This document shows, one piece after another, positions 1 to 64,000 of a stretch of DNA of 64,000 nt. Positions within the stretch are counted from its first letter, which is position 1; every line of letters begins with the position of its first letter. A model generated the notes under the pieces. That model did not search any database. It was not told the origin of the DNA and saw nothing but the letters and a program-made list of their open reading frames with translations. Made by a program: the position numbers and the translations under genes. Source of the DNA: Actinomycetota bacterium (GTDB taxonomy: Bacteria > Actinomycetota > Actinomycetes > Nanopelagicales > Nanopelagicaceae); the NCBI GenBank assembly GCA_015660815.1, contig JACSDF010000003.1, forward strand, positions 1 to 64,000, read 5' to 3'.

Positions 1-177
1 GATGAAGTTGCGCGCATTCTTGGTACTCGCGACGTTATTGCCGTTTTATGGGGTAAGAGCGCACAAGAACTTGCATCTTATTTTTCTCAAGAGTTGGTTA
101 TCTCCGGAGTTCATCCAAGTTCTTTATCGGCATATCGTGGGTTCTTTGGATCAAAACCATTCTCTCGAGTCAATTAG
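1..177 (+). CDS. ung: Uracil-DNA glycosylase, C-terminal part (cut by window start)
   Basis: Frame 1 is open from the first base to a TAG at 175-177 and encodes the last 58 residues of a family 1 uracil-DNA glycosylase, which removes uracil from DNA to start base excision repair. The visible motifs are VLWGKSAQ followed by HPSSLSAYRGFFG, the leucine-intercalation loop with its catalytic histidine (usual form HPSPLSA.RGFFG; here Ser replaces the second Pro). The protein ends in FSRVN, like other Ung tails. The N-terminal part lies outside the window. A longer open frame that starts at base 2 covers the same DNA but shows no family features and is a shadow. Confidence 0.9.
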   Translation, partial: DEVARILGTRDVIAVLWGKSAQELASYFSQELVISGVHPSSLSAYRGFFGSKPFSRVN

Positions 178-225
178 ATATTGGCAGGTAAAGGGCGTTC
201 AGCTATCCAGTGGTGAAAGACTAGA

Positions 226-249
226 ACCCCGCAGATTTCTCTACGGGGT
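226..249. terminator. Bidirectional hairpin between ung and the purine permease
   Basis: Arms ACCCCG (226-231) and CGGGGT (244-249). Read on the minus strand, the stem extends to 10 bp, including one T-G wobble, and closes on a GAAA tetraloop. It lies 49 nt after the ung stop and 23 nt after the permease stop, between two convergent genes. The T tract is weak on both sides, so terminator function is inferred from the stem and its position. Confidence 0.55.
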
Positions 250-271
250 CCCAGTTGATTTCTTTGAGTTT

Positions 272-1708
272 TTATCCGATCCAAGCGTTAATAGGTGAAG
301 TAAAGAAGTAGATCATGAATAATCCAGATACTAGAAGCAGTAGAGGATGAACTTCTTGTCGTCGACCTTGAACGAAGCGAATGACTACATGTGAGATGAA
401 GCCAGCGCCAATTCCAACTGAAATATTGTAAGTAAATGGCATCAAAATGATCGTTAAGAAGGCCGGAATAGCAATTCCGTAATCATCCCAATCGATTTTC
501 TTGATTTGGGTCATCATTAAGAAACCGACGATAACGAGTGCCGGTGTTGCAGCCTCATAAGGAATGACTGCCACAAGTGGAGCAAGGAAAGTCGTCAGTA
601 AAAATAGGAAACCGGTGACAAGAGATGCCAGTCCAGTTCGTGCGCCTTCTCCAACGCCCGCAGCAGATTCAATGTAGCTCGTATTTGATGAGATGCTTCC
701 GGCGCCACCTGCAACGGCGGCGAGAGAATCAACTAACAAAATACGATCATTGTTTGGGATATTTCCATCTTTATCAATGAGATCGGCTTCATAACCTATG
801 GCAGTAACTGTTCCAACGGTGTCAAAGAAATCTGATAGAAGAAGCGTGAAAACTAGAAGGATGCAGGCGATAAGTGGTATCCGATCGAAGGAGCCAAAAA
901 GGTTAAAATCTCCAAATAAAGAGAAATCAGGTGTACCAACTACGTCGCTTGGAACTACCGGAACGTTAAGTCCCCAACCCTTTGGATTAACTTCACCTGT
1001 TGCTCCATTAAAGCCAGGGCCGATTTTAAATGCAGACTCCACTGCGATTGCAGCAACTGTGGCCGCAGCGATTCCAATGAGAAGTGCGCCTTTAACTTTC
1101 TTAACCATCAAGATAATCATTAAGAATAGACCGAGTGCAAAGATAATAATTGGCCAACCAACAAGGGTTCCGTTATCACCTAAAGTTACAGGTACCGGAC
1201 CTGCGCCGGTTTTTCTGACAAATCCAGCATCGACTAGACCGATGAGCGCAATAAATAAACCAATGCCCACAGATATCGCGATCTTTAACTGCGCTGGAAC
1301 GGCCTTGAAGACTGCAGTTCTAAATCCAGTTAGGACAAGAATCGTAATAATGATGCCCTCAAGAACTACGAGTCCCATTGCTTCAGCCCACGTCATCTGG
1401 GATGCAATTCCAACGGCAACAAAAGTGTTCAACCCTAAACCTGTTGCAAGTGCAAGAGGGTAGTTACCGACAACGCCCATGAGAATTGTAAGAATTCCAG
1501 CCATTAGCGCCGTCATTGCGGCAACAGCAGCTAAATTTGGTGCATCTCCACCGCCAAGATATTTGCCATTCACATCCTTGGAGAGACCGATAATCAAGGG
1601 GTTGAGAGCAACGATGTATGCCATCGTGAAAAATGTGACGAAACCGCCGCGAATTTCACGAGATACGGTTGACCCACGTTCTGTAATTTTGAAATATGAA
1701 TCGAGCAT
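272..1708 (-). CDS. NCS2-family purine permease, AzgA/PbuG type
   Basis: A 478-residue polytopic membrane protein that imports purine bases (adenine, guanine or hypoxanthine), probably by proton symport. AzgA-branch signatures are TMAYIVALNPLII (28-40), ATGLGLNTFVAVG (88-100) and, in the second half, a DFFDTVGT segment that is diagnostic for this branch. The length is near the family norm (about 430-480). The ATG is preceded by AAAGGG with 8 nt spacing. The upstream gap holds two small hairpins (1736-1752 and 1766-1783) but I recognise no purine riboswitch. It fits with apt, further along the window, as a salvage route. The exact base specificity cannot be told from sequence. Confidence 0.9.
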   Translation of the reverse strand: MLDSYFKITERGSTVSREIRGGFVTFFTMAYIVALNPLIIGLSKDVNGKYLGGGDAPNLAAVAAMTALMAGILTILMGVVGNYPLALATGLGLNTFVAVGIASQMTWAEAMGLVVLEGIIITILVLTGFRTAVFKAVPAQLKIAISVGIGLFIALIGLVDAGFVRKTGAGPVPVTLGDNGTLVGWPIIIFALGLFLMIILMVKKVKGALLIGIAAATVAAIAVESAFKIGPGFNGATGEVNPKGWGLNVPVVPSDVVGTPDFSLFGDFNLFGSFDRIPLIACILLVFTLLLSDFFDTVGTVTAIGYEADLIDKDGNIPNNDRILLVDSLAAVAGGAGSISSNTSYIESAAGVGEGARTGLASLVTGFLFLLTTFLAPLVAVIPYEAATPALVIVGFLMMTQIKKIDWDDYGIAIPAFLTIILMPFTYNISVGIGAGFISHVVIRFVQGRRQEVHPLLLLVSGLFMIYFFTSPINAWIG

Positions 1709-1735
1709 GGATTATCCCTTTCTGTTTTGGTATCG

Positions 1736-1783
1736 GGGGTGTTTACGACCCCGTGTGTGATGATTCGGCCAACACAAAGGCCG
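1736..1783. other. Two short hairpins upstream of the purine permease
   Basis: GGGGT-gtttacg-ACCCC (1736-1752) and CGGCC-aacacaaa-GGCCG (1766-1783) lie in the 97-nt gap between the YczE-like gene and the permease, within its probable 5' leader. They do not match the purine, PRPP or guanidine riboswitch consensus that I know. They could terminate or attenuate read-through. Confidence 0.3.
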
Positions 1784-1805
1784 GGGGATAAGAAGAGGCT
1801 AATGG

Positions 1806-2474
1806 TTACCGAGAAGTTAGACGCGCCACCACACCGAGAGCGATCGCTATTGATTGCCCTATTAGAGCGGCAAATAGGAGCGTACCAAGGCCAACCTTGC
1901 CTCCCAGCAAGGCACCTAGAGCTACCACGGTTAGTTCAATACCGAGTCGAACGCGGCCAACGCGTACCCCCGTACGATTATGAATTGCAGTCATTAATCC
2001 ATCTCGAGGCCCGGATCCTAAGCCGCAGGTAATATAGAAACTAGTTGCAACTCCCACCATGCCTATTCCTAAGAGTGCGAAAACAACTCCCGTGAAAAAG
2101 CCCTTTTGAATTGGAATAAAAGAAACACCCACTTGAATCGCTACCGCAATTATCACCAAATTAGAAATCGTTCCAAAACCCGGTTTTTCTCGAAGTGGAA
2201 TCCAAGCAAGCAATACAACGGCGCTAATCCAAAAAGTCGACCACCCCATCGTTATGTTCAAATTATTCGATATTCCCTGAGCAAGAACCGACCAAGGTGT
2301 ATTTCCAATATTGCTCTGAATAAGAAACGCATCGCCCAAACCAAATGTGAATAGAGCAGTGAAAAGAATGAATATTCTTAAAGGGTTCAAATCCCAACGC
2401 CCACTTGCTGTCCATGGAGTTTTTGGAACGCTTCGATGAGGGCGCAAGAACTCCATGAAGGCATTGGTCGACAT
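1806..2474 (-). CDS. YczE/YyaS/YitT-family integral membrane protein
   Basis: A 222-residue protein with about five or six hydrophobic helices. It matches the YczE-like family in the segments GLGDAFLIQSNIGNTPWSVL, YITCGLGSGPRDGLMTAI and RTGVRVGRVRLGIE. The family is common in Actinobacteria and Firmicutes and its substrate is unknown. The ATG at 2474 has no Shine-Dalgarno at a useful distance. Instead a -10-like TAGACT ends 6 nt upstream, so the mRNA is probably leaderless. It is divergent from the DUF554 gene and codirectional with the purine permease, separated by 97 nt. Confidence 0.8.
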   Translation of the reverse strand: MSTNAFMEFLRPHRSVPKTPWTASGRWDLNPLRIFILFTALFTFGLGDAFLIQSNIGNTPWSVLAQGISNNLNITMGWSTFWISAVVLLAWIPLREKPGFGTISNLVIIAVAIQVGVSFIPIQKGFFTGVVFALLGIGMVGVATSFYITCGLGSGPRDGLMTAIHNRTGVRVGRVRLGIELTVVALGALLGGKVGLGTLLFAALIGQSIAIALGVVARLTSR

Positions 2475-2480
2475 TGTGGG

Positions 2481-2548
2481 AGTCTATTGCCTCCATTGTG
2501 TTTAGAGGGTATTTGAATGTTGCATCTAGATTTAGTTTTGCGTAGCCT
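2481..2548. promoter_or_regulatory. Divergent promoters of the YczE-like and DUF554 genes
   Basis: Minus strand: -10 TAGACT at 2481-2486, 6 nt before the ATG at 2474. Plus strand: -35 TTGCAT at 2520-2525, a 17-nt spacer and -10 TAGCCT at 2543-2548, 7 nt before the ATG at 2556. Both predict transcripts that start at or next to the start codon. Confidence 0.6.
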
Positions 2549-2555
2549 TTGCAGA

Positions 2556-3290
2556 ATGTTTCCCGGAATTGGCTCCGTAATTAATGTAATAGCAATAGTT
2601 ATTGGTTCTTCGATCGGAGTATTAGTAGGAAATCGTATGGGTATTCGTACTCGTATTCTTCTCACAGATGTACTTGGGTTAGTCGTTTTGGTAAGTGCAG
2701 CATCTGCCTTGATTCCTATGTGGTCTTCACAATACACATCTGCATTTCCCCAAGGTTGGTCCTTACTAGTTATTTTGGGCTCATTACTAATCGGCGGCCT
2801 CTTAGGATCTGCACTAGATTTAGAATCCAAATTAGATCACATGGGTGAAGCGTTGAGAAAACGCTTTAAAGCCTCAAAGGAGAGCCCCTTCGTAGAAGGC
2901 TTTGTTTCGGCCGCGCTCTTATTTGCCATCGGCCCTTTAGCTATTCTCGGTTCAATTAGTGATGGCATGTCTACAGGCATTGACCAACTCTTGCTTAAAA
3001 GCACATTAGATTTCTTTGCAGCGATGGCCTTTGCTAGCTCGCTTGGATGGGGAGTTGCGGCATCGGCCATACCAGTGGCAATCTATCAAGGCTTTTGGAC
3101 TGTTACAGGGCTCTCCCTCGGTGAGATTTTAAGCCCCTACCAAATTGATGCGATGACCATAGTTGGCGGCATATTGCTTATAACAATTGGTTTAAAGCTA
3201 CTAAATATTAAGAACGTTGCAGTTGCCAACCTTCTTCCTGCGCTAGCTATCGCCCCAATTTTGGCATTGGTCGTACATAGTTTTAATTAG
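2556..3290 (+). CDS. DUF554 family membrane protein (YdfK/YqgA-like)
   Basis: A 244-residue integral membrane protein with about seven hydrophobic segments. It begins MFPGIGSVINVIAIVIGSSI, the conserved opening of the DUF554 family. Further conserved pieces are GSLLIGGLLGSALDLE and FASSLGWGVAASAIPVAIYQG. The function is unknown; transport has been suggested for the family. An in-frame ATG at 2517 would add 13 residues, but the family N-terminus and a -35/-10 promoter that ends 7 nt before 2556 both favour the internal ATG. The gene stops 9 nt before the convergent alcohol dehydrogenase, leaving no room for a separate terminator. Confidence 0.85.
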   Translation: MFPGIGSVINVIAIVIGSSIGVLVGNRMGIRTRILLTDVLGLVVLVSAASALIPMWSSQYTSAFPQGWSLLVILGSLLIGGLLGSALDLESKLDHMGEALRKRFKASKESPFVEGFVSAALLFAIGPLAILGSISDGMSTGIDQLLLKSTLDFFAAMAFASSLGWGVAASAIPVAIYQGFWTVTGLSLGEILSPYQIDAMTIVGGILLITIGLKLLNIKNVAVANLLPALAIAPILALVVHSFN

Positions 3291-3299
3291 TGCAGTGTG

Positions 3300-4340
3300 T
3301 TAAAAGGTTGAAGCGTCAATGACAAATCTATATTTAACATCACTAGCAACGGTACGTTCGTAGGCAGTATTAACATAGCCGGCAGAAATTACTTCAACAT
3401 CACTGACAATTGAATGTTTACCGCAAAAATCAAGCATCTCCTGAATCTCAGGAATTCCACCAATCATTGATCCGGCGATACGGCGACGCCCATTAAGAAG
3501 AGAGCCAACGTTGACACTATATGGTTTACCTGGCAATCCGATGACAACGAGCGTTCCATCTAATGTGAGAAGATCTAGATATGTATTGATATCCAAATCA
3601 GCGCTCACTGTATTTAAAATCAAGTCGAAAGTTTTATGTAGTGGCTTTAGAAGCGATGTATCTTTAGTGACAACAAAATGATCAGCTCCCATTTCGAGAG
3701 CATCGCTCTCTTTATCGGGGGAGTGTGAAAAGACTGTAACTTCTGCGCCCATCGCATGTGCAAACTTAACTCCCATGTGGCCAAGACCGCCTAAACCCAT
3801 CACGCCTATTTTCATCCCCGGCCCAGCGCCCCATGTACGAAGTGGTGAGTACAAAGTAATACCAGCACATAGAAGTGGTGCAACCCCGGCAAGCGGGAGA
3901 TTTGAAGGTATATGTACGGCATAATCTTGATTGATAATGAAACTATCTGCATAACCACCATAAGCAACGCTCGTACCATCGCGTTCTAGCGTGTTATAGG
4001 TACCTGTCATTCCCTCCACACAATATTGCTGCAACCCCTGCACGCAACTTGTGCACTTTCGACATGAATCGATAAAGACACCCACGCCAATGAGATCTCC
4101 AACGGCAAATTTTGTAACAGAATCCCCAACGGCCGTGACAACGCCAGCGATTTCATGACCTGGAACCATAGGAAATAACGCCGGACCCCACTCTTGACGG
4201 ACTTGGTGAATATCGGAGTGACAGATTCCGGCAAATGCAATATCTAAAACAACATCATCTGGACCTAGTTCGCGTCGTTCAAACTCAAAAGGAGCCAAGG
4301 GTGCGTTCGGTGTGATTGCTGCTAAACCACGAGATTTCAC
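3300..4340 (-). CDS. Zinc-dependent alcohol dehydrogenase, YahK/CAD-like
   Basis: A 346-residue medium-chain dehydrogenase/reductase that would oxidise alcohols or reduce aldehydes with NAD(P). Catalytic zinc ligands are C40 (CHSDIH), H61-E62 (GHEIAG) and C158. Structural zinc cysteines are C93, C96, C99 and C107. The Rossmann motif GLGGLGHMG starts at residue 182. I chose the GTG at 4340 because AAGGAG lies 7 nt upstream and the next residues (KSRGLAA) resemble family starts. A longer frame to 4457 only adds unrelated sequence inside tdk. The GTG lies next to the tdk stop (4345-4347), so the two genes are probably cotranscribed. The substrate is not predictable. Confidence 0.88.
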   Translation of the reverse strand: MKSRGLAAITPNAPLAPFEFERRELGPDDVVLDIAFAGICHSDIHQVRQEWGPALFPMVPGHEIAGVVTAVGDSVTKFAVGDLIGVGVFIDSCRKCTSCVQGLQQYCVEGMTGTYNTLERDGTSVAYGGYADSFIINQDYAVHIPSNLPLAGVAPLLCAGITLYSPLRTWGAGPGMKIGVMGLGGLGHMGVKFAHAMGAEVTVFSHSPDKESDALEMGADHFVVTKDTSLLKPLHKTFDLILNTVSADLDINTYLDLLTLDGTLVVIGLPGKPYSVNVGSLLNGRRRIAGSMIGGIPEIQEMLDFCGKHSIVSDVEVISAGYVNTAYERTVASDVKYRFVIDASTF

Positions 4341-4344
4341 GGCA

Positions 4345-4989
4345 TTACTCCTTAAATGGAAGAGGTTGTGATGATATGTGACCGGCGCGTGAAGCGCGCG
4401 CCGTAACGTGGCGCATATGGTGGCGGCGGCATAAGACTTCATAAGCAATTTCTGCACCGGGTGTTACATCACCAACAACGACTTGCTCGCCCTCGATAAC
4501 CATCGTGCCACCTTGTGTACGAGCGTTATGGGTGGCCCTAGAGCCGCACCAACATAGAGCTTCAACTTGGAGTGCGTGGATTCGATCAGAGAGTTCAATT
4601 AATCGAGCCGAACCTGGAAAGAGCAAGGTTTGGAAATCAGTGAGAATGCCAAAGGCAAAAACATCAATACCTAGACCATCTACGATTTTGGCGAGCTGTT
4701 CAATCTGCTTTCGCTCGTAGAACTGTGCCTCATCGCAGATTATGTAATCGATACGATCTCCGGCAGATAAATGGTCAACGACATGTTTGTGTAAATCTAA
4801 TCCAGGACTAACTTCTATGGCAGGAGAGGTTAGTCCCAGACGAGATGAAATGACACCAGAACCGGCGCGATCTTTACTGGTAAAGATGACCCCACTGCGT
4901 CCGCGACTGTGGTGGTTATGAGCAGTTTGCAGAGCAAGTGTCGATTTACCACTATCCATGGTTCCGCAGTAATAAATTAACTCAGCCAT
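4345..4989 (-). CDS. tdk: Thymidine kinase
   Basis: A 214-residue type II thymidine kinase that phosphorylates thymidine in pyrimidine salvage. The P-loop is GTMDSGKST (9-17), the Walker B/lasso region contains ICDEAQF, and zinc ligands are supplied by CWCG and the C-terminal CRRHH. An upstream ATG at 4998 is possible, but AGGA lies 8 nt before the ATG at 4989 and family members start with the MAELxYY pattern seen here. The end overlaps the Shine-Dalgarno region of the downstream dehydrogenase gene. Confidence 0.92.
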   Translation of the reverse strand: MAELIYYCGTMDSGKSTLALQTAHNHHSRGRSGVIFTSKDRAGSGVISSRLGLTSPAIEVSPGLDLHKHVVDHLSAGDRIDYIICDEAQFYERKQIEQLAKIVDGLGIDVFAFGILTDFQTLLFPGSARLIELSDRIHALQVEALCWCGSRATHNARTQGGTMVIEGEQVVVGDVTPGAEIAYEVLCRRHHMRHVTARASRAGHISSQPLPFKE

Positions 4990-5010
4990 GAAAACCATCC
5001 TGCCACATCA

Positions 5011-6861
5011 TCAGTCAAAGACCCCTTTTTCCTTTAAGGCCGATTCTAATAATGGCTTCAAATGAAGAGACATCGCTATCGATATGTGTGACCTATCACG
5101 ATAGGCGACGATGGAATCCTTTACTGCTGGGCAAATATCGCTGCAAAGCCAAGGAGTAGGGTCAATTGCTTCAAATCCCGGGATTACTAAGACTGGTGAT
5201 TTTTCAGATGTATCGCATTCGTTCGCGTCACGTATTGCCAAACAGGATGGGATATCCACAAGTGGATGGGGAGTGTCACTTATATAGATTAAGTGCTCAC
5301 TTGCACCTTTGAGGGAGTTAAGTAGTTTGATTTGACCATTTCTCCACCATTCCTGAGGATTTGGATCTTTCTGCGGAGCTGAAAAGTATTGGAAACTGCT
5401 CATTATCACAGCTAGTGGGCGGATAGATTGAATGCGTTCATACGAGTTTTTTCGCCATTCGGCACACTTGGCATACTTAAATCCTCCATCATCATCGCGT
5501 GGAGCATCTACTGCAGGACATGCAGATTTAGTTAAAGATAATAACTTGATACCTCTTTCCATAGCTATTTTTTCCAAGGCCGGAAACCACTGAGCTGCGT
5601 GCGAATCTCCATAGAGAACAATTGTTTTGTCAGAATTTACATCCCCATATGTACAGTCGCCTGATTTGTTTCCGCTGTGTGAGACGTGACAACCATCCCC
5701 AACAACTATTGGTTTAGCGATGACTTCGGCCAAATTAAAGGTAAAGGGCGCATTGCCACTGGTTGAAATATTTGATGGGACCGATGTAGCAATCGCTACG
5801 GCAAATATTAGTGATAACGCTGTCGTTGATATAGCTGCCAAATAAACTTTTCGTGGTGCAATCTTTAGATGTCTGATCGGTTCTTCGAAAGCTCTGTTTG
5901 TAAGGTCAGCTAAGAAAATTGTAAGTAAAATGCAAAAAGCTCTTTCAAGGAGAGTCAAAGGCCTACCTAATGCACTGCTAGGGATAACCAAAACCGGCCA
6001 ATGCCACAGATAAAGCGGATAAGAGATTTTACCAAGCCATTGGCTTAAACGATTATTTGAGATGTTATTTAAAGTTGGCGGCCATATCGGAATTGTTGCT
6101 ATCAAAAGCGCGGTCGCAAGAACCGGGACGAGTGCATTAATTCCTGGGAAAAGCGTCGAATCATCGAAATAAAATGATGTTACAACCAAAACAGCAAAAG
6201 CCGACCAAGGAAGTAATCGATGGGTAACCACTGGAGGAGGAATGAAAAGTAGTAGTGCCCCTATTCCTAACTCCCAAGCTCGAGTAGGAAGTGAATAGAA
6301 TGCCCAAATTGGTGCAACCTGAACCATAATTATAGAAAGTATTAAAGAGAGCGCTGTTATTGTTGCAATTCCGATCAGTATTGTTCTTTTACCTTTGCGC
6401 GCAAGTAAAACAAGAATAATGGGCCACACTAAATAGAACTGTTCTTCAACGGCTAGAGACCAGTAGTGGATAAATGGCGAAGGTGTTGCATCGAGATTTT
6501 GATAATCATTTTCCCACCAAGCAAAAAGATAGTTTGAAATGTAAGCACCCGCGGCAAAAAAATCTCGGCCTAATTCGTTTCGATTAATTGCTGGCAATAA
6601 AGACCAGGAGATTAACGCCGTGGCAAATAAGACATATACCGATGCGGGGAGAAGGCGTTTGATACGCCGCTGGTAAAAAGCACCAAATTCGAATTTTCCA
6701 GTCAGCTCTATTTCGCGAAGTATTAATCCTGTAATGAGGTAGCCAGAGATAACATAGAAGATATCTACGCCGATAAATCCACCTGGTACCAGTCGGGCGT
6801 GAAAGAGAGTTACTACTATTGCAGCAAAGGCTCTAAGGCCTTGGATTTGTAGAATGCGCAA
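5011..6861 (-). CDS. Membrane O-acyltransferase with C-terminal SGNH hydrolase domain (OafA/YrhL type)
   Basis: A 616-residue fusion of an acyltransferase-3 membrane domain (about 1-345, ten or so helices) and an extracytoplasmic SGNH domain. Acyltransferase marks are H21, GGFIGVDIFYVISGYLITG (27-45) and RRIKRLLP. The SGNH part has the nucleophile block GDSHAAQW (S420) and a C-terminal D589-x-x-H592. Such proteins O-acetylate cell-surface glycans or peptidoglycan. The start codon is TTG, 2 nt after the apt stop, with no other start nearby, so translation is probably coupled to apt. The target polymer is unknown. Confidence 0.9.
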   Translation of the reverse strand: MRILQIQGLRAFAAIVVTLFHARLVPGGFIGVDIFYVISGYLITGLILREIELTGKFEFGAFYQRRIKRLLPASVYVLFATALISWSLLPAINRNELGRDFFAAGAYISNYLFAWWENDYQNLDATPSPFIHYWSLAVEEQFYLVWPIILVLLARKGKRTILIGIATITALSLILSIIMVQVAPIWAFYSLPTRAWELGIGALLLFIPPPVVTHRLLPWSAFAVLVVTSFYFDDSTLFPGINALVPVLATALLIATIPIWPPTLNNISNNRLSQWLGKISYPLYLWHWPVLVIPSSALGRPLTLLERAFCILLTIFLADLTNRAFEEPIRHLKIAPRKVYLAAISTTALSLIFAVAIATSVPSNISTSGNAPFTFNLAEVIAKPIVVGDGCHVSHSGNKSGDCTYGDVNSDKTIVLYGDSHAAQWFPALEKIAMERGIKLLSLTKSACPAVDAPRDDDGGFKYAKCAEWRKNSYERIQSIRPLAVIMSSFQYFSAPQKDPNPQEWWRNGQIKLLNSLKGASEHLIYISDTPHPLVDIPSCLAIRDANECDTSEKSPVLVIPGFEAIDPTPWLCSDICPAVKDSIVAYRDRSHISIAMSLHLKPLLESALKEKGVFD

Positions 6862-6863
6862 AG

Positions 6864-7391
6864 TTATGTCACTAACAAGGAAGTAATTGTGATTTCAGGG
6901 TATTGCGCATTGAGCGCGCTGCGCCCGTTCAATCCCTCGATTTCAATGAGGGCTAAAACTGCCTCAACATGTGCTTGGCTTCTGTGTATTAGCTCAATTG
7001 CTGCGGCAATTGTTCCACCAGTGGCTAAAACATCATCGATCAGGAGTACCGATGCACCAGGTGTGATTGCATCGATATGAATCTCTAAAGTATCGGTTCC
7101 GTACTCAAGACCGTAGTTTTGTGAAATCGTTTGGTGAGGAAGTTTTCCAGCTTTTCGGATTGGAATAAAGCCTGCGTTCAATTCGTGGGCCACAGCGGAA
7201 GCGAAAATGAATCCTCGTGCTTCAATACCGGCTACCAATGTTCCGACTGTTGCATAGGAGGCAAATTTCCTGGTAATTGTTGAAAATGCATCACCATTGG
7301 CCAAGAGGGGAGTGATGTCTTGAAAACGTACTCCAGGTTTTGGATAGTCAGGGATTTCACGGATGAGCGAAAGCGCATCAACAATCTGCAT
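6864..7391 (-). CDS. apt: Adenine phosphoribosyltransferase
   Basis: A 175-residue enzyme that converts adenine and PRPP to AMP in purine salvage. The PRPP-binding motif VLLIDDVLATGGT lies at 115-127 and the N-terminal IPDYPKPGVRFQDITPLL is typical. The ATG at 7391 comes after a single base from the predicted 3' end of tRNA-Leu (7393), so there is no room for a ribosome-binding site or separate promoter. The gene is probably cotranscribed with the tRNA and released as a leaderless message by tRNA 3' processing. It is followed 2 nt later by the acyltransferase. Confidence 0.93.
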   Translation of the reverse strand: MQIVDALSLIREIPDYPKPGVRFQDITPLLANGDAFSTITRKFASYATVGTLVAGIEARGFIFASAVAHELNAGFIPIRKAGKLPHQTISQNYGLEYGTDTLEIHIDAITPGASVLLIDDVLATGGTIAAAIELIHRSQAHVEAVLALIEIEGLNGRSALNAQYPEITITSLLVT

Positions 7392-7392
7392 G

Positions 7393-7476
7393 TGTCCGAA
7401 AGGGGACTTGAACCCCTAAGCCCTTGCGGGCACTAGCACCTCAAGCTAGCGCGTCTGCCAATTCCGCCACCCGGAC
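7393..7476 (-). tRNA. tRNA-Leu (anticodon GAG)
   Basis: An 84-nt cloverleaf read on the minus strand. The acceptor stem is GTCCGGG paired with the 3' strand TTTCGGAC with wobbles, followed by discriminator A. U8 and A14 are in place. The anticodon stem is CTAGC/GCTAG around loop TTGAGGT (anticodon GAG). The long variable arm TGCCC-GCAA-GGGC defines a class II leucine tRNA, and the T-arm is GGGG-TTCAAGT-CCCC. CCA is not encoded: the DNA continues with CAT, and its ATG complement starts apt. Confidence 0.95.
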
Positions 7477-7519
7477 AGAGTGAGGGGTAAGAGTAGCAAT
7501 TCAATGAGAGAATGGCTAA

Positions 7520-8827
7520 ATGACTCCATCAACACAACTTGAAATTGAAGCAGTTCAAATTTGTCAAGATTTGATCCGAATTCCAAGCGTTAATTTTGGT
7601 GAAGGAAAGGGTGATGAGAGAGCTGTTGCTGAGTATGTAGTCGCATCATTAGCCGAAGTAGGAATCGAATCAACAATTTATGAATCTGCTCCTGGTCGAT
7701 GCAATGTTGTTGCCCGAATCAAAGGTCGTGATTCCAATCGCGCCGGATTGGTGGTTCATGGACATTTAGATGTAGTTCCGGTGAATGCCGAAGATTGGAG
7801 TGTGGATCCATTTTGTGGCGACATTATCGACGGCATGATTTGGGGCCGTGGCGCTGTTGACATGAAGAATATGGATGCGATGATTTTGGCAACGGTTAGA
7901 GAATGGGCAAGAACAAATTATGTTCCGTCGAGAGATATCGTTTTAGCTTTCTTTGCCGATGAAGAGGCCGGAAGTATTTTCGGTTCACATTGGATGGTTG
8001 ATAAGCATCCCGAACTCTTTGCTGGCTGCACTGAAGCAATCTCCGAAGTGGGCGGCTTTTCAGTGACAGTTGGTGGTGGTAAACGCTTGTACATGATTGA
8101 AACGGCAGAAAAAGGTATTCACTGGATGAAGTTAACTGCCAGTGGCCGTGCTGGTCATGGATCTGTCATGAATGATGAAAATGCGCTCACTAGATTAACT
8201 GAGGCAGTTGCGAGAATTGGAACCCATCAATGGCCACAACGCTATAGCAAGACGGTTAAAGCTTTGTTTAAACGTGTGGCTGATGCAACGGGTAAAACAT
8301 ATGACGAAAAAGACTTACGCCCGCTGTTAAGTGAACTTGGTTTCGCTGCTCGAATGATCGGCGCGACGCTTCAAAATACTGCAAACCCAACAATGCTTGA
8401 TGCTGGTTACAAAGCGAATGTGATTCCTGGATCTGCCAGTGCGGTGATTGATGGACGATTTATTCCAGGATTTGAGGATGAACTCAATGAAACAATCAAA
8501 TCTCTCATTGGCTCTCACGTCACTATTGAAACGATTACTAGAGATAAAGCCCTTGAAGTACCTTTCGAGGGAGATTTAGTTGACGCGATGTGTAATGCGA
8601 TCCTAAAAGAAGATGCAGAGGCGATTCCAGTTCCGTATTTAATGAGTGGCGGCACTGACAACAAGGCCTTAGCGGAGTTAGGAATAATTGGTTATGGATT
8701 TTCACCATTGAAATTAGATGAGGACTTTGATTTCATGGCGATGTTTCATGGAGTTGATGAACGCGTTCCAGTCGAGGGATTAACTTTTGGTGTTCGAGTT
8801 CTGAAAGATTTCCTAGAAAGCGCTTAA
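7520..8827 (+). CDS. M20 family metallopeptidase (ArgE/DapE/ACY1-like)
   Basis: A 435-residue dizinc hydrolase. Metal-site motifs are HGHLDVV (H82, D84), GRGAVDMK (bridging D114), ADEEAG (general base E148, ligand E149) and, near the end, FHGVDERVP (His ligand). The long form resembles actinobacterial M20/M25/M40 members next to undecaprenyl or acyltransferase genes; the substrate could be an N-acyl amino acid or a dipeptide. It is divergent from the tRNA-Leu/apt unit. Its TAA stop shares the TTAA at 8824-8827 with the opposing reductase gene. Confidence 0.88.
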   Translation: MTPSTQLEIEAVQICQDLIRIPSVNFGEGKGDERAVAEYVVASLAEVGIESTIYESAPGRCNVVARIKGRDSNRAGLVVHGHLDVVPVNAEDWSVDPFCGDIIDGMIWGRGAVDMKNMDAMILATVREWARTNYVPSRDIVLAFFADEEAGSIFGSHWMVDKHPELFAGCTEAISEVGGFSVTVGGGKRLYMIETAEKGIHWMKLTASGRAGHGSVMNDENALTRLTEAVARIGTHQWPQRYSKTVKALFKRVADATGKTYDEKDLRPLLSELGFAARMIGATLQNTANPTMLDAGYKANVIPGSASAVIDGRFIPGFEDELNETIKSLIGSHVTIETITRDKALEVPFEGDLVDAMCNAILKEDAEAIPVPYLMSGGTDNKALAELGIIGYGFSPLKLDEDFDFMAMFHGVDERVPVEGLTFGVRVLKDFLESA

Positions 8828-9768
8828 GCACTTATGTCGTTAAGCGCACTTCTCACAATATCTGGAAGTGATATTTCTTCACTCTTGAGTACACCTCGAA
8901 GTTGTGCACCAGTTCTCGCCCCGATTATTGAACTAGTTACTCCGTAAGCATCGCGAGCCCAGACCAGGGCAACTTCTAACGGCGAGAAGCCTAAACCTTG
9001 GGCCGCAACAGCGACCGCTTCAACAATTCTTGCACTTCGGGAATCTAGGTATGGCTCAATGTGTTTAGCAAAATGTGGTGCAGCACCTCGTGAATCACTA
9101 GGAATACCGTTACGGTATTTTCCAGTAAGAACTCCTCGTGCAAGTGGCGCCCACGCTAAAAATCCAGTGCCGCAGTCGGCGGCACATTCAAGAAGCTCTA
9201 TTTCAACATCGCGGTTAAGTAGAGAGTATTCACTTTGAATAGTTGTAATTGGCGCTTTCATAGAATTCGATGACTGCTTTGTCGCTGCGCGTGCCAATTG
9301 CCATCCGGAGTAGTTGCTTACACCGACGTATCGCGCGCGACCAGTCGTATAGGCATAATCGAGAGCTGACAAAGTTTCATCTAAAGGTGTTAACGAATCC
9401 CACGCATGTATCTGCCACATATCAACAAAATCAGTCCCGAGTCGAACAAGTGATTTATCTAGTTCGGCAATTAAATTCGCTCTGGAAGCGTCAACGTTTC
9501 TTATGCCATCTGGGAAGCTCAATCCAGATTTCGTAGCAATAACAACCTCTTCGCGATTAAAGAGCGTACCTATTAAGCCACCAATAACTCTCTCACTATC
9601 CCCATCACCGTATGTATTGGCCGTATCGATAAAATTACCTCCGGCATCAATGAACGCTCTGCACTGATCGGCAGCTTCATGTTCATCGGTGTCGCGTCCC
9701 CATGTCATAGTTCCGAGCCCTAGACGAGAGAGTTGAAGTCCGCTGGTACCGGCTCGTCGCATTTCCAT
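8824..9768 (-). CDS. Aldo/keto reductase
   Basis: A 314-residue TIM-barrel oxidoreductase using NADPH. The catalytic tetrad is visible as D48 and Y53 (FIDTANTYG), K80 (IATKSG) and H121 (WQIHAWD). The class resembles YajO/IolS-like members. The ATG at 9768 has -10 TAAGGT (9775-9780) exactly 6 nt upstream and no Shine-Dalgarno, so a leaderless transcript is likely. It is convergent with the M20 gene (interleaved stop codons) and divergent from the phosphatase. Confidence 0.88.
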   Translation of the reverse strand: MEMRRAGTSGLQLSRLGLGTMTWGRDTDEHEAADQCRAFIDAGGNFIDTANTYGDGDSERVIGGLIGTLFNREEVVIATKSGLSFPDGIRNVDASRANLIAELDKSLVRLGTDFVDMWQIHAWDSLTPLDETLSALDYAYTTGRARYVGVSNYSGWQLARAATKQSSNSMKAPITTIQSEYSLLNRDVEIELLECAADCGTGFLAWAPLARGVLTGKYRNGIPSDSRGAAPHFAKHIEPYLDSRSARIVEAVAVAAQGLGFSPLEVALVWARDAYGVTSSIIGARTGAQLRGVLKSEEISLPDIVRSALNDISA

Positions 9769-9774
9769 GGAGCG

Positions 9775-9812
9775 ACCTTAGCAAGGCGGAGTTCGGAAAC
9801 CTGCGATAACCT
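9775..9812. promoter_or_regulatory. Divergent leaderless promoters, aldo/keto reductase and phosphatase
   Basis: Minus strand -10 TAAGGT (9775-9780) lies 6 nt before the ATG at 9768. Plus strand -10 TAACCT (9807-9812) lies 7 nt before the ATG at 9820. The whole intergenic space is 51 bp. No convincing -35 boxes are seen. Confidence 0.5.
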
Positions 9813-9819
9813 TGAGTTT

Positions 9820-10497
9820 ATGCAGGTAGTTTTGATTAGACATGCCCACTCTGAAGCCAATGCAAAGGCTTTGCTTTCAGGTCGAACCGTGGGGGTTCAT
9901 TTATCCCCAAAGGGTCATACCCAATCGGAGGATTTAATTGCAAGACTTGGTCGATTGAAAGTCGCCACACTTCGGATAAGTCCTCTTGAACGTTGCTTCG
10001 AAACTATAAATCCTTGGTGGGACACACTTGGAAAAGTACACAATCCCTCCGTTGAATTAATCCGAGATGAAAACCTCAATGAAGTTGACTACGGCGATTG
10101 GAGTGGAAAAAAACTAGCTTTACTTTCGAAGAAGAAGTTGTGGCACACAGTACAAAATTCACCCAGTGCTATGTACTTTCCATCGGGTGAAGGCTTGGCG
10201 CAGATGCAGGAGAGAGCTATGCGGGCGGTTCATGAGGCCACATCCACCCGGAAAAAAGGCGCAGTTGTTATTGTTAGCCACGGTGATGTGATTAAATCCA
10301 TTGTTGCTTCGGCGCTCGGCATGCATCTCGATAGCTTTCAACGTTTAGTGATAGATCCGGCCTCAGTAAACGTCATAGATTTTTCAGATACAAAACCACG
10401 GGTTTTGCTACTCAATGATTCGCGGGCACATTTGGAAGAGTTTTTGAACGCCCCTTATAGAAAGAAGAATCTACTTGGCGGCGGAGGCGGGACGTGA
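9820..10497 (+). CDS. Histidine phosphatase family protein (phosphoglycerate mutase-like)
   Basis: A 225-residue protein of the histidine phosphatase superfamily. The phosphohistidine motif is LIRHAHSEAN (H8), E88 in NEVDYGDWSG is the likely acid, and the second histidine is H154 in VSHGD. It matches the actinobacterial MSMEG_4193/Rv2135c-like members whose substrate is not established. The ATG at 9820 is chosen from the family start and the -10 TAACCT 7 nt upstream; an earlier in-frame ATG would run into the reductase promoter. It overlaps the next gene by 4 nt (GTGA). Confidence 0.85.
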   Translation: MQVVLIRHAHSEANAKALLSGRTVGVHLSPKGHTQSEDLIARLGRLKVATLRISPLERCFETINPWWDTLGKVHNPSVELIRDENLNEVDYGDWSGKKLALLSKKKLWHTVQNSPSAMYFPSGEGLAQMQERAMRAVHEATSTRKKGAVVIVSHGDVIKSIVASALGMHLDSFQRLVIDPASVNVIDFSDTKPRVLLLNDSRAHLEEFLNAPYRKKNLLGGGGGT

Positions 10498-11000
10498 GTT
10501 TCCTATTTGAATCAGTGGAACGTTTTGTGGCTGGCACCGTGGGCCAACCAGGTGAACGTGCATTCTTTATTCAAGCTCGACATGGCAATCGCCTGGTAAC
10601 TGTGGCCGTAGAAAAACTGCAGGTGGCGGCCCTAGCTGAGCGCGTTGAGCTTATTATCAATGAGTTTCGTAAGAGCGATTCAAGTATTCGACTGTTAACT
10701 TCTGAGATTGATGATGCCCCTCTGGAACTTCCTATCGAATCTGAGTTTGAGGTCGGTTCAATTTCGATCTCTTGGGATGAGTCCAAGAAGATGATGTCTA
10801 TCGAACTGTTGGAAATTGTTACCGAGGAGATTGAAACTCCAAACACTTTAGAGGTTCAATTGAGCATTTCTATGTGTATCGCTTTTATTAAACGTTCTAA
10901 AGCGTTGATTGGTGCAGGTCGATTACCCTGTCCATTCTGTGGAATGCCAATCGATCCACAAGGCCATCTATGCCCGAGGGCAAATGGTTACCGAAGATAA
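10494..11000 (+). CDS. DUF3090 family protein with C-terminal zinc-ribbon motif
   Basis: A 168-residue protein of unknown function, conserved in Actinobacteria as the partner of SCO1664-like proteins. Family marks are FVAGTVGQPGERAFFIQAR near the start and the tail CPFCGMPIDPQGHLCPRANG, whose cysteines (146, 149, 160) suggest metal binding. The GTG start overlaps the stop of the phosphatase gene, and the end overlaps the next gene by 17 nt, so the three are an operon. Because it tracks with mshC in many genomes a shared pathway is possible, but this is inference. Confidence 0.88.
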   Translation: MSFLFESVERFVAGTVGQPGERAFFIQARHGNRLVTVAVEKLQVAALAERVELIINEFRKSDSSIRLLTSEIDDAPLELPIESEFEVGSISISWDESKKMMSIELLEIVTEEIETPNTLEVQLSISMCIAFIKRSKALIGAGRLPCPFCGMPIDPQGHLCPRANGYRR

Positions 11001-11688
11001 ATTTCTTCTGCTATCAAAAGGTGAATTGGTTGTAACCGGTCGATTGGTAGATGCCTCAAATGCAACGCTATTTGCATCACTGACATTTGAGGATCAATCT
11101 ATGAATGCAATCTATAAACCAGTGGCGGGGGAGCGCCCCTTATGGGATTTCCCAGATGGAGCTCTAGCCGATCGTGAGTATGCGGCATTTTTAGTAAGTG
11201 AGTATTTAGGTTTAGGAGTTGTTCCTTTAACAGTTCTTCGGGATGGTCCTTATGGTGAAGGAATGGTTCAAGAGTGGATTGATATTGATGAGAGTATTGA
11301 TCTAGGAAGTTTTTTCTCGACAGATAACGCAGATTTGAGAGCCATGGCCTTTTTCGATGCAATTATCAACAATACCGATCGCAAGATTGGACATCTATTA
11401 CCTACCGCTTCAGGGAATTTATACGGATGTGATCATGGCGTTACTTTTCACGCCGACGATAAATTGCGTACTGTGTTGTGGCAATGGGCCGGAGATTCTT
11501 TGACCGACGCCGAGCTACTTCTGCTCAACAAACTCTCTACTGGCCTCGACGTTGATCTTGATTTATCGCCCCACTTAACATCATTGGAGATTGCCGCTAT
11601 AAAAAATAGAGTTTCTCGATTAATCGCCCAGGCCGCAATGCCTCAACCAAATCCAAATTGGCCAGCGGTTCCTTGGCCTGCTTTTTAG
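10984..11688 (+). CDS. SCO1664 family protein (kinase-like fold)
   Basis: A 234-residue protein of the SCO1664 family, distantly related to PI3K/PI4K-type kinases. The recognisable pieces are the Lys-bearing NAIYKPVAGERPLWDFP, the catalytic-loop-like NNTDRKIGHLL and CDHGVTFH in place of DFG. The ATG at 10984 lies inside the DUF3090 gene. A longer frame from 10909 is less likely because it would overlap DUF3090 further without family similarity. The substrate is unknown. It ends 24 nt before mshC. Confidence 0.83.
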   Translation: MVTEDKFLLLSKGELVVTGRLVDASNATLFASLTFEDQSMNAIYKPVAGERPLWDFPDGALADREYAAFLVSEYLGLGVVPLTVLRDGPYGEGMVQEWIDIDESIDLGSFFSTDNADLRAMAFFDAIINNTDRKIGHLLPTASGNLYGCDHGVTFHADDKLRTVLWQWAGDSLTDAELLLLNKLSTGLDVDLDLSPHLTSLEIAAIKNRVSRLIAQAAMPQPNPNWPAVPWPAF

Positions 11689-11712
11689 TTCGTCAATAAG
11701 TAGTATTGGCAG

Positions 11713-12954
11713 ATGAAGAGTTGGCCAAGGGTGGAAGTACCTCCACTACATTCTAAATATCAATTGAATGAATTATCTTTAACCAATTCGAAAACTGGTC
11801 TTATTCAAGTCGTACCAGCCAAGCCCATGTATCGCATGTATGTATGTGGGATAACTCCATACGATGCAACTCACCTTGGACATGCAGCTACCTACTTAAC
11901 TTTTGATTTGATAGGGCGCTATCTCCGGGCAACAGGTTCGGTTGTCAATTATGTTCAAAATATTACGGATATAGATGATCCATTACTCGAACGAGCCGCC
12001 CGGGATGGGATTGATTGGAAGGATCTAGCGCACTCTCAAATCGAACTATTCACCAGTGACATGGAGAGCTTAAGAGTATTGCCACCAGATTCATACATCG
12101 GTGCGGTCGAAGCAATACCTTTAGTTGTCGATGCAATTCAAGGACTGCAGCAGCAAGGTTCGATTTATCCAATTAATCATGATTATTATTTTTCTAACTC
12201 ACCTGAATCCACTTTTGGAGAGTTATCTCATTTGAGCCAGGAGAAGATGGAGGAAATCTTTTCACAACGTGGAGGAAATCCAGATTTACCCGGCAAGTTA
12301 CACTCACTCGATTGTTTGGTATGGATGTCACAGCGTGAAGGTGAACCTGGTTGGCCTTCTTACTTAGGTATGGGTCGACCTGGTTGGCATATTGAATGCA
12401 CGGCTATCGCGCTTGAATACTTACATCCAGACCCTGCAGATAGTTTCTTGATCGACATTCAAGGCGGGGGAAATGACCTTATATTCCCGCATCACGAAAT
12501 GTGCAGGTCTCAAGCTAGAGTTTTGACAGGCAAGGAGTTAGCCGCCAATTATGTACATGCAGGAATGATTGGTCTTGATGGTGAAAAAATGAGTAAAAGC
12601 AAAGGGAATTTAGTCCTTGTATCTAAATTAGTTTCTCAAGGTATCGATCCGATGGTAATTCGATATGCATTGATGGGACATCACTACCGAGATGATCAGA
12701 TGTGGAGCGATGAACTACTTTCCAAAGCCAAGGCATCCTTTGAAAAATTGAAACAAGCTTGCTCCCTGGCGGAAGTTCCTGAAACTTCAAAGCTCGTTGT
12801 CGAAATAGCCTCAGCTCTAGCTAATGATTTAGATACACCGACTGTAATTAAACTCTTAGATGAATGGGCGAGTGAGTGTCTACTTGGTGGCTCAGGCGGA
12901 AATGCAACCGACCTTAAAACCTCTCTTGACGCATTGCTAGGTTTGAAGTTTTAA
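11713..12954 (+). CDS. mshC: Mycothiol ligase MshC (cysteine:GlcN-Ins ligase)
   Basis: A 413-residue class I synthetase-fold enzyme that joins cysteine to GlcN-inositol in mycothiol biosynthesis, the thiol buffer of Actinobacteria. The start MKSWPR.EVP is typical for MshC rather than CysRS. Motifs are CGITPYDATHLGHA (zinc C45, HIGH-like 54-57), GWHIECT (C229), FPHHE (260-262) and KMSKSKGN (KMSKS 292-296). It lacks the C-terminal tRNA-binding extension of CysRS. -10 TAGTAT ends 6 nt before the ATG. Its stop shares the TTAA at 12951-12954 with the PAC2 gene. The other msh genes are not in this window. Confidence 0.93.
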   Translation: MKSWPRVEVPPLHSKYQLNELSLTNSKTGLIQVVPAKPMYRMYVCGITPYDATHLGHAATYLTFDLIGRYLRATGSVVNYVQNITDIDDPLLERAARDGIDWKDLAHSQIELFTSDMESLRVLPPDSYIGAVEAIPLVVDAIQGLQQQGSIYPINHDYYFSNSPESTFGELSHLSQEKMEEIFSQRGGNPDLPGKLHSLDCLVWMSQREGEPGWPSYLGMGRPGWHIECTAIALEYLHPDPADSFLIDIQGGGNDLIFPHHEMCRSQARVLTGKELAANYVHAGMIGLDGEKMSKSKGNLVLVSKLVSQGIDPMVIRYALMGHHYRDDQMWSDELLSKAKASFEKLKQACSLAEVPETSKLVVEIASALANDLDTPTVIKLLDEWASECLLGGSGGNATDLKTSLDALLGLKF

Positions 12955-13814
12955 TCTTTGCTTTTGCGGCGAAGGTAACGTTCAAACTCTTTTGCGATCA
13001 TTTCGCCTGAAACCTCTGGAATATCCAGCGCATCCTTTGACTCTTCAAGGGCTTTAACGTAATCGGCAACATCGCTATCTTCTCGGGCTAAATCATCTAT
13101 CTCACTTTCCCATGCATCAGATGCCGATTCCAGTTCATCCTGAGGAATGCTGATTGCTAGAAGATCTTCAAGTGCATGGATGAGTGCTAATGAAACTTTT
13201 GGAGAAGGCGCACCAGAGGCATAATGCGGAACTGGAGCCCACAGAGATACTCCATCGATTTTGCGTCGCAGACATTCATCGTGAATAACTCCAAGAATTC
13301 CCGTAGGGCCTTCGTAATTCGAAATTTCTACATTAAATCGATCTGCAGTCGTTGGATTTGCTGCAGTGATGCCAACAGAAATCGGACGACTGTGTGGAAT
13401 ATCAGCCAACAACGAGCCAACTGTTACAACCATCGAAACTTCCAAATCGTCTGCTAAATCGAGAATCTCTTGCGTAAAAGATTTCCATCGCATGGAGGGC
13501 TCTTCACCCACAACAACTACTAAATCTCTATCCAAAGATGCAAGCGAAAGACCATAAATCTTTGTAGTAGGCCACGTAATACTTCTGGTGCTAGTTTCAT
13601 CGGTGAACACCCGAGGTCTATTGACTTGGAAATCATAAAACTCCTCGGGATCTACATCAGCAATAAGTACCGGAAGTATTTTCGGCGATAAATCTGACCA
13701 CACATTCATTAAATGATTGACTGCTCCAGTTGCGCCTTCACCGGCATCATTCCAACCGGAAAAAGCGATAACCATCACAGGGTTTCTTAGATTCGGAATT
13801 CTATGTATCTCCAC
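12951..13814 (-). CDS. PAC2 family protein (proteasome assembly chaperone 2-like)
   Basis: An actinobacterial PAC2-domain protein of about 287 residues with VMVIAFSGWNDAGEGATGA near the start, an alpha/beta core and an acidic helical C-terminus. Its role in bacteria is unproven. I favour the GTG at 13814 (start MEIHRIPN), because AAGG lies 9 nt and TAAGGT 8 nt upstream. Alternatives are the GTG at 13844, in a CACGTG shared with the divergent HAD gene, and the TTG at 13859. It is retained although no proteasome genes are present in the usual place. Confidence 0.8.
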   Translation of the reverse strand: MEIHRIPNLRNPVMVIAFSGWNDAGEGATGAVNHLMNVWSDLSPKILPVLIADVDPEEFYDFQVNRPRVFTDETSTRSITWPTTKIYGLSLASLDRDLVVVVGEEPSMRWKSFTQEILDLADDLEVSMVVTVGSLLADIPHSRPISVGITAANPTTADRFNVEISNYEGPTGILGVIHDECLRRKIDGVSLWAPVPHYASGAPSPKVSLALIHALEDLLAISIPQDELESASDAWESEIDDLAREDSDVADYVKALEESKDALDIPEVSGEMIAKEFERYLRRKSKD

Positions 13815-13822
13815 ATCAACAA

Positions 13823-13837
13823 ACCTTACGGTACCCT
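13823..13837. promoter_or_regulatory. Face-to-face -10 boxes between PAC2 and HAD genes
   Basis: The candidate minus-strand -10 TAAGGT (13823-13828) and plus-strand -10 TACCCT (13832-13837) are only 3 bp apart within a 30-bp gap between the two start codons. Polymerase could hardly occupy both at once. Confidence 0.4.
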
Positions 13838-13844
13838 CCTGCAC

Positions 13845-14531
13845 GTGAGTAGTTACCAACCCCGACGGTTTTTTGAGGCTGTTTTTTTTGATATGGATGG
13901 CTTATTTGTTGACTCAGAGCCTATATGGCTCGAATCAGAGTCAGAATTAACAGCTTCCTTTGGATATGTATGGAGTGATGAGGATCAGGTTGCCTGCTTA
14001 GGCGGCCCGCTTTCTCGCGTTGGTGAATATATGTTTGAAAAGTGCAATCGCGTCGAATCACCTACTTTTTTTACTAATACGTTGATTGAAATTCAAACCG
14101 CTAAATTGCGAGGAAAAACTCCACTTTTGCCCGGGGCATTAGAATTGCTCCTTCAACTGCAATCACATGGAATTGCCACTGGATTAGTTTCAGCAAGTCC
14201 CAGAAACATTGTCAATGCAGTTCTCGAAAATCTCGGAGGAAATCCTTTTCCTTTTTCAATTAGTGCTGATGATGTTGTTAATACCAAACCTCATCCAGAT
14301 GCATATCTGTTAGCGGCGGAAAAAGCCGGTGCGGAGATTTCACGTTGCTTAATCTTCGAAGACTCCCTAACAGGGGTTAGCGCGGCTAAAGCAAGTGGAG
14401 CTTGGTTAATAGCAGTGCCACATTTAGTAGTTGTTCCCGAGGAGCCCCGCGTTCGAAGTATAAAATCTTTGACACAAATCTCTTATGACACACTCCAAGA
14501 GTTGTTCAAGGATTTCACCACGACTATTTAA
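13845..14531 (+). CDS. HAD-superfamily hydrolase, beta-phosphoglucomutase-like
   Basis: A 228-residue HAD subfamily IA phosphatase or phosphomutase. Motif I is FFDMDGLFVDSEP (D16, D18), motif II is the Ser of VSASPR, the motif III lysine lies in TKPHPDAYL, and motif IV is FEDSLTG. The cap is the small helical type found in sugar phosphatases. I chose the GTG at 13845 because -10 TACCCT lies 7 nt upstream and the family starts shortly before the first Asp. Its TAA stop shares the TTAA at 14528-14531 with the convergent nuclease gene. Confidence 0.85.
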   Translation: MSSYQPRRFFEAVFFDMDGLFVDSEPIWLESESELTASFGYVWSDEDQVACLGGPLSRVGEYMFEKCNRVESPTFFTNTLIEIQTAKLRGKTPLLPGALELLLQLQSHGIATGLVSASPRNIVNAVLENLGGNPFPFSISADDVVNTKPHPDAYLLAAEKAGAEISRCLIFEDSLTGVSAAKASGAWLIAVPHLVVVPEEPRVRSIKSLTQISYDTLQELFKDFTTTI

Positions 14532-15292
14532 CTTACATGAGCTGGGCAGATTGTTTTAAAGAAACACCAATCACACAATCTACTGGGTTTAGGAGGCCAG
14601 TAATTTTTCTCAATGGATGTAAATATGTCCAAGGCCGTGTGGTGCAGTATTTTTTCAGTTGATTCAAGTTGTGCAATAGTAGGATTACTTTTTACTATTT
14701 TTCCATCGCCAAGATAAATCAATTGCAGAAGGCGGGGTAGTACTCCGCTATTCTTCCAATAGAGAAGGGCGTAAATACGGAGCTGGAACAAAGCCTTCTC
14801 TTCCCACCCAGGTTTAGGTGCTTTGCCGGTTTTATAGTCCACAATTCGAACTTCCCCTGTAGATGCGATATCGAGTCGATCAACATAGCCGTGGAGGTAA
14901 ACATTCTCTTCAAAATCATTTTCCAAATGCATTTCTCGATGCGTTGCTTCAAAAGTATCTGGGTGCTCTAAAGTAAAGTAAGTCCGGATAAGCGATCCGG
15001 CGCGATCGAGCCATTCTTTTTCGTTACTAATCAACTCTGCAAGCTCGGGTTTTGCACTTACTTGAGCTGCCCACCTCAATGGAAGTAAATCCAATGCCGT
15101 GGTTGGAGTTCTGTCCTTTGCAAGGCTTTCAAAAAGATCATGCAAAACCGTATGCACTAAAGTTCCACGTTCGGCATCTAGGCTTGGTGGTTGTGGAAGA
15201 CGATCAATGGAGCGATATTTATAGAGTTGAGGGCAGTTGTTATATTCGTTCACCGCACTAGGGGAGAGTCGCAGTCGAGGATCAGTATTCAC
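14528..15292 (-). CDS. RecB-like PD-(D/E)XK nuclease with 4Fe-4S cysteines
   Basis: A 254-residue single-domain nuclease. The motif region is GYVDRLD followed by VRIVDYKTGK. Cysteines C20 (NNCPQLYKYR) and C240-x2-C243-x5-C249 form the AddB/Cas4-like iron-sulfur arrangement. The protein corresponds to the actinobacterial RecB-family exonuclease next to trmI (Rv2119-like). I use the GTG at 15292 because -10 TATCTT ends 7 nt upstream; a TTG three codons earlier is possible. Without a helicase partner it probably acts in DNA end processing; the substrate is unknown. There is no cas gene nearby. Confidence 0.85.
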   Translation of the reverse strand: MNTDPRLRLSPSAVNEYNNCPQLYKYRSIDRLPQPPSLDAERGTLVHTVLHDLFESLAKDRTPTTALDLLPLRWAAQVSAKPELAELISNEKEWLDRAGSLIRTYFTLEHPDTFEATHREMHLENDFEENVYLHGYVDRLDIASTGEVRIVDYKTGKAPKPGWEEKALFQLRIYALLYWKNSGVLPRLLQLIYLGDGKIVKSNPTIAQLESTEKILHHTALDIFTSIEKNYWPPKPSRLCDWCFFKTICPAHVS

Positions 15293-15299
15293 GAGATGC

Positions 15300-15337
15300 A
15301 AGATACTCGTACTTGCCTTAAAGTTTTCGCCTAGGAT
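15300..15337. promoter_or_regulatory. Divergent leaderless promoters, RecB-like nuclease and trmI
   Basis: Minus -10 TATCTT (15300-15305) lies 7 nt before the GTG at 15292. Plus -10 TAGGAT (15332-15337) lies 6 nt before the GTG at 15344. The start codons are 51 bp apart and neither gene has a Shine-Dalgarno. Confidence 0.5.
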
Positions 15338-15343
15338 GCTCCC

Positions 15344-16195
15344 GTGTCCAATTTAGGTTATTTCGGTGAGGGCGATCGAATTCAACTGACCGACCCAAAG
15401 GGTAAGTTATACAGTTTTACAATCATTGCAGGAAAAGAGTGGCATACCCACAAAGGCTGGATAACTCACGATGATTTAATCGGTATGCCTGAAGGTTCAG
15501 TCGTCAGTACAACGGCAGGGTTAAAGTTCACGGCATTTAAACCTCTTTTAGCTGACTACGTCTTAACAATGCCGCGAGGGGCCACGATTGTTTATCCAAA
15601 AGATGCTGCGATGATTATTGGATTGGCCGATGTCTATCCAGGCGCACGTGTCTTGGAGGCTGGGGTTGGAAGCGGCGCATTAACAATTTCACTACTACGC
15701 GCAGTTGGTAGCAACGGTTCTGTACATTCAGTTGAACGACGCACTGATTTCGCCGAAAATGCTCGATCAAATGTAAATAATTATTTTGTAACCCCGCCAG
15801 AGAATTGGCAACTTACAGTAGGTGATCTTCAGGATCAGAACGTTGCCGATAATTATGATCGAGTTATTCTTGACATGCTCGCACCCTGGGAGTGTGTTGA
15901 TCTAGCTGCCAGAGCACTTCGTCCTGGCGGCGTTTTTATGGCCTATGTAGCAACGACTACACAGTTATCTGTTACCGCTGAAGCGATGAAGGCCGATGGT
16001 CGCTTCACTGAGCCCGAGAGTTCAGAGACAATCGTCCGAGGCTGGCATCATGAAGGTCTAGCAGTTCGACCACAGCAACGGATGATTGGTCATACAGGAT
16101 TTCTGATTCAATCACGGAAAATGGCGCCCGGTGTCGAAGTTTTAGCACGCAGACGTCGACCTGCGAAAGGAGCTTACGGTGTCTCGGAAGATTGA
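15344..16195 (+). CDS. trmI: tRNA (adenine58-N1)-methyltransferase TrmI
   Basis: A 283-residue class I methyltransferase that makes m1A58 in the T-loop of tRNAs, like mycobacterial Rv2118c. A small N-terminal beta domain is followed by the SAM-binding core with VLEAGVGSGALT (103-114) and LDMLAPWE. GTG start with -10 TAGGAT 6 nt upstream, probably leaderless. The end overlaps pafB by 17 nt. In most Actinobacteria the next genes would encode the proteasomal ATPase, Dop, Pup and the 20S proteasome; here pafB follows directly. Confidence 0.93.
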   Translation: MSNLGYFGEGDRIQLTDPKGKLYSFTIIAGKEWHTHKGWITHDDLIGMPEGSVVSTTAGLKFTAFKPLLADYVLTMPRGATIVYPKDAAMIIGLADVYPGARVLEAGVGSGALTISLLRAVGSNGSVHSVERRTDFAENARSNVNNYFVTPPENWQLTVGDLQDQNVADNYDRVILDMLAPWECVDLAARALRPGGVFMAYVATTTQLSVTAEAMKADGRFTEPESSETIVRGWHHEGLAVRPQQRMIGHTGFLIQSRKMAPGVEVLARRRRPAKGAYGVSED

Positions 16196-17120
16196 ACGTC
16201 TTATTAATCTTACGATAGCTCTGCTTGCGACGAAGAGATACTTAACCAAGGGTGAAATCTTTAGATCTGTCGATGGATATGACGGCAGTGCAGAGACAAT
16301 GGAACGGATGTTTGAACGAGATAAGGATGATTTACGAAATCTCGGTGTCATTATTGAAGTCGGAAGTTTTGATCCAGTTTTTCAAGATGAAGCTGGTTAC
16401 CGAATTAAGCCAGAGGGTTACTCCCTAAATCTCGGTGAAATTTCCGGAGTAGAAATCGCACTTTTATCACTTGCAGCTGAGGCCTGGCGAGGTGCTGCTC
16501 TAGATGATGCGGCACATAGTGCGCTAACTAAACTTCATTCAATGGGTGTTGAATCGGATTTAGATTCACTTCCCGCAATTTCACCACGTTTGAATCCAAC
16601 ACATAGTGATTTTCAGGTGATTGCTCTTGCGATTTCTAAACGCGAGGTTATTTCTTTCTCTTATCTCTCTGCCGTAATGGTTGCACAGATGCGGACTATT
16701 GAGCCCTATGCCATTGCAACGAGAAATTCTCACTGGTACTTGGCTGGAAGAGATCTAGAAAAGCGCGAAATGCGGACATTTAGATTGGACCGCATCGATG
16801 GCGAAATTTCAATCTCCCATGGAGGTCAAGGTTTTGAGATTCCAGAAGGCTTTGATGTATTTGGTTCTTTAGAAAGTGATGAAACAGTAAACATTGCTAC
16901 TCTCGATGTACGAAAAGGCAAGGCGCATCTACTGAGAATAATTGCCGATTCTTGCGTTGATAAGGGCGAGTGGGAGCAAATTACAGTTAGATACTTTGAC
17001 TATCAACAGTTTGTCGACCAAATTCTTTGGCATGGAGCCGATGTTTTAGTGATTGAACCAACTTCACTGAGAAATCAAGTTATCGCTGGACTCGAAGAGA
17101 TTGTGCGCTTACATGCATAA
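16179..17120 (+). CDS. pafB: WYL-domain transcriptional regulator PafB
   Basis: A 313-residue regulator with an N-terminal winged HTH (residues about 1-70, IERLINLTIALLATKRYLT) and a WYL domain (about 140-215, with HWYLAGRDLEKREMRTFRLDRI). PafB works with PafC as the heterodimeric activator of the LexA-independent DNA-damage response. The start lies inside the end of trmI, and the gene overlaps pafC, so the three are cotranslated. It is named for Pup ligase neighbourhood genes that are missing here. Confidence 0.9.
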   Translation: MSRKIERLINLTIALLATKRYLTKGEIFRSVDGYDGSAETMERMFERDKDDLRNLGVIIEVGSFDPVFQDEAGYRIKPEGYSLNLGEISGVEIALLSLAAEAWRGAALDDAAHSALTKLHSMGVESDLDSLPAISPRLNPTHSDFQVIALAISKREVISFSYLSAVMVAQMRTIEPYAIATRNSHWYLAGRDLEKREMRTFRLDRIDGEISISHGGQGFEIPEGFDVFGSLESDETVNIATLDVRKGKAHLLRIIADSCVDKGEWEQITVRYFDYQQFVDQILWHGADVLVIEPTSLRNQVIAGLEEIVRLHA

Positions 17121-18033
17121 CTCAATCCAAACCCCATTAAGTCGAACGGCGAGACTTTTAGATTTAGTGCCATATGTTGCCTCGCACCAAGGAATTGAGA
17201 TCGAAGCCTTGGCGCAAAATTTCAACGTCACACAAGCTCAAATGATCTCCGATTTAACAACTCTGTGGATGTGCGGTTTACCGGGATATACGCATCTTGA
17301 ACTCATGGATTTATCTTTTGATTCAGGTTTCGTCACCATTTATAATGCGCAAACTCTTTCTAATCCTCGATCGCTCAACAGTGAGGAGACAATCGCGCTA
17401 CTTCTTGGTTTGGATTTAGTTATTCAATCTCTACCAGCTGAACGCGAGGATTTGAGAGAACGAGCTAGGGCATTAGTTGAAAAACTTTCCTCTAGGATTT
17501 CAATTAAGGCCAAACTAACTGCAATTCCATCGGCAGCTGGTTCGGTGCGTGCATTGATTGAGAATGCACTCACTAAAGATAGTTGGGTGGAAATTACTTA
17601 TCACTCTTCATACTCCGATACCGTTTCCACCCGCCTAATACATCCCCTTGAACTACGAACCGAGGGGGGTTACGAGTATTTGTGGGCACTTTGTCACAGC
17701 GCACGCAATCTTCGAGTCTTCAGAATAGATCGCATTCAGAAATTAGTACCTAGTGCGCCACCGGAAGCACCTTTATATGCAGTTGAGAAAGAGGCTGAGA
17801 AAACTGCCTATGCAATACGTGTTCATTCTCGACCAAGAGCTGCAATGGAACGATTCTCTTTGAATCGCGATTCTTTATCACATGAGAATGAGATTTTATC
17901 CTTTTCAAGCGAATGGGTTCAGCGCTCTATCATGGCCTCATCTGGAAGCGTTGAGGTATTGGAACCTTCAGGGCTTCGAAACGAGATTGCTATGAGCGCC
18001 CAAGCGATACTTGATCGTTACAAAGCCCACTAG
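17113..18033 (+). CDS. pafC: WYL-domain transcriptional regulator PafC
   Basis: A 306-residue partner of PafB with the same layout: an N-terminal HTH (RTARLLDLVPYVASHQGIEI...) and a WYL region with YEYLWALCHSARNLRVFRIDRI. The ATG at 17113 overlaps the last codons of pafB; an in-frame TTG at 17101 is an alternative. Regulators of this pair respond to single-stranded DNA and activate mycobacterial-type repair genes. A weak hairpin, AGAGC-GGCTG-GCTCT, lies just after the stop. Confidence 0.9.
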   Translation: MHNSIQTPLSRTARLLDLVPYVASHQGIEIEALAQNFNVTQAQMISDLTTLWMCGLPGYTHLELMDLSFDSGFVTIYNAQTLSNPRSLNSEETIALLLGLDLVIQSLPAEREDLRERARALVEKLSSRISIKAKLTAIPSAAGSVRALIENALTKDSWVEITYHSSYSDTVSTRLIHPLELRTEGGYEYLWALCHSARNLRVFRIDRIQKLVPSAPPEAPLYAVEKEAEKTAYAIRVHSRPRAAMERFSLNRDSLSHENEILSFSSEWVQRSIMASSGSVEVLEPSGLRNEIAMSAQAILDRYKAH

Positions 18034-18115
18034 TTTCGCCTTTCCAGAGCGGCTGGCTCTAGGGTAGCCTTGCGCCATCACCTTTTGAAAAAACATAAGC
18101 CAAGGAGTTAGTACT

Positions 18116-18298
18116 ATGAATCTAGGCCCGAGAGAAGTTGTTATTCTTTTGATTGTTGTCCTCGTCTTATTTGGTGCCAAACGCTTACCGGACTCGGCTC
18201 GCTCTCTTGGCCGCTCAATGAGAATTTTTAAGAGCGAAATGAAGGAAATGAGAAGCGACGAAACAGTTATCGAAGAAGACGGCAAAACCGAGAAATAA
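18116..18298 (+). CDS. tatA: Sec-independent protein translocase TatA
   Basis: A 60-residue Tat pore subunit with one membrane helix (about 8-22, [19 protein letters not shown]), the FGAKRLP hinge, an amphipathic helix and a charged tail. AAGGAG lies 8 nt before the ATG. It is 1 nt from the tatC reading frame region and in the same operon; the pafBC-tatAC-helY order is conserved in Actinobacteria. Confidence 0.95.
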
Positions 18299-18302
18299 AT
18301 TG

Positions 18303-19118
18303 ATGGCATCTGCAAGTCAGGAACGGATGCCGCTCATTGAACACTTACGGGAGTTGCGCAATCGTGTTCTCAAGTCGGCCGTCGCGGTCCTCGTAGTTTT
18401 CGTTGGCGGATGGTATTTATACAATCCCATTATTGCGACGTTGGCTAAACCTGTCTGTGATCTGAAAGCAGCTCAGCAATCTGGCGCGGCAAGTTGTGGT
18501 GCCTTATATATAAGTGGAGTTCTTGGTCCGCTTGATCTTCAAATTAAAGTTGCACTTCTAACCGGTGTAATTGTTTCGGCGCCATTTTGGCTATATCAAT
18601 TATGGGCATTCATAGCACCAGCACTTCATCGAAAAGAAAAACGCACAACTGTTCTGTTTGTTAGCGCTGCAACACCATTTTTTGCTCTGGGGGCAACCCT
18701 TGGTTATTTGATTTTGCCAATAGCGATCAAGGCTCTCTTTGGATTTACGCCAAATTCGATAAGCAACTTGGTGCGATTTGATGATTATTTAGATTTTGTT
18801 TTAAGAGTGATTTTGTTTGTAGGTCTAGCTTTTGAATTACCTATTTTCTTATTGACCTTCAATCTCATCGGTTTTCTCCGGGGTAAAACGATTCTTAAAC
18901 CTTGGCGGGTTTGGGTGTTTGCAATTTTCTTAGCAGTAGCTGCTCTTTCTCCCACTGCCGATCCATTGAGTATGGTCCTTTTGGCTGCCCCTCTGATTGT
19001 GTTTTATTTCATGGCAGGGGGTATCGCAGTTTTAGTCGATAGGAAGCGGGATAAGAGAAGCGCATCTCTTGAAACCGGGGTCTCGCCGATTGAGAGCGCC
19101 ACACCAATTACCGAATAG
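18303..19118 (+). CDS. tatC: Sec-independent protein translocase TatC
   Basis: A 271-residue membrane receptor of the Tat system, six hydrophobic helices, which binds twin-arginine signal peptides. The N-terminal MPLIEHLRELRNRVLKS and the internal YQLWAFIAPALH.KEKR.. segment are hallmark sequences. The ATG at 18303 is preferred over the TTG one codon earlier. It lies 4 nt after tatA. No tatB is seen; many Actinobacteria carry tatB elsewhere. Confidence 0.95.
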   Translation: MASASQERMPLIEHLRELRNRVLKSAVAVLVVFVGGWYLYNPIIATLAKPVCDLKAAQQSGAASCGALYISGVLGPLDLQIKVALLTGVIVSAPFWLYQLWAFIAPALHRKEKRTTVLFVSAATPFFALGATLGYLILPIAIKALFGFTPNSISNLVRFDDYLDFVLRVILFVGLAFELPIFLLTFNLIGFLRGKTILKPWRVWVFAIFLAVAALSPTADPLSMVLLAAPLIVFYFMAGGIAVLVDRKRDKRSASLETGVSPIESATPITE

Positions 19119-19135
19119 GGCGATAAGGTCGGCTT

Positions 19136-20005
19136 ATGTGGGCCTTAGTCATCAATCCAACCGCAGGCTCTGGCAAAGGTGCATCCATCGGTAGCCATGT
19201 CGCCGGTTTCCTAACACAGCGCGATCAAGCCCACGAGATTGTTTCAGGAGATTCGGCTATCTCGTTAATCACTCATCTTAAGAGATTCATTGAAAACCAT
19301 CCAGATTGCCAAGGCGTGATTGCAGTCGGTGGCGATGGTTTGCTACACAATGTTTTGCAGGTAGTGACACCGGCTCAAATTCCACTCGCAGTGATTCCCG
19401 CTGGTACCGGAAATGATTTTGTTCGAACCCTGGGGTGGCCACTAGAGAATTTAAATCCATATTTAGAAAACATCATTACAAAAAGACCACGGCCAATGGA
19501 TTTAGGGTTAGTAGACGGTGAGTGGTTCGGAGCAATCTTATCAACGGGATTCGACTCAATCGTAAATGAAAAAGCAAATACCATGAGTTGGCCGAAAGGC
19601 CCAATGAAATATAACGTCGCAATCGCAATTGAACTTCCGCGTTTTGCGCCTCGAAACTATGAAATCACTCTCGATGATCGCTCAATCTCCACTCAGGCGA
19701 TGCTTATCGCAGTTTCGAACGGACGATCATATGGAGGAGGCATGCTGGTTTGTCCTGATGCCGATATTCATGATGGGCTATTTGATGTAATGGTTTTACA
19801 TCCAGTCTCGAAAATCGAGTTCATTAAGGTCTTTCCGAGAGTCTTTAAAGGTACGCATGTAAACCATCCTGCCGTTGAAATCGTACGAAGTAAGAAAGTA
19901 ACAATCGTTGCCGATGCTGTGGCTTACTCAGATGGCGAGAGGCTTGGGCGCTTGCCGATATCAGCAGAATGCATTCCTGGAGTATTGCAAACATGGATTC
20001 CGTGA
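19136..20005 (+). CDS. Diacylglycerol kinase family lipid kinase
   Basis: A 289-residue kinase of the DagK/YegS type. It has the nucleotide motif VGGDG (64-68; the usual GGDGT is GGDGL here), PAGTGNDF (88-95) and the C-terminal YSDGE segment. It may phosphorylate diacylglycerol or another lipid alcohol in phospholipid recycling. -10 TAAGGT (19124-19129) ends 6 nt before the ATG, so this gene has its own leaderless promoter within the tat-helY cluster. It overlaps helY by 13 nt. Confidence 0.88.
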   Translation: MWALVINPTAGSGKGASIGSHVAGFLTQRDQAHEIVSGDSAISLITHLKRFIENHPDCQGVIAVGGDGLLHNVLQVVTPAQIPLAVIPAGTGNDFVRTLGWPLENLNPYLENIITKRPRPMDLGLVDGEWFGAILSTGFDSIVNEKANTMSWPKGPMKYNVAIAIELPRFAPRNYEITLDDRSISTQAMLIAVSNGRSYGGGMLVCPDADIHDGLFDVMVLHPVSKIEFIKVFPRVFKGTHVNHPAVEIVRSKKVTIVADAVAYSDGERLGRLPISAECIPGVLQTWIP

Positions 20006-22377
20006 CATCACCAGCGCAGAGATTTGAAGCCGCGAAAATTCGGGGAGCACATCCTGTCACGCAGAGTTTCTTAGCAACCTTTAGTTTTGAGTTTGATCCT
20101 TTTCAAATTGCGGCATGTCACGCCGTCGAAGAGGGGAGTGGTGTATTAGTTGCCGCCCCCACTGGAGCTGGCAAGACAGTTGTAGGCGAATTTGCCGCAT
20201 TCTGTGCATTAAATACCGGAAAGAAGTGTTTTTATACGACCCCGATTAAGGCGCTGTCGAATCAAAAATATTTTGAATTTGTGGAGAAATTTGGCGAAGA
20301 CAAGGTTGGGCTATTAACCGGGGATACAAGCATTAATGGTGAGGCCGATATCTTGGTTATGACAACTGAAGTCTTGCGAAATATGTTGTACGCCGGTTCA
20401 TCGACATTAACTGGCCTAGGGTATGTTGTAATGGATGAAGTTCACTACTTAGCTAACAAGTTTCGAGGTGCGGTCTGGGAGGAAGTACTCATCCATCTTA
20501 TGGAGAGCGTGCAGGTTGTTTCTTTATCTGCCACCGTTTCAAATGCCGAAGAGTTCGGTGAGTGGCTGGGTGAAGTTCGGGGAAATACGCAAGTAATAGT
20601 TAGTGAAGTCAGACCTATTCCTTTGTATCAACACGTGCTCATTGGAAATCGCATGTTGGATCTATTTCAAAGACCTGGGGTGATAAATCCTGAGATTTTG
20701 CAGCGAGAGCGTGAATCGTTGAGAAGATCAACTACGGATAGACACCGGAAAGGAAGCTCCAATGAGCCCAAATCAAGGCTCTCTCGCGCAGATGTTATTG
20801 AAAGACTCCAACGAGAAAATATGCTGCCGGCGATTACCTTTATCTTTTCACGCGTTGGTTGCGATGCGGCTGTAAAGCAATGTCTTGTCTCAGGTATTCG
20901 CCTTACTTCTTCAGAGGAACGAATCGAGATTAAGGCAACCGCCCTCAAATACATCGCAAATATTGCCGCTGAAGATCTCGAGGTTTTAGGTTTTAACGAA
21001 TGGTTAAGTGCCTTAGAACGAGGAATTGCAGCTCACCACGCAGGTCTATTGCCGAGCTTTAAGGGCGCGGTGGAGGATTTATTTCAACGTGGCCTGGTTA
21101 AGGCGGTATTTGCAACTGAAACACTCGCACTTGGCATAAACATGCCGGCCCGAACAGTTGTCTTGGAAAAACTCGTCAAATTCAATGGTGAGGCTCATGT
21201 TCCAATCACTCCGGGGGAGTACACCCAACTAACAGGACGTGCTGGCCGGCGAGGAATCGATATTGAAGGAAATGCAGTGGTGCAATGGTCGCCCACCGTC
21301 GATTCAGCCTCCGTAGCCGGCTTAGCATCTACTCGAACATATCCATTGCGTTCATCTTTCGCACCTTCTTACAACATGTCCATAAACCTCATTTCACGAT
21401 TTGGTCGAGAGCGTGCGCGAAGATCACTTGAATCATCATTTGCCCAGTTTCAAGCCGATCGCGCAGTAGTCGGACTGTCTAGACAGATTCGAAAGAACGA
21501 AAGCGCTATCGAAGAGATTCTTGCAAATGCAGTATGCCACCTGGGAGATTTCATTGACTATGCAAGTATTCGTCGCGAAATAAAGGAAGTTGAACTCCTG
21601 CTCAGCAAGCGAGATCAGAAAAAGAGCTTTGACAACCGACAGCGTTCTCGCTTAGAGAGTGATTTAAGTGATCTTAGAAAATCACTTCGCAATCACAGCT
21701 GCCACAGTTGCAATGAGCGCGAAGATCACGCGCGCTTTACCGAACGTGCTGGGCGTTTAAACCGCGAGAATGACGGGCTCCGTACACGAGTTGATAGTCG
21801 AACTAATGTAATCGCTAAGACATTTGATCAAATTTGCCAAGTTTTAACCCATTTGAATTATATTGAAGGTGAAAAACCAACTTCTCAAGGCAAGATCCTG
21901 ACCAAAATATATGCGGAATCAGATTTGCTATTAACCGAGTCGATTCGCTGTGGGTTATTTGATGAACTCAATGCCACCGAACTACTTTCAATCGTCTCGT
22001 GCATGATTTTTGAATCGAGATCGGCAGAAAACCTAGCGCCTAAGATGCCGAGTATAAAAGTTCAAAACACATTAACGGAAGTAGTTTCTATTTGGGCCCA
22101 ACTCGAAGAGATTGAAAGTACGTATGGTGTTAAGACGCAACGTGAACCAGATGCTGGCTTTTGTTGGATCTCCTACAAATGGGCCAGTGGCGGTTCATTG
22201 CAAAGCGTGCTAAAAGGTAGTGATATGTCAGTTGGAGATTTCGTTCGATCTATAAAGCAACTCATCGATCTTCTCAATCAAATCTCAGGTGCTAGTGAGA
22301 GCCTTCGTCCGGTATGCAAGGATGCAGTTAAGCGAATTGACCGTGGTGTCGTTGCATATTTAATGGGGGATGTATGA
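19993..22377 (+). CDS. helY: HelY-type superfamily 2 DEAD/DEAH RNA helicase
   Basis: A 794-residue SKI2-like helicase. It has APTGAGKT (55-62), TPIKALSNQK, DEVH (148-151), SATVSNAEEF, and the motif V/VI run TETLALGINMPARTVV and QLTGRAGRRG. A C-terminal DSHCT-like helical region follows, with a central Lys/Arg-rich coiled segment (about 490-600). It is likely to remodel RNA, or DNA. I chose the ATG at 19993, with GGAG 10 nt upstream, over an in-frame ATG at 19969. The end overlaps the exonuclease gene by 4 nt (ATGA). Confidence 0.9.
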   Translation: MDSVTSPAQRFEAAKIRGAHPVTQSFLATFSFEFDPFQIAACHAVEEGSGVLVAAPTGAGKTVVGEFAAFCALNTGKKCFYTTPIKALSNQKYFEFVEKFGEDKVGLLTGDTSINGEADILVMTTEVLRNMLYAGSSTLTGLGYVVMDEVHYLANKFRGAVWEEVLIHLMESVQVVSLSATVSNAEEFGEWLGEVRGNTQVIVSEVRPIPLYQHVLIGNRMLDLFQRPGVINPEILQRERESLRRSTTDRHRKGSSNEPKSRLSRADVIERLQRENMLPAITFIFSRVGCDAAVKQCLVSGIRLTSSEERIEIKATALKYIANIAAEDLEVLGFNEWLSALERGIAAHHAGLLPSFKGAVEDLFQRGLVKAVFATETLALGINMPARTVVLEKLVKFNGEAHVPITPGEYTQLTGRAGRRGIDIEGNAVVQWSPTVDSASVAGLASTRTYPLRSSFAPSYNMSINLISRFGRERARRSLESSFAQFQADRAVVGLSRQIRKNESAIEEILANAVCHLGDFIDYASIRREIKEVELLLSKRDQKKSFDNRQRSRLESDLSDLRKSLRNHSCHSCNEREDHARFTERAGRLNRENDGLRTRVDSRTNVIAKTFDQICQVLTHLNYIEGEKPTSQGKILTKIYAESDLLLTESIRCGLFDELNATELLSIVSCMIFESRSAENLAPKMPSIKVQNTLTEVVSIWAQLEEIESTYGVKTQREPDAGFCWISYKWASGGSLQSVLKGSDMSVGDFVRSIKQLIDLLNQISGASESLRPVCKDAVKRIDRGVVAYLMGDV

Positions 22378-23276
22378 CGTTAATGCTTTTAGACAGTGCA
22401 TCGTTGTGGTATCGCGCCTACTACGGAATGCCCGATACTTTAGTTGCGCCAGATGGAACTCCAGTAAATGCGATTCGTGGCTATATTGACATGACTGCGC
22501 GATTAATTAGCATCTATAAGCCCGATCGTTTAGTTGCATGTTTGGATGGAGATTGGCGGCCATCGTGGCGTGTTGAACTCTTCCCTGAGTACAAAGCTAA
22601 CCGTCTTGAAGCAGAAGGCGAAGAGGAAGAAGAGCCCGAAACTCTGACACCGCAGATACCAATTCTCTTAGATCTTCTGGATTTATTTGGTATACCTGTG
22701 GTTGGTGTAGATGATTACGAGGCCGATGATGTGATGGCAACGTATGCCGAGATGGAGAAAGGTCCCATTAGAATCGTTACGGGCGATCGCGATCTATTTC
22801 AAATGGTGGATGATAAACGAGATATTAAAGTTGTCTACTTAGCTAAAGGCATTTCGCAACATGATTTAGTCGACTTGAAATATGTTTCCGATAGATATCA
22901 GATTCCGGGGGAGCGGTACGCCCTCTTTGCAATGTTTAGAGGTGATCCATCAGATGGTCTGCCTGGAGTGCGCGGTATCGGTGAAAAAGGAGCTGCATTA
23001 ATCGCGAATAATTTTGCCAATGTCGATGACGTGTTAGCTGGCGCTCATGGCGCGCATGAAAGCCTTTCGCCCGCGTTAGCAAAGAAAATAATCGCAGGAA
23101 GTGATTACTTAAAGATTGCACCGACCGTGGTTCAGGTGGCACGAAATGTTAGCCTGCCCCGTGTGGATATATCGATGCCGAAAACTCCAAAAGATTTGTC
23201 ACAGATTTATCAATTTAAGGAGCGTCATGGCCTCGGTGCCAGCGTGGATCGCTTGATCAGTGCACTGGGTTGGTAA
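22374..23276 (+). CDS. 5'-3' exonuclease (PIN/FEN-type), stand-alone
   Basis: A 300-residue nuclease homologous to the N-terminal 5'-3' exonuclease domain of DNA polymerase I. Metal-binding acidic residues are seen in LLDSASLWYRAY, CLDGDWRPSWR, DYEADDVMATYA and TGDRDLFQMV. A helix-3-turn or H3TH segment with SDGLPGVRGIGEKGAA binds DNA. It would remove flaps or RNA primers. The ATGA overlap with helY and the same pair order as mycobacterial Rv2092c/Rv2090 support an operon. Confidence 0.9.
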   Translation: MTLMLLDSASLWYRAYYGMPDTLVAPDGTPVNAIRGYIDMTARLISIYKPDRLVACLDGDWRPSWRVELFPEYKANRLEAEGEEEEEPETLTPQIPILLDLLDLFGIPVVGVDDYEADDVMATYAEMEKGPIRIVTGDRDLFQMVDDKRDIKVVYLAKGISQHDLVDLKYVSDRYQIPGERYALFAMFRGDPSDGLPGVRGIGEKGAALIANNFANVDDVLAGAHGAHESLSPALAKKIIAGSDYLKIAPTVVQVARNVSLPRVDISMPKTPKDLSQIYQFKERHGLGASVDRLISALGW

Positions 23277-24652
23277 ATCTTCTTCTCCCGATTATTAGTG
23301 GGGCTTTATTCAGTGGCGCTTTTGCTCCATTTGCATTGTGGTGGTTAGCACCGATTTCGCTAGCACTTCATATCTTTAGTCTTAGTAAGTCAGATAGACC
23401 ATTTCTTAACTCGTTTCTTTTTGCATCGGCTTTCAACGCGATCGCATTACAGTGGACTAATATTTTCGTTGGTTCAATTCCGTGGATAATTCTTTTTTGT
23501 GGGCAGGCAGCACTTTTCATTCCCCTTGGATTAGTTAAAAAGTACGGGGTCGGGTTTTATCCACTGATTTTTCTCATTTTAGAACAGGTACGTTCACTCT
23601 TTCCATTTGGGGGATTCGGGTGGCTACGCCTTGCATATTCGCAGGCCGATGCACCATATAGCCAGTTAGCAGCGATCGGGGGAGCCAGCGCACTGAGCGC
23701 TTTAGTCCTTACAATCGCATTTGCACTGTATTCACTTTTTAACTCTCGATTTAATCTATTGCCACTCTTACCGCTTGCCCTTTTACTTATACCTATTGAT
23801 GTGAAAAGCGTTGGTGAAATTCGCGCAGTTATGGTTCAAGGAAATGTTCCGCGCCTTGGTTTAGATTTTAATGATCGAGCCACTCAGGTTTTTTTCAATC
23901 ATGTACAGGAGACCAATAAGGCGTTAGCTCTGGATGAAAATGTCGATTTTATTCTTTGGCCGGAAAATGCCGTTGATGTAGATCCCTTTACCAATACGAA
24001 AGTCCGCGAAGTTCTGGACACCTTTTCACAACCTTTAATAATCGGCGCAGTAATTAGACAGGATGGTGAGTTGCTCAATACCTCGATTTTGTGGCAGAAA
24101 AGTGGCCAAGAAATCTATGTAAAGCAACATCTGACACCTTTTGGTGAATACATTCCATTGAGATCTATAGCCTCAAAAATCTCCAAGTATGTGGAGTCAG
24201 TTGAGGATTTCAGCGCAGGGAATTCATCGAAGGCTTTCACCCTCAACGGTGCGAAAATCGCTCCAATTATCTGTTACGAACTCATTGATGATGCGCTTGT
24301 GGCACGTGCAGCTAGCAATTCTCAACTACTAGTGGTTCAGACCAATAGTGCGACTTTTGGAAAATCCCCACAAAATGCTCAACAATTAGCGATCACTCGT
24401 ATCAGGGCGATTGAATATGGAAGAGATATTCTCTCGGTCTCAACAACTGGTGTATCTGCCTTCATCGATCATCGCGGAAAAATCCAGATGCAGACTAAGC
24501 CGTATCAAAGCGCACATTTATTCGTAAAACCGGCTCTCATGGATGGTCAAACGCCTAGAGACAAGGCCGGAGATTGGGCCTTAGTTGGCAGTTTAATCTG
24601 GCTACTTATCTGTGTTCGGGCAAACTCACACACCCGTAGATATCGCCGATAA
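23270..24652 (+). CDS. lnt: Apolipoprotein N-acyltransferase
   Basis: A 460-residue membrane enzyme that adds the third acyl chain to lipoproteins. About six N-terminal helices (1-180) precede a nitrilase domain with the triad E232 (WPENA), K285 (KQHLTPFGEY) and C335 (ICYE). The start appears to be TTG at 23270, overlapping the exonuclease end, since no ATG or GTG lies nearby. The first residues (NLLLPIISGALFSGAF) already form the first helix. The stop is followed at once by a palindrome and a hairpin. Confidence 0.9.
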   Translation: MVNLLLPIISGALFSGAFAPFALWWLAPISLALHIFSLSKSDRPFLNSFLFASAFNAIALQWTNIFVGSIPWIILFCGQAALFIPLGLVKKYGVGFYPLIFLILEQVRSLFPFGGFGWLRLAYSQADAPYSQLAAIGGASALSALVLTIAFALYSLFNSRFNLLPLLPLALLLIPIDVKSVGEIRAVMVQGNVPRLGLDFNDRATQVFFNHVQETNKALALDENVDFILWPENAVDVDPFTNTKVREVLDTFSQPLIIGAVIRQDGELLNTSILWQKSGQEIYVKQHLTPFGEYIPLRSIASKISKYVESVEDFSAGNSSKAFTLNGAKIAPIICYELIDDALVARAASNSQLLVVQTNSATFGKSPQNAQQLAITRIRAIEYGRDILSVSTTGVSAFIDHRGKIQMQTKPYQSAHLFVKPALMDGQTPRDKAGDWALVGSLIWLLICVRANSHTRRYRR

Positions 24653-24653
24653 G

Positions 24654-24666
24654 TTACATTATGTAA
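24654..24666. repeat. Perfect palindrome after lnt
   Basis: TTACAT-t-ATGTAA begins one base after the lnt stop codon, in the gap between two convergent genes. Its role is unknown; it could be a protein site or part of transcription termination. Confidence 0.4.
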
Positions 24667-24681
24667 AGTAATGCAGAGAAG

Positions 24682-24700
24682 TGAAGAGTTTGGCTCTTCA
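24682..24700. terminator. Hairpin between convergent lnt and gcvP
   Basis: TGAAGAG-TTTGG-CTCTTCA, a perfect 7-bp stem 30 nt after lnt and 8 nt after the gcvP stop. There is no clear T tract on either side, so termination is inferred from the position between two 3' ends. Confidence 0.45.
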
Positions 24701-24707
24701 ACCCCTC

Positions 24708-27557
24708 CTACCGATACTCATCCAGTGGTATGCAGGCGCAGACCAGATTGCGATCTCCATGAGCTCCATCGATACGCGAAACTGGTGGCCAAAACTTCAT
24801 CCGCGATCCAATAGATTCACCAGGAACTAGGCCATCGGGTATAACTGGATATCCGCCCCGTTCACGGCTGTACTCCCTCTCCCACTCAGCGGTCACCATA
24901 GTCAGGGCTGTATGAGGCGCATGGCGAAGCGCAGAACCTTCAACGCTTGTCTTTCCATCGATAATCTCTTGAATCTCAGCGCGAATAGAAATCATCGCAT
25001 CGATAAAACGGTGGATTTCGGCAATATCCTCTGACTCAGTGGGTTCAATCATCAAGGTACCGGCGACAGGAAAGGACATAGTTGGGGCGTGGAAGCCATA
25101 GTCCATCAACCTTTTGGCAATGTCATCAACGGTGACACCGGACTCCTTAGTGAGCTCTCGAATATCGAGGATGCACTCATGTGCCACCCGACCATTTGCT
25201 CCGGTGTAGAGCACTGGATAGGAGGCCTGAAGGCGCGCTGCCATGTAATTGGCAGAAAGGATTGCCACCTGAGTCGAATGCGTTAGCCCTTCTCCCCCCA
25301 GCAAGCGAATGTAAGCCCAGGAGATCGGCAAGACGCCTGCTGAACCAAAGGGTGCAGCTGAAATCGGTCCAGGTCCGCTGGATGGTCCAGCCGATACATC
25401 CATTGGGTGATTTGGCAGAAATGGCGCAAGGTGGGCACGAGAGATAACCGGACCTACACCAGGGCCTCCTCCACCGTGCGGAATTGAAAAGGTTTTATGG
25501 AGATTTAAGTGAGAAACATCGGCGCCGAACTTTCCAGGCTGTGCAACACCAACAAGTGCGTTCAAGTTGGCGCCATCAACATAGACCTGGCCGCCTGCAT
25601 CATGTATCAAGGCACAAATTTCGGAGACCGCTGTTTCAAAGACTCCATGCGTTGATGGATACGTGATCATCAAAGCGGCAAGCGTGGCCCCAAACTCTGC
25701 AATTTTCTTTTTAATGTCATCAACTGAAACATTTCCATTTTCATCACACTCAACGACAACAACCTTCATCCCAGCCATAACAGCTGAGGCTGCATTTGTT
25801 CCATGTGCACTTGACGGGATAAGGCAGATATTTCGGCTTTGATCTCCACGCGAATCATGGAAATTTCTAATCGCAAGCAAACCGGCGAACTCCCCTTGAC
25901 TTCCCGCATTAGGTTGCAGAGATACTGCGTCATACCCAGTAATTGATACGAGCCAATCCGACAACTGTTGAATCAATTTTCGTGTTCCAGCGCTCTGATC
26001 GGCCGGAGCAAATGGATGCAATGAAGAAAATTCAGGCCACGTTACCGCTTCCATCTCGGTAACTGCGTTGAGTTTCATTGTGCACGAACCTAATGGAATC
26101 ATTGTTCGATCGAGCGCCAAATCCTTATCGGCCAAATTGCGTAGATAACGCATCATTCCAGTTTCACTGTGATTCGTGTTGAATACTGGATGAGTTAAGT
26201 ATTTGCTAGTACGCAGGAACTTTGCAGGGATCTTCTTCCCCACAAAATCCTGAATCCCTAAAATTGAAAGTACTTGCGCGAAAATCTCTTCAGTTGTTTC
26301 TTCATCGAAGGAGACTCGTAATTCGGTATCGCTGACTTTTGCAAAGTTTATGCCTGCAGCAACCGCTTTTTGATGAATTGTATGTGCATCATCGACAACG
26401 ATATGTACCGTATCAAAGACAACATCGTCTCGGTTATTTGTTGCAGCATGTAAGCGGGATGCAAAACCATTTACTCGCTCTGCAATGTGTCGAAGACCAA
26501 CCGGTCCATGCCACATCGCATAGAAAGCACTCATGTTTGCCAAGAGAACTTGAGCTGTACAGATGTTTGAAGTCGCTTTATCGCGTCGAATATGCTGTTC
26601 GCGAGTTTGAAGCGCTAAGCGAAATGCTGGTTTTCCAGTTGCATCAATACTTTGCCCCACAAGACGTCCAGGCATTGAGCGTTCAAGTCCTTTACGTACC
26701 GCCAAGAATCCAGCATGAGGTCCACCGAAACCCATTGGAACTCCAAAACGTTGAGAAGTTCCGACTGCGATATCAGCACCCCACTCCCCTGGAGCTTTCA
26801 ATAGTGTCAATGCAAGAAGATCAGTTGCCGCAATAACTAATGCATCACGTGAATGCGCGAAATCAGCAAAGCTCGAATAATCAATAACAGTTCCTGTCGT
26901 ATCTGGGTATTGAAGCAAAGCACCAAAGAATTCGCCCTCATACCCATCTCGAACTACATGACCAGAATCAATCTCAATTACGGTAATGCCTAGCGGCTTT
27001 GCACGCGTAAGAACAACGGCCTTTGTTTGAGGGTGAACATGCTCTTCAATCAAAAAGACGGCGTCATCGCTCAACTTTGATGCGCGTCGAGCAAGAGTCA
27101 TTGCCTCCGCAGCGGCCGTGCCCTCATCAAGCATCGATGCATTTGAAATATCAAGTGCTGTTAACTCACAGATCATTGTTTGAAAAGTGAAGAGTGCCTC
27201 AAGCCGACCTTGCGATATTTCAGGTTGGTAGGGCGTATATGCGGTGTACCAAGCAGGATTCTCTAAAACATTTCTTTTGATAACTGGAGGAACGATAGTT
27301 CCGTAGTATCCAGTTCCGATTAATGAGCGGAAAACTTTATTCTCCGAGGCAATTGAACGTAGTTCTGCAATTACTTCAACTTCGCTTTTTGCAGCAGCCA
27401 GAACGTTCTCGATAACTCCATGTATGGCGATATTTGATGGAACAACGTCACTGATAAAGGAGGTTAAATCTGCGTACCCAAGCGCCTGCAACATCGCCAT
27501 TTCATCTGCTGATGTTGGTCCTATATGTCGGCGCGAGAAAGAGTCGTGATCATTCAT
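24708..27557 (-). CDS. gcvP: Glycine dehydrogenase (decarboxylating), P-protein
   Basis: A 949-residue fused P-protein (both halves in one chain) that decarboxylates glycine and hands the aminomethyl group to the H-protein. Start marks are [18 protein letters not shown]. The PLP lysine motif [18 protein letters not shown] lies in the second half. I use the ATG at 27557, with -10 TAGTCT (27564-27569) 6 nt upstream; a GTG two codons earlier is unlikely. It lies 19 nt after the MerR gene and can also be read from that promoter. gcvH is about 2.4 kb upstream in the same direction; gcvT is not in the window. Confidence 0.96.
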
Positions 27558-27576
27558 GAGCACAGACTATGGTGAA

Positions 27577-28077
27577 TTAAGCCCCTTTGCTCTTACGTCT
27601 AAGCGAGAGCTCATCGTTATCTTGGCCACTAACTATCTGGCCATTTATTTCTCCCTGCAACATGAGAAGAGAGCCTTCAACCTCGTGCCAAACTTTTCCG
27701 ACGGCTATACCAAAGACGCCCTGACCTCCGGCCAGTAAATCGATAATCTCATCGGCACTTGTGCACTCATAAATGGAGGCACCATCACTCATCAAAGTAA
27801 TCGTCTCCAGATCGGTCACTCCCCTAGTGCGAAGGTGATCGACCGCGGTACGGATGTTTTGAAGTGAGACTCCAGCATCTAATAATCGTTTTACAATCTT
27901 CAAAACCAGAATGTCACGGAATCCATAAAGGCGCTGCGTTCCAGATCCGCTGGCCGTTCTAACGCTCGGTTCGACTAAGAATGTACGAGCCCAGTAATCT
28001 AATTGACGGTAAGTGATACCTGCCGCCGAGCATGCAGTTGCACCTCGATAACCAATCTCTAACTCTTGGGAAACCAC
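27577..28077 (-). CDS. MerR family transcriptional regulator (Rv1830-like)
   Basis: A 166-residue regulator. The N-terminal winged helix (GYRGATACSAAGITYRQLDYWART) is that of the MerR type next to gcvP in Actinobacteria. Recognition helices are followed by GTQRLYGFRDILVLKIVKRLLDAGVSL and a C-terminal effector or dimer part. The start is GTG at 28077 with a long AT-containing leader. A -35/-10 pair at 28110-28138 overlaps an inverted repeat and suggests autoregulation. It probably controls gcvP directly downstream, but its ligand is not known. Confidence 0.87.
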   Translation of the reverse strand: MVSQELEIGYRGATACSAAGITYRQLDYWARTFLVEPSVRTASGSGTQRLYGFRDILVLKIVKRLLDAGVSLQNIRTAVDHLRTRGVTDLETITLMSDGASIYECTSADEIIDLLAGGQGVFGIAVGKVWHEVEGSLLMLQGEINGQIVSGQDNDELSLRRKSKGA

Positions 28078-28109
28078 GTGGTGCTCGATTCTCTTGGGGA
28101 GTGCTGGTT

Positions 28110-28156
28110 AATCTAAAGTAGTTTTTACCCGCTTTCAATAACCGACACGGTTGAAA
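28110..28156 (-). promoter_or_regulatory. Promoter and overlapping dyad of the MerR-gcvP unit
   Basis: -35 TTGAAA (28133-28138 on plus coordinates), a 17-nt spacer and -10 TAGATT (28110-28115), read leftwards. The dyad TTTCA-ata-ACCG / CGGT-TGAAA (28133-28156) covers the -35 box and the sequence just upstream, which is a candidate operator for the encoded MerR protein. The spacer is a normal 17 nt, not the 19-20 nt typical of MerR-activated promoters. Confidence 0.55.
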
Positions 28157-28185
28157 CCTCTACTTGAGATTGAGAGTTTTAAGCG

Positions 28186-28674
28186 TTAAACGCCGAAATC
28201 TTCAGGATTAATCTCATCTAAAAACGCTCTAAAACGTTCTACTTCTTGATTATCGCCCCCATTTTCCACCGGAATTTCAATCCCAGCCTCATCTAGAAGT
28301 TCGGCGCTGACCAAGATATTGCTATGGGTTCGAAGGGCAAGTGCGATCGCATCAGATGGTCTAGCTGAGATATTTAGCGCCGTTCCAGAGCTCTCCCGAA
28401 AAAGAAGGGAGGCATAGAAAATTCCGGATTTAACCTCAGTAATATGGACGGCGGTCAAGGTCGCATCGAAGCCTTCAACTATTTCGCGCATCAAGTCATG
28501 GGTCAATGGACGTGGTGGAATCAGACCTTGCTGGGCAAAGGCGATCGCAGTTGCCTCATTGGCACCGACCCAAATCGGCAAAAACCGCGAACCATCAATC
28601 TCTTTTAACAACACTATCGGTTGATTAGATGGCATCTCAACGCGAACTCCGACAACTTCCATTCCAATAAACAT
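28186..28674 (-). CDS. Bifunctional nuclease family protein (DUF151)
   Basis: A 162-residue protein of the bifunctional nuclease (DNase/RNase) family, like mycobacterial Rv1829. Conserved pieces are PIVLLKE.DGSRFLPIWVG.NEA.AIA, RPLTHDLM and the ISARPSDAIALALR motif. The cellular substrate is not known. It starts 4 nt after the stop of the FtsR-like gene, so it is cotranslated with it. Confidence 0.9.
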   Translation of the reverse strand: MFIGMEVVGVRVEMPSNQPIVLLKEIDGSRFLPIWVGANEATAIAFAQQGLIPPRPLTHDLMREIVEGFDATLTAVHITEVKSGIFYASLLFRESSGTALNISARPSDAIALALRTHSNILVSAELLDEAGIEIPVENGGDNQEVERFRAFLDEINPEDFGV

Positions 28675-28678
28675 AGAG

Positions 28679-29398
28679 TTATGAACGAAGTCGATGCAGT
28701 CCGCCGCGAACTAATGCGGCATGTAGACGAATTGACAGAGAGGCGATCTCTTTTTGTACCTCTTCGGCGCGGGCCTTGGCTTCGCTGGATTTCTGTCTCG
28801 TCAATGGCGTGATGACCTGCTCAATCAAACCAATTTCGCGATCTGCCGCAGATTTAAAAGATCGCAGATGTCTAGCCTCAATGCCAAAACTAGCCATTTC
28901 AGTAACGGCTTTGGCGATGGCTAGAGCATCTCCATCGTAATGGCGTCCTCGTGGGGCGATTAATCCATAACCTTCAAGTTCGACAAGCTGCTCATCGCTA
29001 ATTCCAGAGTTCTTTAAAAGCTCATCGCGAGATAAACGCATCTCACTCGTTTGTGCAAAAGCGCTCGGTGCCATAGCCCCATCAACGGTAGCTAAAGAGA
29101 TTGCAGGGTGTGCGACGCCTCCGATAGCCGCTGGCTGTAAGCCACGATCCATCGCATCGAGATTCTCTTTAATTACTTTAAGTGGGAGATATTGATCGCG
29201 CTGTGCAAGTAGGACATATCGCAACCGCTCTAAATCTGATGTTGTGAATTTTCGATAGCCAGAAGGAGTTCGCTGAGGCTCAATTAATCCCTCTGACTCT
29301 AAAAAACGAATCTTTGAGATCGTAATATCTGAAAAGTCGCCTCTCAAACGGTTTAGAACCTCGCCAATAGATAGGTAGGCCCGCGCTGGAACTGCCAT
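28679..29398 (-). CDS. ftsR: FtsR-like MerR family transcriptional regulator
   Basis: A 239-residue regulator like mycobacterial Rv1828 / corynebacterial FtsR, which controls cell-division gene ftsZ. It has the N-terminal MerR HTH (LSIGEVLNRLRGDFSDITISKIRFLESEGLIEPQRTPSGYRKFT, given here in parts) and a C-terminal helical domain that binds DNA as a dimer in homologues. The neighbours (FHA protein upstream, bifunctional nuclease downstream) are the same as in Mycobacterium. The symbol is assigned from order and similarity; target genes were not checked. Confidence 0.85.
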   Translation of the reverse strand: MAVPARAYLSIGEVLNRLRGDFSDITISKIRFLESEGLIEPQRTPSGYRKFTTSDLERLRYVLLAQRDQYLPLKVIKENLDAMDRGLQPAAIGGVAHPAISLATVDGAMAPSAFAQTSEMRLSRDELLKNSGISDEQLVELEGYGLIAPRGRHYDGDALAIAKAVTEMASFGIEARHLRSFKSAADREIGLIEQVITPLTRQKSSEAKARAEEVQKEIASLSIRLHAALVRGGLHRLRS

Positions 29399-29431
29399 TA
29401 GTACTCCCCTAACTCTTTTAGTAACTTCATA

Positions 29432-29890
29432 TTAAATTTTCGTACTGGTACTGCCGGTAACAAAGAGAAGGTGAAACTTCCCAATTTGAATCTCATCTCC
29501 GGAGCGAAGCTCAATCTCATTTACCGAAGTGTTATTTATATATGTTCCATTCAAAGATCCGCAGTCGCGCAATAAATATCCCGACCCGCTCTTTTCAATT
29601 ACTGCATGTGCTCTAGAAACCGTTACATCATCTAGGAAAATCCCACTCTTCGTTGATCTGCCGATGCTGATGCCATCTTTAGTTACGAGATAGCGCGAAC
29701 CCTTGTTCTCTCCCCTATGAATCAAAACCATAGCTTTATCACCGGAGGATAATTGGATCTCTTCAATGACTGCGCGATCAGCCTCTTCGAGCGAGGCTAT
29801 GTACTCCTCAAGAATGCCTGCCGGAGAGAGATTGAACTCTCGAGGTGAAAGGTGAAGTGTGGATGTTAATTCATTAGGTGACTGCTCCAC
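29432..29890 (-). CDS. garA: FHA-domain protein, GarA/OdhI-like
   Basis: A 152-residue protein whose FHA domain (about 53-145) has all phosphothreonine-binding marks: GRS (77-79), SRAH (92-95) and GSLNGTYIN (N115). GarA/OdhI binds and inhibits 2-oxoglutarate dehydrogenase and adjusts glutamate metabolism. In homologues a phosphorylated ETTSVF-type segment switches it; here that place holds LTSTLHLS (8-15), which has threonines but not the classic motif. The start is GTG with GGGGGAGG 6 nt upstream. It sits between gcvH and ftsR as in Mycobacterium. Confidence 0.87.
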   Translation of the reverse strand: MEQSPNELTSTLHLSPREFNLSPAGILEEYIASLEEADRAVIEEIQLSSGDKAMVLIHRGENKGSRYLVTKDGISIGRSTKSGIFLDDVTVSRAHAVIEKSGSGYLLRDCGSLNGTYINNTSVNEIELRSGDEIQIGKFHLLFVTGSTSTKI

Positions 29891-29956
29891 TTTTCACCTC
29901 CCCCTATTTTTTCACTCTCAACCTAAGGCTGAGATTAAAGGGGTATTGCGCTTTGG

Positions 29957-30331
29957 TCAAGCCGTTAGTTCAGCGTAATCCTTAGCGCTCAGCAAATCTG
30001 AAGGGGTAGTGCTCACTTCAATTTTTACCAACCAACCATCTCCATACGGATCGGAGTTGATTGATTCCGGAGTATTTGCTAGGGACTCATTAATAGCTAC
30101 TACTGTTCCAGATACTGGAGCATAAATTTCTGAGACGGATTTAGTTGATTCAACTTCGCCACATACTTTTCCGGAAGTTATAACTTCTCCAACTTTAGGA
30201 AGTTGAACATACACGATATCCCCGAGAGCGCCTTGAGCGTAGTCAGTAATTCCCATCGTGTACGTGTTTGCATCGGCAGAGACCCATTCATGCTCTTTGG
30301 TGTACTGCAAATTTTCAGGAGTTAATGACAT
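29957..30331 (-). CDS. gcvH: Glycine cleavage system H protein
   Basis: A 124-residue lipoyl carrier. Lipoylation site is K64 in GEVESTKSVSEIYAP. It shuttles the aminomethyl group between P, T and L proteins. It starts inside the end of the pgsA-like gene (17-nt overlap) with GAGG upstream. gcvP lies downstream across the FHA/MerR genes, so the two glycine-cleavage parts bracket a regulator block. Confidence 0.95.
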   Translation of the reverse strand: MSLTPENLQYTKEHEWVSADANTYTMGITDYAQGALGDIVYVQLPKVGEVITSGKVCGEVESTKSVSEIYAPVSGTVVAINESLANTPESINSDPYGDGWLVKIEVSTTPSDLLSAKDYAELTA

Positions 30332-30887
30332 GTCCGCCTCTTATCTGCGAAATTGCTTCGCGTGCATAACTTATACCTGTAGAAATGTAGAGGGCAATGC
30401 CCCAGATAGCAAAGCTCCAGCCTAGGACGTAGGCCACATTTCCTACGAAATTTTCACTTTGCGCCAAAAGAATGAATGGAAATGCATACATAAGATTAAA
30501 GGTCGCCGCTTTTCCTAAATATGTCACGCGCAAAGGTCCATGACCGTGTTTCTTTAGAATGATTGTTAAAACTCCCAGAACTACATCACGTGTGATGAGA
30601 AGTGCAAACATCCACCATGGCACGATGTCGCGAATCAGAAAGGTAATTAAAATCGCAAGAATATAAAGCCGGTCTATGGCTGGATCGGCTAATTCACCAA
30701 AGCGCGAAGTCTGCCCCCATGCTCTCGCTAATTTTCCATCAAAATAATCCGTCGCACCACCAATGGCCAGGACAACAATGGCCCATGCATCGGCTTCCAG
30801 CTCTAGAGTCAGATAGATGAATAGAGGTATGCCGAGAAAACGCAGAAAAGTGAGAGCGTTTGGAACCGTGATTAAAGATGAATTCAT
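30315..30887 (-). CDS. CDP-alcohol phosphatidyltransferase, PgsA-like
   Basis: A 190-residue membrane enzyme that transfers a phosphatidyl group to an alcohol. The CAP motif is complete: D47, D50, G51, A54, R55, G64, D68 and D72 (TDYFDGKLAR...GELADPAID). About five or six helices follow. The position next to gcvH matches mycobacterial pgsA2 (Rv1822). The acceptor (glycerol phosphate or another alcohol) cannot be told. It starts 4 nt after the cmk-der stop. Confidence 0.87.
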   Translation of the reverse strand: MNSSLITVPNALTFLRFLGIPLFIYLTLELEADAWAIVVLAIGGATDYFDGKLARAWGQTSRFGELADPAIDRLYILAILITFLIRDIVPWWMFALLITRDVVLGVLTIILKKHGHGPLRVTYLGKAATFNLMYAFPFILLAQSENFVGNVAYVLGWSFAIWGIALYISTGISYAREAISQIRGGHVINS

Positions 30888-30891
30888 TGGC

Positions 30892-32847
30892 CTAGTCGCG
30901 CTCTTTTACTCGGATTGCGACTTGGACAGGGGTGCCGGGAAAGCCAAACTCTTCGCGAAGGCGGCGCTCAATAAATCGGCGATATGAGGCCTCAATCCAG
31001 CCGCTTGAAAAGACCACGAACTTCGGAGGGGCGATTCCGGCCTGAGTCGCATAGTAAATTTTTGGCTGTTTTCCACCTCGCACCGGTGGTGGAGTTGCAC
31101 CAATCAGGGCACCTAAGAATGAATTGAGTTTTGCAGTTGGCACACGTCGCTCCCAACTATCTAGCGCGGTACGAATAGCTGGAGCTAAACGATCTCGATG
31201 CCAACCAGTTTTGGCGGCAACATTGACACGTTGTGCCCATTCAACTTGGTCTAAATGTCTATCAACTTCTCGATCTAACTGATCGCGACGATCCTCATCT
31301 ACTAAATCCCATTTGTTCATCACAATCACCATCGCTTTACCGGCCTCTTCAACCATGGTGATAACTCGCAAATCTTGTTCAGTGATCGGCTCTGATGCAT
31401 CTAGTACAACTACTGCAACTTCACATCGTTCGAGTGCGCTCTGTGTTCGAAGTGAGGCGTAGTAATCGGTACCCGATGCTTGATTAGCCCGTTTCTTCAA
31501 ACCAGCAGTGTCGATAAATCGCCAGGTCGACCCGCCGAACTCAATTAACTCATCGACTGGATCTCTCGTCGTTCCTGCAACGTCATCGACAATTGATCGG
31601 TTCTCCCCCGCTAAAGCATTAAGAAGTGAAGACTTACCGACGTTAGGTCGTCCAATCAATGCAACTTTTCTATAACCATCTTGAGTTTGTGCTCCACCAA
31701 CTTCTGGAAGCTCTGCAACTATGCGATCGAGCAAATCTCCACTGCCTCGACCATGAAGCGCAGATACAAAGTACGGCTCTCCAAGGCCTAAACTCCATAG
31801 ACCATGCGCTTCGCTCTCTTCGCGTTCACCGTCAACTTTATTACCAATTAAAATTAAAGGCTTCTTAGCTTTGCGCAGACGTTGTACCAAGATGTCATCT
31901 TCATCTAGCGCTCCAACTTGAGCATCTACAACAAAAGCTAAAACATCGGCCTCATCCATTGCAATCTCTGCACCGGCACTGACTTGAATTGAAATACCAT
32001 CGGGCTTAGCTTCCCAACCACCAGTATCCATAACAATGAAACGTCGACCGCCCCATTCGCACTCATACTGAATTCGATCACGTGTTACACCTGGCGTATC
32101 CTCAACAATCGCTTCTCGACGGCCGATAAAACGGTTAATTAACGTTGATTTACCTACATTTGGACGACCTAAAATCGCAACGATTGGAAGTCCAAGTAAA
32201 GAACGCTGACGAAGTAGCTCCCAGATTCGCTCGATAGTTTCGTCAATAGTTAGGTGAGTAGAGTCAATTTGTACACTATCTGCGGCCATAACAAATGGTG
32301 AGGCTTCACGAGTTGAATCGGCAACATCTCGTGAATCTAATGAGCTACGAACATCAACATCTTTATCCGCAGTTTCAATCTCTCGTCGTTGCGCTCGTGC
32401 ATCTAAATCAGCGGTCAAGAAGATTTTTAGCGCAGCATCTGGAGCGATCACCGTTGCAATATCACGACCTTCAACAACAATTCCTTTTTCTGAGCGTTCA
32501 ATTATTGTGCGTTGAATTTTGAAGAGTTCATTACGAATCTGCGGCATTGCACTTATTCGGCTGACGTTTTCTGTAACTGAGCTTCCGCGAATTGCATGGG
32601 TGATCTGGGTATCACCTGCAAATACTTGTGGATCGATAGGATCTGATACAAAGCGAATTGGATTGCCCTTCAACGCCGCAACAATCTCTTGCGCGTTCTC
32701 CAAATTTTTTTCAAGAGCTAACCAGGTTACGGCTCGATACAGTGCGCCAGTATCTAAATAATTCCAGCCGGCACGAACTGCAATTGCACGTGATGTACTT
32801 GACTTACCTGCCCCACTCGGGCCATCCATTGCAACGACTATGCCCAT
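30892..32847 (-). CDS. cmk-der: Fused cytidylate kinase - GTPase Der
   Basis: A 651-residue natural fusion. Residues 1-218 are cytidylate kinase (GPSGAGKSS at 9-17, EGRDIATVI), making CDP from CMP. Residues 221-651 are Der/EngA with two G domains, GRPNVGKS at 227-234 and 399-406, and a C-terminal KH-like domain; it is a 50S ribosome assembly GTPase. The cmk and der genes are adjacent in many Actinobacteria, and this fusion is known in some of them. -10 TAGGCT (32854-32859) ends 6 nt before the ATG. Joined to tyrA 16 nt upstream. Confidence 0.95.
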
Positions 32848-32862
32848 GTGATGAGCCTACTT

Positions 32863-33915
32863 CTATTTCAGAATCGGATGAACGTTCCATCCGATCGCAC
32901 TCAGATGGTTAGAGAGAGTATCTGCATCATGCGATGAGAGGGCAAGCGTTATTAGCGCACTTTGTTGACCAGGTGAGTGTTCAATATTTAAATCTTCGAC
33001 GTTAACTGAAATTGCTGCACACTCATTAAATATTGCCGCTAACTGACCAGGTTTGTCATCGATAACAATAGGAACATATGTATATTCGCGAGCCTTACCA
33101 CCATGCTTGCCTGGAATTCGCGAACGTTCAAAACGCCCCTTTTCAATAAAAGAGGCGATCGCAGTTTTACTCTCTAAATTTTCCAGTAACTCCCCAAGTT
33201 CGCGATGCATCCGTTGCACTAATCCAACAATCTGATCTCGATTTGAGAAAATAATCTCGCTCCACAGATTGGGATCAGAGGCAGCGATTCGAGTTGTATC
33301 CCTGAGCCCTGCTCCAGCTAAATCCAGCCACTCGGCCGGTGCGCTCTCCAGAGAGTGAGCCAGAAGGGTTGAAGCGATTTGCGGAAGATGAGAGATTGCA
33401 GCGACCGCTCGATCATGCTCTTCGGCAGGTAGAACGACTGCCGTTGCGCCAAGTAGATCTATGAGTTCTCGAACAATCTCTTCTGACTCTCTAGAGCATT
33501 CAGGCGTTGGCGTGATTACCCAGCTCCGGGTTGTAAAGAGATCTGCGCGGGCCGAGTGTGCTCCCCCAACCTCACGCCCTGCCATAGGATGAGTCGGAAC
33601 AAAACGTGACAAAGGCAGGCTAGAATTCTTAATATGAACTATAGGTTCAGTTTTAACACTGCCTACATCCATAAAGGTTGAGTTCGGGTTTAAAAGGAAT
33701 TCACCTTCTATGGCTAGCGGAATCGCCTCGGTTGGAATCGCTAAGACTACGAGCTCCGGAGCTTCAACTGCCTCAGCTTTAGCTAAATCATTGGCCAGGG
33801 CGGCAGCCGATGCATTGCTATCTACCAATTCAACGCGTATCCCCCGGGTGCTGAGCGCTAAAGCGATCGATGTACCAATTAATCCCGCGCCAACTATGCG
33901 TACTTGAGTCAGCAT
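32863..33915 (-). CDS. tyrA: Prephenate dehydrogenase with ACT domain
   Basis: A 350-residue enzyme that makes 4-hydroxyphenylpyruvate for tyrosine synthesis. The N-terminal Rossmann motif is GAGLIGTSIALAL, then THPMAGREVGGAHSA with the catalytic histidine, and a C-terminal ACT domain (about 285-350, IDDKPGQLAAIFNECA) suggests feedback control by tyrosine. Its start overlaps the aroH stop by one base, so the two are cotranslated. Confidence 0.93.
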   Translation of the reverse strand: MLTQVRIVGAGLIGTSIALALSTRGIRVELVDSNASAAALANDLAKAEAVEAPELVVLAIPTEAIPLAIEGEFLLNPNSTFMDVGSVKTEPIVHIKNSSLPLSRFVPTHPMAGREVGGAHSARADLFTTRSWVITPTPECSRESEEIVRELIDLLGATAVVLPAEEHDRAVAAISHLPQIASTLLAHSLESAPAEWLDLAGAGLRDTTRIAASDPNLWSEIIFSNRDQIVGLVQRMHRELGELLENLESKTAIASFIEKGRFERSRIPGKHGGKAREYTYVPIVIDDKPGQLAAIFNECAAISVNVEDLNIEHSPGQQSALITLALSSHDADTLSNHLSAIGWNVHPILK

Positions 33916-34277
33916 TACTGAGCGATATCTCGGCGCAGGGACTGCGCTCCATGAAGGTAAATATGGCTGATTTGGCCTGGAGCTATGCCGGTTTCAGCGT
34001 GCATCATGACACGGATCGTCCGCTCGAGCGCCCCCGGAACATCGACTTCGACTGCGCCGATCAATGGAACAGATTCAAAGCCGATCTCTCTACAGGCCGC
34101 TGCAGGAAAGGCGGCAGTTAAATCTGGAGTAGATGTGAAGATCACCGAAATCACAGAGCTAGGCGTGAGTGAGTTTGCGCGCATCATCGCGCCTATGAGC
34201 TCTTTGACTCCATCCCCAATTGCCTCAGGAGTATTTGCCGTAATTTGCGTGGCACCTCGCACCGCTCTCATTGACAT
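33915..34277 (-). CDS. aroH: Chorismate mutase, AroH type
   Basis: A 120-residue trimeric AroH-fold chorismate mutase that makes prephenate, the substrate of the next gene. Conserved pieces are RAVRGATQ (R7), DLTAAFPAAACRE and HIYLHGAQSLR. -10 TACCCT (34284-34289) lies 6 nt before the ATG at 34277, which supports that start over the ATG two codons on. It reads from the AT-rich repeat region upstream, which may hold its regulation. Confidence 0.92.
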   Translation of the reverse strand: MSMRAVRGATQITANTPEAIGDGVKELIGAMMRANSLTPSSVISVIFTSTPDLTAAFPAAACREIGFESVPLIGAVEVDVPGALERTIRVMMHAETGIAPGQISHIYLHGAQSLRRDIAQ

Positions 34278-34547
34278 GGGATAAGGGTACCTTTCATCTC
34301 AAAATTTCGTGGAGGTTTTAAACTCAATTAAGTGTTTAATACCTTTGTCGATATAACTGTTTTACTACATTCATGATCTGTACTACCTGTACTGCACAAA
34401 TCCATTCATCTTTTTAGATTATCGATATATCGTTAATCACTACGCTTAACTTGCTCGTTAAATGTCGATATATCGGTTATGTTTACATCTAATATCGATA
34501 TAACTATAAAACGCTTTTAGTCTTAATATTGCTTTATGGTTATATCT
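34278..34547. repeat. AT-rich gap with four TCGATATA sites and an inverted repeat
   Basis: A 270-bp gap, the longest one without a gene outside the rRNA region. TCGATATA occurs at 34348, 34422, 34465 and 34495; the middle two continue into the perfect palindrome CGATATATCG (34423-34432 and 34466-34475) and the outer two read TCGATATAAC. A further inverted repeat GGTTATA-TCTC-TATAACC (34538-34555) overlaps the last codons of rluB. Spacings (74, 43, 30 nt) are irregular. This looks like a protein-binding region, perhaps an operator for aroH or a partition site for the ParA/RHH genes; neither is shown. Confidence 0.6.
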
Positions 34548-35261
34548 CTATAACCCCAAAACGTTTCGTAGATTTGTCAACTCCCCCGAGTTCAGGTCTC
34601 GCCATCTCCCCTCAGGAGTATCCCCCAAAGAGATTGGACCAAAGCGCGTCCGGATCAATCGCAACACGTCAACATCGACGGCCTCCATGAGTCGACGAAT
34701 TATGTGATAGCGGCCTTCGTGAATTGTTACTTCAATCCATCTGGCGGAGAGCTCTTTAAACTCTAAAACTCGACCCATTCCATCCTCTAGCTCAACACCC
34801 TTCAGAAGTGTCTTATCGACCCCACTCGGCAGTTTTCCGTCGTATTCAATAATATAGGTTTTTTCCAATCCAAAGGATGGATGCGTGGCCCTAAATGTTA
34901 AATCACCATCATTAGTTAAAAGAATCAGTCCCTCAGAATCCTTATCCAAGCGCCCAACATGAAATAAGCGCTCTCGTCGAAGATCTATAAAATCACTCAA
35001 TGAGGGGCGTCCATCGGGGTCGTACATGGTAGACAAAACGCCTTTTGGTTTATGAAGTGCTAGATAACTCTTAGTCATTGAGCGCTTAATTGTCTCACCA
35101 TCAACTGCTACTTTAACCTTTTCTGGGTCGAATTTGGAGCCCATTGCTCGGACTGCGATTCCATCGACTGTAACTCGCCCAGACTCTATGAGCTCATCTG
35201 CACCGCGACGACTAGTTATTCCTGCATCAGCGATGATCTTATTAAGGCGCATATCGCCCAT
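34548..35261 (-). CDS. 23S rRNA pseudouridine synthase, RluB/RsuA type
   Basis: A 237-residue enzyme with an N-terminal S4 domain (about 4-60) and the RsuA-type catalytic motif GRLDKDSEGLILLTND (D106). It most likely modifies 23S rRNA helix 69-90 region, or 16S rRNA; substrate is inferred. ATG with GGGAG 6 nt upstream. It follows scpB by 40 nt in the same direction, as in mycobacterial Rv1710-Rv1711. Confidence 0.9.
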   Translation of the reverse strand: MGDMRLNKIIADAGITSRRGADELIESGRVTVDGIAVRAMGSKFDPEKVKVAVDGETIKRSMTKSYLALHKPKGVLSTMYDPDGRPSLSDFIDLRRERLFHVGRLDKDSEGLILLTNDGDLTFRATHPSFGLEKTYIIEYDGKLPSGVDKTLLKGVELEDGMGRVLEFKELSARWIEVTIHEGRYHIIRRLMEAVDVDVLRLIRTRFGPISLGDTPEGRWRDLNSGELTNLRNVLGL

Positions 35262-35301
35262 GGCTGTCTCCCGACTGTCGAAGCCAAGAGTAGCGCGTGA
35301 A

Positions 35302-35853
35302 CTACTCTGTTAGCGAATCGAGGATATCGTCAAGCGCCTCTAGATTTGGCAAGTAGGGGGCCAAGGCAGGTAGATCATCGAGTGAGTTCAAGCCTAGCCT
35401 TTCGAGAAAGAAGCTTGTAGTCCGGTATAAAATAGCGCCAGTCTCATGCTCTAGGCCCGACTCTTCGACCAGACCCCTCGTGATGAGCGTCTTCATGACC
35501 GCTTCCACGTTCACACCACGAATAGCAGAGACTCTGGCGCGAGATACTGGCTGACGATAAGCGACCACCGAGAGCGTTTCAAGGGCGGCCTGAGTCAGGC
35601 GTGACTGTTGACCGTCCAGCACAAATCGCTCAACTACTCCCGCTAAATCTGGATGACTATAAAACCGCCACCCCCCACCGATCTTCTTTAAGGCGAAGCC
35701 ACGATCCTCATAACTCTGGCTTAGTCGAGTTAACGCAGCCTCAATCTCATCGACTGTGCGTTCAAGAACTTGGGCAAGCGTGAGCTCAGTAACGGGCTCA
35801 TCAACGACCATCAAGATCGCCTCAATCGAACGGTCAACCTCTACATTAGACAT
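35302..35853 (-). CDS. scpB: Segregation and condensation protein B
   Basis: A 183-residue condensin subunit with two winged-helix domains (VDRSIEAILMVVDEPV... and AALETLSVVAYRQPVSRARVSAIRGVN). It binds ScpA and SMC to organise the chromosome. I use the ATG at 35853 (MSNVEVDRS), which overlaps the end of scpA by 8 nt; a longer frame from 35877 is possible. Confidence 0.93.
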   Translation of the reverse strand: MSNVEVDRSIEAILMVVDEPVTELTLAQVLERTVDEIEAALTRLSQSYEDRGFALKKIGGGWRFYSHPDLAGVVERFVLDGQQSRLTQAALETLSVVAYRQPVSRARVSAIRGVNVEAVMKTLITRGLVEESGLEHETGAILYRTTSFFLERLGLNSLDDLPALAPYLPNLEALDDILDSLTE

Positions 35854-36721
35854 TTTCACTACTTTCCGGTTCTCCATCTAGATCTAAAACTACTGGAATA
35901 TCAAACTCATCGCTGACTTCAACCTCACCGGAGAGTGAACCGGTCCAAGAGATCTGCAGCTCACCAAGGGCTACGACCTGATTAAAGCGTAAAACACCCT
36001 GGCGATAGAGATCAAGGAGCGCTAAAAAGCGGGCAACTACGACCATTGTGCTATCGGCATCGGAGATTAATGTTCTAAAAGAGAGGGTCATTGAGCGTCT
36101 TAAAGCCTCCACTACACCTTTAGACTCCTCGGCGACGCTGACCATCGTGTGGTGTAGATGTTCAACGCTAACCACCGGCGCGCTCTTGGGAGTAAGTACG
36201 CGCTCGGCAATAGCTGCAAATCGAGAGGCACCGACCCCGATTAATACCTCGGGCAGTAGGGCGCTCAGAGCGGGTTCTAGGGCCACAACTCGGGCAAATG
36301 ACTTATCGGCAAGGGCTATACGCACGGCAAAGGTTGAAGCGATCTCTTTAAAGGCGCGATATTGCAGCAAGCGTGCAAAGAGAATATCTCTGGCTTCGAG
36401 AAGGGCTAGATCCTCTTCATCATCGACCTCACCGCTAGGTAAAAGTCTGGCAGCTTTAAGGTCGAGCAGCGTGGCCGCCACAACGAGAAACTCGGTCGCC
36501 TGATCTAAGCGCCAGCCTTCACCGCTGAGTTCGAGGTTTCGGATAAATGAGATGAACTCATCGGTGACGATACTCAAGGAGATTTCCGTGATATCCATCT
36601 TGTGGCGCGAAATTAGCTGGAGCAGGAGATCAAAAGGGCCATCAAAGTTTTCAAGATGAACCGAAAATGCACCGCTGCTAGCGGCATTCACATCGGTCGA
36701 TTCATCCATTGAAAGATCCAT
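35846..36721 (-). CDS. scpA: Segregation and condensation protein A
   Basis: A 291-residue kleisin of the SMC-ScpAB condensin. The N-terminal FSVHLENFDGPFDLLLQLISRHKMDI is the family hallmark, and the C-terminal winged helix binds the SMC head. -10 TAAGGT (36728-36733) ends 6 nt before the ATG at 36721, so a leaderless start is likely. It is divergent from parA; scpB overlaps its end. Confidence 0.93.
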   Translation of the reverse strand: MDLSMDESTDVNAASSGAFSVHLENFDGPFDLLLQLISRHKMDITEISLSIVTDEFISFIRNLELSGEGWRLDQATEFLVVAATLLDLKAARLLPSGEVDDEEDLALLEARDILFARLLQYRAFKEIASTFAVRIALADKSFARVVALEPALSALLPEVLIGVGASRFAAIAERVLTPKSAPVVSVEHLHHTMVSVAEESKGVVEALRRSMTLSFRTLISDADSTMVVVARFLALLDLYRQGVLRFNQVVALGELQISWTGSLSGEVEVSDEFDIPVVLDLDGEPESSENV

Positions 36722-36800
36722 GGAGGCACCTTACTTCACAGTTGCCCCAACTCTGTGTAAGGCGTAGGCTCCCGCAAATATCAAGAAAGAGGTTTGACGT

Positions 36801-37685
36801 TTGAGCGCTAAATCGACAATTCGAGAAGAGATCTCCACTACTTCAACGTTACTAGGCAAAAAAGCGTTAAATTTTCCCACCCCCACTGCGATTAGCGAAC
36901 ATGGGGGCGCAAAGGTTATTGCTGTCTTTAATCAAAAAGGTGGTGTCGGAAAGACTACGACGACCATCAACCTAGGTGCGGCTCTGGCCGAATTTGGTCG
37001 ACGAGTACTGCTCGTTGACTTCGACCCACAGGGCGGTTTATCTCTCGGCCTGGGTGTTAATGCACACTCACTTCCACTTGAGCAGACCGTGTACTACGCG
37101 CTAATGACCCCAACAGCTGCGATAGATACGATTATTTTGAAATCCTCTGTCGCAGGTCTGGATTTTCTACCGGCTAACCGCGATCTTGGAACTGCCGAAA
37201 CAACTCTTGGTGCTGAAATCGGTGGACAGCAGTATTTAAAACGCGCCCTGACATCTTTGCGTGATTACTACGACGTTATTTTAATCGACTGCCAACCGAC
37301 TATGGGTCAGTTAACAATTAACGCCCTGGTTGCAGCCGATGAAGTCATCGTGCCACTTCAATGCGAATACTTTGCCCTACATGGATTTATCGAACTTAAA
37401 GGAAATCTCGATAAAGTCAAAACATTTCTCAATCCAAATCTAACTCTTGTCGGAATTCTTGCAACTATGTACGACAAAAAAACATCACATAATCGACAGG
37501 TACTCGAAAGAATTCTTGAACAGTTCCCTGCCGATGTCTTTGAAACAATCATTGCAAAAACGATTCGTTTTCCAGAAACAACGGTCGTTGGTGAACCGAT
37601 TACTACGTATGCCTCGTCATCTGATGGCGCAGCATCGTATCGACGACTAGCACGTGAACTAATCTTCCGAGGAGGCGCACGATGA
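36801..37685 (+). CDS. ParA family ATPase
   Basis: A 294-residue ParA/MinD-type ATPase with deviant Walker A KGGVGKTT (46-53), DFDPQGGLS and a C-terminal [15 protein letters not shown]. An N-terminal stretch of about 36 residues precedes the ATPase fold. TTG start at 36801 with AGAGG 7 nt upstream. It is not the oriC ParA (no parB downstream) but the paralogue next to scpA known from Actinobacteria (Rv1708-like). It overlaps the RHH gene by 4 nt (ATGA), which suggests they act together. Confidence 0.92.
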   Translation: MSAKSTIREEISTTSTLLGKKALNFPTPTAISEHGGAKVIAVFNQKGGVGKTTTTINLGAALAEFGRRVLLVDFDPQGGLSLGLGVNAHSLPLEQTVYYALMTPTAAIDTIILKSSVAGLDFLPANRDLGTAETTLGAEIGGQQYLKRALTSLRDYYDVILIDCQPTMGQLTINALVAADEVIVPLQCEYFALHGFIELKGNLDKVKTFLNPNLTLVGILATMYDKKTSHNRQVLERILEQFPADVFETIIAKTIRFPETTVVGEPITTYASSSDGAASYRRLARELIFRGGAR

Positions 37686-38092
37686 CCCGCAGAGCAAATC
37701 TTCCAGGTGCCGATGAGCTCTTTCGCTCAACAACACCGGCGCTTACATCAGTGCCCACATCAGGTGAGGCCAGCGCGCCACTTGTGCCACCCACTATCGC
37801 TACACCAAAAGCACCATCGGTAAACAAAGGTGTGCGCTCGATTGCCAGACGACGTGTAACAACTGTTGACCGCTCCCCTTCAGGTCGCGAACGCCATGAT
37901 GAAAAAATTACCGTCTACCTATCCCCCGATGAGCTCTTTGATTTAGATCAAGCACGTTTACTGTTGCGTGGAGATTTAGGTTTAGCTGCAGATCGCGGAA
38001 GAATTGTTCGCGAATCAATTGCAGTGATCATCGCCGATCTTGAAGCAAAAGGTGATCAAAGTATTTTAGCTCGCAGACTTCGAGGTTTATAA
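37682..38092 (+). CDS. Ribbon-helix-helix protein, likely ParA partner
   Basis: A 136-residue basic protein. Residues 1-75 are low-complexity and rich in Pro, Thr, Ala and Arg. The C-terminal part reads HDEKITVYLSPDELFDLDQ (strand) followed by two helices that end in RESIAVIIADLEAKGD, the pattern of a CopG/ParG-type ribbon-helix-helix domain. A gene of this size directly behind parA, translated by ATGA overlap, is the usual place for a DNA-binding partition partner. Whether it binds the TCGATATA sites 3-kb away is a hypothesis. It ends 9 nt before the convergent xerD. Confidence 0.75.
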   Translation: MTRRANLPGADELFRSTTPALTSVPTSGEASAPLVPPTIATPKAPSVNKGVRSIARRRVTTVDRSPSGRERHDEKITVYLSPDELFDLDQARLLLRGDLGLAADRGRIVRESIAVIIADLEAKGDQSILARRLRGL

Positions 38093-38101
38093 GAGCTTCA
38101 C

Positions 38102-39019
38102 TTACGCACGAGGGTGTGCCATCGCATAACTCTCGCGCACTCTATCGATTGTAATCAACGTATAAATCTGCGTTGTAGTCACTGATGCATGGCCTAGCAG
38201 TTCTTGCACCACGCGAATATCTGCACCTCCATCTAAGAGATGGGTGGCATATGAGTGTCTAAAAACATGGGGCGTAACTTTTTGAGTAATTCCTGCCGAC
38301 TCTGCCGCTCTTAAAACAATGTTCCACGCCGATTGCCTAGTAATACGGCCCCCACGAGCGTTGAGAAAGAGCGCCGAATTAGCCTTTGAACTCTTCGCGG
38401 CGAGTTCTGGACGAATTCGGGTTTTGTATTCATCAATGGCTTTAGTCGCAAAAGCACCTAAAGGAACAACTCGTTCTTTACCACCTTTTCCCCGCAATTT
38501 GAGCGTAGTGATTTCGCCCTCTTCGCTCTCTACTAATGAGATATCCCCCATATTGATTCCAATGAGTTCACTTACTCGCGCACCACTGCTATAGAGAAGT
38601 TCAACCATAGTTTGATCGCGCAACGTGATTGGTTGGCCCTCATGCAGAGCTGCTGCGATTAATTTAATAATATCTTCAACACTTAGAGCCTTTGGAAGCC
38701 TTCTTGCCGTTTTACTGCTTTCAATTTCCAGTGTGGGATCGGCAAATCCATGCTCTAACTGCAGATATTTAAAAAAAGTACGAAGCGTTGATTCAATCCG
38801 ATTAATACTCGCCGCGGCTAATTTGGCATGCTTTAAATCTGATATAAATTCAGCGATCTTCGTTGAATCTATATCTTCCACCCTGCTTTGACCCAAGAAC
38901 TCTGAAAGTTTACTTAAATCACGTCGATATGCAGCAACTGAATTAGCGGCTAATCCTCGCTCAATCGAAACGTGATTGAGAAATGACTGCGCTAGCGCAT
39001 CAAAATTTAACGTAATCAT
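38102..39019 (-). CDS. xerD: Site-specific tyrosine recombinase XerD
   Basis: A 305-residue tyrosine recombinase that resolves chromosome dimers at dif. It has an N-terminal SAM-like core-binding domain (FLNHVSIERGLAANSVAAYRRDL) and the catalytic set R148 (GARVSEL), H251-R254 (HVFRHSYATHLL), H277 (LLGHASV) and Y286 (TQIYT). The start lies inside the end of ald: ATG at 39019 or 39025. No dif-like site is obvious here. Mycobacterial xerD is also close to pyrG. Confidence 0.92.
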   Translation of the reverse strand: MITLNFDALAQSFLNHVSIERGLAANSVAAYRRDLSKLSEFLGQSRVEDIDSTKIAEFISDLKHAKLAAASINRIESTLRTFFKYLQLEHGFADPTLEIESSKTARRLPKALSVEDIIKLIAAALHEGQPITLRDQTMVELLYSSGARVSELIGINMGDISLVESEEGEITTLKLRGKGGKERVVPLGAFATKAIDEYKTRIRPELAAKSSKANSALFLNARGGRITRQSAWNIVLRAAESAGITQKVTPHVFRHSYATHLLDGGADIRVVQELLGHASVTTTQIYTLITIDRVRESYAMAHPRA

Positions 39020-40097
39020 ACCCATGTGCCTGGGCTACAGCTTCGTAGTAAATCTGACCGTTATGAACATTCAACCCTTTTGCAAGATTGGAGTCTTTTT
39101 CACATGCTAATTTCCAACCATTATTAGCAATAGATAGTGCATAAGGCAGCGTTGCATTAGTTAAAGCGTAGGTGGAAGTTACTGGAACTGCGCCCGGCAT
39201 ATTTGCTACGCAGTAGAAAACCGATCCATGAACCGCAAATGTTGGCTCTGCATGTGTGGTGGGGCGGCTATCTTCAAAACATCCGCCTTGATCAATTGCG
39301 ATATCGACTAAGACTGAACCGCTCTTCATAGTTTTAACTAATTCGTTAGAAATTAATTTCGGCGCTTTAGCACCATGGACAAGCACTGCACCAATCACTA
39401 AATCAGCTAAACGCGCTTCGCGTTCAATTGCATGTGGTGACGAAACGAGCGTTTTAATTCTTCCGTTGTAAGCAGAATCAATGTACTGCAACCTAGAAAT
39501 TGAGCGATCTAAAATCGTTACATCTGCGCCAAGCCCAATCGCCATTATGGCGGCATTTAATCCGGCCGTTCCCCCACCAATCACAACTACATGGGCAGGT
39601 GCGACTCCGGGTACACCGCCTAATAAGACTCCGCGGCCACCGTTAGGTCGTTGCAAAGTGCTCGCGCCAACTTGAGTAGCTAACCGTCCTGCGACTTCAC
39701 TCATTGGCGAAAGCAGTGGAAGTGCACCGTTTACTTCAACAGTCTCATAAGCAATGGCCGTTGTCTTGCTGGCGATTAACGCATCGGTGCAAGGTCTAGA
39801 AGCGGCAAGGTGAAGATAGGTAAAAAGAGTCTGACCTTGACGCATTTTTAGATACTCAGCCTCAATCGGCTCTTTCACTTTTAGAATTAAATCCGCAGAA
39901 CTCCACACGCCATCGCTATCGCTAACAATGCTCGCACCGGCTGCGATGAAATCCTCATTGAGAATGGCAGAGCCCACGCCTGCCCCATCTTCGATAATTA
40001 CTGTATGACCTGCGGCTACGAATTCGCTCACACCTTCTGGAGTAATCGCTACACGAGACTCATGAACTTTAATCTCTTTCGGAACTCCAACAATCAT
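39000..40097 (-). CDS. ald: Alanine dehydrogenase
   Basis: A 365-residue NAD-dependent enzyme that interconverts alanine and pyruvate plus ammonia. The start MIVGVPKEIKVHESRVAITPEGV is typical, and the nucleotide motif VIGGGTAGLNAA follows in the middle. AAGGG lies 9 nt before the ATG, and it starts 5 nt after pyrG. It overlaps xerD by about 20 nt. Confidence 0.95.
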   Translation of the reverse strand: MIVGVPKEIKVHESRVAITPEGVSEFVAAGHTVIIEDGAGVGSAILNEDFIAAGASIVSDSDGVWSSADLILKVKEPIEAEYLKMRQGQTLFTYLHLAASRPCTDALIASKTTAIAYETVEVNGALPLLSPMSEVAGRLATQVGASTLQRPNGGRGVLLGGVPGVAPAHVVVIGGGTAGLNAAIMAIGLGADVTILDRSISRLQYIDSAYNGRIKTLVSSPHAIEREARLADLVIGAVLVHGAKAPKLISNELVKTMKSGSVLVDIAIDQGGCFEDSRPTTHAEPTFAVHGSVFYCVANMPGAVPVTSTYALTNATLPYALSIANNGWKLACEKDSNLAKGLNVHNGQIYYEAVAQAHGYDYVKF

Positions 40098-40102
40098 TTG
40101 AA

Positions 40103-43480
<3,378 letters not shown>

Positions 43481-43488
<8 letters not shown>

Positions 43489-44332
43489 CGCGCCAGCCTT
43501 GGATTGGTAATTTAAACTTTGCAACTAATCGATCGCTAAAAGATGTATCGGTTAAATGAGCTAACTGAACATCCTCTGAATCCTTTGAAATATGCACTCG
43601 ATCACCTTGGAGCAATTCAAAGTTTCGAAGTGAATCGGCAGATAAAAGTGCCTGAACTGAATCGATGCGCACAACAATCTGTGAGTGTGTAGAGATTACA
43701 AGTGGGCGGGAAAAAAGCGCATGTGCCGAAATTGGAAGCACAACTAAGGCATCAACTTCAGGCCAAACAACGGGGCCTCCGGCAGAAAATGCGTATGCCG
43801 TTGAACCTGTTGGAGTTGAGCAGATTAAACCATCACAGCCCCAACGCGAGATTGGACGATTGTCGATCTCCAGAAATAACTCCACCATCGTTGCATGCTG
43901 GCGCTCTACCGTAACTTCATTGAGCGCCCAGCCTGAAGCGACTTCTTGGCCATCTCTTTTCACTGAGTATTTCAGAGTCATTCGGGGATCAATTACATAT
44001 TTCTTCTCAGTAATCGCGCTAACCACTGCGTCAAGTGAGAGTTTTTCAACTTCGGCTAGAAATCCAACATGGCCAAGATTGACGCCCAGCAACGGAATTT
44101 GATGTTTTCTCGTTACCTCAGCCGCGCGCAACATTGTTCCATCGCCACCTAAAACTACCGCAACTTCTAACTCTGGCAATTTATCAACGCTGCAACGAGT
44201 CACACCTTCGATGTCAATATCGGAGATTGAAAAGATTGAAAAACCGACGTCATTAAAATCTGCCGCAAGCTTTATCGCCGCTTCTACGGCTTGTTCTCGG
44301 GTGGGATTACATACAAGTAAGAGATTGCGCAT
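43481..44332 (-). CDS. nadK: NAD kinase
   Basis: A 283-residue enzyme that phosphorylates NAD to NADP. Motifs are LGGDGTMLRAAE and the conserved ALNEVTVER, CDGLICSTPTGSTAYAFSAGGP. Its ATG shares one base with the tlyA stop (TGATG), so translation is coupled. The tlyA-nadK-recN order is standard in Actinobacteria. Confidence 0.95.
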
Positions 44333-45120
44333 CAAGCCGGACCTTCAGCGATTGCTAAATCCAACGCTTCATGATCAATTGCCGGTGCACCGCGGCGCAG
44401 CCAGAGGAAATACTCAACATTTCCAGCAGGACCCGGCAGTGGAGAAGCAACTATCGCCATCGTGCCAAGACCTACGTCATAGGCCGAATCTGCAACATCG
44501 ATTACTGCCGCTTTTCGTAGCGCTGGATCTCGCACTACTCCACCTGCTCCTAATTTTTCACGGCCAACTTCAAACTGCGGTTTAACCATCACCACGAAAT
44601 CGGCTTCAGGTTTAGAAACGGCGGCAAGGGCGGGCAGAACTAAGGTCAAAGAGATAAAACTCAAATCTGCAACAACTAAATCAATGGGGTCGCCAACAAC
44701 ATCTCCAGTTAAGTGTCGAATATTAGTGCGATCTAAAATACTCACTCGTGGATCTTGCCGTAACTCCCATGCTAACTGTCCGTAACCAACATCGACGGCC
44801 ACTACATGCGCTGCATGTCGACGAAGAAGAACATCGGTAAAACCACCAGTTGATGCTCCGGCATCCAAGGCACGTTTGCCTTCGACAACAACACCAGTAA
44901 AGGCATCTAAAGCCCCGGCCAATTTGTGCCCGCCTCGTGAGACGAAATCATCACGCTTGCCCGCTAATTTAATCGAGGTTTCGGCATCTACCATCGTCGC
45001 CGGTTTCGTTGCTGGAATACCATTGACCAAGACTGAACGTGATTCAATTAAATCCGATGCATTTTCACGCGAACGTGCGAGTTCGCGACGAACTAATTCA
45101 GCATCAAGACGTATCTTCAT
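44332..45120 (-). CDS. tlyA: TlyA family rRNA 2'-O-methyltransferase
   Basis: A 262-residue protein with an N-terminal S4 domain (1-60, IRLDAELVRRELARSRENA) and a FtsJ-like methyltransferase core (GGHKLAGALDAF, ALDAGASTGGFTDVLL, VADLSFISL). TlyA makes 2'-O-methylcytidine in 16S and 23S rRNA and is linked to capreomycin sensitivity in Mycobacterium. It starts 15 nt after a 52-aa small gene and is followed by nadK with a shared base. Confidence 0.93.
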   Translation of the reverse strand: MKIRLDAELVRRELARSRENASDLIESRSVLVNGIPATKPATMVDAETSIKLAGKRDDFVSRGGHKLAGALDAFTGVVVEGKRALDAGASTGGFTDVLLRRHAAHVVAVDVGYGQLAWELRQDPRVSILDRTNIRHLTGDVVGDPIDLVVADLSFISLTLVLPALAAVSKPEADFVVMVKPQFEVGREKLGAGGVVRDPALRKAAVIDVADSAYDVGLGTMAIVASPLPGPAGNVEYFLWLRRGAPAIDHEALDLAIAEGPA

Positions 45121-45135
45121 CGTTTAATGAACCTG

Positions 45136-45294
45136 TTAGAGCCCATCGATTGAAGATAGTGATTTTACTAGAGCTGAGTGCAAAACTTCATAACGCTCTG
45201 CATGATCATTGATTGCCATTGAATCGATTTCAACCAATTCATTGCGAACCTCTTCAACTAAAGAGCTGCCATCTACACTCAACTCTGGTTGCAT
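45136..45294 (-). CDS. Small conserved protein upstream of tlyA (52 aa)
   Basis: An ATG at 45294 opens a 52-codon frame to TAA at 45136. Its protein runs MQPELSVDGSSLVEEVRN... and ends ...LVKSLSSIDGL, with the pattern INDHAERYEVLHSALV. It has the size and position of the small Rv1693-like proteins between tlyA and its neighbours in Actinobacteria. The ATG follows the stop of the previous gene with no gap (TAA-ATG), which supports translation. The function is unknown; identity rests on position and length. Confidence 0.7.
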   Translation of the reverse strand: MQPELSVDGSSLVEEVRNELVEIDSMAINDHAERYEVLHSALVKSLSSIDGL

Positions 45295-45651
45295 TTACTT
45301 ACTCGCCTTTTTCGAAGCCGCCTTTTTCACCGCAGCTTTCTTAGGAGCAGCCTTCTTAGCAGTCGAATCCTTTGTCGCGGCTTTTTTCGTCGCTGACTTT
45401 GTTGATCCCTCATTCTTTAGATCAACCTTCAAGCGTGCAAGCTCTTCTTTAAGCGCCTCAAACTCTCCGCGCTTCACAAAACCCATCTTGGAGACTGATC
45501 GCTCTACCTCATCCTCAATCTTTACTTTGAGCGCTTCGCCACCCTCGCGAAGCCATTGATTTACAGCTGATGCAACCTCAGTTGCCTTTGTATCGCCATC
45601 GGTTACCTTGGTGAGATAGGTACGGAGCGTAGAAAAAATGTCATTTGCCAT
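45295..45651 (-). CDS. Coiled-coil protein with Lys/Ala-rich tail (BMFP/UbiK-like core)
   Basis: A 118-residue protein. Residues 1-80 are helical, with FVKRGEFEALKEELARLKVDL, close to the BMFP/UbiK family pattern. Residues 84-118 are a repetitive tail of Lys, Ala, Thr and Ser (KKAAPKKAAVKKAASKK type), similar to the tails of actinobacterial HupB and eukaryotic H1. The tail suggests nucleic-acid or membrane binding. -10 TAGGCT ends 7 nt before the ATG. The gene is between ssb and the 52-aa gene. No function is established. Confidence 0.72.
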   Translation of the reverse strand: MANDIFSTLRTYLTKVTDGDTKATEVASAVNQWLREGGEALKVKIEDEVERSVSKMGFVKRGEFEALKEELARLKVDLKNEGSTKSATKKAATKDSTAKKAAPKKAAVKKAASKKASK

Positions 45652-45665
45652 AGCGCTAAGCCTAC

Positions 45666-46019
45666 CTATATTCGCGCAATCTCAATCGCTTCTACCTGCC
45701 AACGGCTTGCAAGACCTGCCGCACCCTTCCAAAATCGACGATGAACACTTCCCGTGACCTCAATCCACTCGCCCGGTTTCAAGCTCATCGCACTTCTCCG
45801 GGCCTTGGAGTTCCACGCCCCAATATCTAAGGTGTCAACGCCTTCGCCCTTTGATCGGGTAACAATCAACCTGAACTCAACAACCTTATCTCCGCTTGGT
45901 AACTCTTTTTCGATTCCTTCGGCCGATACACGTCCTCGAAGCAGTACATCATTGAGTGAGTAATCGGCATCTGGATCAGAGCTTATAACTTTTGCCTTAA
46001 CCGCTTTTGACTTAACCAT
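45666..46019 (-). CDS. Ssb-like single-stranded DNA-binding protein (short)
   Basis: A 117-residue OB-fold protein. Core: SLNDVLLRGRVSAEG, VVEFRLIVTRSK, LDIGAWNSKARRSAMSLKPGEWIEVTGSVHRRFWKG. It ends ...VEAIEIARI without the acidic tip used by replication Ssb to recruit partners, so it is more likely a second Ssb than the main one. I chose the ATG at 46019: AAGGAGG then lies 6 nt upstream, whereas an ATG two codons earlier would touch it. Confidence 0.82.
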   Translation of the reverse strand: MVKSKAVKAKVISSDPDADYSLNDVLLRGRVSAEGIEKELPSGDKVVEFRLIVTRSKGEGVDTLDIGAWNSKARRSAMSLKPGEWIEVTGSVHRRFWKGAAGLASRWQVEAIEIARI

Positions 46020-46025
46020 TGCCAT

Positions 46026-46271
46026 CCTCCTTATGTAGCTGAGGGATGAGAATCGCTTATTGCGCCGACAACCATCTAAAAAATGGGGAGATTGATGTGG
46101 ATAAAGAGATTAACTCGATCGGGTAAGAGAGAGATTTAAGGTGAGAGGGAGGTCAGTATGTGGATTTGGCAGTTGATAATTCGTCGTGCCAAAAAGGTTA
46201 CCATCCCCCTCACTATTGAAAACTGTACTCCTTTTCCTACGATTTGTTCCACCACAATGAAAAATTCTTTT
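46026..46271. other. Gap between the Ssb-like gene and putA
   Basis: About 246 bp. It holds the Shine-Dalgarno of the ssb gene and a small hairpin CCAT-CTAAAA-ATGG (about 46069-46083). I see no RNA gene. A plus-strand 56-codon frame that begins with GGAGG and ATG at 46158 runs into putA antisense and is not called. Confidence 0.4.
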
Positions 46272-49200
46272 TTAAAGCTTTGGTGCTGGACCAGCCCCAA
46301 CATTTCCATATCGATGGTTAGTAATTGACACGCTCTGCTCCAAAAGCCAACGCGGTGCTTCAATCTCTCCCCGAGCAGCAATCGGCCGGCGATCGAGTGA
46401 TATTCCGCGCTCTAAGAGTTCAACGGTAGGAGCAGGATTTCTTGAGAGCCAGCGCACTTTCTCGCAATCACCAATTTCATTATCCTCGCCACTCCAAAAA
46501 ATTCGTGTGCCAACAAGTTCGCTAATCCATTTAACAAACTCAATGACACCCGGCGCAGTATCACTATCTATAACGACAGTAACGCCCTTGGAATATGGAC
46601 GATAACGTTGATAGTTTCTTTCAACACTCAACTTTTGCCTATCAATGGCCTGTGAACCAGACTCGTCCCACCATTTTTGAGAACTATCTTTAGTGCTTTC
46701 CAAAGAATGCATCTGCGACCAGCTGCGCAGATTATTCAAATAGTTCGGACCTCCTGCTTTCGATGTTGCGCCCACACTGCTGCGTTTCCATCCACCAAAT
46801 GGCTGTCGATCAACCACCGCCCCAGTGATACCTCGATTGACATAAAGATTGCCCGCCGCAACGCTATTGATCCACATTTCGCATTCTCTGGTATTGAGTG
46901 AGTGAATGCCCGCGGTTAAACCATAGTCAGTTGCGTTTTGTAATTTAACTGCAGTTGCAAAATCTGGCGCAGGTATAACTGCCAATACTGGCCCAAACCA
47001 TTCGTTGAGGTGGCTCCATGAATCACCTACAACACCCATTTTCACGCCAGGTGAATATATAAATCCATTTGTATCTAGCACTCGAGGTTCTACTAACCAA
47101 CTTTCTCCCGCATCTAACTGGGTCAACGCGCGCAAAAGTGGACCGATAGGCGGATGAATCAGCGGACCAACTGAAGTTGAAAAATCTGTTCCCGCGCCAA
47201 CCTGCAATGACTCCACGGCATCCTTTAACTGGCTAATAAAGGCTGGGTTGCTATAAATACTCGCATCCACAATTGCAAGACTTGCGGCGCTACATTTTTG
47301 CCCCGCATGACCAAAGGCCGACTGCACTAAATCTTTAACCGCGTTATCGATGTCGGCACTGGCCGAGATATAAATAGCATTCTTTCCACTGGTTTCAGCG
47401 ATGAGATTTATGTGCGGTGAAAATTTTGTAAACATTAAGGCCGTATCAAAGGAGCCGGTAAGAATAACGGCGTTGACTCCTGCCTGGCTGACGAGATACT
47501 GGCCATTCTCATCATCTCTGGTCGGCACAAACTGCAAAACATTCTGAGGCACACCTGAACTCCATAAAAGTTCGGCAATCAAATATGAAGTGGCAACAGT
47601 CTCTGGCGCCGGTTTTAGAATGACGGTATTGCCAGTTGCAAGGGCGGCACAGACTCCCCCAAGAGTTATTGCGAATGGAAAGTTCCACGGTGGAACAATG
47701 AGGACAACTCCCAACGGTGTTGATTCACTCTCTTTTTCAAGTGATGACAATGCGTAATAACGTGCAAAATCAATTCCTTCACTTACCTCAGGATCGGCCT
47801 CTGAAAAGGTTTTTCCGGCATCCCTAGACATCACTGCGATTATTCTCGCTCGACTTGCAGCCATTGTTAACGCTGCACGTTCAAGAATCTCACCTCGTCC
47901 ATGTGCACCAAGTGCACTCCATGTAGCCATCGCATCCCGCGCGGTTTTGATCGCGTTATCAATCTCTGTCACGCTTGCAACACAATATTTATACCAAATC
48001 GATCCATTAGCGCTCGGGTCAACTCCTGTTTCAATTTCAGAGGTAAAGATTTCCTCACCATTAATTACAATCGGGATATGAAAGATATCTTGGGCCAATT
48101 CATTTGAAATCGCCCTTTGAACCGCCCCACGAAACTCTGAATTAGTGGGATCTCCATCACTCTGATTCGCAAATCTAATGAGTTCAGATTCCTCATACGG
48201 ATCCTGCCTGAAAAGCGCGTGTCTACGGGATTGTGTGGAAATTAAATGTCTAGCCCGGACTGATTCAATGAATCGCTCGCGCTGGGCAATAAACTCACTA
48301 TTGCCTTCCTTCATATCAAAAGAGGCGCGCAGGTAGTTTTCTACCGAAGTATTTTCATCCAGGCGCCGAACAAGGTATGCGACTGCAGTTGGAAAATCTT
48401 TCTCCCGTGTGATGGGAGTGTATAAAAGTACTCGACCGAATTTATGTGCCACGGCTAAAGCTTCAGCATTAGCCATTCCCTCTAACATCTCAATATCTAA
48501 CTGATCCTCTACCCCGCGCAATCTAGCTACCTCGATTGCCCACGCCACATGAAAGAGATTGTGACTTGCTACTCCGATCCCTATCGCTTGTGCATTCTCA
48601 GGGCGAAGCGCAACATCAATTAACCTGGCATAACTTGCATCAACATCCGCCTTACTCTCATACGGCGCAGCCACCCAGCCATGTAGTTCGGCTTCGGCTT
48701 TTTCCATCGCTAAATTCGCACCCTTCACCAATCGAATTTTTATTCGTCCGCCGCTTTCGGCATACCGCCCTATCGCCCATTTAGCTAGTTCGGCAAAAGC
48801 TGCATGGGATTCGGGTAGATATGCCTGTAAAACTATTCCGGCATTCATCGCTGAAAACTCCGATTCACTTAAAACCTCTTTAAAGGCATCGACAGTAATG
48901 CGAAGATCTCGAAACTCTTCCATGTCTAGATTTATAAAGACACCACAGAATTGTGCTTGGCGATAAAGAGTTCGCAGTTGCGTTGCTGCACGATTGACTG
49001 AGCCCGCATGATCAATTGTTATGAGTTGACTTACAATGGATGAAATCTTTACCGATGCATAATTAACCTCTGGTCGGGAAACTAATTCAATAATTGCGTT
49101 CAATCTTGCATTGGCTTCGGCATCACCCAGGACCGCTTCTCCTAATACATTGATATTGAGTCGCACTTGCTCCTTGTTTCTATTCTCAATATGTTTGCGC

Positions 49201-49607
49201 AAAGCAGCATGTTCGGCTGGCAAGATAATCCCAAAAGCCGCATTTCGAACTCGCCAATGAACCATGGGCATGATCAAACTTGGAAGAATTCTCGAAACAG
49301 GTGCGGCAAATCTCAGACCCACAAAATCAAAGAAACCAAGACCTTTGATAGTTCCTAACTTTGCATTGTGTCGTAGTGCCTTTGCGGCCTGACGTACCGA
49401 AGTTATCCGTATGACCTCATCGGTCAATGACATCGTTAAATCGACCGATGCACGATCTTTAAGCAATCTGGAAAAGCGTTTTCGGTTTGCTCTATCCCGC
49501 CGCCTGCGGTTCGCATCAGATTCAATAAGCAAATCACTCACTGATGAAATTGACTGAGTGATTAACTCATCAATATCTTTCCGCGTCGAAAGAGGTTCAC
49601 CTTGCAC
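46272..49607 (-). CDS. putA: Bifunctional proline dehydrogenase / glutamate semialdehyde dehydrogenase
   Basis: A 1111-residue PutA that turns proline into glutamate in two steps. The FAD proline dehydrogenase (about 60-430) has LRIKIRLVKGANLAMEKAEAE-type TIM-barrel marks. The aldehyde dehydrogenase (about 470-1000) has VPPWNFPFAI and the catalytic GQKCSAASL. A tail of about 100 residues follows. GTG start at 49607 with -10 TAGACT 7 nt upstream. It has no DNA-binding domain, so it is not a self-regulating PutA. It is outside the usual tlyA-neighbour set. Confidence 0.92.
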   Translation of the reverse strand: MQGEPLSTRKDIDELITQSISSVSDLLIESDANRRRRDRANRKRFSRLLKDRASVDLTMSLTDEVIRITSVRQAAKALRHNAKLGTIKGLGFFDFVGLRFAAPVSRILPSLIMPMVHWRVRNAAFGIILPAEHAALRKHIENRNKEQVRLNINVLGEAVLGDAEANARLNAIIELVSRPEVNYASVKISSIVSQLITIDHAGSVNRAATQLRTLYRQAQFCGVFINLDMEEFRDLRITVDAFKEVLSESEFSAMNAGIVLQAYLPESHAAFAELAKWAIGRYAESGGRIKIRLVKGANLAMEKAEAELHGWVAAPYESKADVDASYARLIDVALRPENAQAIGIGVASHNLFHVAWAIEVARLRGVEDQLDIEMLEGMANAEALAVAHKFGRVLLYTPITREKDFPTAVAYLVRRLDENTSVENYLRASFDMKEGNSEFIAQRERFIESVRARHLISTQSRRHALFRQDPYEESELIRFANQSDGDPTNSEFRGAVQRAISNELAQDIFHIPIVINGEEIFTSEIETGVDPSANGSIWYKYCVASVTEIDNAIKTARDAMATWSALGAHGRGEILERAALTMAASRARIIAVMSRDAGKTFSEADPEVSEGIDFARYYALSSLEKESESTPLGVVLIVPPWNFPFAITLGGVCAALATGNTVILKPAPETVATSYLIAELLWSSGVPQNVLQFVPTRDDENGQYLVSQAGVNAVILTGSFDTALMFTKFSPHINLIAETSGKNAIYISASADIDNAVKDLVQSAFGHAGQKCSAASLAIVDASIYSNPAFISQLKDAVESLQVGAGTDFSTSVGPLIHPPIGPLLRALTQLDAGESWLVEPRVLDTNGFIYSPGVKMGVVGDSWSHLNEWFGPVLAVIPAPDFATAVKLQNATDYGLTAGIHSLNTRECEMWINSVAAGNLYVNRGITGAVVDRQPFGGWKRSSVGATSKAGGPNYLNNLRSWSQMHSLESTKDSSQKWWDESGSQAIDRQKLSVERNYQRYRPYSKGVTVVIDSDTAPGVIEFVKWISELVGTRIFWSGEDNEIGDCEKVRWLSRNPAPTVELLERGISLDRRPIAARGEIEAPRWLLEQSVSITNHRYGNVGAGPAPKL

Positions 49608-49672
49608 GAGTTATAGTCTAGGTACTTTCCATTGTGTACATATTGAAAGCCGATCGGTTCACCTTGTGCTAA

Positions 49673-50338
49673 TTACTCAACATAGATAGACGATGCATCT
49701 AAAATCATGGGTGGACACGGTTGCCCTGGTGCCGACAAACCCTCAAAATGCCACCACTCATTCACATATGCTCGACAGAGTCCATATGTAAATCCATTTT
49801 TCTGTAGCCACAAAGTTGAGGTCGAATCATTGGGATAGTTAACATCTATTGCTAGACCCATGGGATGGTGCGAAGCAGTGGGTGGGAGCACCCAGTGCGA
49901 AGCCGCTTCTTCACTTCCATACTTTTTTACTGCCGCCTTAAAAAGGTAAGTTTGGCGAGCAAGGGATCTAAAGCCCGAAGTAATTTCCAACCGAACTCCC
50001 TCTTTCTTGGCAGCAGATTGAGCTGCTAAAAAGCGCGCCTCTAAAAATGGATCTAGTTGATTCACTGGAACAAGCGGCACTGATAGCGCCGTTGCACCCA
50101 AACTTTTCTCACCATTAAGACACCCGGAAACTGCATCCGAACTACGCAACAGATCAGTAGCTGGGTCGAAGCAGAGAAGTTGAAGTGGGGTTGGAGTTGC
50201 ACTAACAGATGGCGTCGGTGTCGGCGATGGAGTTTGACCGATTGAACTATCAGTTATTGATTCTCTTCCTACATAAAAACCAATCGCCCCACCGGCCAGG
50301 ATTGCCACCAGCACTAGGGATACGATTTTAATTTTCAA
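49673..50338 (-). CDS. D-alanyl-D-alanine carboxypeptidase, VanY/M15 family
   Basis: A 221-residue secreted or membrane-anchored peptidase. A hydrophobic N-terminus (4-22) is followed by a Pro/Thr-rich linker (TPSPTPTPSVSATPTP) and the M15 domain with SGFRS, SHHPMGLAIDV (His and Asp zinc ligands) and WWHFE (His ligand). It would trim peptidoglycan stem peptides outside the cell. The start is TTG, 6 nt after the amidohydrolase stop; a start with no strong Shine-Dalgarno suggests coupling. Confidence 0.87.
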   Translation of the reverse strand: MKIKIVSLVLVAILAGGAIGFYVGRESITDSSIGQTPSPTPTPSVSATPTPLQLLCFDPATDLLRSSDAVSGCLNGEKSLGATALSVPLVPVNQLDPFLEARFLAAQSAAKKEGVRLEITSGFRSLARQTYLFKAAVKKYGSEEAASHWVLPPTASHHPMGLAIDVNYPNDSTSTLWLQKNGFTYGLCRAYVNEWWHFEGLSAPGQPCPPMILDASSIYVE

Positions 50339-50344
50339 TGCGGA

Positions 50345-51544
50345 CTACTTTTCTCGGGCGAGTGCCCTTATGGCAAGTTCGGCATGGATTTCCACACCCT
50401 TACACAAAACGCTATCGTCAAAAGTGGCAAATGCACTGTGGTTACTCGGCGCTGTTGCGAAATCATCACTGGTGCATGCTCCCAAGAACATGTAGCTTCC
50501 AGGGACTTCAAGAAGAACTCTGGAAAAATCTTCGGCCCCCGCAATAGGAAACTCCATTGGTACGTAGGACCCTGCACCGAATAGTTCTACCGCCGTGTCG
50601 GCGACAATCTGGGCGTGCTCAGGATTATTAATCGTTACCGGATACCCTCCCATGGCAATTACATCTACTTCAAGGCCATGGGCCTCGCCAATTTTCTCGC
50701 ACAGTAACTTTGCTTCACGAAGAATCTTTTCACGGGCAATGAGTGAAAATGCCCTGATTGTTACTTCGAATTTTGCCTCACTCGGAATAATATTTGCCTT
50801 AGTACCTGCATGAAAGTATCCGACCGTCACAACAACTGGATCGAAAATATCGAATTTTCTCGTCACAAGTGTCTGTAAATCTCCGATCATTTGCGCAGCC
50901 ACAACAATTGGATCTTTAGCAAAATGTGGCATCGACCCATGACCACCCACACCGCGAACCGTTACGTGAAGTTCATCTGCCGAAGCCATCATCGTGCCCG
51001 GTTTCGTTGCAAAGACATTGCGCGGCACTAATCCTGATGAGACATGGATTCCGTAAGCGGCAGAGACTCGAACTCCCGCGGCATCCAAAACACCCTCAGC
51101 AATCATGTGGCCAGCGCCGTCTTGGCCCTCTTCACCAGGTTGGAACATAAAGACAACATCACCCTCTAGTTGATCACGATGTGCCGCAAGTAATTTCGCT
51201 GCACCAACCAACATCGCAGTATGTAAATCATGTCCACATGCATGCATTGCGCCGTCGATAGTGCTCGAGTAATCCACGCCTGTTTCCTCTTGAATAGGCA
51301 GTGCGTCCATATCACCGCGTAGCAACACTGCCTTGCCGCGTTTGGCACCTCGCAGTACAGCAGTCACAGATGAGAGCGTCTTGCCCAGAGTAATCTCTAG
51401 ACCAAGTCCATCCAGCGCCTCAAGAACCATCGCCTGCGTCTCAGGTAAATGCAGACCAAGTTCAGGTCGCTGATGCAAACGATGCCTTAAGTCAGCTAAC
51501 TCTGGTTGAAGCGCAACCGCTGCATCGTGAATAATTTTTGACAT
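50345..51544 (-). CDS. M20 family amidohydrolase (hippurate hydrolase-like)
   Basis: A 399-residue metal-dependent amidase. Motifs: LRHRLHQRPELG, RGDMDALPIQE, HACGHDLHTAMLVGAA, FQPGEEGQDGAGHMI (the EE pair is base and ligand) and a late HSAFATFDDS. It would hydrolyse N-acyl amino acids, similar to HipO or indole-3-acetyl-amino acid hydrolases. AGGGG lies 10 nt before the ATG. A strong inverted repeat stands 23 nt upstream. It is followed by the VanY-like gene. Confidence 0.88.
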   Translation of the reverse strand: MSKIIHDAAVALQPELADLRHRLHQRPELGLHLPETQAMVLEALDGLGLEITLGKTLSSVTAVLRGAKRGKAVLLRGDMDALPIQEETGVDYSSTIDGAMHACGHDLHTAMLVGAAKLLAAHRDQLEGDVVFMFQPGEEGQDGAGHMIAEGVLDAAGVRVSAAYGIHVSSGLVPRNVFATKPGTMMASADELHVTVRGVGGHGSMPHFAKDPIVVAAQMIGDLQTLVTRKFDIFDPVVVTVGYFHAGTKANIIPSEAKFEVTIRAFSLIAREKILREAKLLCEKIGEAHGLEVDVIAMGGYPVTINNPEHAQIVADTAVELFGAGSYVPMEFPIAGAEDFSRVLLEVPGSYMFLGACTSDDFATAPSNHSAFATFDDSVLCKGVEIHAELAIRALAREK

Positions 51545-51566
51545 TAATTGATAACCCCTAAATACG

Positions 51567-51607
51567 AGTGATTATTGAATTAAGCGAAGCCTAATTCAAT
51601 AATCACT
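51567..51607. repeat. Perfect 16-bp inverted repeat between the broken reductase and the amidohydrolase
   Basis: AGTGATTATTGAATTA (51567-51582) and TAATTCAATAATCACT (51592-51607) around a 9-nt centre (AGCGAAGCC) that can pair further, giving a stem of about 19 bp with a 3-nt loop. Read on the minus strand it is followed by CGTATTTAGGGG, so it may be an intrinsic terminator or a regulatory dyad. It is unusually long for this compact sequence. Confidence 0.7.
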
Positions 51608-51634
51608 TCAAAGATAGTATGCAATTACTGCAGA

Positions 51635-52569
51635 TTACATATTTATGACAACTTTGCCGCGTGCATGTCCGGCCTCTAAATAGGTAACTGCTTGTGCCAC
51701 ATCTACCATTGGATACCTACGATCAATAATTGGTCGCACCTTTCCTGAGTCAATCAGATCAGTTAGTGCAATCAAATCTGTCTTACTTCGCTTTGCTAAA
51801 AATGCCGGTATCTTCTGTTTAGACATCTTCGATATCACTAGCGTCTTGAGCATTCCAAAAACAAATCCCATTCCGAAGGTAGCTTTTACCCCGCCGCACG
51901 AAGCTGTTTCAACGTGTAGTTACCGGCCGTCTGAATGATAACGTCGTACTTATCTAATCCAGTAAAGAAGTCTTCCTTTTTATAATCTATAACTCGATCG
52001 GCACCGATTGATTTCACCATCTCAACATTTACCGTACTGCAAACGCCTGTAACGTTGGCACCCATTGCTTTAGCAATCTGGACTGCAAAAGTTCCGACTC
52101 CACCTGATGCGCCAACAATCAAAACCTTCTGACCAGCTTTAACTCCGGCTTTATCGCGCAGAGCTTGGATGGCGGTAAAGCCCGCCATTGGCACGGCCGC
52201 TGCCTCTTCGTAATTCAAACTTGAAGGCTTCAAAGCTAAAGAATCTTTCCCAAATACCGCGAAATCCGATAGCGCTCCCATGCTTTCTCCATAGACCTCA
52301 TCGCCAACTTTGAACTCTGAAACCTTTGCACCTACAGTTTCAACGATTCCGGCCATATCTAGCCCAAAATTGCCTTTCTTGGGTTTTAACAGACCACTTT
52401 GTAGCCGAACTAAATACGGAGTCCCTCGCATGAAGTGCCAATCTGCAGGATTGATGGAAACTGCCTGGACTTTCACCAAAACCTGATTTTCGGTAATCGC
52501 TGGAACTTCTACCTCAGAGATCTCTAAAACATCTGCCGAACCGTATTTTTTGTATGTAACTGACTTCAT
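51635..52569 (-). pseudogene. Broken NAD(P)-dependent zinc-less alcohol dehydrogenase / quinone oxidoreductase
   Basis: A medium-chain reductase (MDR, NADPH:quinone reductase-like) split by a frameshift. The N-terminal part (52569-51886) has the start MKSVTYKKYGSADVLEI, GDEVYGE, AVPMAGFTAIQAL and VLIVGASGGVGTFAVQIAKAMGA, then stops. The C-terminal part lies in another frame with ATFGMGFVFGMLKTLVISK, PIIDRRYPMVDVAQAV and EAGHARGKVVINM. The usual GTLVxVGG segment between them is missing, so a small deletion (3n+1 bases) at about 51885-51900 is likely. GGGGGAG precedes the ATG. It could be a pseudogene or an assembly error. Confidence 0.75.
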
Positions 52570-52582
52570 TTCTCCCCCTAGA

Positions 52583-52618
52583 GACTTACATTGTATGCTT
52601 ATGGTGTAAGATACAACC
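52583..52618. promoter_or_regulatory. Operator-like dyads and promoter between the TetR gene and the broken reductase
   Basis: CTTACA/TGTAAG (about 52585-52590 and 52605-52610) and TTGTAT/ATACAA (about 52591-52596 and 52611-52616) are two interleaved inverted repeats with equal 14-nt spacing. They include -10 TAAGAT (52607-52612), which ends 6 nt before the TetR ATG at 52619. This is a likely autoregulatory TetR site that also faces the reductase. Confidence 0.6.
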
Positions 52619-53296
52619 ATGTCAAAGACTATGTCAAATCAAGCAAAAGACCAGAGCGTCGTAGTTCGTGAAAATCTCAGCAGAGAGCGAGTCTTAAGAG
52701 CTGCCATCGCTGTTGCAGATCGCGATGGAATTGAGTCTTTAAGTATGCGCAAACTTGGTTTAGAGCTCGACGTCAAAGCTATGTCGCTCTACAACTACAT
52801 CTCTAACAAGGAAGAACTTCTCGACGCGATGTGCGATTTCATCGTCAGCCTTTTTGATTCACCTGATATCAATATCCATTGGAAGGAATCTCTGCGACGA
52901 AGTTCACTCTCTGCGCAAAAAATTCTATGGAAACATCCGTGGGCTTGCGGATTAAGCATGTCTCGCCCAAATATTGGGGGTGCCTCTTTAATGTATGCCG
53001 AGACAACTATGGGAGTTTTACGTAGAGCAGGATTTTCTACTCAACTAACGCACCACGCACTTCACGCACTGGATAACCATCTCTACGGTTCCACTCTGCA
53101 AGAAATAGGTTTTAAACTTGGAATGGAATCATTCGGTCCTGAAGTTGCAGCGATATATATGCAACAAAGGCTAGAGAAATTTCCATATGCAAGCGAAATT
53201 ATTCTCGAAGCTACACATGATCACGAAATTGAATATGCATTCGTACTAGATTTAATTTTAGATGGCCTTGAGAGAGTACGTGATGAAAAATTATGA
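52619..53296 (+). CDS. TetR family transcriptional regulator with TetR_C domain
   Basis: A 225-residue repressor-like protein with an N-terminal HTH (SRERVLRAAIAVADRDGIESLSMRKLGLELDVKAMSLYNYISNKEELL, described in part) and a C-terminal ligand domain like TetR itself. It is divergent from the broken reductase across a dyad-containing 49-bp gap, so that gene was probably its target. -10 TAAGAT 6 nt before the ATG suggests a leaderless message. Its end overlaps the TPR gene by 6 nt. The ligand is unknown. Confidence 0.87.
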   Translation: MSKTMSNQAKDQSVVVRENLSRERVLRAAIAVADRDGIESLSMRKLGLELDVKAMSLYNYISNKEELLDAMCDFIVSLFDSPDINIHWKESLRRSSLSAQKILWKHPWACGLSMSRPNIGGASLMYAETTMGVLRRAGFSTQLTHHALHALDNHLYGSTLQEIGFKLGMESFGPEVAAIYMQQRLEKFPYASEIILEATHDHEIEYAFVLDLILDGLERVRDEKL

Positions 53297-54115
53297 ACGC
53301 TCGTTCGCATCAGTTGATTCTTCTGAATCAAGTTGTGCACACTTGGCAAACCAATCGCGTGCCTCTTTTGTGCGACCTGCAGCATATAGTGAATCAGCGT
53401 ATGCATAGCGAAGACGAACTGCCCAACCTTCGCTTTCATTCGACAATTCCTTGCACGTTAGTGTTACGACAGCTGCATCGAGTTCACCTAAATCACGACG
53501 AGCACCCGCAGCAACGATTCTCATCTCAATCTCTTCTGGTTTAGCTAAACGTTTTACTTCAGAAGATCCAGCAAGTGCAAGTGCTTTTAGTGGATTACCA
53601 AGACCGCGTTCGCAATCGGCCATAACGGGCCACATGGAAACATCGCCTGAAATTCGATGTGCGGCACGTAATTCTTTTAATGCAATCTCATAAAAACCTG
53701 CGCGGTATGCTGCGTATCCTGCTGATTCGCGAACTACAGCTAAACGTCCGGCATGATGTGCTGCAGCAACTCCATGTTTATGTGCAAGAAGCGGATCGGA
53801 ATCGGCATACAAAGCAAGACACTCGAGGTGTCTTGAAACTACTTTCGCATTCTCTGGGGAGAGAGATAGAAGTTCAGCGCGCAAAGATTTATCGAGCTCC
53901 TCCCCTGTGATCTCTTCAGGGATATCGGGTTCGAAAATTCGTGGACGTAATCTTGATTGATCGCGATCCATTGGTGCAGGTCCTGGTCGCGATGTTGATC
54001 CACCACGTGCCGGTAAATCTTCACGGCGACGTTGGGAATTAGGTCCAGATGGTTTTTTAGCTCCAGGTTTTGAGGGGCGATCAGATGGTGGACGTGAGTT
54101 TCTACGTTCTTCCAT
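53291..54115 (-). CDS. TPR-repeat protein (Rv1691-like)
   Basis: A 274-residue protein. Residues 1-60 are Arg/Pro/Ser-rich and disordered. From about 70 to 265 the protein is helical with TPR-like repeats (LAGRLAVVRESAGYAAYRAGFYEIALKELRAAHR, YADSLYAAGRTKEARDWFAKCA, shown in part). It has the same position, between tyrS and the tlyA block, as the Rv1691 family. It may bind RNA or ribosomes through the basic start, but no function is shown. AGAGGAGA precedes the ATG. It is downstream of the rRNA terminator. Confidence 0.78.
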   Translation of the reverse strand: MEERRNSRPPSDRPSKPGAKKPSGPNSQRRREDLPARGGSTSRPGPAPMDRDQSRLRPRIFEPDIPEEITGEELDKSLRAELLSLSPENAKVVSRHLECLALYADSDPLLAHKHGVAAAHHAGRLAVVRESAGYAAYRAGFYEIALKELRAAHRISGDVSMWPVMADCERGLGNPLKALALAGSSEVKRLAKPEEIEMRIVAAGARRDLGELDAAVVTLTCKELSNESEGWAVRLRYAYADSLYAAGRTKEARDWFAKCAQLDSEESTDANERS

Positions 54116-54194
54116 TTGAATCTCCTCTTTTTAATTTTTGATTAATTTACTAAATACGCAATGTTTTCATTACCAAGATTACTTCACGGGAAAT

Positions 54195-54222
54195 AAAAAA
54201 GGGGCGCTCGTTAAAGCGCCCC
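54195..54222 (-). terminator. Intrinsic terminator of the rRNA operon
   Basis: GGGGCGCT (54201-54208), loop CGTTAA, AGCGCCCC (54215-54222). Read on the minus strand it is followed by TTTTTTATTT (54191-54200), a classical rho-independent terminator 15 nt after the 5S gene. Confidence 0.92.
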
Positions 54223-54236
54223 TTTTTATAAAAGAA

Positions 54237-54355
54237 GTCCGGCGACGTTCTACTCTCCCACAAGGTCACCCTTGCAGTACCATCGACGCTGAGAGGCTTA
54301 ACTTCCGGGTTCGGAATGGGACCGGGTGTTTCCCTCTCGCTATGGTCGCCGAAAC
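54237..54355 (-). rRNA. rrf: 5S ribosomal RNA
   Basis: About 119 nt. Minus-strand sequence begins GTTTCGGCGACCATAGCGAG and ends CGCCGGAC. The inner core CCCGGTCCCATTCCGAACCC and the loop AAGTTAAGCCTC match actinobacterial 5S rRNA. The ends pair as helix I. The ends are good to a few bases. Confidence 0.95.
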
Positions 54356-54460
54356 ACTATTGAGTTTTCGGTCTAAATAAAAAGGGGTCAAAGCCTTCTT
54401 ATTTGTTTGCGGATCTCGAGACCGTATCTCGAGAGCCACACAGTGGACGCGTAGCAACTT
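54356..54460 (-). other. 23S-5S spacer
   Basis: A 105-nt spacer that contains the 3' strand of the 23S processing stem (54438-54451), a dyad TCTCGAG/CTCGAGA (54415-54435) and, just before the 5S gene, AAAACTCAATAGTG, a degenerate copy of the boxA-like element found before the other two rRNAs. No tRNA is present. Confidence 0.75.
54438..54451 (-). other. 23S rRNA processing stem, 3' strand
   Basis: A 14-bp perfect complement of the 5' strand at 57580-57593 (core GTCCACTGTGT). With the flanking AGCA/TGCT and CTTTGT/ACAAAG pairs it brackets 23S rRNA as an RNase III-type stalk. Confidence 0.75.
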
Positions 54461-59427
<4,967 letters not shown>

Positions 59428-59634
59428 GTTTTATCTGGCGTACAGACAAACAAACTAACGTTTATTTTGTCTTATATCCAAAGGAAATCAACGGGTATAA
59501 CTTTTAACAGTCATACCTCATTGAAGTATTTTTTTTGCCGTGGGTATTATCAAAAAGTGAGTGTAAAACACTTACTTTGCGCTATTTAAAGCATGTCAAA
59601 TAGAGCCACATATGGCATATATTGCATTGACTTA

Positions 59635-59656
59635 TAGCACGCTGTTGAGTTCTCAA
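59635..59656 (-). promoter_or_regulatory. boxA-like antitermination element in the rRNA leader
   Basis: Minus-strand CTTGAGAACTCAACAGCGTG, similar to the element before 23S (TTGAGAACTACACAGTG). In Actinobacteria this motif occurs in rrn leaders and spacers and is thought to load the antitermination factors. Confidence 0.6.
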
Positions 59657-59710
59657 GGTACGGATGCGCACTGGTCCCAGGAGTTATCCTGTTTTCAGGG
59701 CAGACTGCCA

Positions 59711-59740
59711 AACCTAGCCCATACAGGCGGGCGCGGTCAA
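59711..59740 (-). promoter_or_regulatory. rRNA operon promoter P2
   Basis: -35 TTGACC (59735-59740), 18-nt spacer, -10 TAGGTT (59711-59716), read leftwards. It lies about 280 nt before 16S and uses the same -35 as P1. Confidence 0.65.
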
Positions 59741-59817
59741 ACCGGGCTACATGTATGAATTAGAGCTGATAATCGATGCTGTTCGGCCTAAAACGTCCGA
59801 TTCACAACAAGACGCTA

Positions 59818-59846
59818 ACTATAACCCGCACGCTCAGACGGGTCAA
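59818..59846 (-). promoter_or_regulatory. rRNA operon promoter P1
   Basis: -35 TTGACC (59841-59846), exact 17-nt spacer, -10 TATAGT (59818-59823), read leftwards, with an AT-rich upstream stretch. This is the best sigma-70 match in the window. Confidence 0.85.
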
Positions 59847-59928
59847 ATCGGCCATTTCGATATTTTCATGTACGAGAAAACACAAAATAACGCTAGCGGG
59901 CTAGGGTTTTAGGCCAGTAAGTTGGAGG

Positions 59929-61194
59929 TTAAATTAATTCAACGGCGGCAAGATCGCGCTTGCCTTTTCTCAAAACCGCATATTTGCCGCATAAAAACGA
60001 GGATTTCGTCGGAGCGAACTCTTCGGATATCACCTTTTCATTATTGAGATATGCGCCACCATCTTTTATCACACGACGCGCAGCTGATTTCGAATCTACG
60101 ACGCCTGTTGCTGCTAGGAGATCCACCCATGTAGGAAACTCTTGATCCTTTGAAATAACCGTACGCGGAAGCTCTGCTAAAGCACTTGCGAGAGTGGCTT
60201 CATCGAGTTCGCTCAGATCGCCTTGACCAAAAAGTGCACGTGCCGCGCTTTCAACGCGAGTTGTCGCATCGGCCCCATGAACCATCGTTGTAAGTTCTTG
60301 TGCCAAGGCACGATGTGCTTCGCGTAAGCCCGGATTTAATGCGTGCGAATTTGCTAATTCCGTTATCTCTTCATGTGATTTAAAAGAAAATACTTTGAGA
60401 AAATTAATCACATCTTTGTCTTCAGTGTTTAGCCAGAACTGGAAAAAAGCGTACGGCGAAGTCATTGCCGGATCTAACCAAATACTTCCGCCGGCAGTTT
60501 TACCAAACTTCGAGCCATCTGATTTAGCCAACAATGGAACAGTAAGTGCATGGCCACTACCTGATTCAACTCGACGAATTAAATCTAAGCCGGCAACGAT
60601 GTTGCCCCATTGATCAGAGCCGCCCAGTTGAAGTGTGCAGTTATTGCGTCGGTACAGTTCTAGGAAATCGTATGACTGCAAAACTTGATAGGAAAACTCC
60701 GTGTATGAAATTCCACCAGCTTCTAAACGCGCTGACACCGATTCCTTCGAGAGCATTTGATTGACGGAAAAATGTTTACCAATATCTCGAAGAAATTCAA
60801 TTGCACTAAGAGGAGCGGTCCAATCCAAATTGTTTACAACAACTGCTGGATTTACTGTGGTATCAAAATCTAGAAAAGCTGCAACTTGTTTACGAATTCC
60901 TTTAACCCAGCCTTCAACAACATCACCGCTGTTGAGTGTGCGCTCGTCATTGCGTCCGCTTGGATCGCCAACTAAGCCAGTAGCGCCTCCAACTAAGGCG
61001 ATGGGATTATGCCCAGCCAATTGAAAACGTCGCAAAACTAAAAGAACCACGAGATTGCCCACATGTAATGAGGCTGCAGTTGGATCAAAACCGATATAGA
61101 GCGTTAGCGGTTTCTTAAGCGCGTCAATCAGATCTTTTTCATCGGTCGATTGTGCAATCAAGCCTCGCCAGCGCAGATCTTCAATTAGATTCAT
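59929..61194 (-). CDS. tyrS: Tyrosyl-tRNA synthetase
   Basis: A 421-residue class I synthetase. The HIGH-like motif is HVGN (44-47) after GFDPTAASL, the KMSKS-like motif is KFGKT, and a C-terminal S4 domain (about 355-421) binds tRNA. It charges tRNA-Tyr. Its ATG overlaps the argH stop (ATGA), so it shares the arg transcript. The rRNA operon follows in the same direction. Confidence 0.95.
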   Translation of the reverse strand: MNLIEDLRWRGLIAQSTDEKDLIDALKKPLTLYIGFDPTAASLHVGNLVVLLVLRRFQLAGHNPIALVGGATGLVGDPSGRNDERTLNSGDVVEGWVKGIRKQVAAFLDFDTTVNPAVVVNNLDWTAPLSAIEFLRDIGKHFSVNQMLSKESVSARLEAGGISYTEFSYQVLQSYDFLELYRRNNCTLQLGGSDQWGNIVAGLDLIRRVESGSGHALTVPLLAKSDGSKFGKTAGGSIWLDPAMTSPYAFFQFWLNTEDKDVINFLKVFSFKSHEEITELANSHALNPGLREAHRALAQELTTMVHGADATTRVESAARALFGQGDLSELDEATLASALAELPRTVISKDQEFPTWVDLLAATGVVDSKSAARRVIKDGGAYLNNEKVISEEFAPTKSSFLCGKYAVLRKGKRDLAAVELI

Positions 61195-62618
61195 GCGCTC
61201 ATCATCTCTGAAAATGCCTGCATCCTGCTGGCAATTTTCTGCTCGGTCTCTGCATTAGCAATTTGTGCCTCTTCAATCTGGGTAGCGACAAGGGCTGGCG
61301 CAGTGCCACCTAACGTTGTGCGTGAATTCAATGCGCCATGAACGGTTAATACCGTGCGAACTCCACCATCTAATTGTGGATGAACCTGAAGAAACTGAGC
61401 ATCGGTTAGTTGATGAAGTTGAAGATCTGAAGCCTCACACAGCGCCACACATTCTCCAGCAGCTTCATGGGCTTGAGAAAATGGAACGCGTTTTTTAGCC
61501 AAATAATCGGCGATTTCAGTGGCTAATGAAAAACCTGTTGGTGCCGCCAATGCCATTTTATCGCGATCAAAATCCGTTGTTGAAATCATTCCAGTAACTG
61601 CGGGTAGAACCAGTAACAATGTGTCGATACTGTCGAACAAGGGCTCTTTGTCCTCCTGTAAATCTCGGTTATAGGCAAATGGAAGACCTTTGAGCATTGT
61701 TAATACGCTCATAAGATTTCCGATGAGCCTGCCTGATTTACCGCGGGCTAACTCAGCCATATCTGGATTTTTTTTCTGAGGCATAATCGATGAGCCGGTT
61801 GAATAAGCATCCGCCACTTTGGCCCAAGCAAACTCGGTAGAAGACCAGAGCGTCCACTCTTCACCAATTCGAGAGAGATGCGTTCCGATCATTGCGAAAA
61901 TAAAGAGCGCTTCTGCAACATAATCGCGATCGCTAACGGCATCAATACTGTTGGCAAATGAAGTTTGAAAACCTAGATTGGCTGCGGTAAATGCAGGATC
62001 TAGTGCAAGTGAAGATCCGGCCAAAGCGCCTGCACCTAATGAACTAACAGAAGTACGCGACAACCAATCATCTATTCGATCAAGATCTCGAGCAAATGCA
62101 TGTGCATGTTTTGCAAGCTCGTGGCCGAATGAGACGGGCTGAGCATGTTGAATATGGGTGAATCCCGGGGCTGGATCATTAACGTATTCCGTTGCTTTAC
62201 TTAGGATTGCATCTTGAAGTTTAGTAATTAGCATCGCTATCTCTAACATGTGATCGATTGCAAAGAGACGAAGATCGGTTGTGACTTGATCATTGCGAGA
62301 GCGGCCGGCACGCAGAGCTCCCCCGATTTCGCCAAGTTTTTCAGTTAATCCACGCTCTAGTGCGCTATGAACATCTTCATCACTTGCGATGGGTTGAAAT
62401 TCACCATTGGCAACCTCGACGGCAAGGGCTTTAAGTCCGGCAAGAATTGCAGCGGCATCATCGCCATTAATCAATCCATTCTTTTTCAGGACTGCTAAAT
62501 GCGCTATTGAGGAGCGAAGGTCATACGGAGCTAAACGCCAGTCGAAATGAATACTCCTGGAGAGAGCAAACACTGAGTCTTCGGGTCCTTGACTGAAACG
62601 TCCACCCCAGAGCGCCAT
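61191..62618 (-). CDS. argH: Argininosuccinate lyase
   Basis: A 475-residue enzyme of the fumarase/aspartase superfamily that cleaves argininosuccinate to arginine and fumarate. Signature GSSIMPQKKNPD, start MALWGGRFSQGPED, and the RSRNDQVTTDLRL block are all present. Its ATG shares one base with the argR stop (TAATG). Confidence 0.95.
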   Translation of the reverse strand: MALWGGRFSQGPEDSVFALSRSIHFDWRLAPYDLRSSIAHLAVLKKNGLINGDDAAAILAGLKALAVEVANGEFQPIASDEDVHSALERGLTEKLGEIGGALRAGRSRNDQVTTDLRLFAIDHMLEIAMLITKLQDAILSKATEYVNDPAPGFTHIQHAQPVSFGHELAKHAHAFARDLDRIDDWLSRTSVSSLGAGALAGSSLALDPAFTAANLGFQTSFANSIDAVSDRDYVAEALFIFAMIGTHLSRIGEEWTLWSSTEFAWAKVADAYSTGSSIMPQKKNPDMAELARGKSGRLIGNLMSVLTMLKGLPFAYNRDLQEDKEPLFDSIDTLLLVLPAVTGMISTTDFDRDKMALAAPTGFSLATEIADYLAKKRVPFSQAHEAAGECVALCEASDLQLHQLTDAQFLQVHPQLDGGVRTVLTVHGALNSRTTLGGTAPALVATQIEEAQIANAETEQKIASRMQAFSEMMSA

Positions 62619-63100
62619 TATTTCCTCTTTCCATCGCCACGTGCATAAGCAAGCAATTCTTTCGCTAAATTCGCTCCGCCCGTTGCTTTCTTGGATACCA
62701 AAATTATCGTGTCGTCACCAGCGATAGTCCCTATTACTCCCGTCAGGTTAGCGTGATCGAGTGAACTGGCTAGAAACTGGGCCGCACCAGGTGGAGTATG
62801 AATTACAGCTAAATTCGCACTGTGATCAACTGAGAGAATGAGTTGAGAAGGCACCGGCGTGCTTCGAACGATTGCATCATCTGAACTTTCACGAATTTCA
62901 TAGGTTGATTCACCTACGGTGTTTCGAGCACGGATTGCGCCGATCTCCTCTAAATCTCTACTGGCAGTAGCTTGAGTTACTTTGTAGCCAGCTTTCTTAA
63001 GTAGGACTACTAAATCAGATTGCGAATGAACTAATCCCTCTTGAATGAGCGAGATCGCTTTAGCTCTGCGTGCTGCAACAGATTGTGCGCTAACTGACAT
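62618..63100 (-). CDS. argR: Arginine repressor ArgR
   Basis: A 160-residue regulator with an N-terminal winged helix (about 5-75, with YKVTQATASRDLEEIGA) and a C-terminal hexamerisation and arginine-binding domain (LAVIHTPPGAAQFLASSLD, GTIAGDDTIILV). It controls arginine genes according to arginine level. I use the ATG at 63100 with AAGG 9 nt upstream; it overlaps the argD stop. A longer frame to 63148 lies inside argD. Confidence 0.93.
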   Translation of the reverse strand: MSVSAQSVAARRAKAISLIQEGLVHSQSDLVVLLKKAGYKVTQATASRDLEEIGAIRARNTVGESTYEIRESSDDAIVRSTPVPSQLILSVDHSANLAVIHTPPGAAQFLASSLDHANLTGVIGTIAGDDTIILVSKKATGGANLAKELLAYARGDGKRK

Positions 63101-64000
63101 CGCTGAGTACCTTTCGAAAAATTGAAATAAACTTTTTGATTTGAGCATCTGTGACGATCAATGCAGGTGCTATTCGAATAGTTGAATCCGTGGCCGCATT
63201 TACTAGAACACCCTTTTCTTCAAGGGCGCGTGCAACGTGGCCAGCTTCGAGGCTGACCAGCTCAATTCCTAGCAATAAACCGGCACCGCGAACCTCTTTG
63301 ACTCCTGGGATTAACGCAAGCTCTTGCATTAAATACTCCCCCTGCACTTTTACCGTAGCAAGCAGATCTTTGTTTTCGATGAACTTAATCGCCGCAAGAC
63401 CAGCCGCGGTCGTAACTGGATTTCCACCAAAAGTTGAACCGTGATCTCCGGGATTAAATAAATTAGCGGCCTTACCGAGTGCAATCATTGCGCCAAGTGG
63501 AAGTCCTCCACCTAGCCCTTTAGCTAAGGTAATTACATCGGGTGTGATCCCGGAGTATTCATAACCAAACCAATCCCCCGTGCGACCCATTCCGGTTTGA
63601 ACTGCATCAAAGACAAGTAGAGCGCCCTTTTCATCACATAATTTACGAAGTTCTTGCAAATATCCGGGTGGCGGAACAATGACCCCTGCTTCACCCATTA
63701 TTGGTTCAATGATTACCATTGCAGTTTTCTTAGTGACGGCTTTTCGCATCGCGGAAATATCGCCATAAGGCACGTGTTTCACGCCTTTAATTAACGGCAG
63801 AAATGCTTCGCGCTTTGAAGGTTGCCCAGTTAAAGATAGGGCTCCCATTGTTCGACCATGAAATGCCCCCTGCGCCGCAACAACACGAACTTTCCCAGTT
63901 TTGCGTGAGAGTTTAAAGGCCGCTTCATTGGCTTCGGCCCCTGACTGACAAAAGAAGACTTTTCCACTTTCGGCACCCGTCATTGCGATGAGTTTTTCGG
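63090..64000 (-). CDS. argD: Acetylornithine aminotransferase, partial (cut by window end)
   Basis: The C-terminal 303 residues of a class III PLP aminotransferase that makes acetylornithine. The frame is open to the window edge and starts outside. Marks are KVFFCQSGAEANEAA, VIIEPIMGEAGV, LLVFDAVQTGMGRTG, and the PLP lysine in LAKGLGGGLPLGAM. It overlaps argR by 11 nt. In most Actinobacteria argF would follow argD. Confidence 0.93.
   Translation of the reverse strand, partial: EKLIAMTGAESGKVFFCQSGAEANEAAFKLSRKTGKVRVVAAQGAFHGRTMGALSLTGQPSKREAFLPLIKGVKHVPYGDISAMRKAVTKKTAMVIIEPIMGEAGVIVPPPGYLQELRKLCDEKGALLVFDAVQTGMGRTGDWFGYEYSGITPDVITLAKGLGGGLPLGAMIALGKAANLFNPGDHGSTFGGNPVTTAAGLAAIKFIENKDLLATVKVQGEYLMQELALIPGVKEVRGAGLLLGIELVSLEAGHVARALEEKGVLVNAATDSTIRIAPALIVTDAQIKKFISIFRKVLSDVS

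Follow-up and report, generated by a model that had tools for sequence, protein, structure and literature searches.

The window, which is the whole stretch of 64,000 nucleotides analyzed here and comes from a freshwater bacterium, had a GC content of 46.5% versus 31% in the 270-bp gap bordered by rluB and aroH (Table 1). A ParA ATPase, a small protein, and ScpA and ScpB had been assigned to the vicinity of this gap by the original prediction, as had aroH and tyrA, and all of these genes were located as described. A conserved promoter-like TANNNT sequence, visible in 53 aligned gaps and covered by positions 34278 to 34295 of the window, ended a few bases before the ATG of aroH, and this position suggests that the aroH transcript may be leaderless. 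As a separate observation, one open reading frame of 651 amino acids at positions 30892 to 32847 read by inspection as a fusion of cytidylate kinase (cmk) and the GTPase Der (EngA), which aligned only partly as a single piece in several other families.

Table 1. Coordinates of the genes and sites at the locus (window positions)
Feature	Position	Strand	Remarks
dif site ATCGCCGATAAGTTACATTATGTAAAGT	24642..24669	+	No other exact match genome-wide; 9.6 kb to the array
aroH (chorismate mutase)	33915..34277	-	Pfam CM_1
AT-rich rluB-aroH gap, proposed centromere-like array	34278..34547	.	270 bp, 31% GC
Array site 1, TTGTCGATATAACTGTT	34345..34361	+	Motif matrix and sequence
Array site 2, TTATCGATATATCGTTA	34419..34435	+	Two 8-bp boxes; motif matrix and sequence
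Array site 3, ATGTCGATATATCGGTT	34462..34478	+	Motif matrix and sequence
Array site 4, ATATCGATATAACTATA	34492..34508	+	Motif matrix and sequence
Putative degenerate fifth site, GGTTATATCTCTATAACC	34534..34555	.	Overlap with rluB stop codon; a site at this gap end also exists in relatives
rluB	34548..35261	-	
scpB and scpA (condensin partners)	35302..36721	-	Between ParA and array; Pfam SMC_ScpB, SMC_ScpA
ParA-family ATPase, ParA2/PldP ortholog by locus order	36801..37685	+	Pfam AAA_31, E=1e-53; Walker motif KGGVGKTT
Proposed parA-RHH operator, AATCGACA/ATTCGAGA	36811..36826	.	In the first parA codons (start TTG, 36801); matrix match at 36798 on the minus strand
Small basic RHH-like protein	37682..38092	+	4-bp overlap with parA; same operon
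xerD (dif recombinase gene)	38102..39025	-	Adjoins the RHH-like gene; Pfam Phage_integrase

The window spans the terminus of chromosome replication. The cumulative GC skew of the source genome had its maximum at position 24232, and the dif site, immediately downstream of gcvP, coincided with the GC-skew switch. The GC-skew peaks were about 0.1 to 1.7 kb away from dif. In two complete genomes with dnaA at the start of the sequence (G014 and G015), the array was found at 50 to 52% of the chromosome, opposite dnaA. The relatives checked likewise had one exact dif site at a distance of about 10 kb to the array, with the exceptions of one genome with a second exact match (G002) and one with none (G055).

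Structure and uniqueness of the site array

The repeated element had originally been described as the octamer TCGATATA, four copies of which should be located within about 155 bp, two of them inside perfect palindromes. The copies were indeed there: TCGATATA occurred five times in the window (1.67 expected), four of these at positions 34348 to 34502, and two of the four were part of perfect CGATATATCG palindromes. Both copies of CGATATATCG in the window were in the gap (0.02 expected), and only three existed in the 1.585-Mb genome, the third being a lone single copy (C11:3997). The unit of the repeat, nevertheless, is longer than the octamer and consists of two 8-bp boxes. The sites in the gap shared the motif TRTCGATAAATCGNTWTT, which is built from tandem 8-bp boxes, and there were four such sites, or five when a degenerate copy is included. 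This copy concerns the inverted repeat GGTTATA-TCTC-TATAACC at positions 34538 to 34555, across the rluB stop codon at 34548, which was also present as predicted and reads as a candidate degenerate fifth site of the array.

The motif matrix derived from 210 sites was WWTRTCGATAAATCGNTWTT, in which AATCGNTA comes after TATCGATA. The boxes of the array are of the RTCGAYAW type, with two or more tandem 8-bp boxes per site. TCGATATA is the variant of the source strain, and TCGATAAA is that of most relatives; 103 copies of TCGATAAA were counted in 53 gaps versus 2.6 expected from dinucleotide shuffles, which yielded 40-fold fewer. An autocorrelation of the 53 gaps had its top at a lag of 8 (z=13, a value inflated by counting related genomes as independent), with more peaks at 16 and 24. 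Occurrence of the repeat in distant GC-rich families is a more independent check than this z-score. CG steps 8 bp apart exceeded the expectation 2.5-fold, and 8 bp was the commonest distance in the other families, too. MetJ, a repressor of the ribbon-helix-helix (RHH) type, binds to tandem 8-bp boxes.

Frequent occurrence of the sites elsewhere would have spoken against the original prediction, and they were not frequent. All 13 exact matches to the long pattern in ten genomes were within the rluB-aroH gap, and when one mismatch was allowed, the matches outside the gap were isolated singles. This pattern search of the ten genomes yielded one cluster per genome and no second array. In the named loci, 59 sites scoring >13 bits were found in 1.06 Mb of flanking DNA versus 274 sites in 18 kb of gap DNA, the latter counted with a lower cut-off of >9 bits. 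Chance AT-rich repeats were rejected as an origin of the array by the shuffles and by the conservation among relatives. Two other candidates for the content of the gap were ruled out: an RNA element, since there was no Rfam match at 34 to 35 kb, and dif itself, which is 9.6 kb away.

Conservation of the array and its distance to dif

Twenty genomes from the same genus had a gap with a length of 265 to 286 bp that was packed with related sites, while the remainder had diverged. The other genera of the Nanopelagicaceae, the family of Candidatus Planktophila and its kin, displayed the same layout in gaps of 241 to 331 bp, and the array was found in all readable genera of the family, in both orientations of the parA-RHH pair. 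Among 68 named loci, 67 gaps contained three to five sites and one contained two. The mean column identity in 28 gaps from the same genus was 64% for the sites versus 37% for the spacers. Persistence among relatives had been named beforehand as a test of the original prediction; the sites did persist in all genera of the family and in sister families next to diverged spacers, and free variation among close relatives was not seen. The sister families with a retained array (f11, f12, f24, f26, f30, f37, and f38) were GC rich, with genomes of 65 to 75% GC. The array adjoined aroH in every case in which the reading covered both gap ends.

Some public contigs from metagenome-assembled genomes (L191, L194, L220, L223, L229, L236, L252, L264, L266, and L263) with the title Bifidobacterium breve or, in one case, Candidatus Fonsibacter lacus carried a Nanopelagicaceae-type locus. 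These titles look mislabeled.

The array was not detected in the RHH-positive families f17, f19, f25, and f41 and in two members of f14. A search for TGTCGAYA pairs in the RHH-positive families without an array at aroH returned a single pair in one Streptomyces-like genome, which was taken as a chance event. Autoregulation by the RHH-like protein may be the ancestral state, with a terminus array in some lineages only, or the array of these families may have a form that was missed. Families without an RHH-like protein had a rluB-aroH gap of 50 to 117 bp and no array.

The distance between array and dif was 9.6 to 12.3 kb within the family, including about 12 kb in a genus with colinear gene order. 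It increased in other families to 14.4 kb (f38, dif with two mismatches), 20.7 kb (f26, one mismatch), 25.5 kb (f24), and 27 kb (f11). The dif site was on a different contig from the array in f12 and f30, and none turned up in the part that was read in f37. In three genomes without an array (f17 and f41), dif was 518 to 813 kb away from the ParA2 locus. It is suggestive that presence of the array goes along with proximity to the terminus, in a small sample to which shared gene order contributes.

The parA-RHH operon

The ParA encoded here can be assigned to the actinobacterial ParA2/PldP because its gene is placed between xerD and scpA-scpB-rluB. In f38 and most genera of the family, the parA-RHH pair was inverted in place with respect to scpA-xerD; it was colinear in the genera g22, g26, g29, and g31 and in most other families. 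A separate ParA and parS-like sites were located beside oriC in these genomes; since oriC possesses its own set, the ParA2 locus is a second system. Such a second ParA is reported for all actinobacteria (PMC4255298). PldP of Corynebacterium glutamicum forms foci at the nascent septum, and its deletion leads to minicells (reviewed in PMC4255298 and PMC3989709). ParA2/PldP has been described as an orphan without a partner ParB (PMC3989709), and no report of an RHH partner or a DNA array for it was found in the literature. The ParA2 gene of this family is accompanied by a partner-like gene: the gene for the small RHH-like protein overlapped parA by 4 bp in 17 of 17 genera. The placement of the locus near dif at the terminus of replication and the identity of its ParA as the "orphan" ParA2/PldP go beyond the original prediction.

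Within the family, 82 of 84 good genomes and each of the 17 genera had the gene for the RHH-like protein; at the level of the class, 186 of 393 genomes had it. In the gene product, SRRxSLPGADELFR at the N terminus is invariant, the linker varies, and the C-terminal domain, EKITVYLSxxELxxLxxAxLxLRxxxGLAxDRGRIVRE, is conserved. No sequence match was obtained in Pfam, NCBIfam, PHROGs, or PDB. A strand-helix-helix pattern suggests an RHH fold. Comparison with four solved RHH proteins by hhalign gave a weak match (E=1e-3, probability 21%) that was poor in the second half, with a score of 19.8 versus a maximum of 13 for shuffled sequences. The AlphaFold (AF2) model of the single chain was of low confidence (pTM 0.29), and Foldseek with this model returned no useful match and none to an RHH protein. 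Because support for the fold is weak, the protein is named "RHH-like." The proposal of a centromere-like site for a ParA/RHH pair is supported in part, namely by the persistence and uniqueness of the sites and by their tie to the RHH-like gene, and weakly with regard to the RHH fold.

Repeats of the array type were also present at the start of the parA-RHH operon itself, as judged from the presence of the sites. The motif occupied the same position in nearly all family members. In other families it overlapped or preceded the start of parA (TGTCGACA, AAGTCGACA), frequently together with another box at a distance of 8 bp, and was found in 18 of 20 RHH-positive genomes versus none of five RHH-negative genomes (Fisher P=4e-4, uncorrected for kinship). 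Three loci added later were mixed: one RHH-positive locus with the site, another without, and one with a very weak homolog and no site. A part of the conservation of these boxes could be at the protein level because they fall partly into codons. Since the motif accompanies the operon and the protein, the RHH-like protein is the best candidate for its binder, and it very likely binds the sites of the array, as predicted from this co-occurrence.

A putative partition module at the terminus

The gap is probably a conserved array of sites for the RHH-like protein and, together with ParA2 and this protein, would form a centromere-like module at the terminus. Conservation, uniqueness, and 8-bp phasing of the array, its link to the RHH-like gene, and its position at the terminus come from the computation itself; binding by the RHH-like protein is strongly indicated by the sequence data, and a function of the array in partition is plausible. 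The anatomy of the locus resembles that of ParA/RHH partition systems: an ATPase, a small partner from the same operon, a repeat array, and repeats at the operon start. In such a module, the RHH-like protein would bind the four to five sites of two or more tandem 8-bp boxes in the gap and assemble a partition complex there, and it would regulate parA-RHH, its own operon, by binding to such boxes at the operon start, as is usual for RHH partition proteins. The conserved, arginine-bearing N-terminal SRRxSLPGADELFR may stimulate ParA2, and ParA2 together with the array-bound RHH-like protein would serve to place the dif/terminus region at the division site or to segregate it there; we infer autoregulation, ATPase stimulation, and terminus positioning. 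The most likely job would be that the dif region is placed or separated at division via ParA2, with a role as a marker of the terminus close behind.

Alternatively, the array may have no role in segregation and be an operator of the aroH-tyrA unit to which the RHH-like protein or some other regulator binds. Its location upstream of aroH wherever both gap ends were read and the TANNNT sequence just before the aroH ATG agree with this possibility, which the original prediction had already raised. The sites, however, start upstream of the expected -35 and run for about 200 bp to the rluB stop, outside the core promoter. The motif follows the parA-RHH operon even in families without an array at aroH, and the RHH-negative families retain aroH by rluB with the short gap and without an array. 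We are not aware of any physiological connection of the ParA2 locus with aromatic amino acids. Because of the position of the sites upstream of the aroH core promoter and the association of the motif with the parA operon, an operator function is the weaker explanation and on the whole unlikely.

Neighborhood of dif, xerD, and scpAB, together with the interaction of Rv1708, the ParA2 ortholog of Mycobacterium tuberculosis, with ScpA and ParB (PMC10482377), could indicate instead that the RHH-like protein organizes the terminus. It would mark ter as MatP does and act on SMC-ScpAB, FtsK, or XerD, with ParA2 being secondary. This, too, is rather improbable: there is one cluster and no sites scattered over the ter domain, and the RHH-like gene shares the parA operon with a 4-bp overlap. 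Conservation of the sites as a by-product of AT-rich intergenic composition, or due to a DNA-binding protein unrelated to ParA2, is very improbable. Palindromes of AT-rich words do arise more easily in an AT-rich gap, but the dinucleotide shuffles, survival of the motif in genomes of 65 to 75% GC, and its co-occurrence with the RHH-like gene argue against such an origin.

The partition module at the terminus, formed by ParA2, the RHH-like protein, and the array, thus remains the preferred reading. On a wider scale, it is conceivable, albeit with somewhat more doubt than trust, that many Actinomycetes possess a second chromosomal partition system for the terminus, consisting of ParA2/PldP, a so far undescribed RHH-like partner, and an array beside dif. 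ParA2/PldP, including Rv1708 of M. tuberculosis and the protein of C. glutamicum, has so far been treated as an orphan in division-site selection. If the assumption is true, it would account for the septal foci of this "orphan," provide PldP with the partner and the DNA target that it has lacked, and couple segregation of the terminus with dif resolution and the choice of the division site. It would also allow a direct test of how terminus segregation is linked to septum placement. Known chromosomal ParABS systems of bacteria are mostly origin movers, and a ParA that has a site array of its own near dif would be a system of the partition type that serves the terminus.

Compared with the plasmid ParA/RHH systems, such as delta-omega of pSM19035 and ParF-ParG of TP228, the locus has in common a ParA and a small basic protein in one operon, an array of tandem short repeats with the same repeats at the operon start, and a basic segment at the N terminus of the small protein. 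The tandem 7-bp direct repeats of RHH partition systems overlap the promoters of these systems as well (PMC9499535). The locus described here differs in being chromosomal and at the replication terminus, with the array 2.2 kb from parA, in its spaced pairs of 8-bp boxes instead of 7 to 10 contiguous 7-bp repeats, and in its partner, whose RHH fold is putative. With ParA2/PldP (Cg1610 of C. glutamicum, Rv1708 of M. tuberculosis, and SCO1772 of Streptomyces coelicolor), it shares the neighbors xerD, scpA, scpB, and rluB and the ParA family, but those were described without a partner ParB (PMC3989709), whereas the locus here has both a partner-like gene and an array of sites. SegA-SegB of Sulfolobus is composed of a chromosomal ParA-like ATPase and an RHH site-binding partner (PMC9178275). 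The likeness to this archaeal system, a chromosomal ParA-like ATPase with a site-binding partner that is RHH in SegB and RHH-like here, is drawn from the system layout. To our knowledge, no position at the terminus or dif is known for SegA-SegB. In enterobacteria, the terminus near dif is marked by MatP, which has an RHH domain, bound to matS. Both loci combine the terminus near dif with a site-binding protein, a predicted one in our case; matS sites, however, are scattered over the ter domain and work without a ParA, whereas here one cluster is accompanied by a ParA operon.
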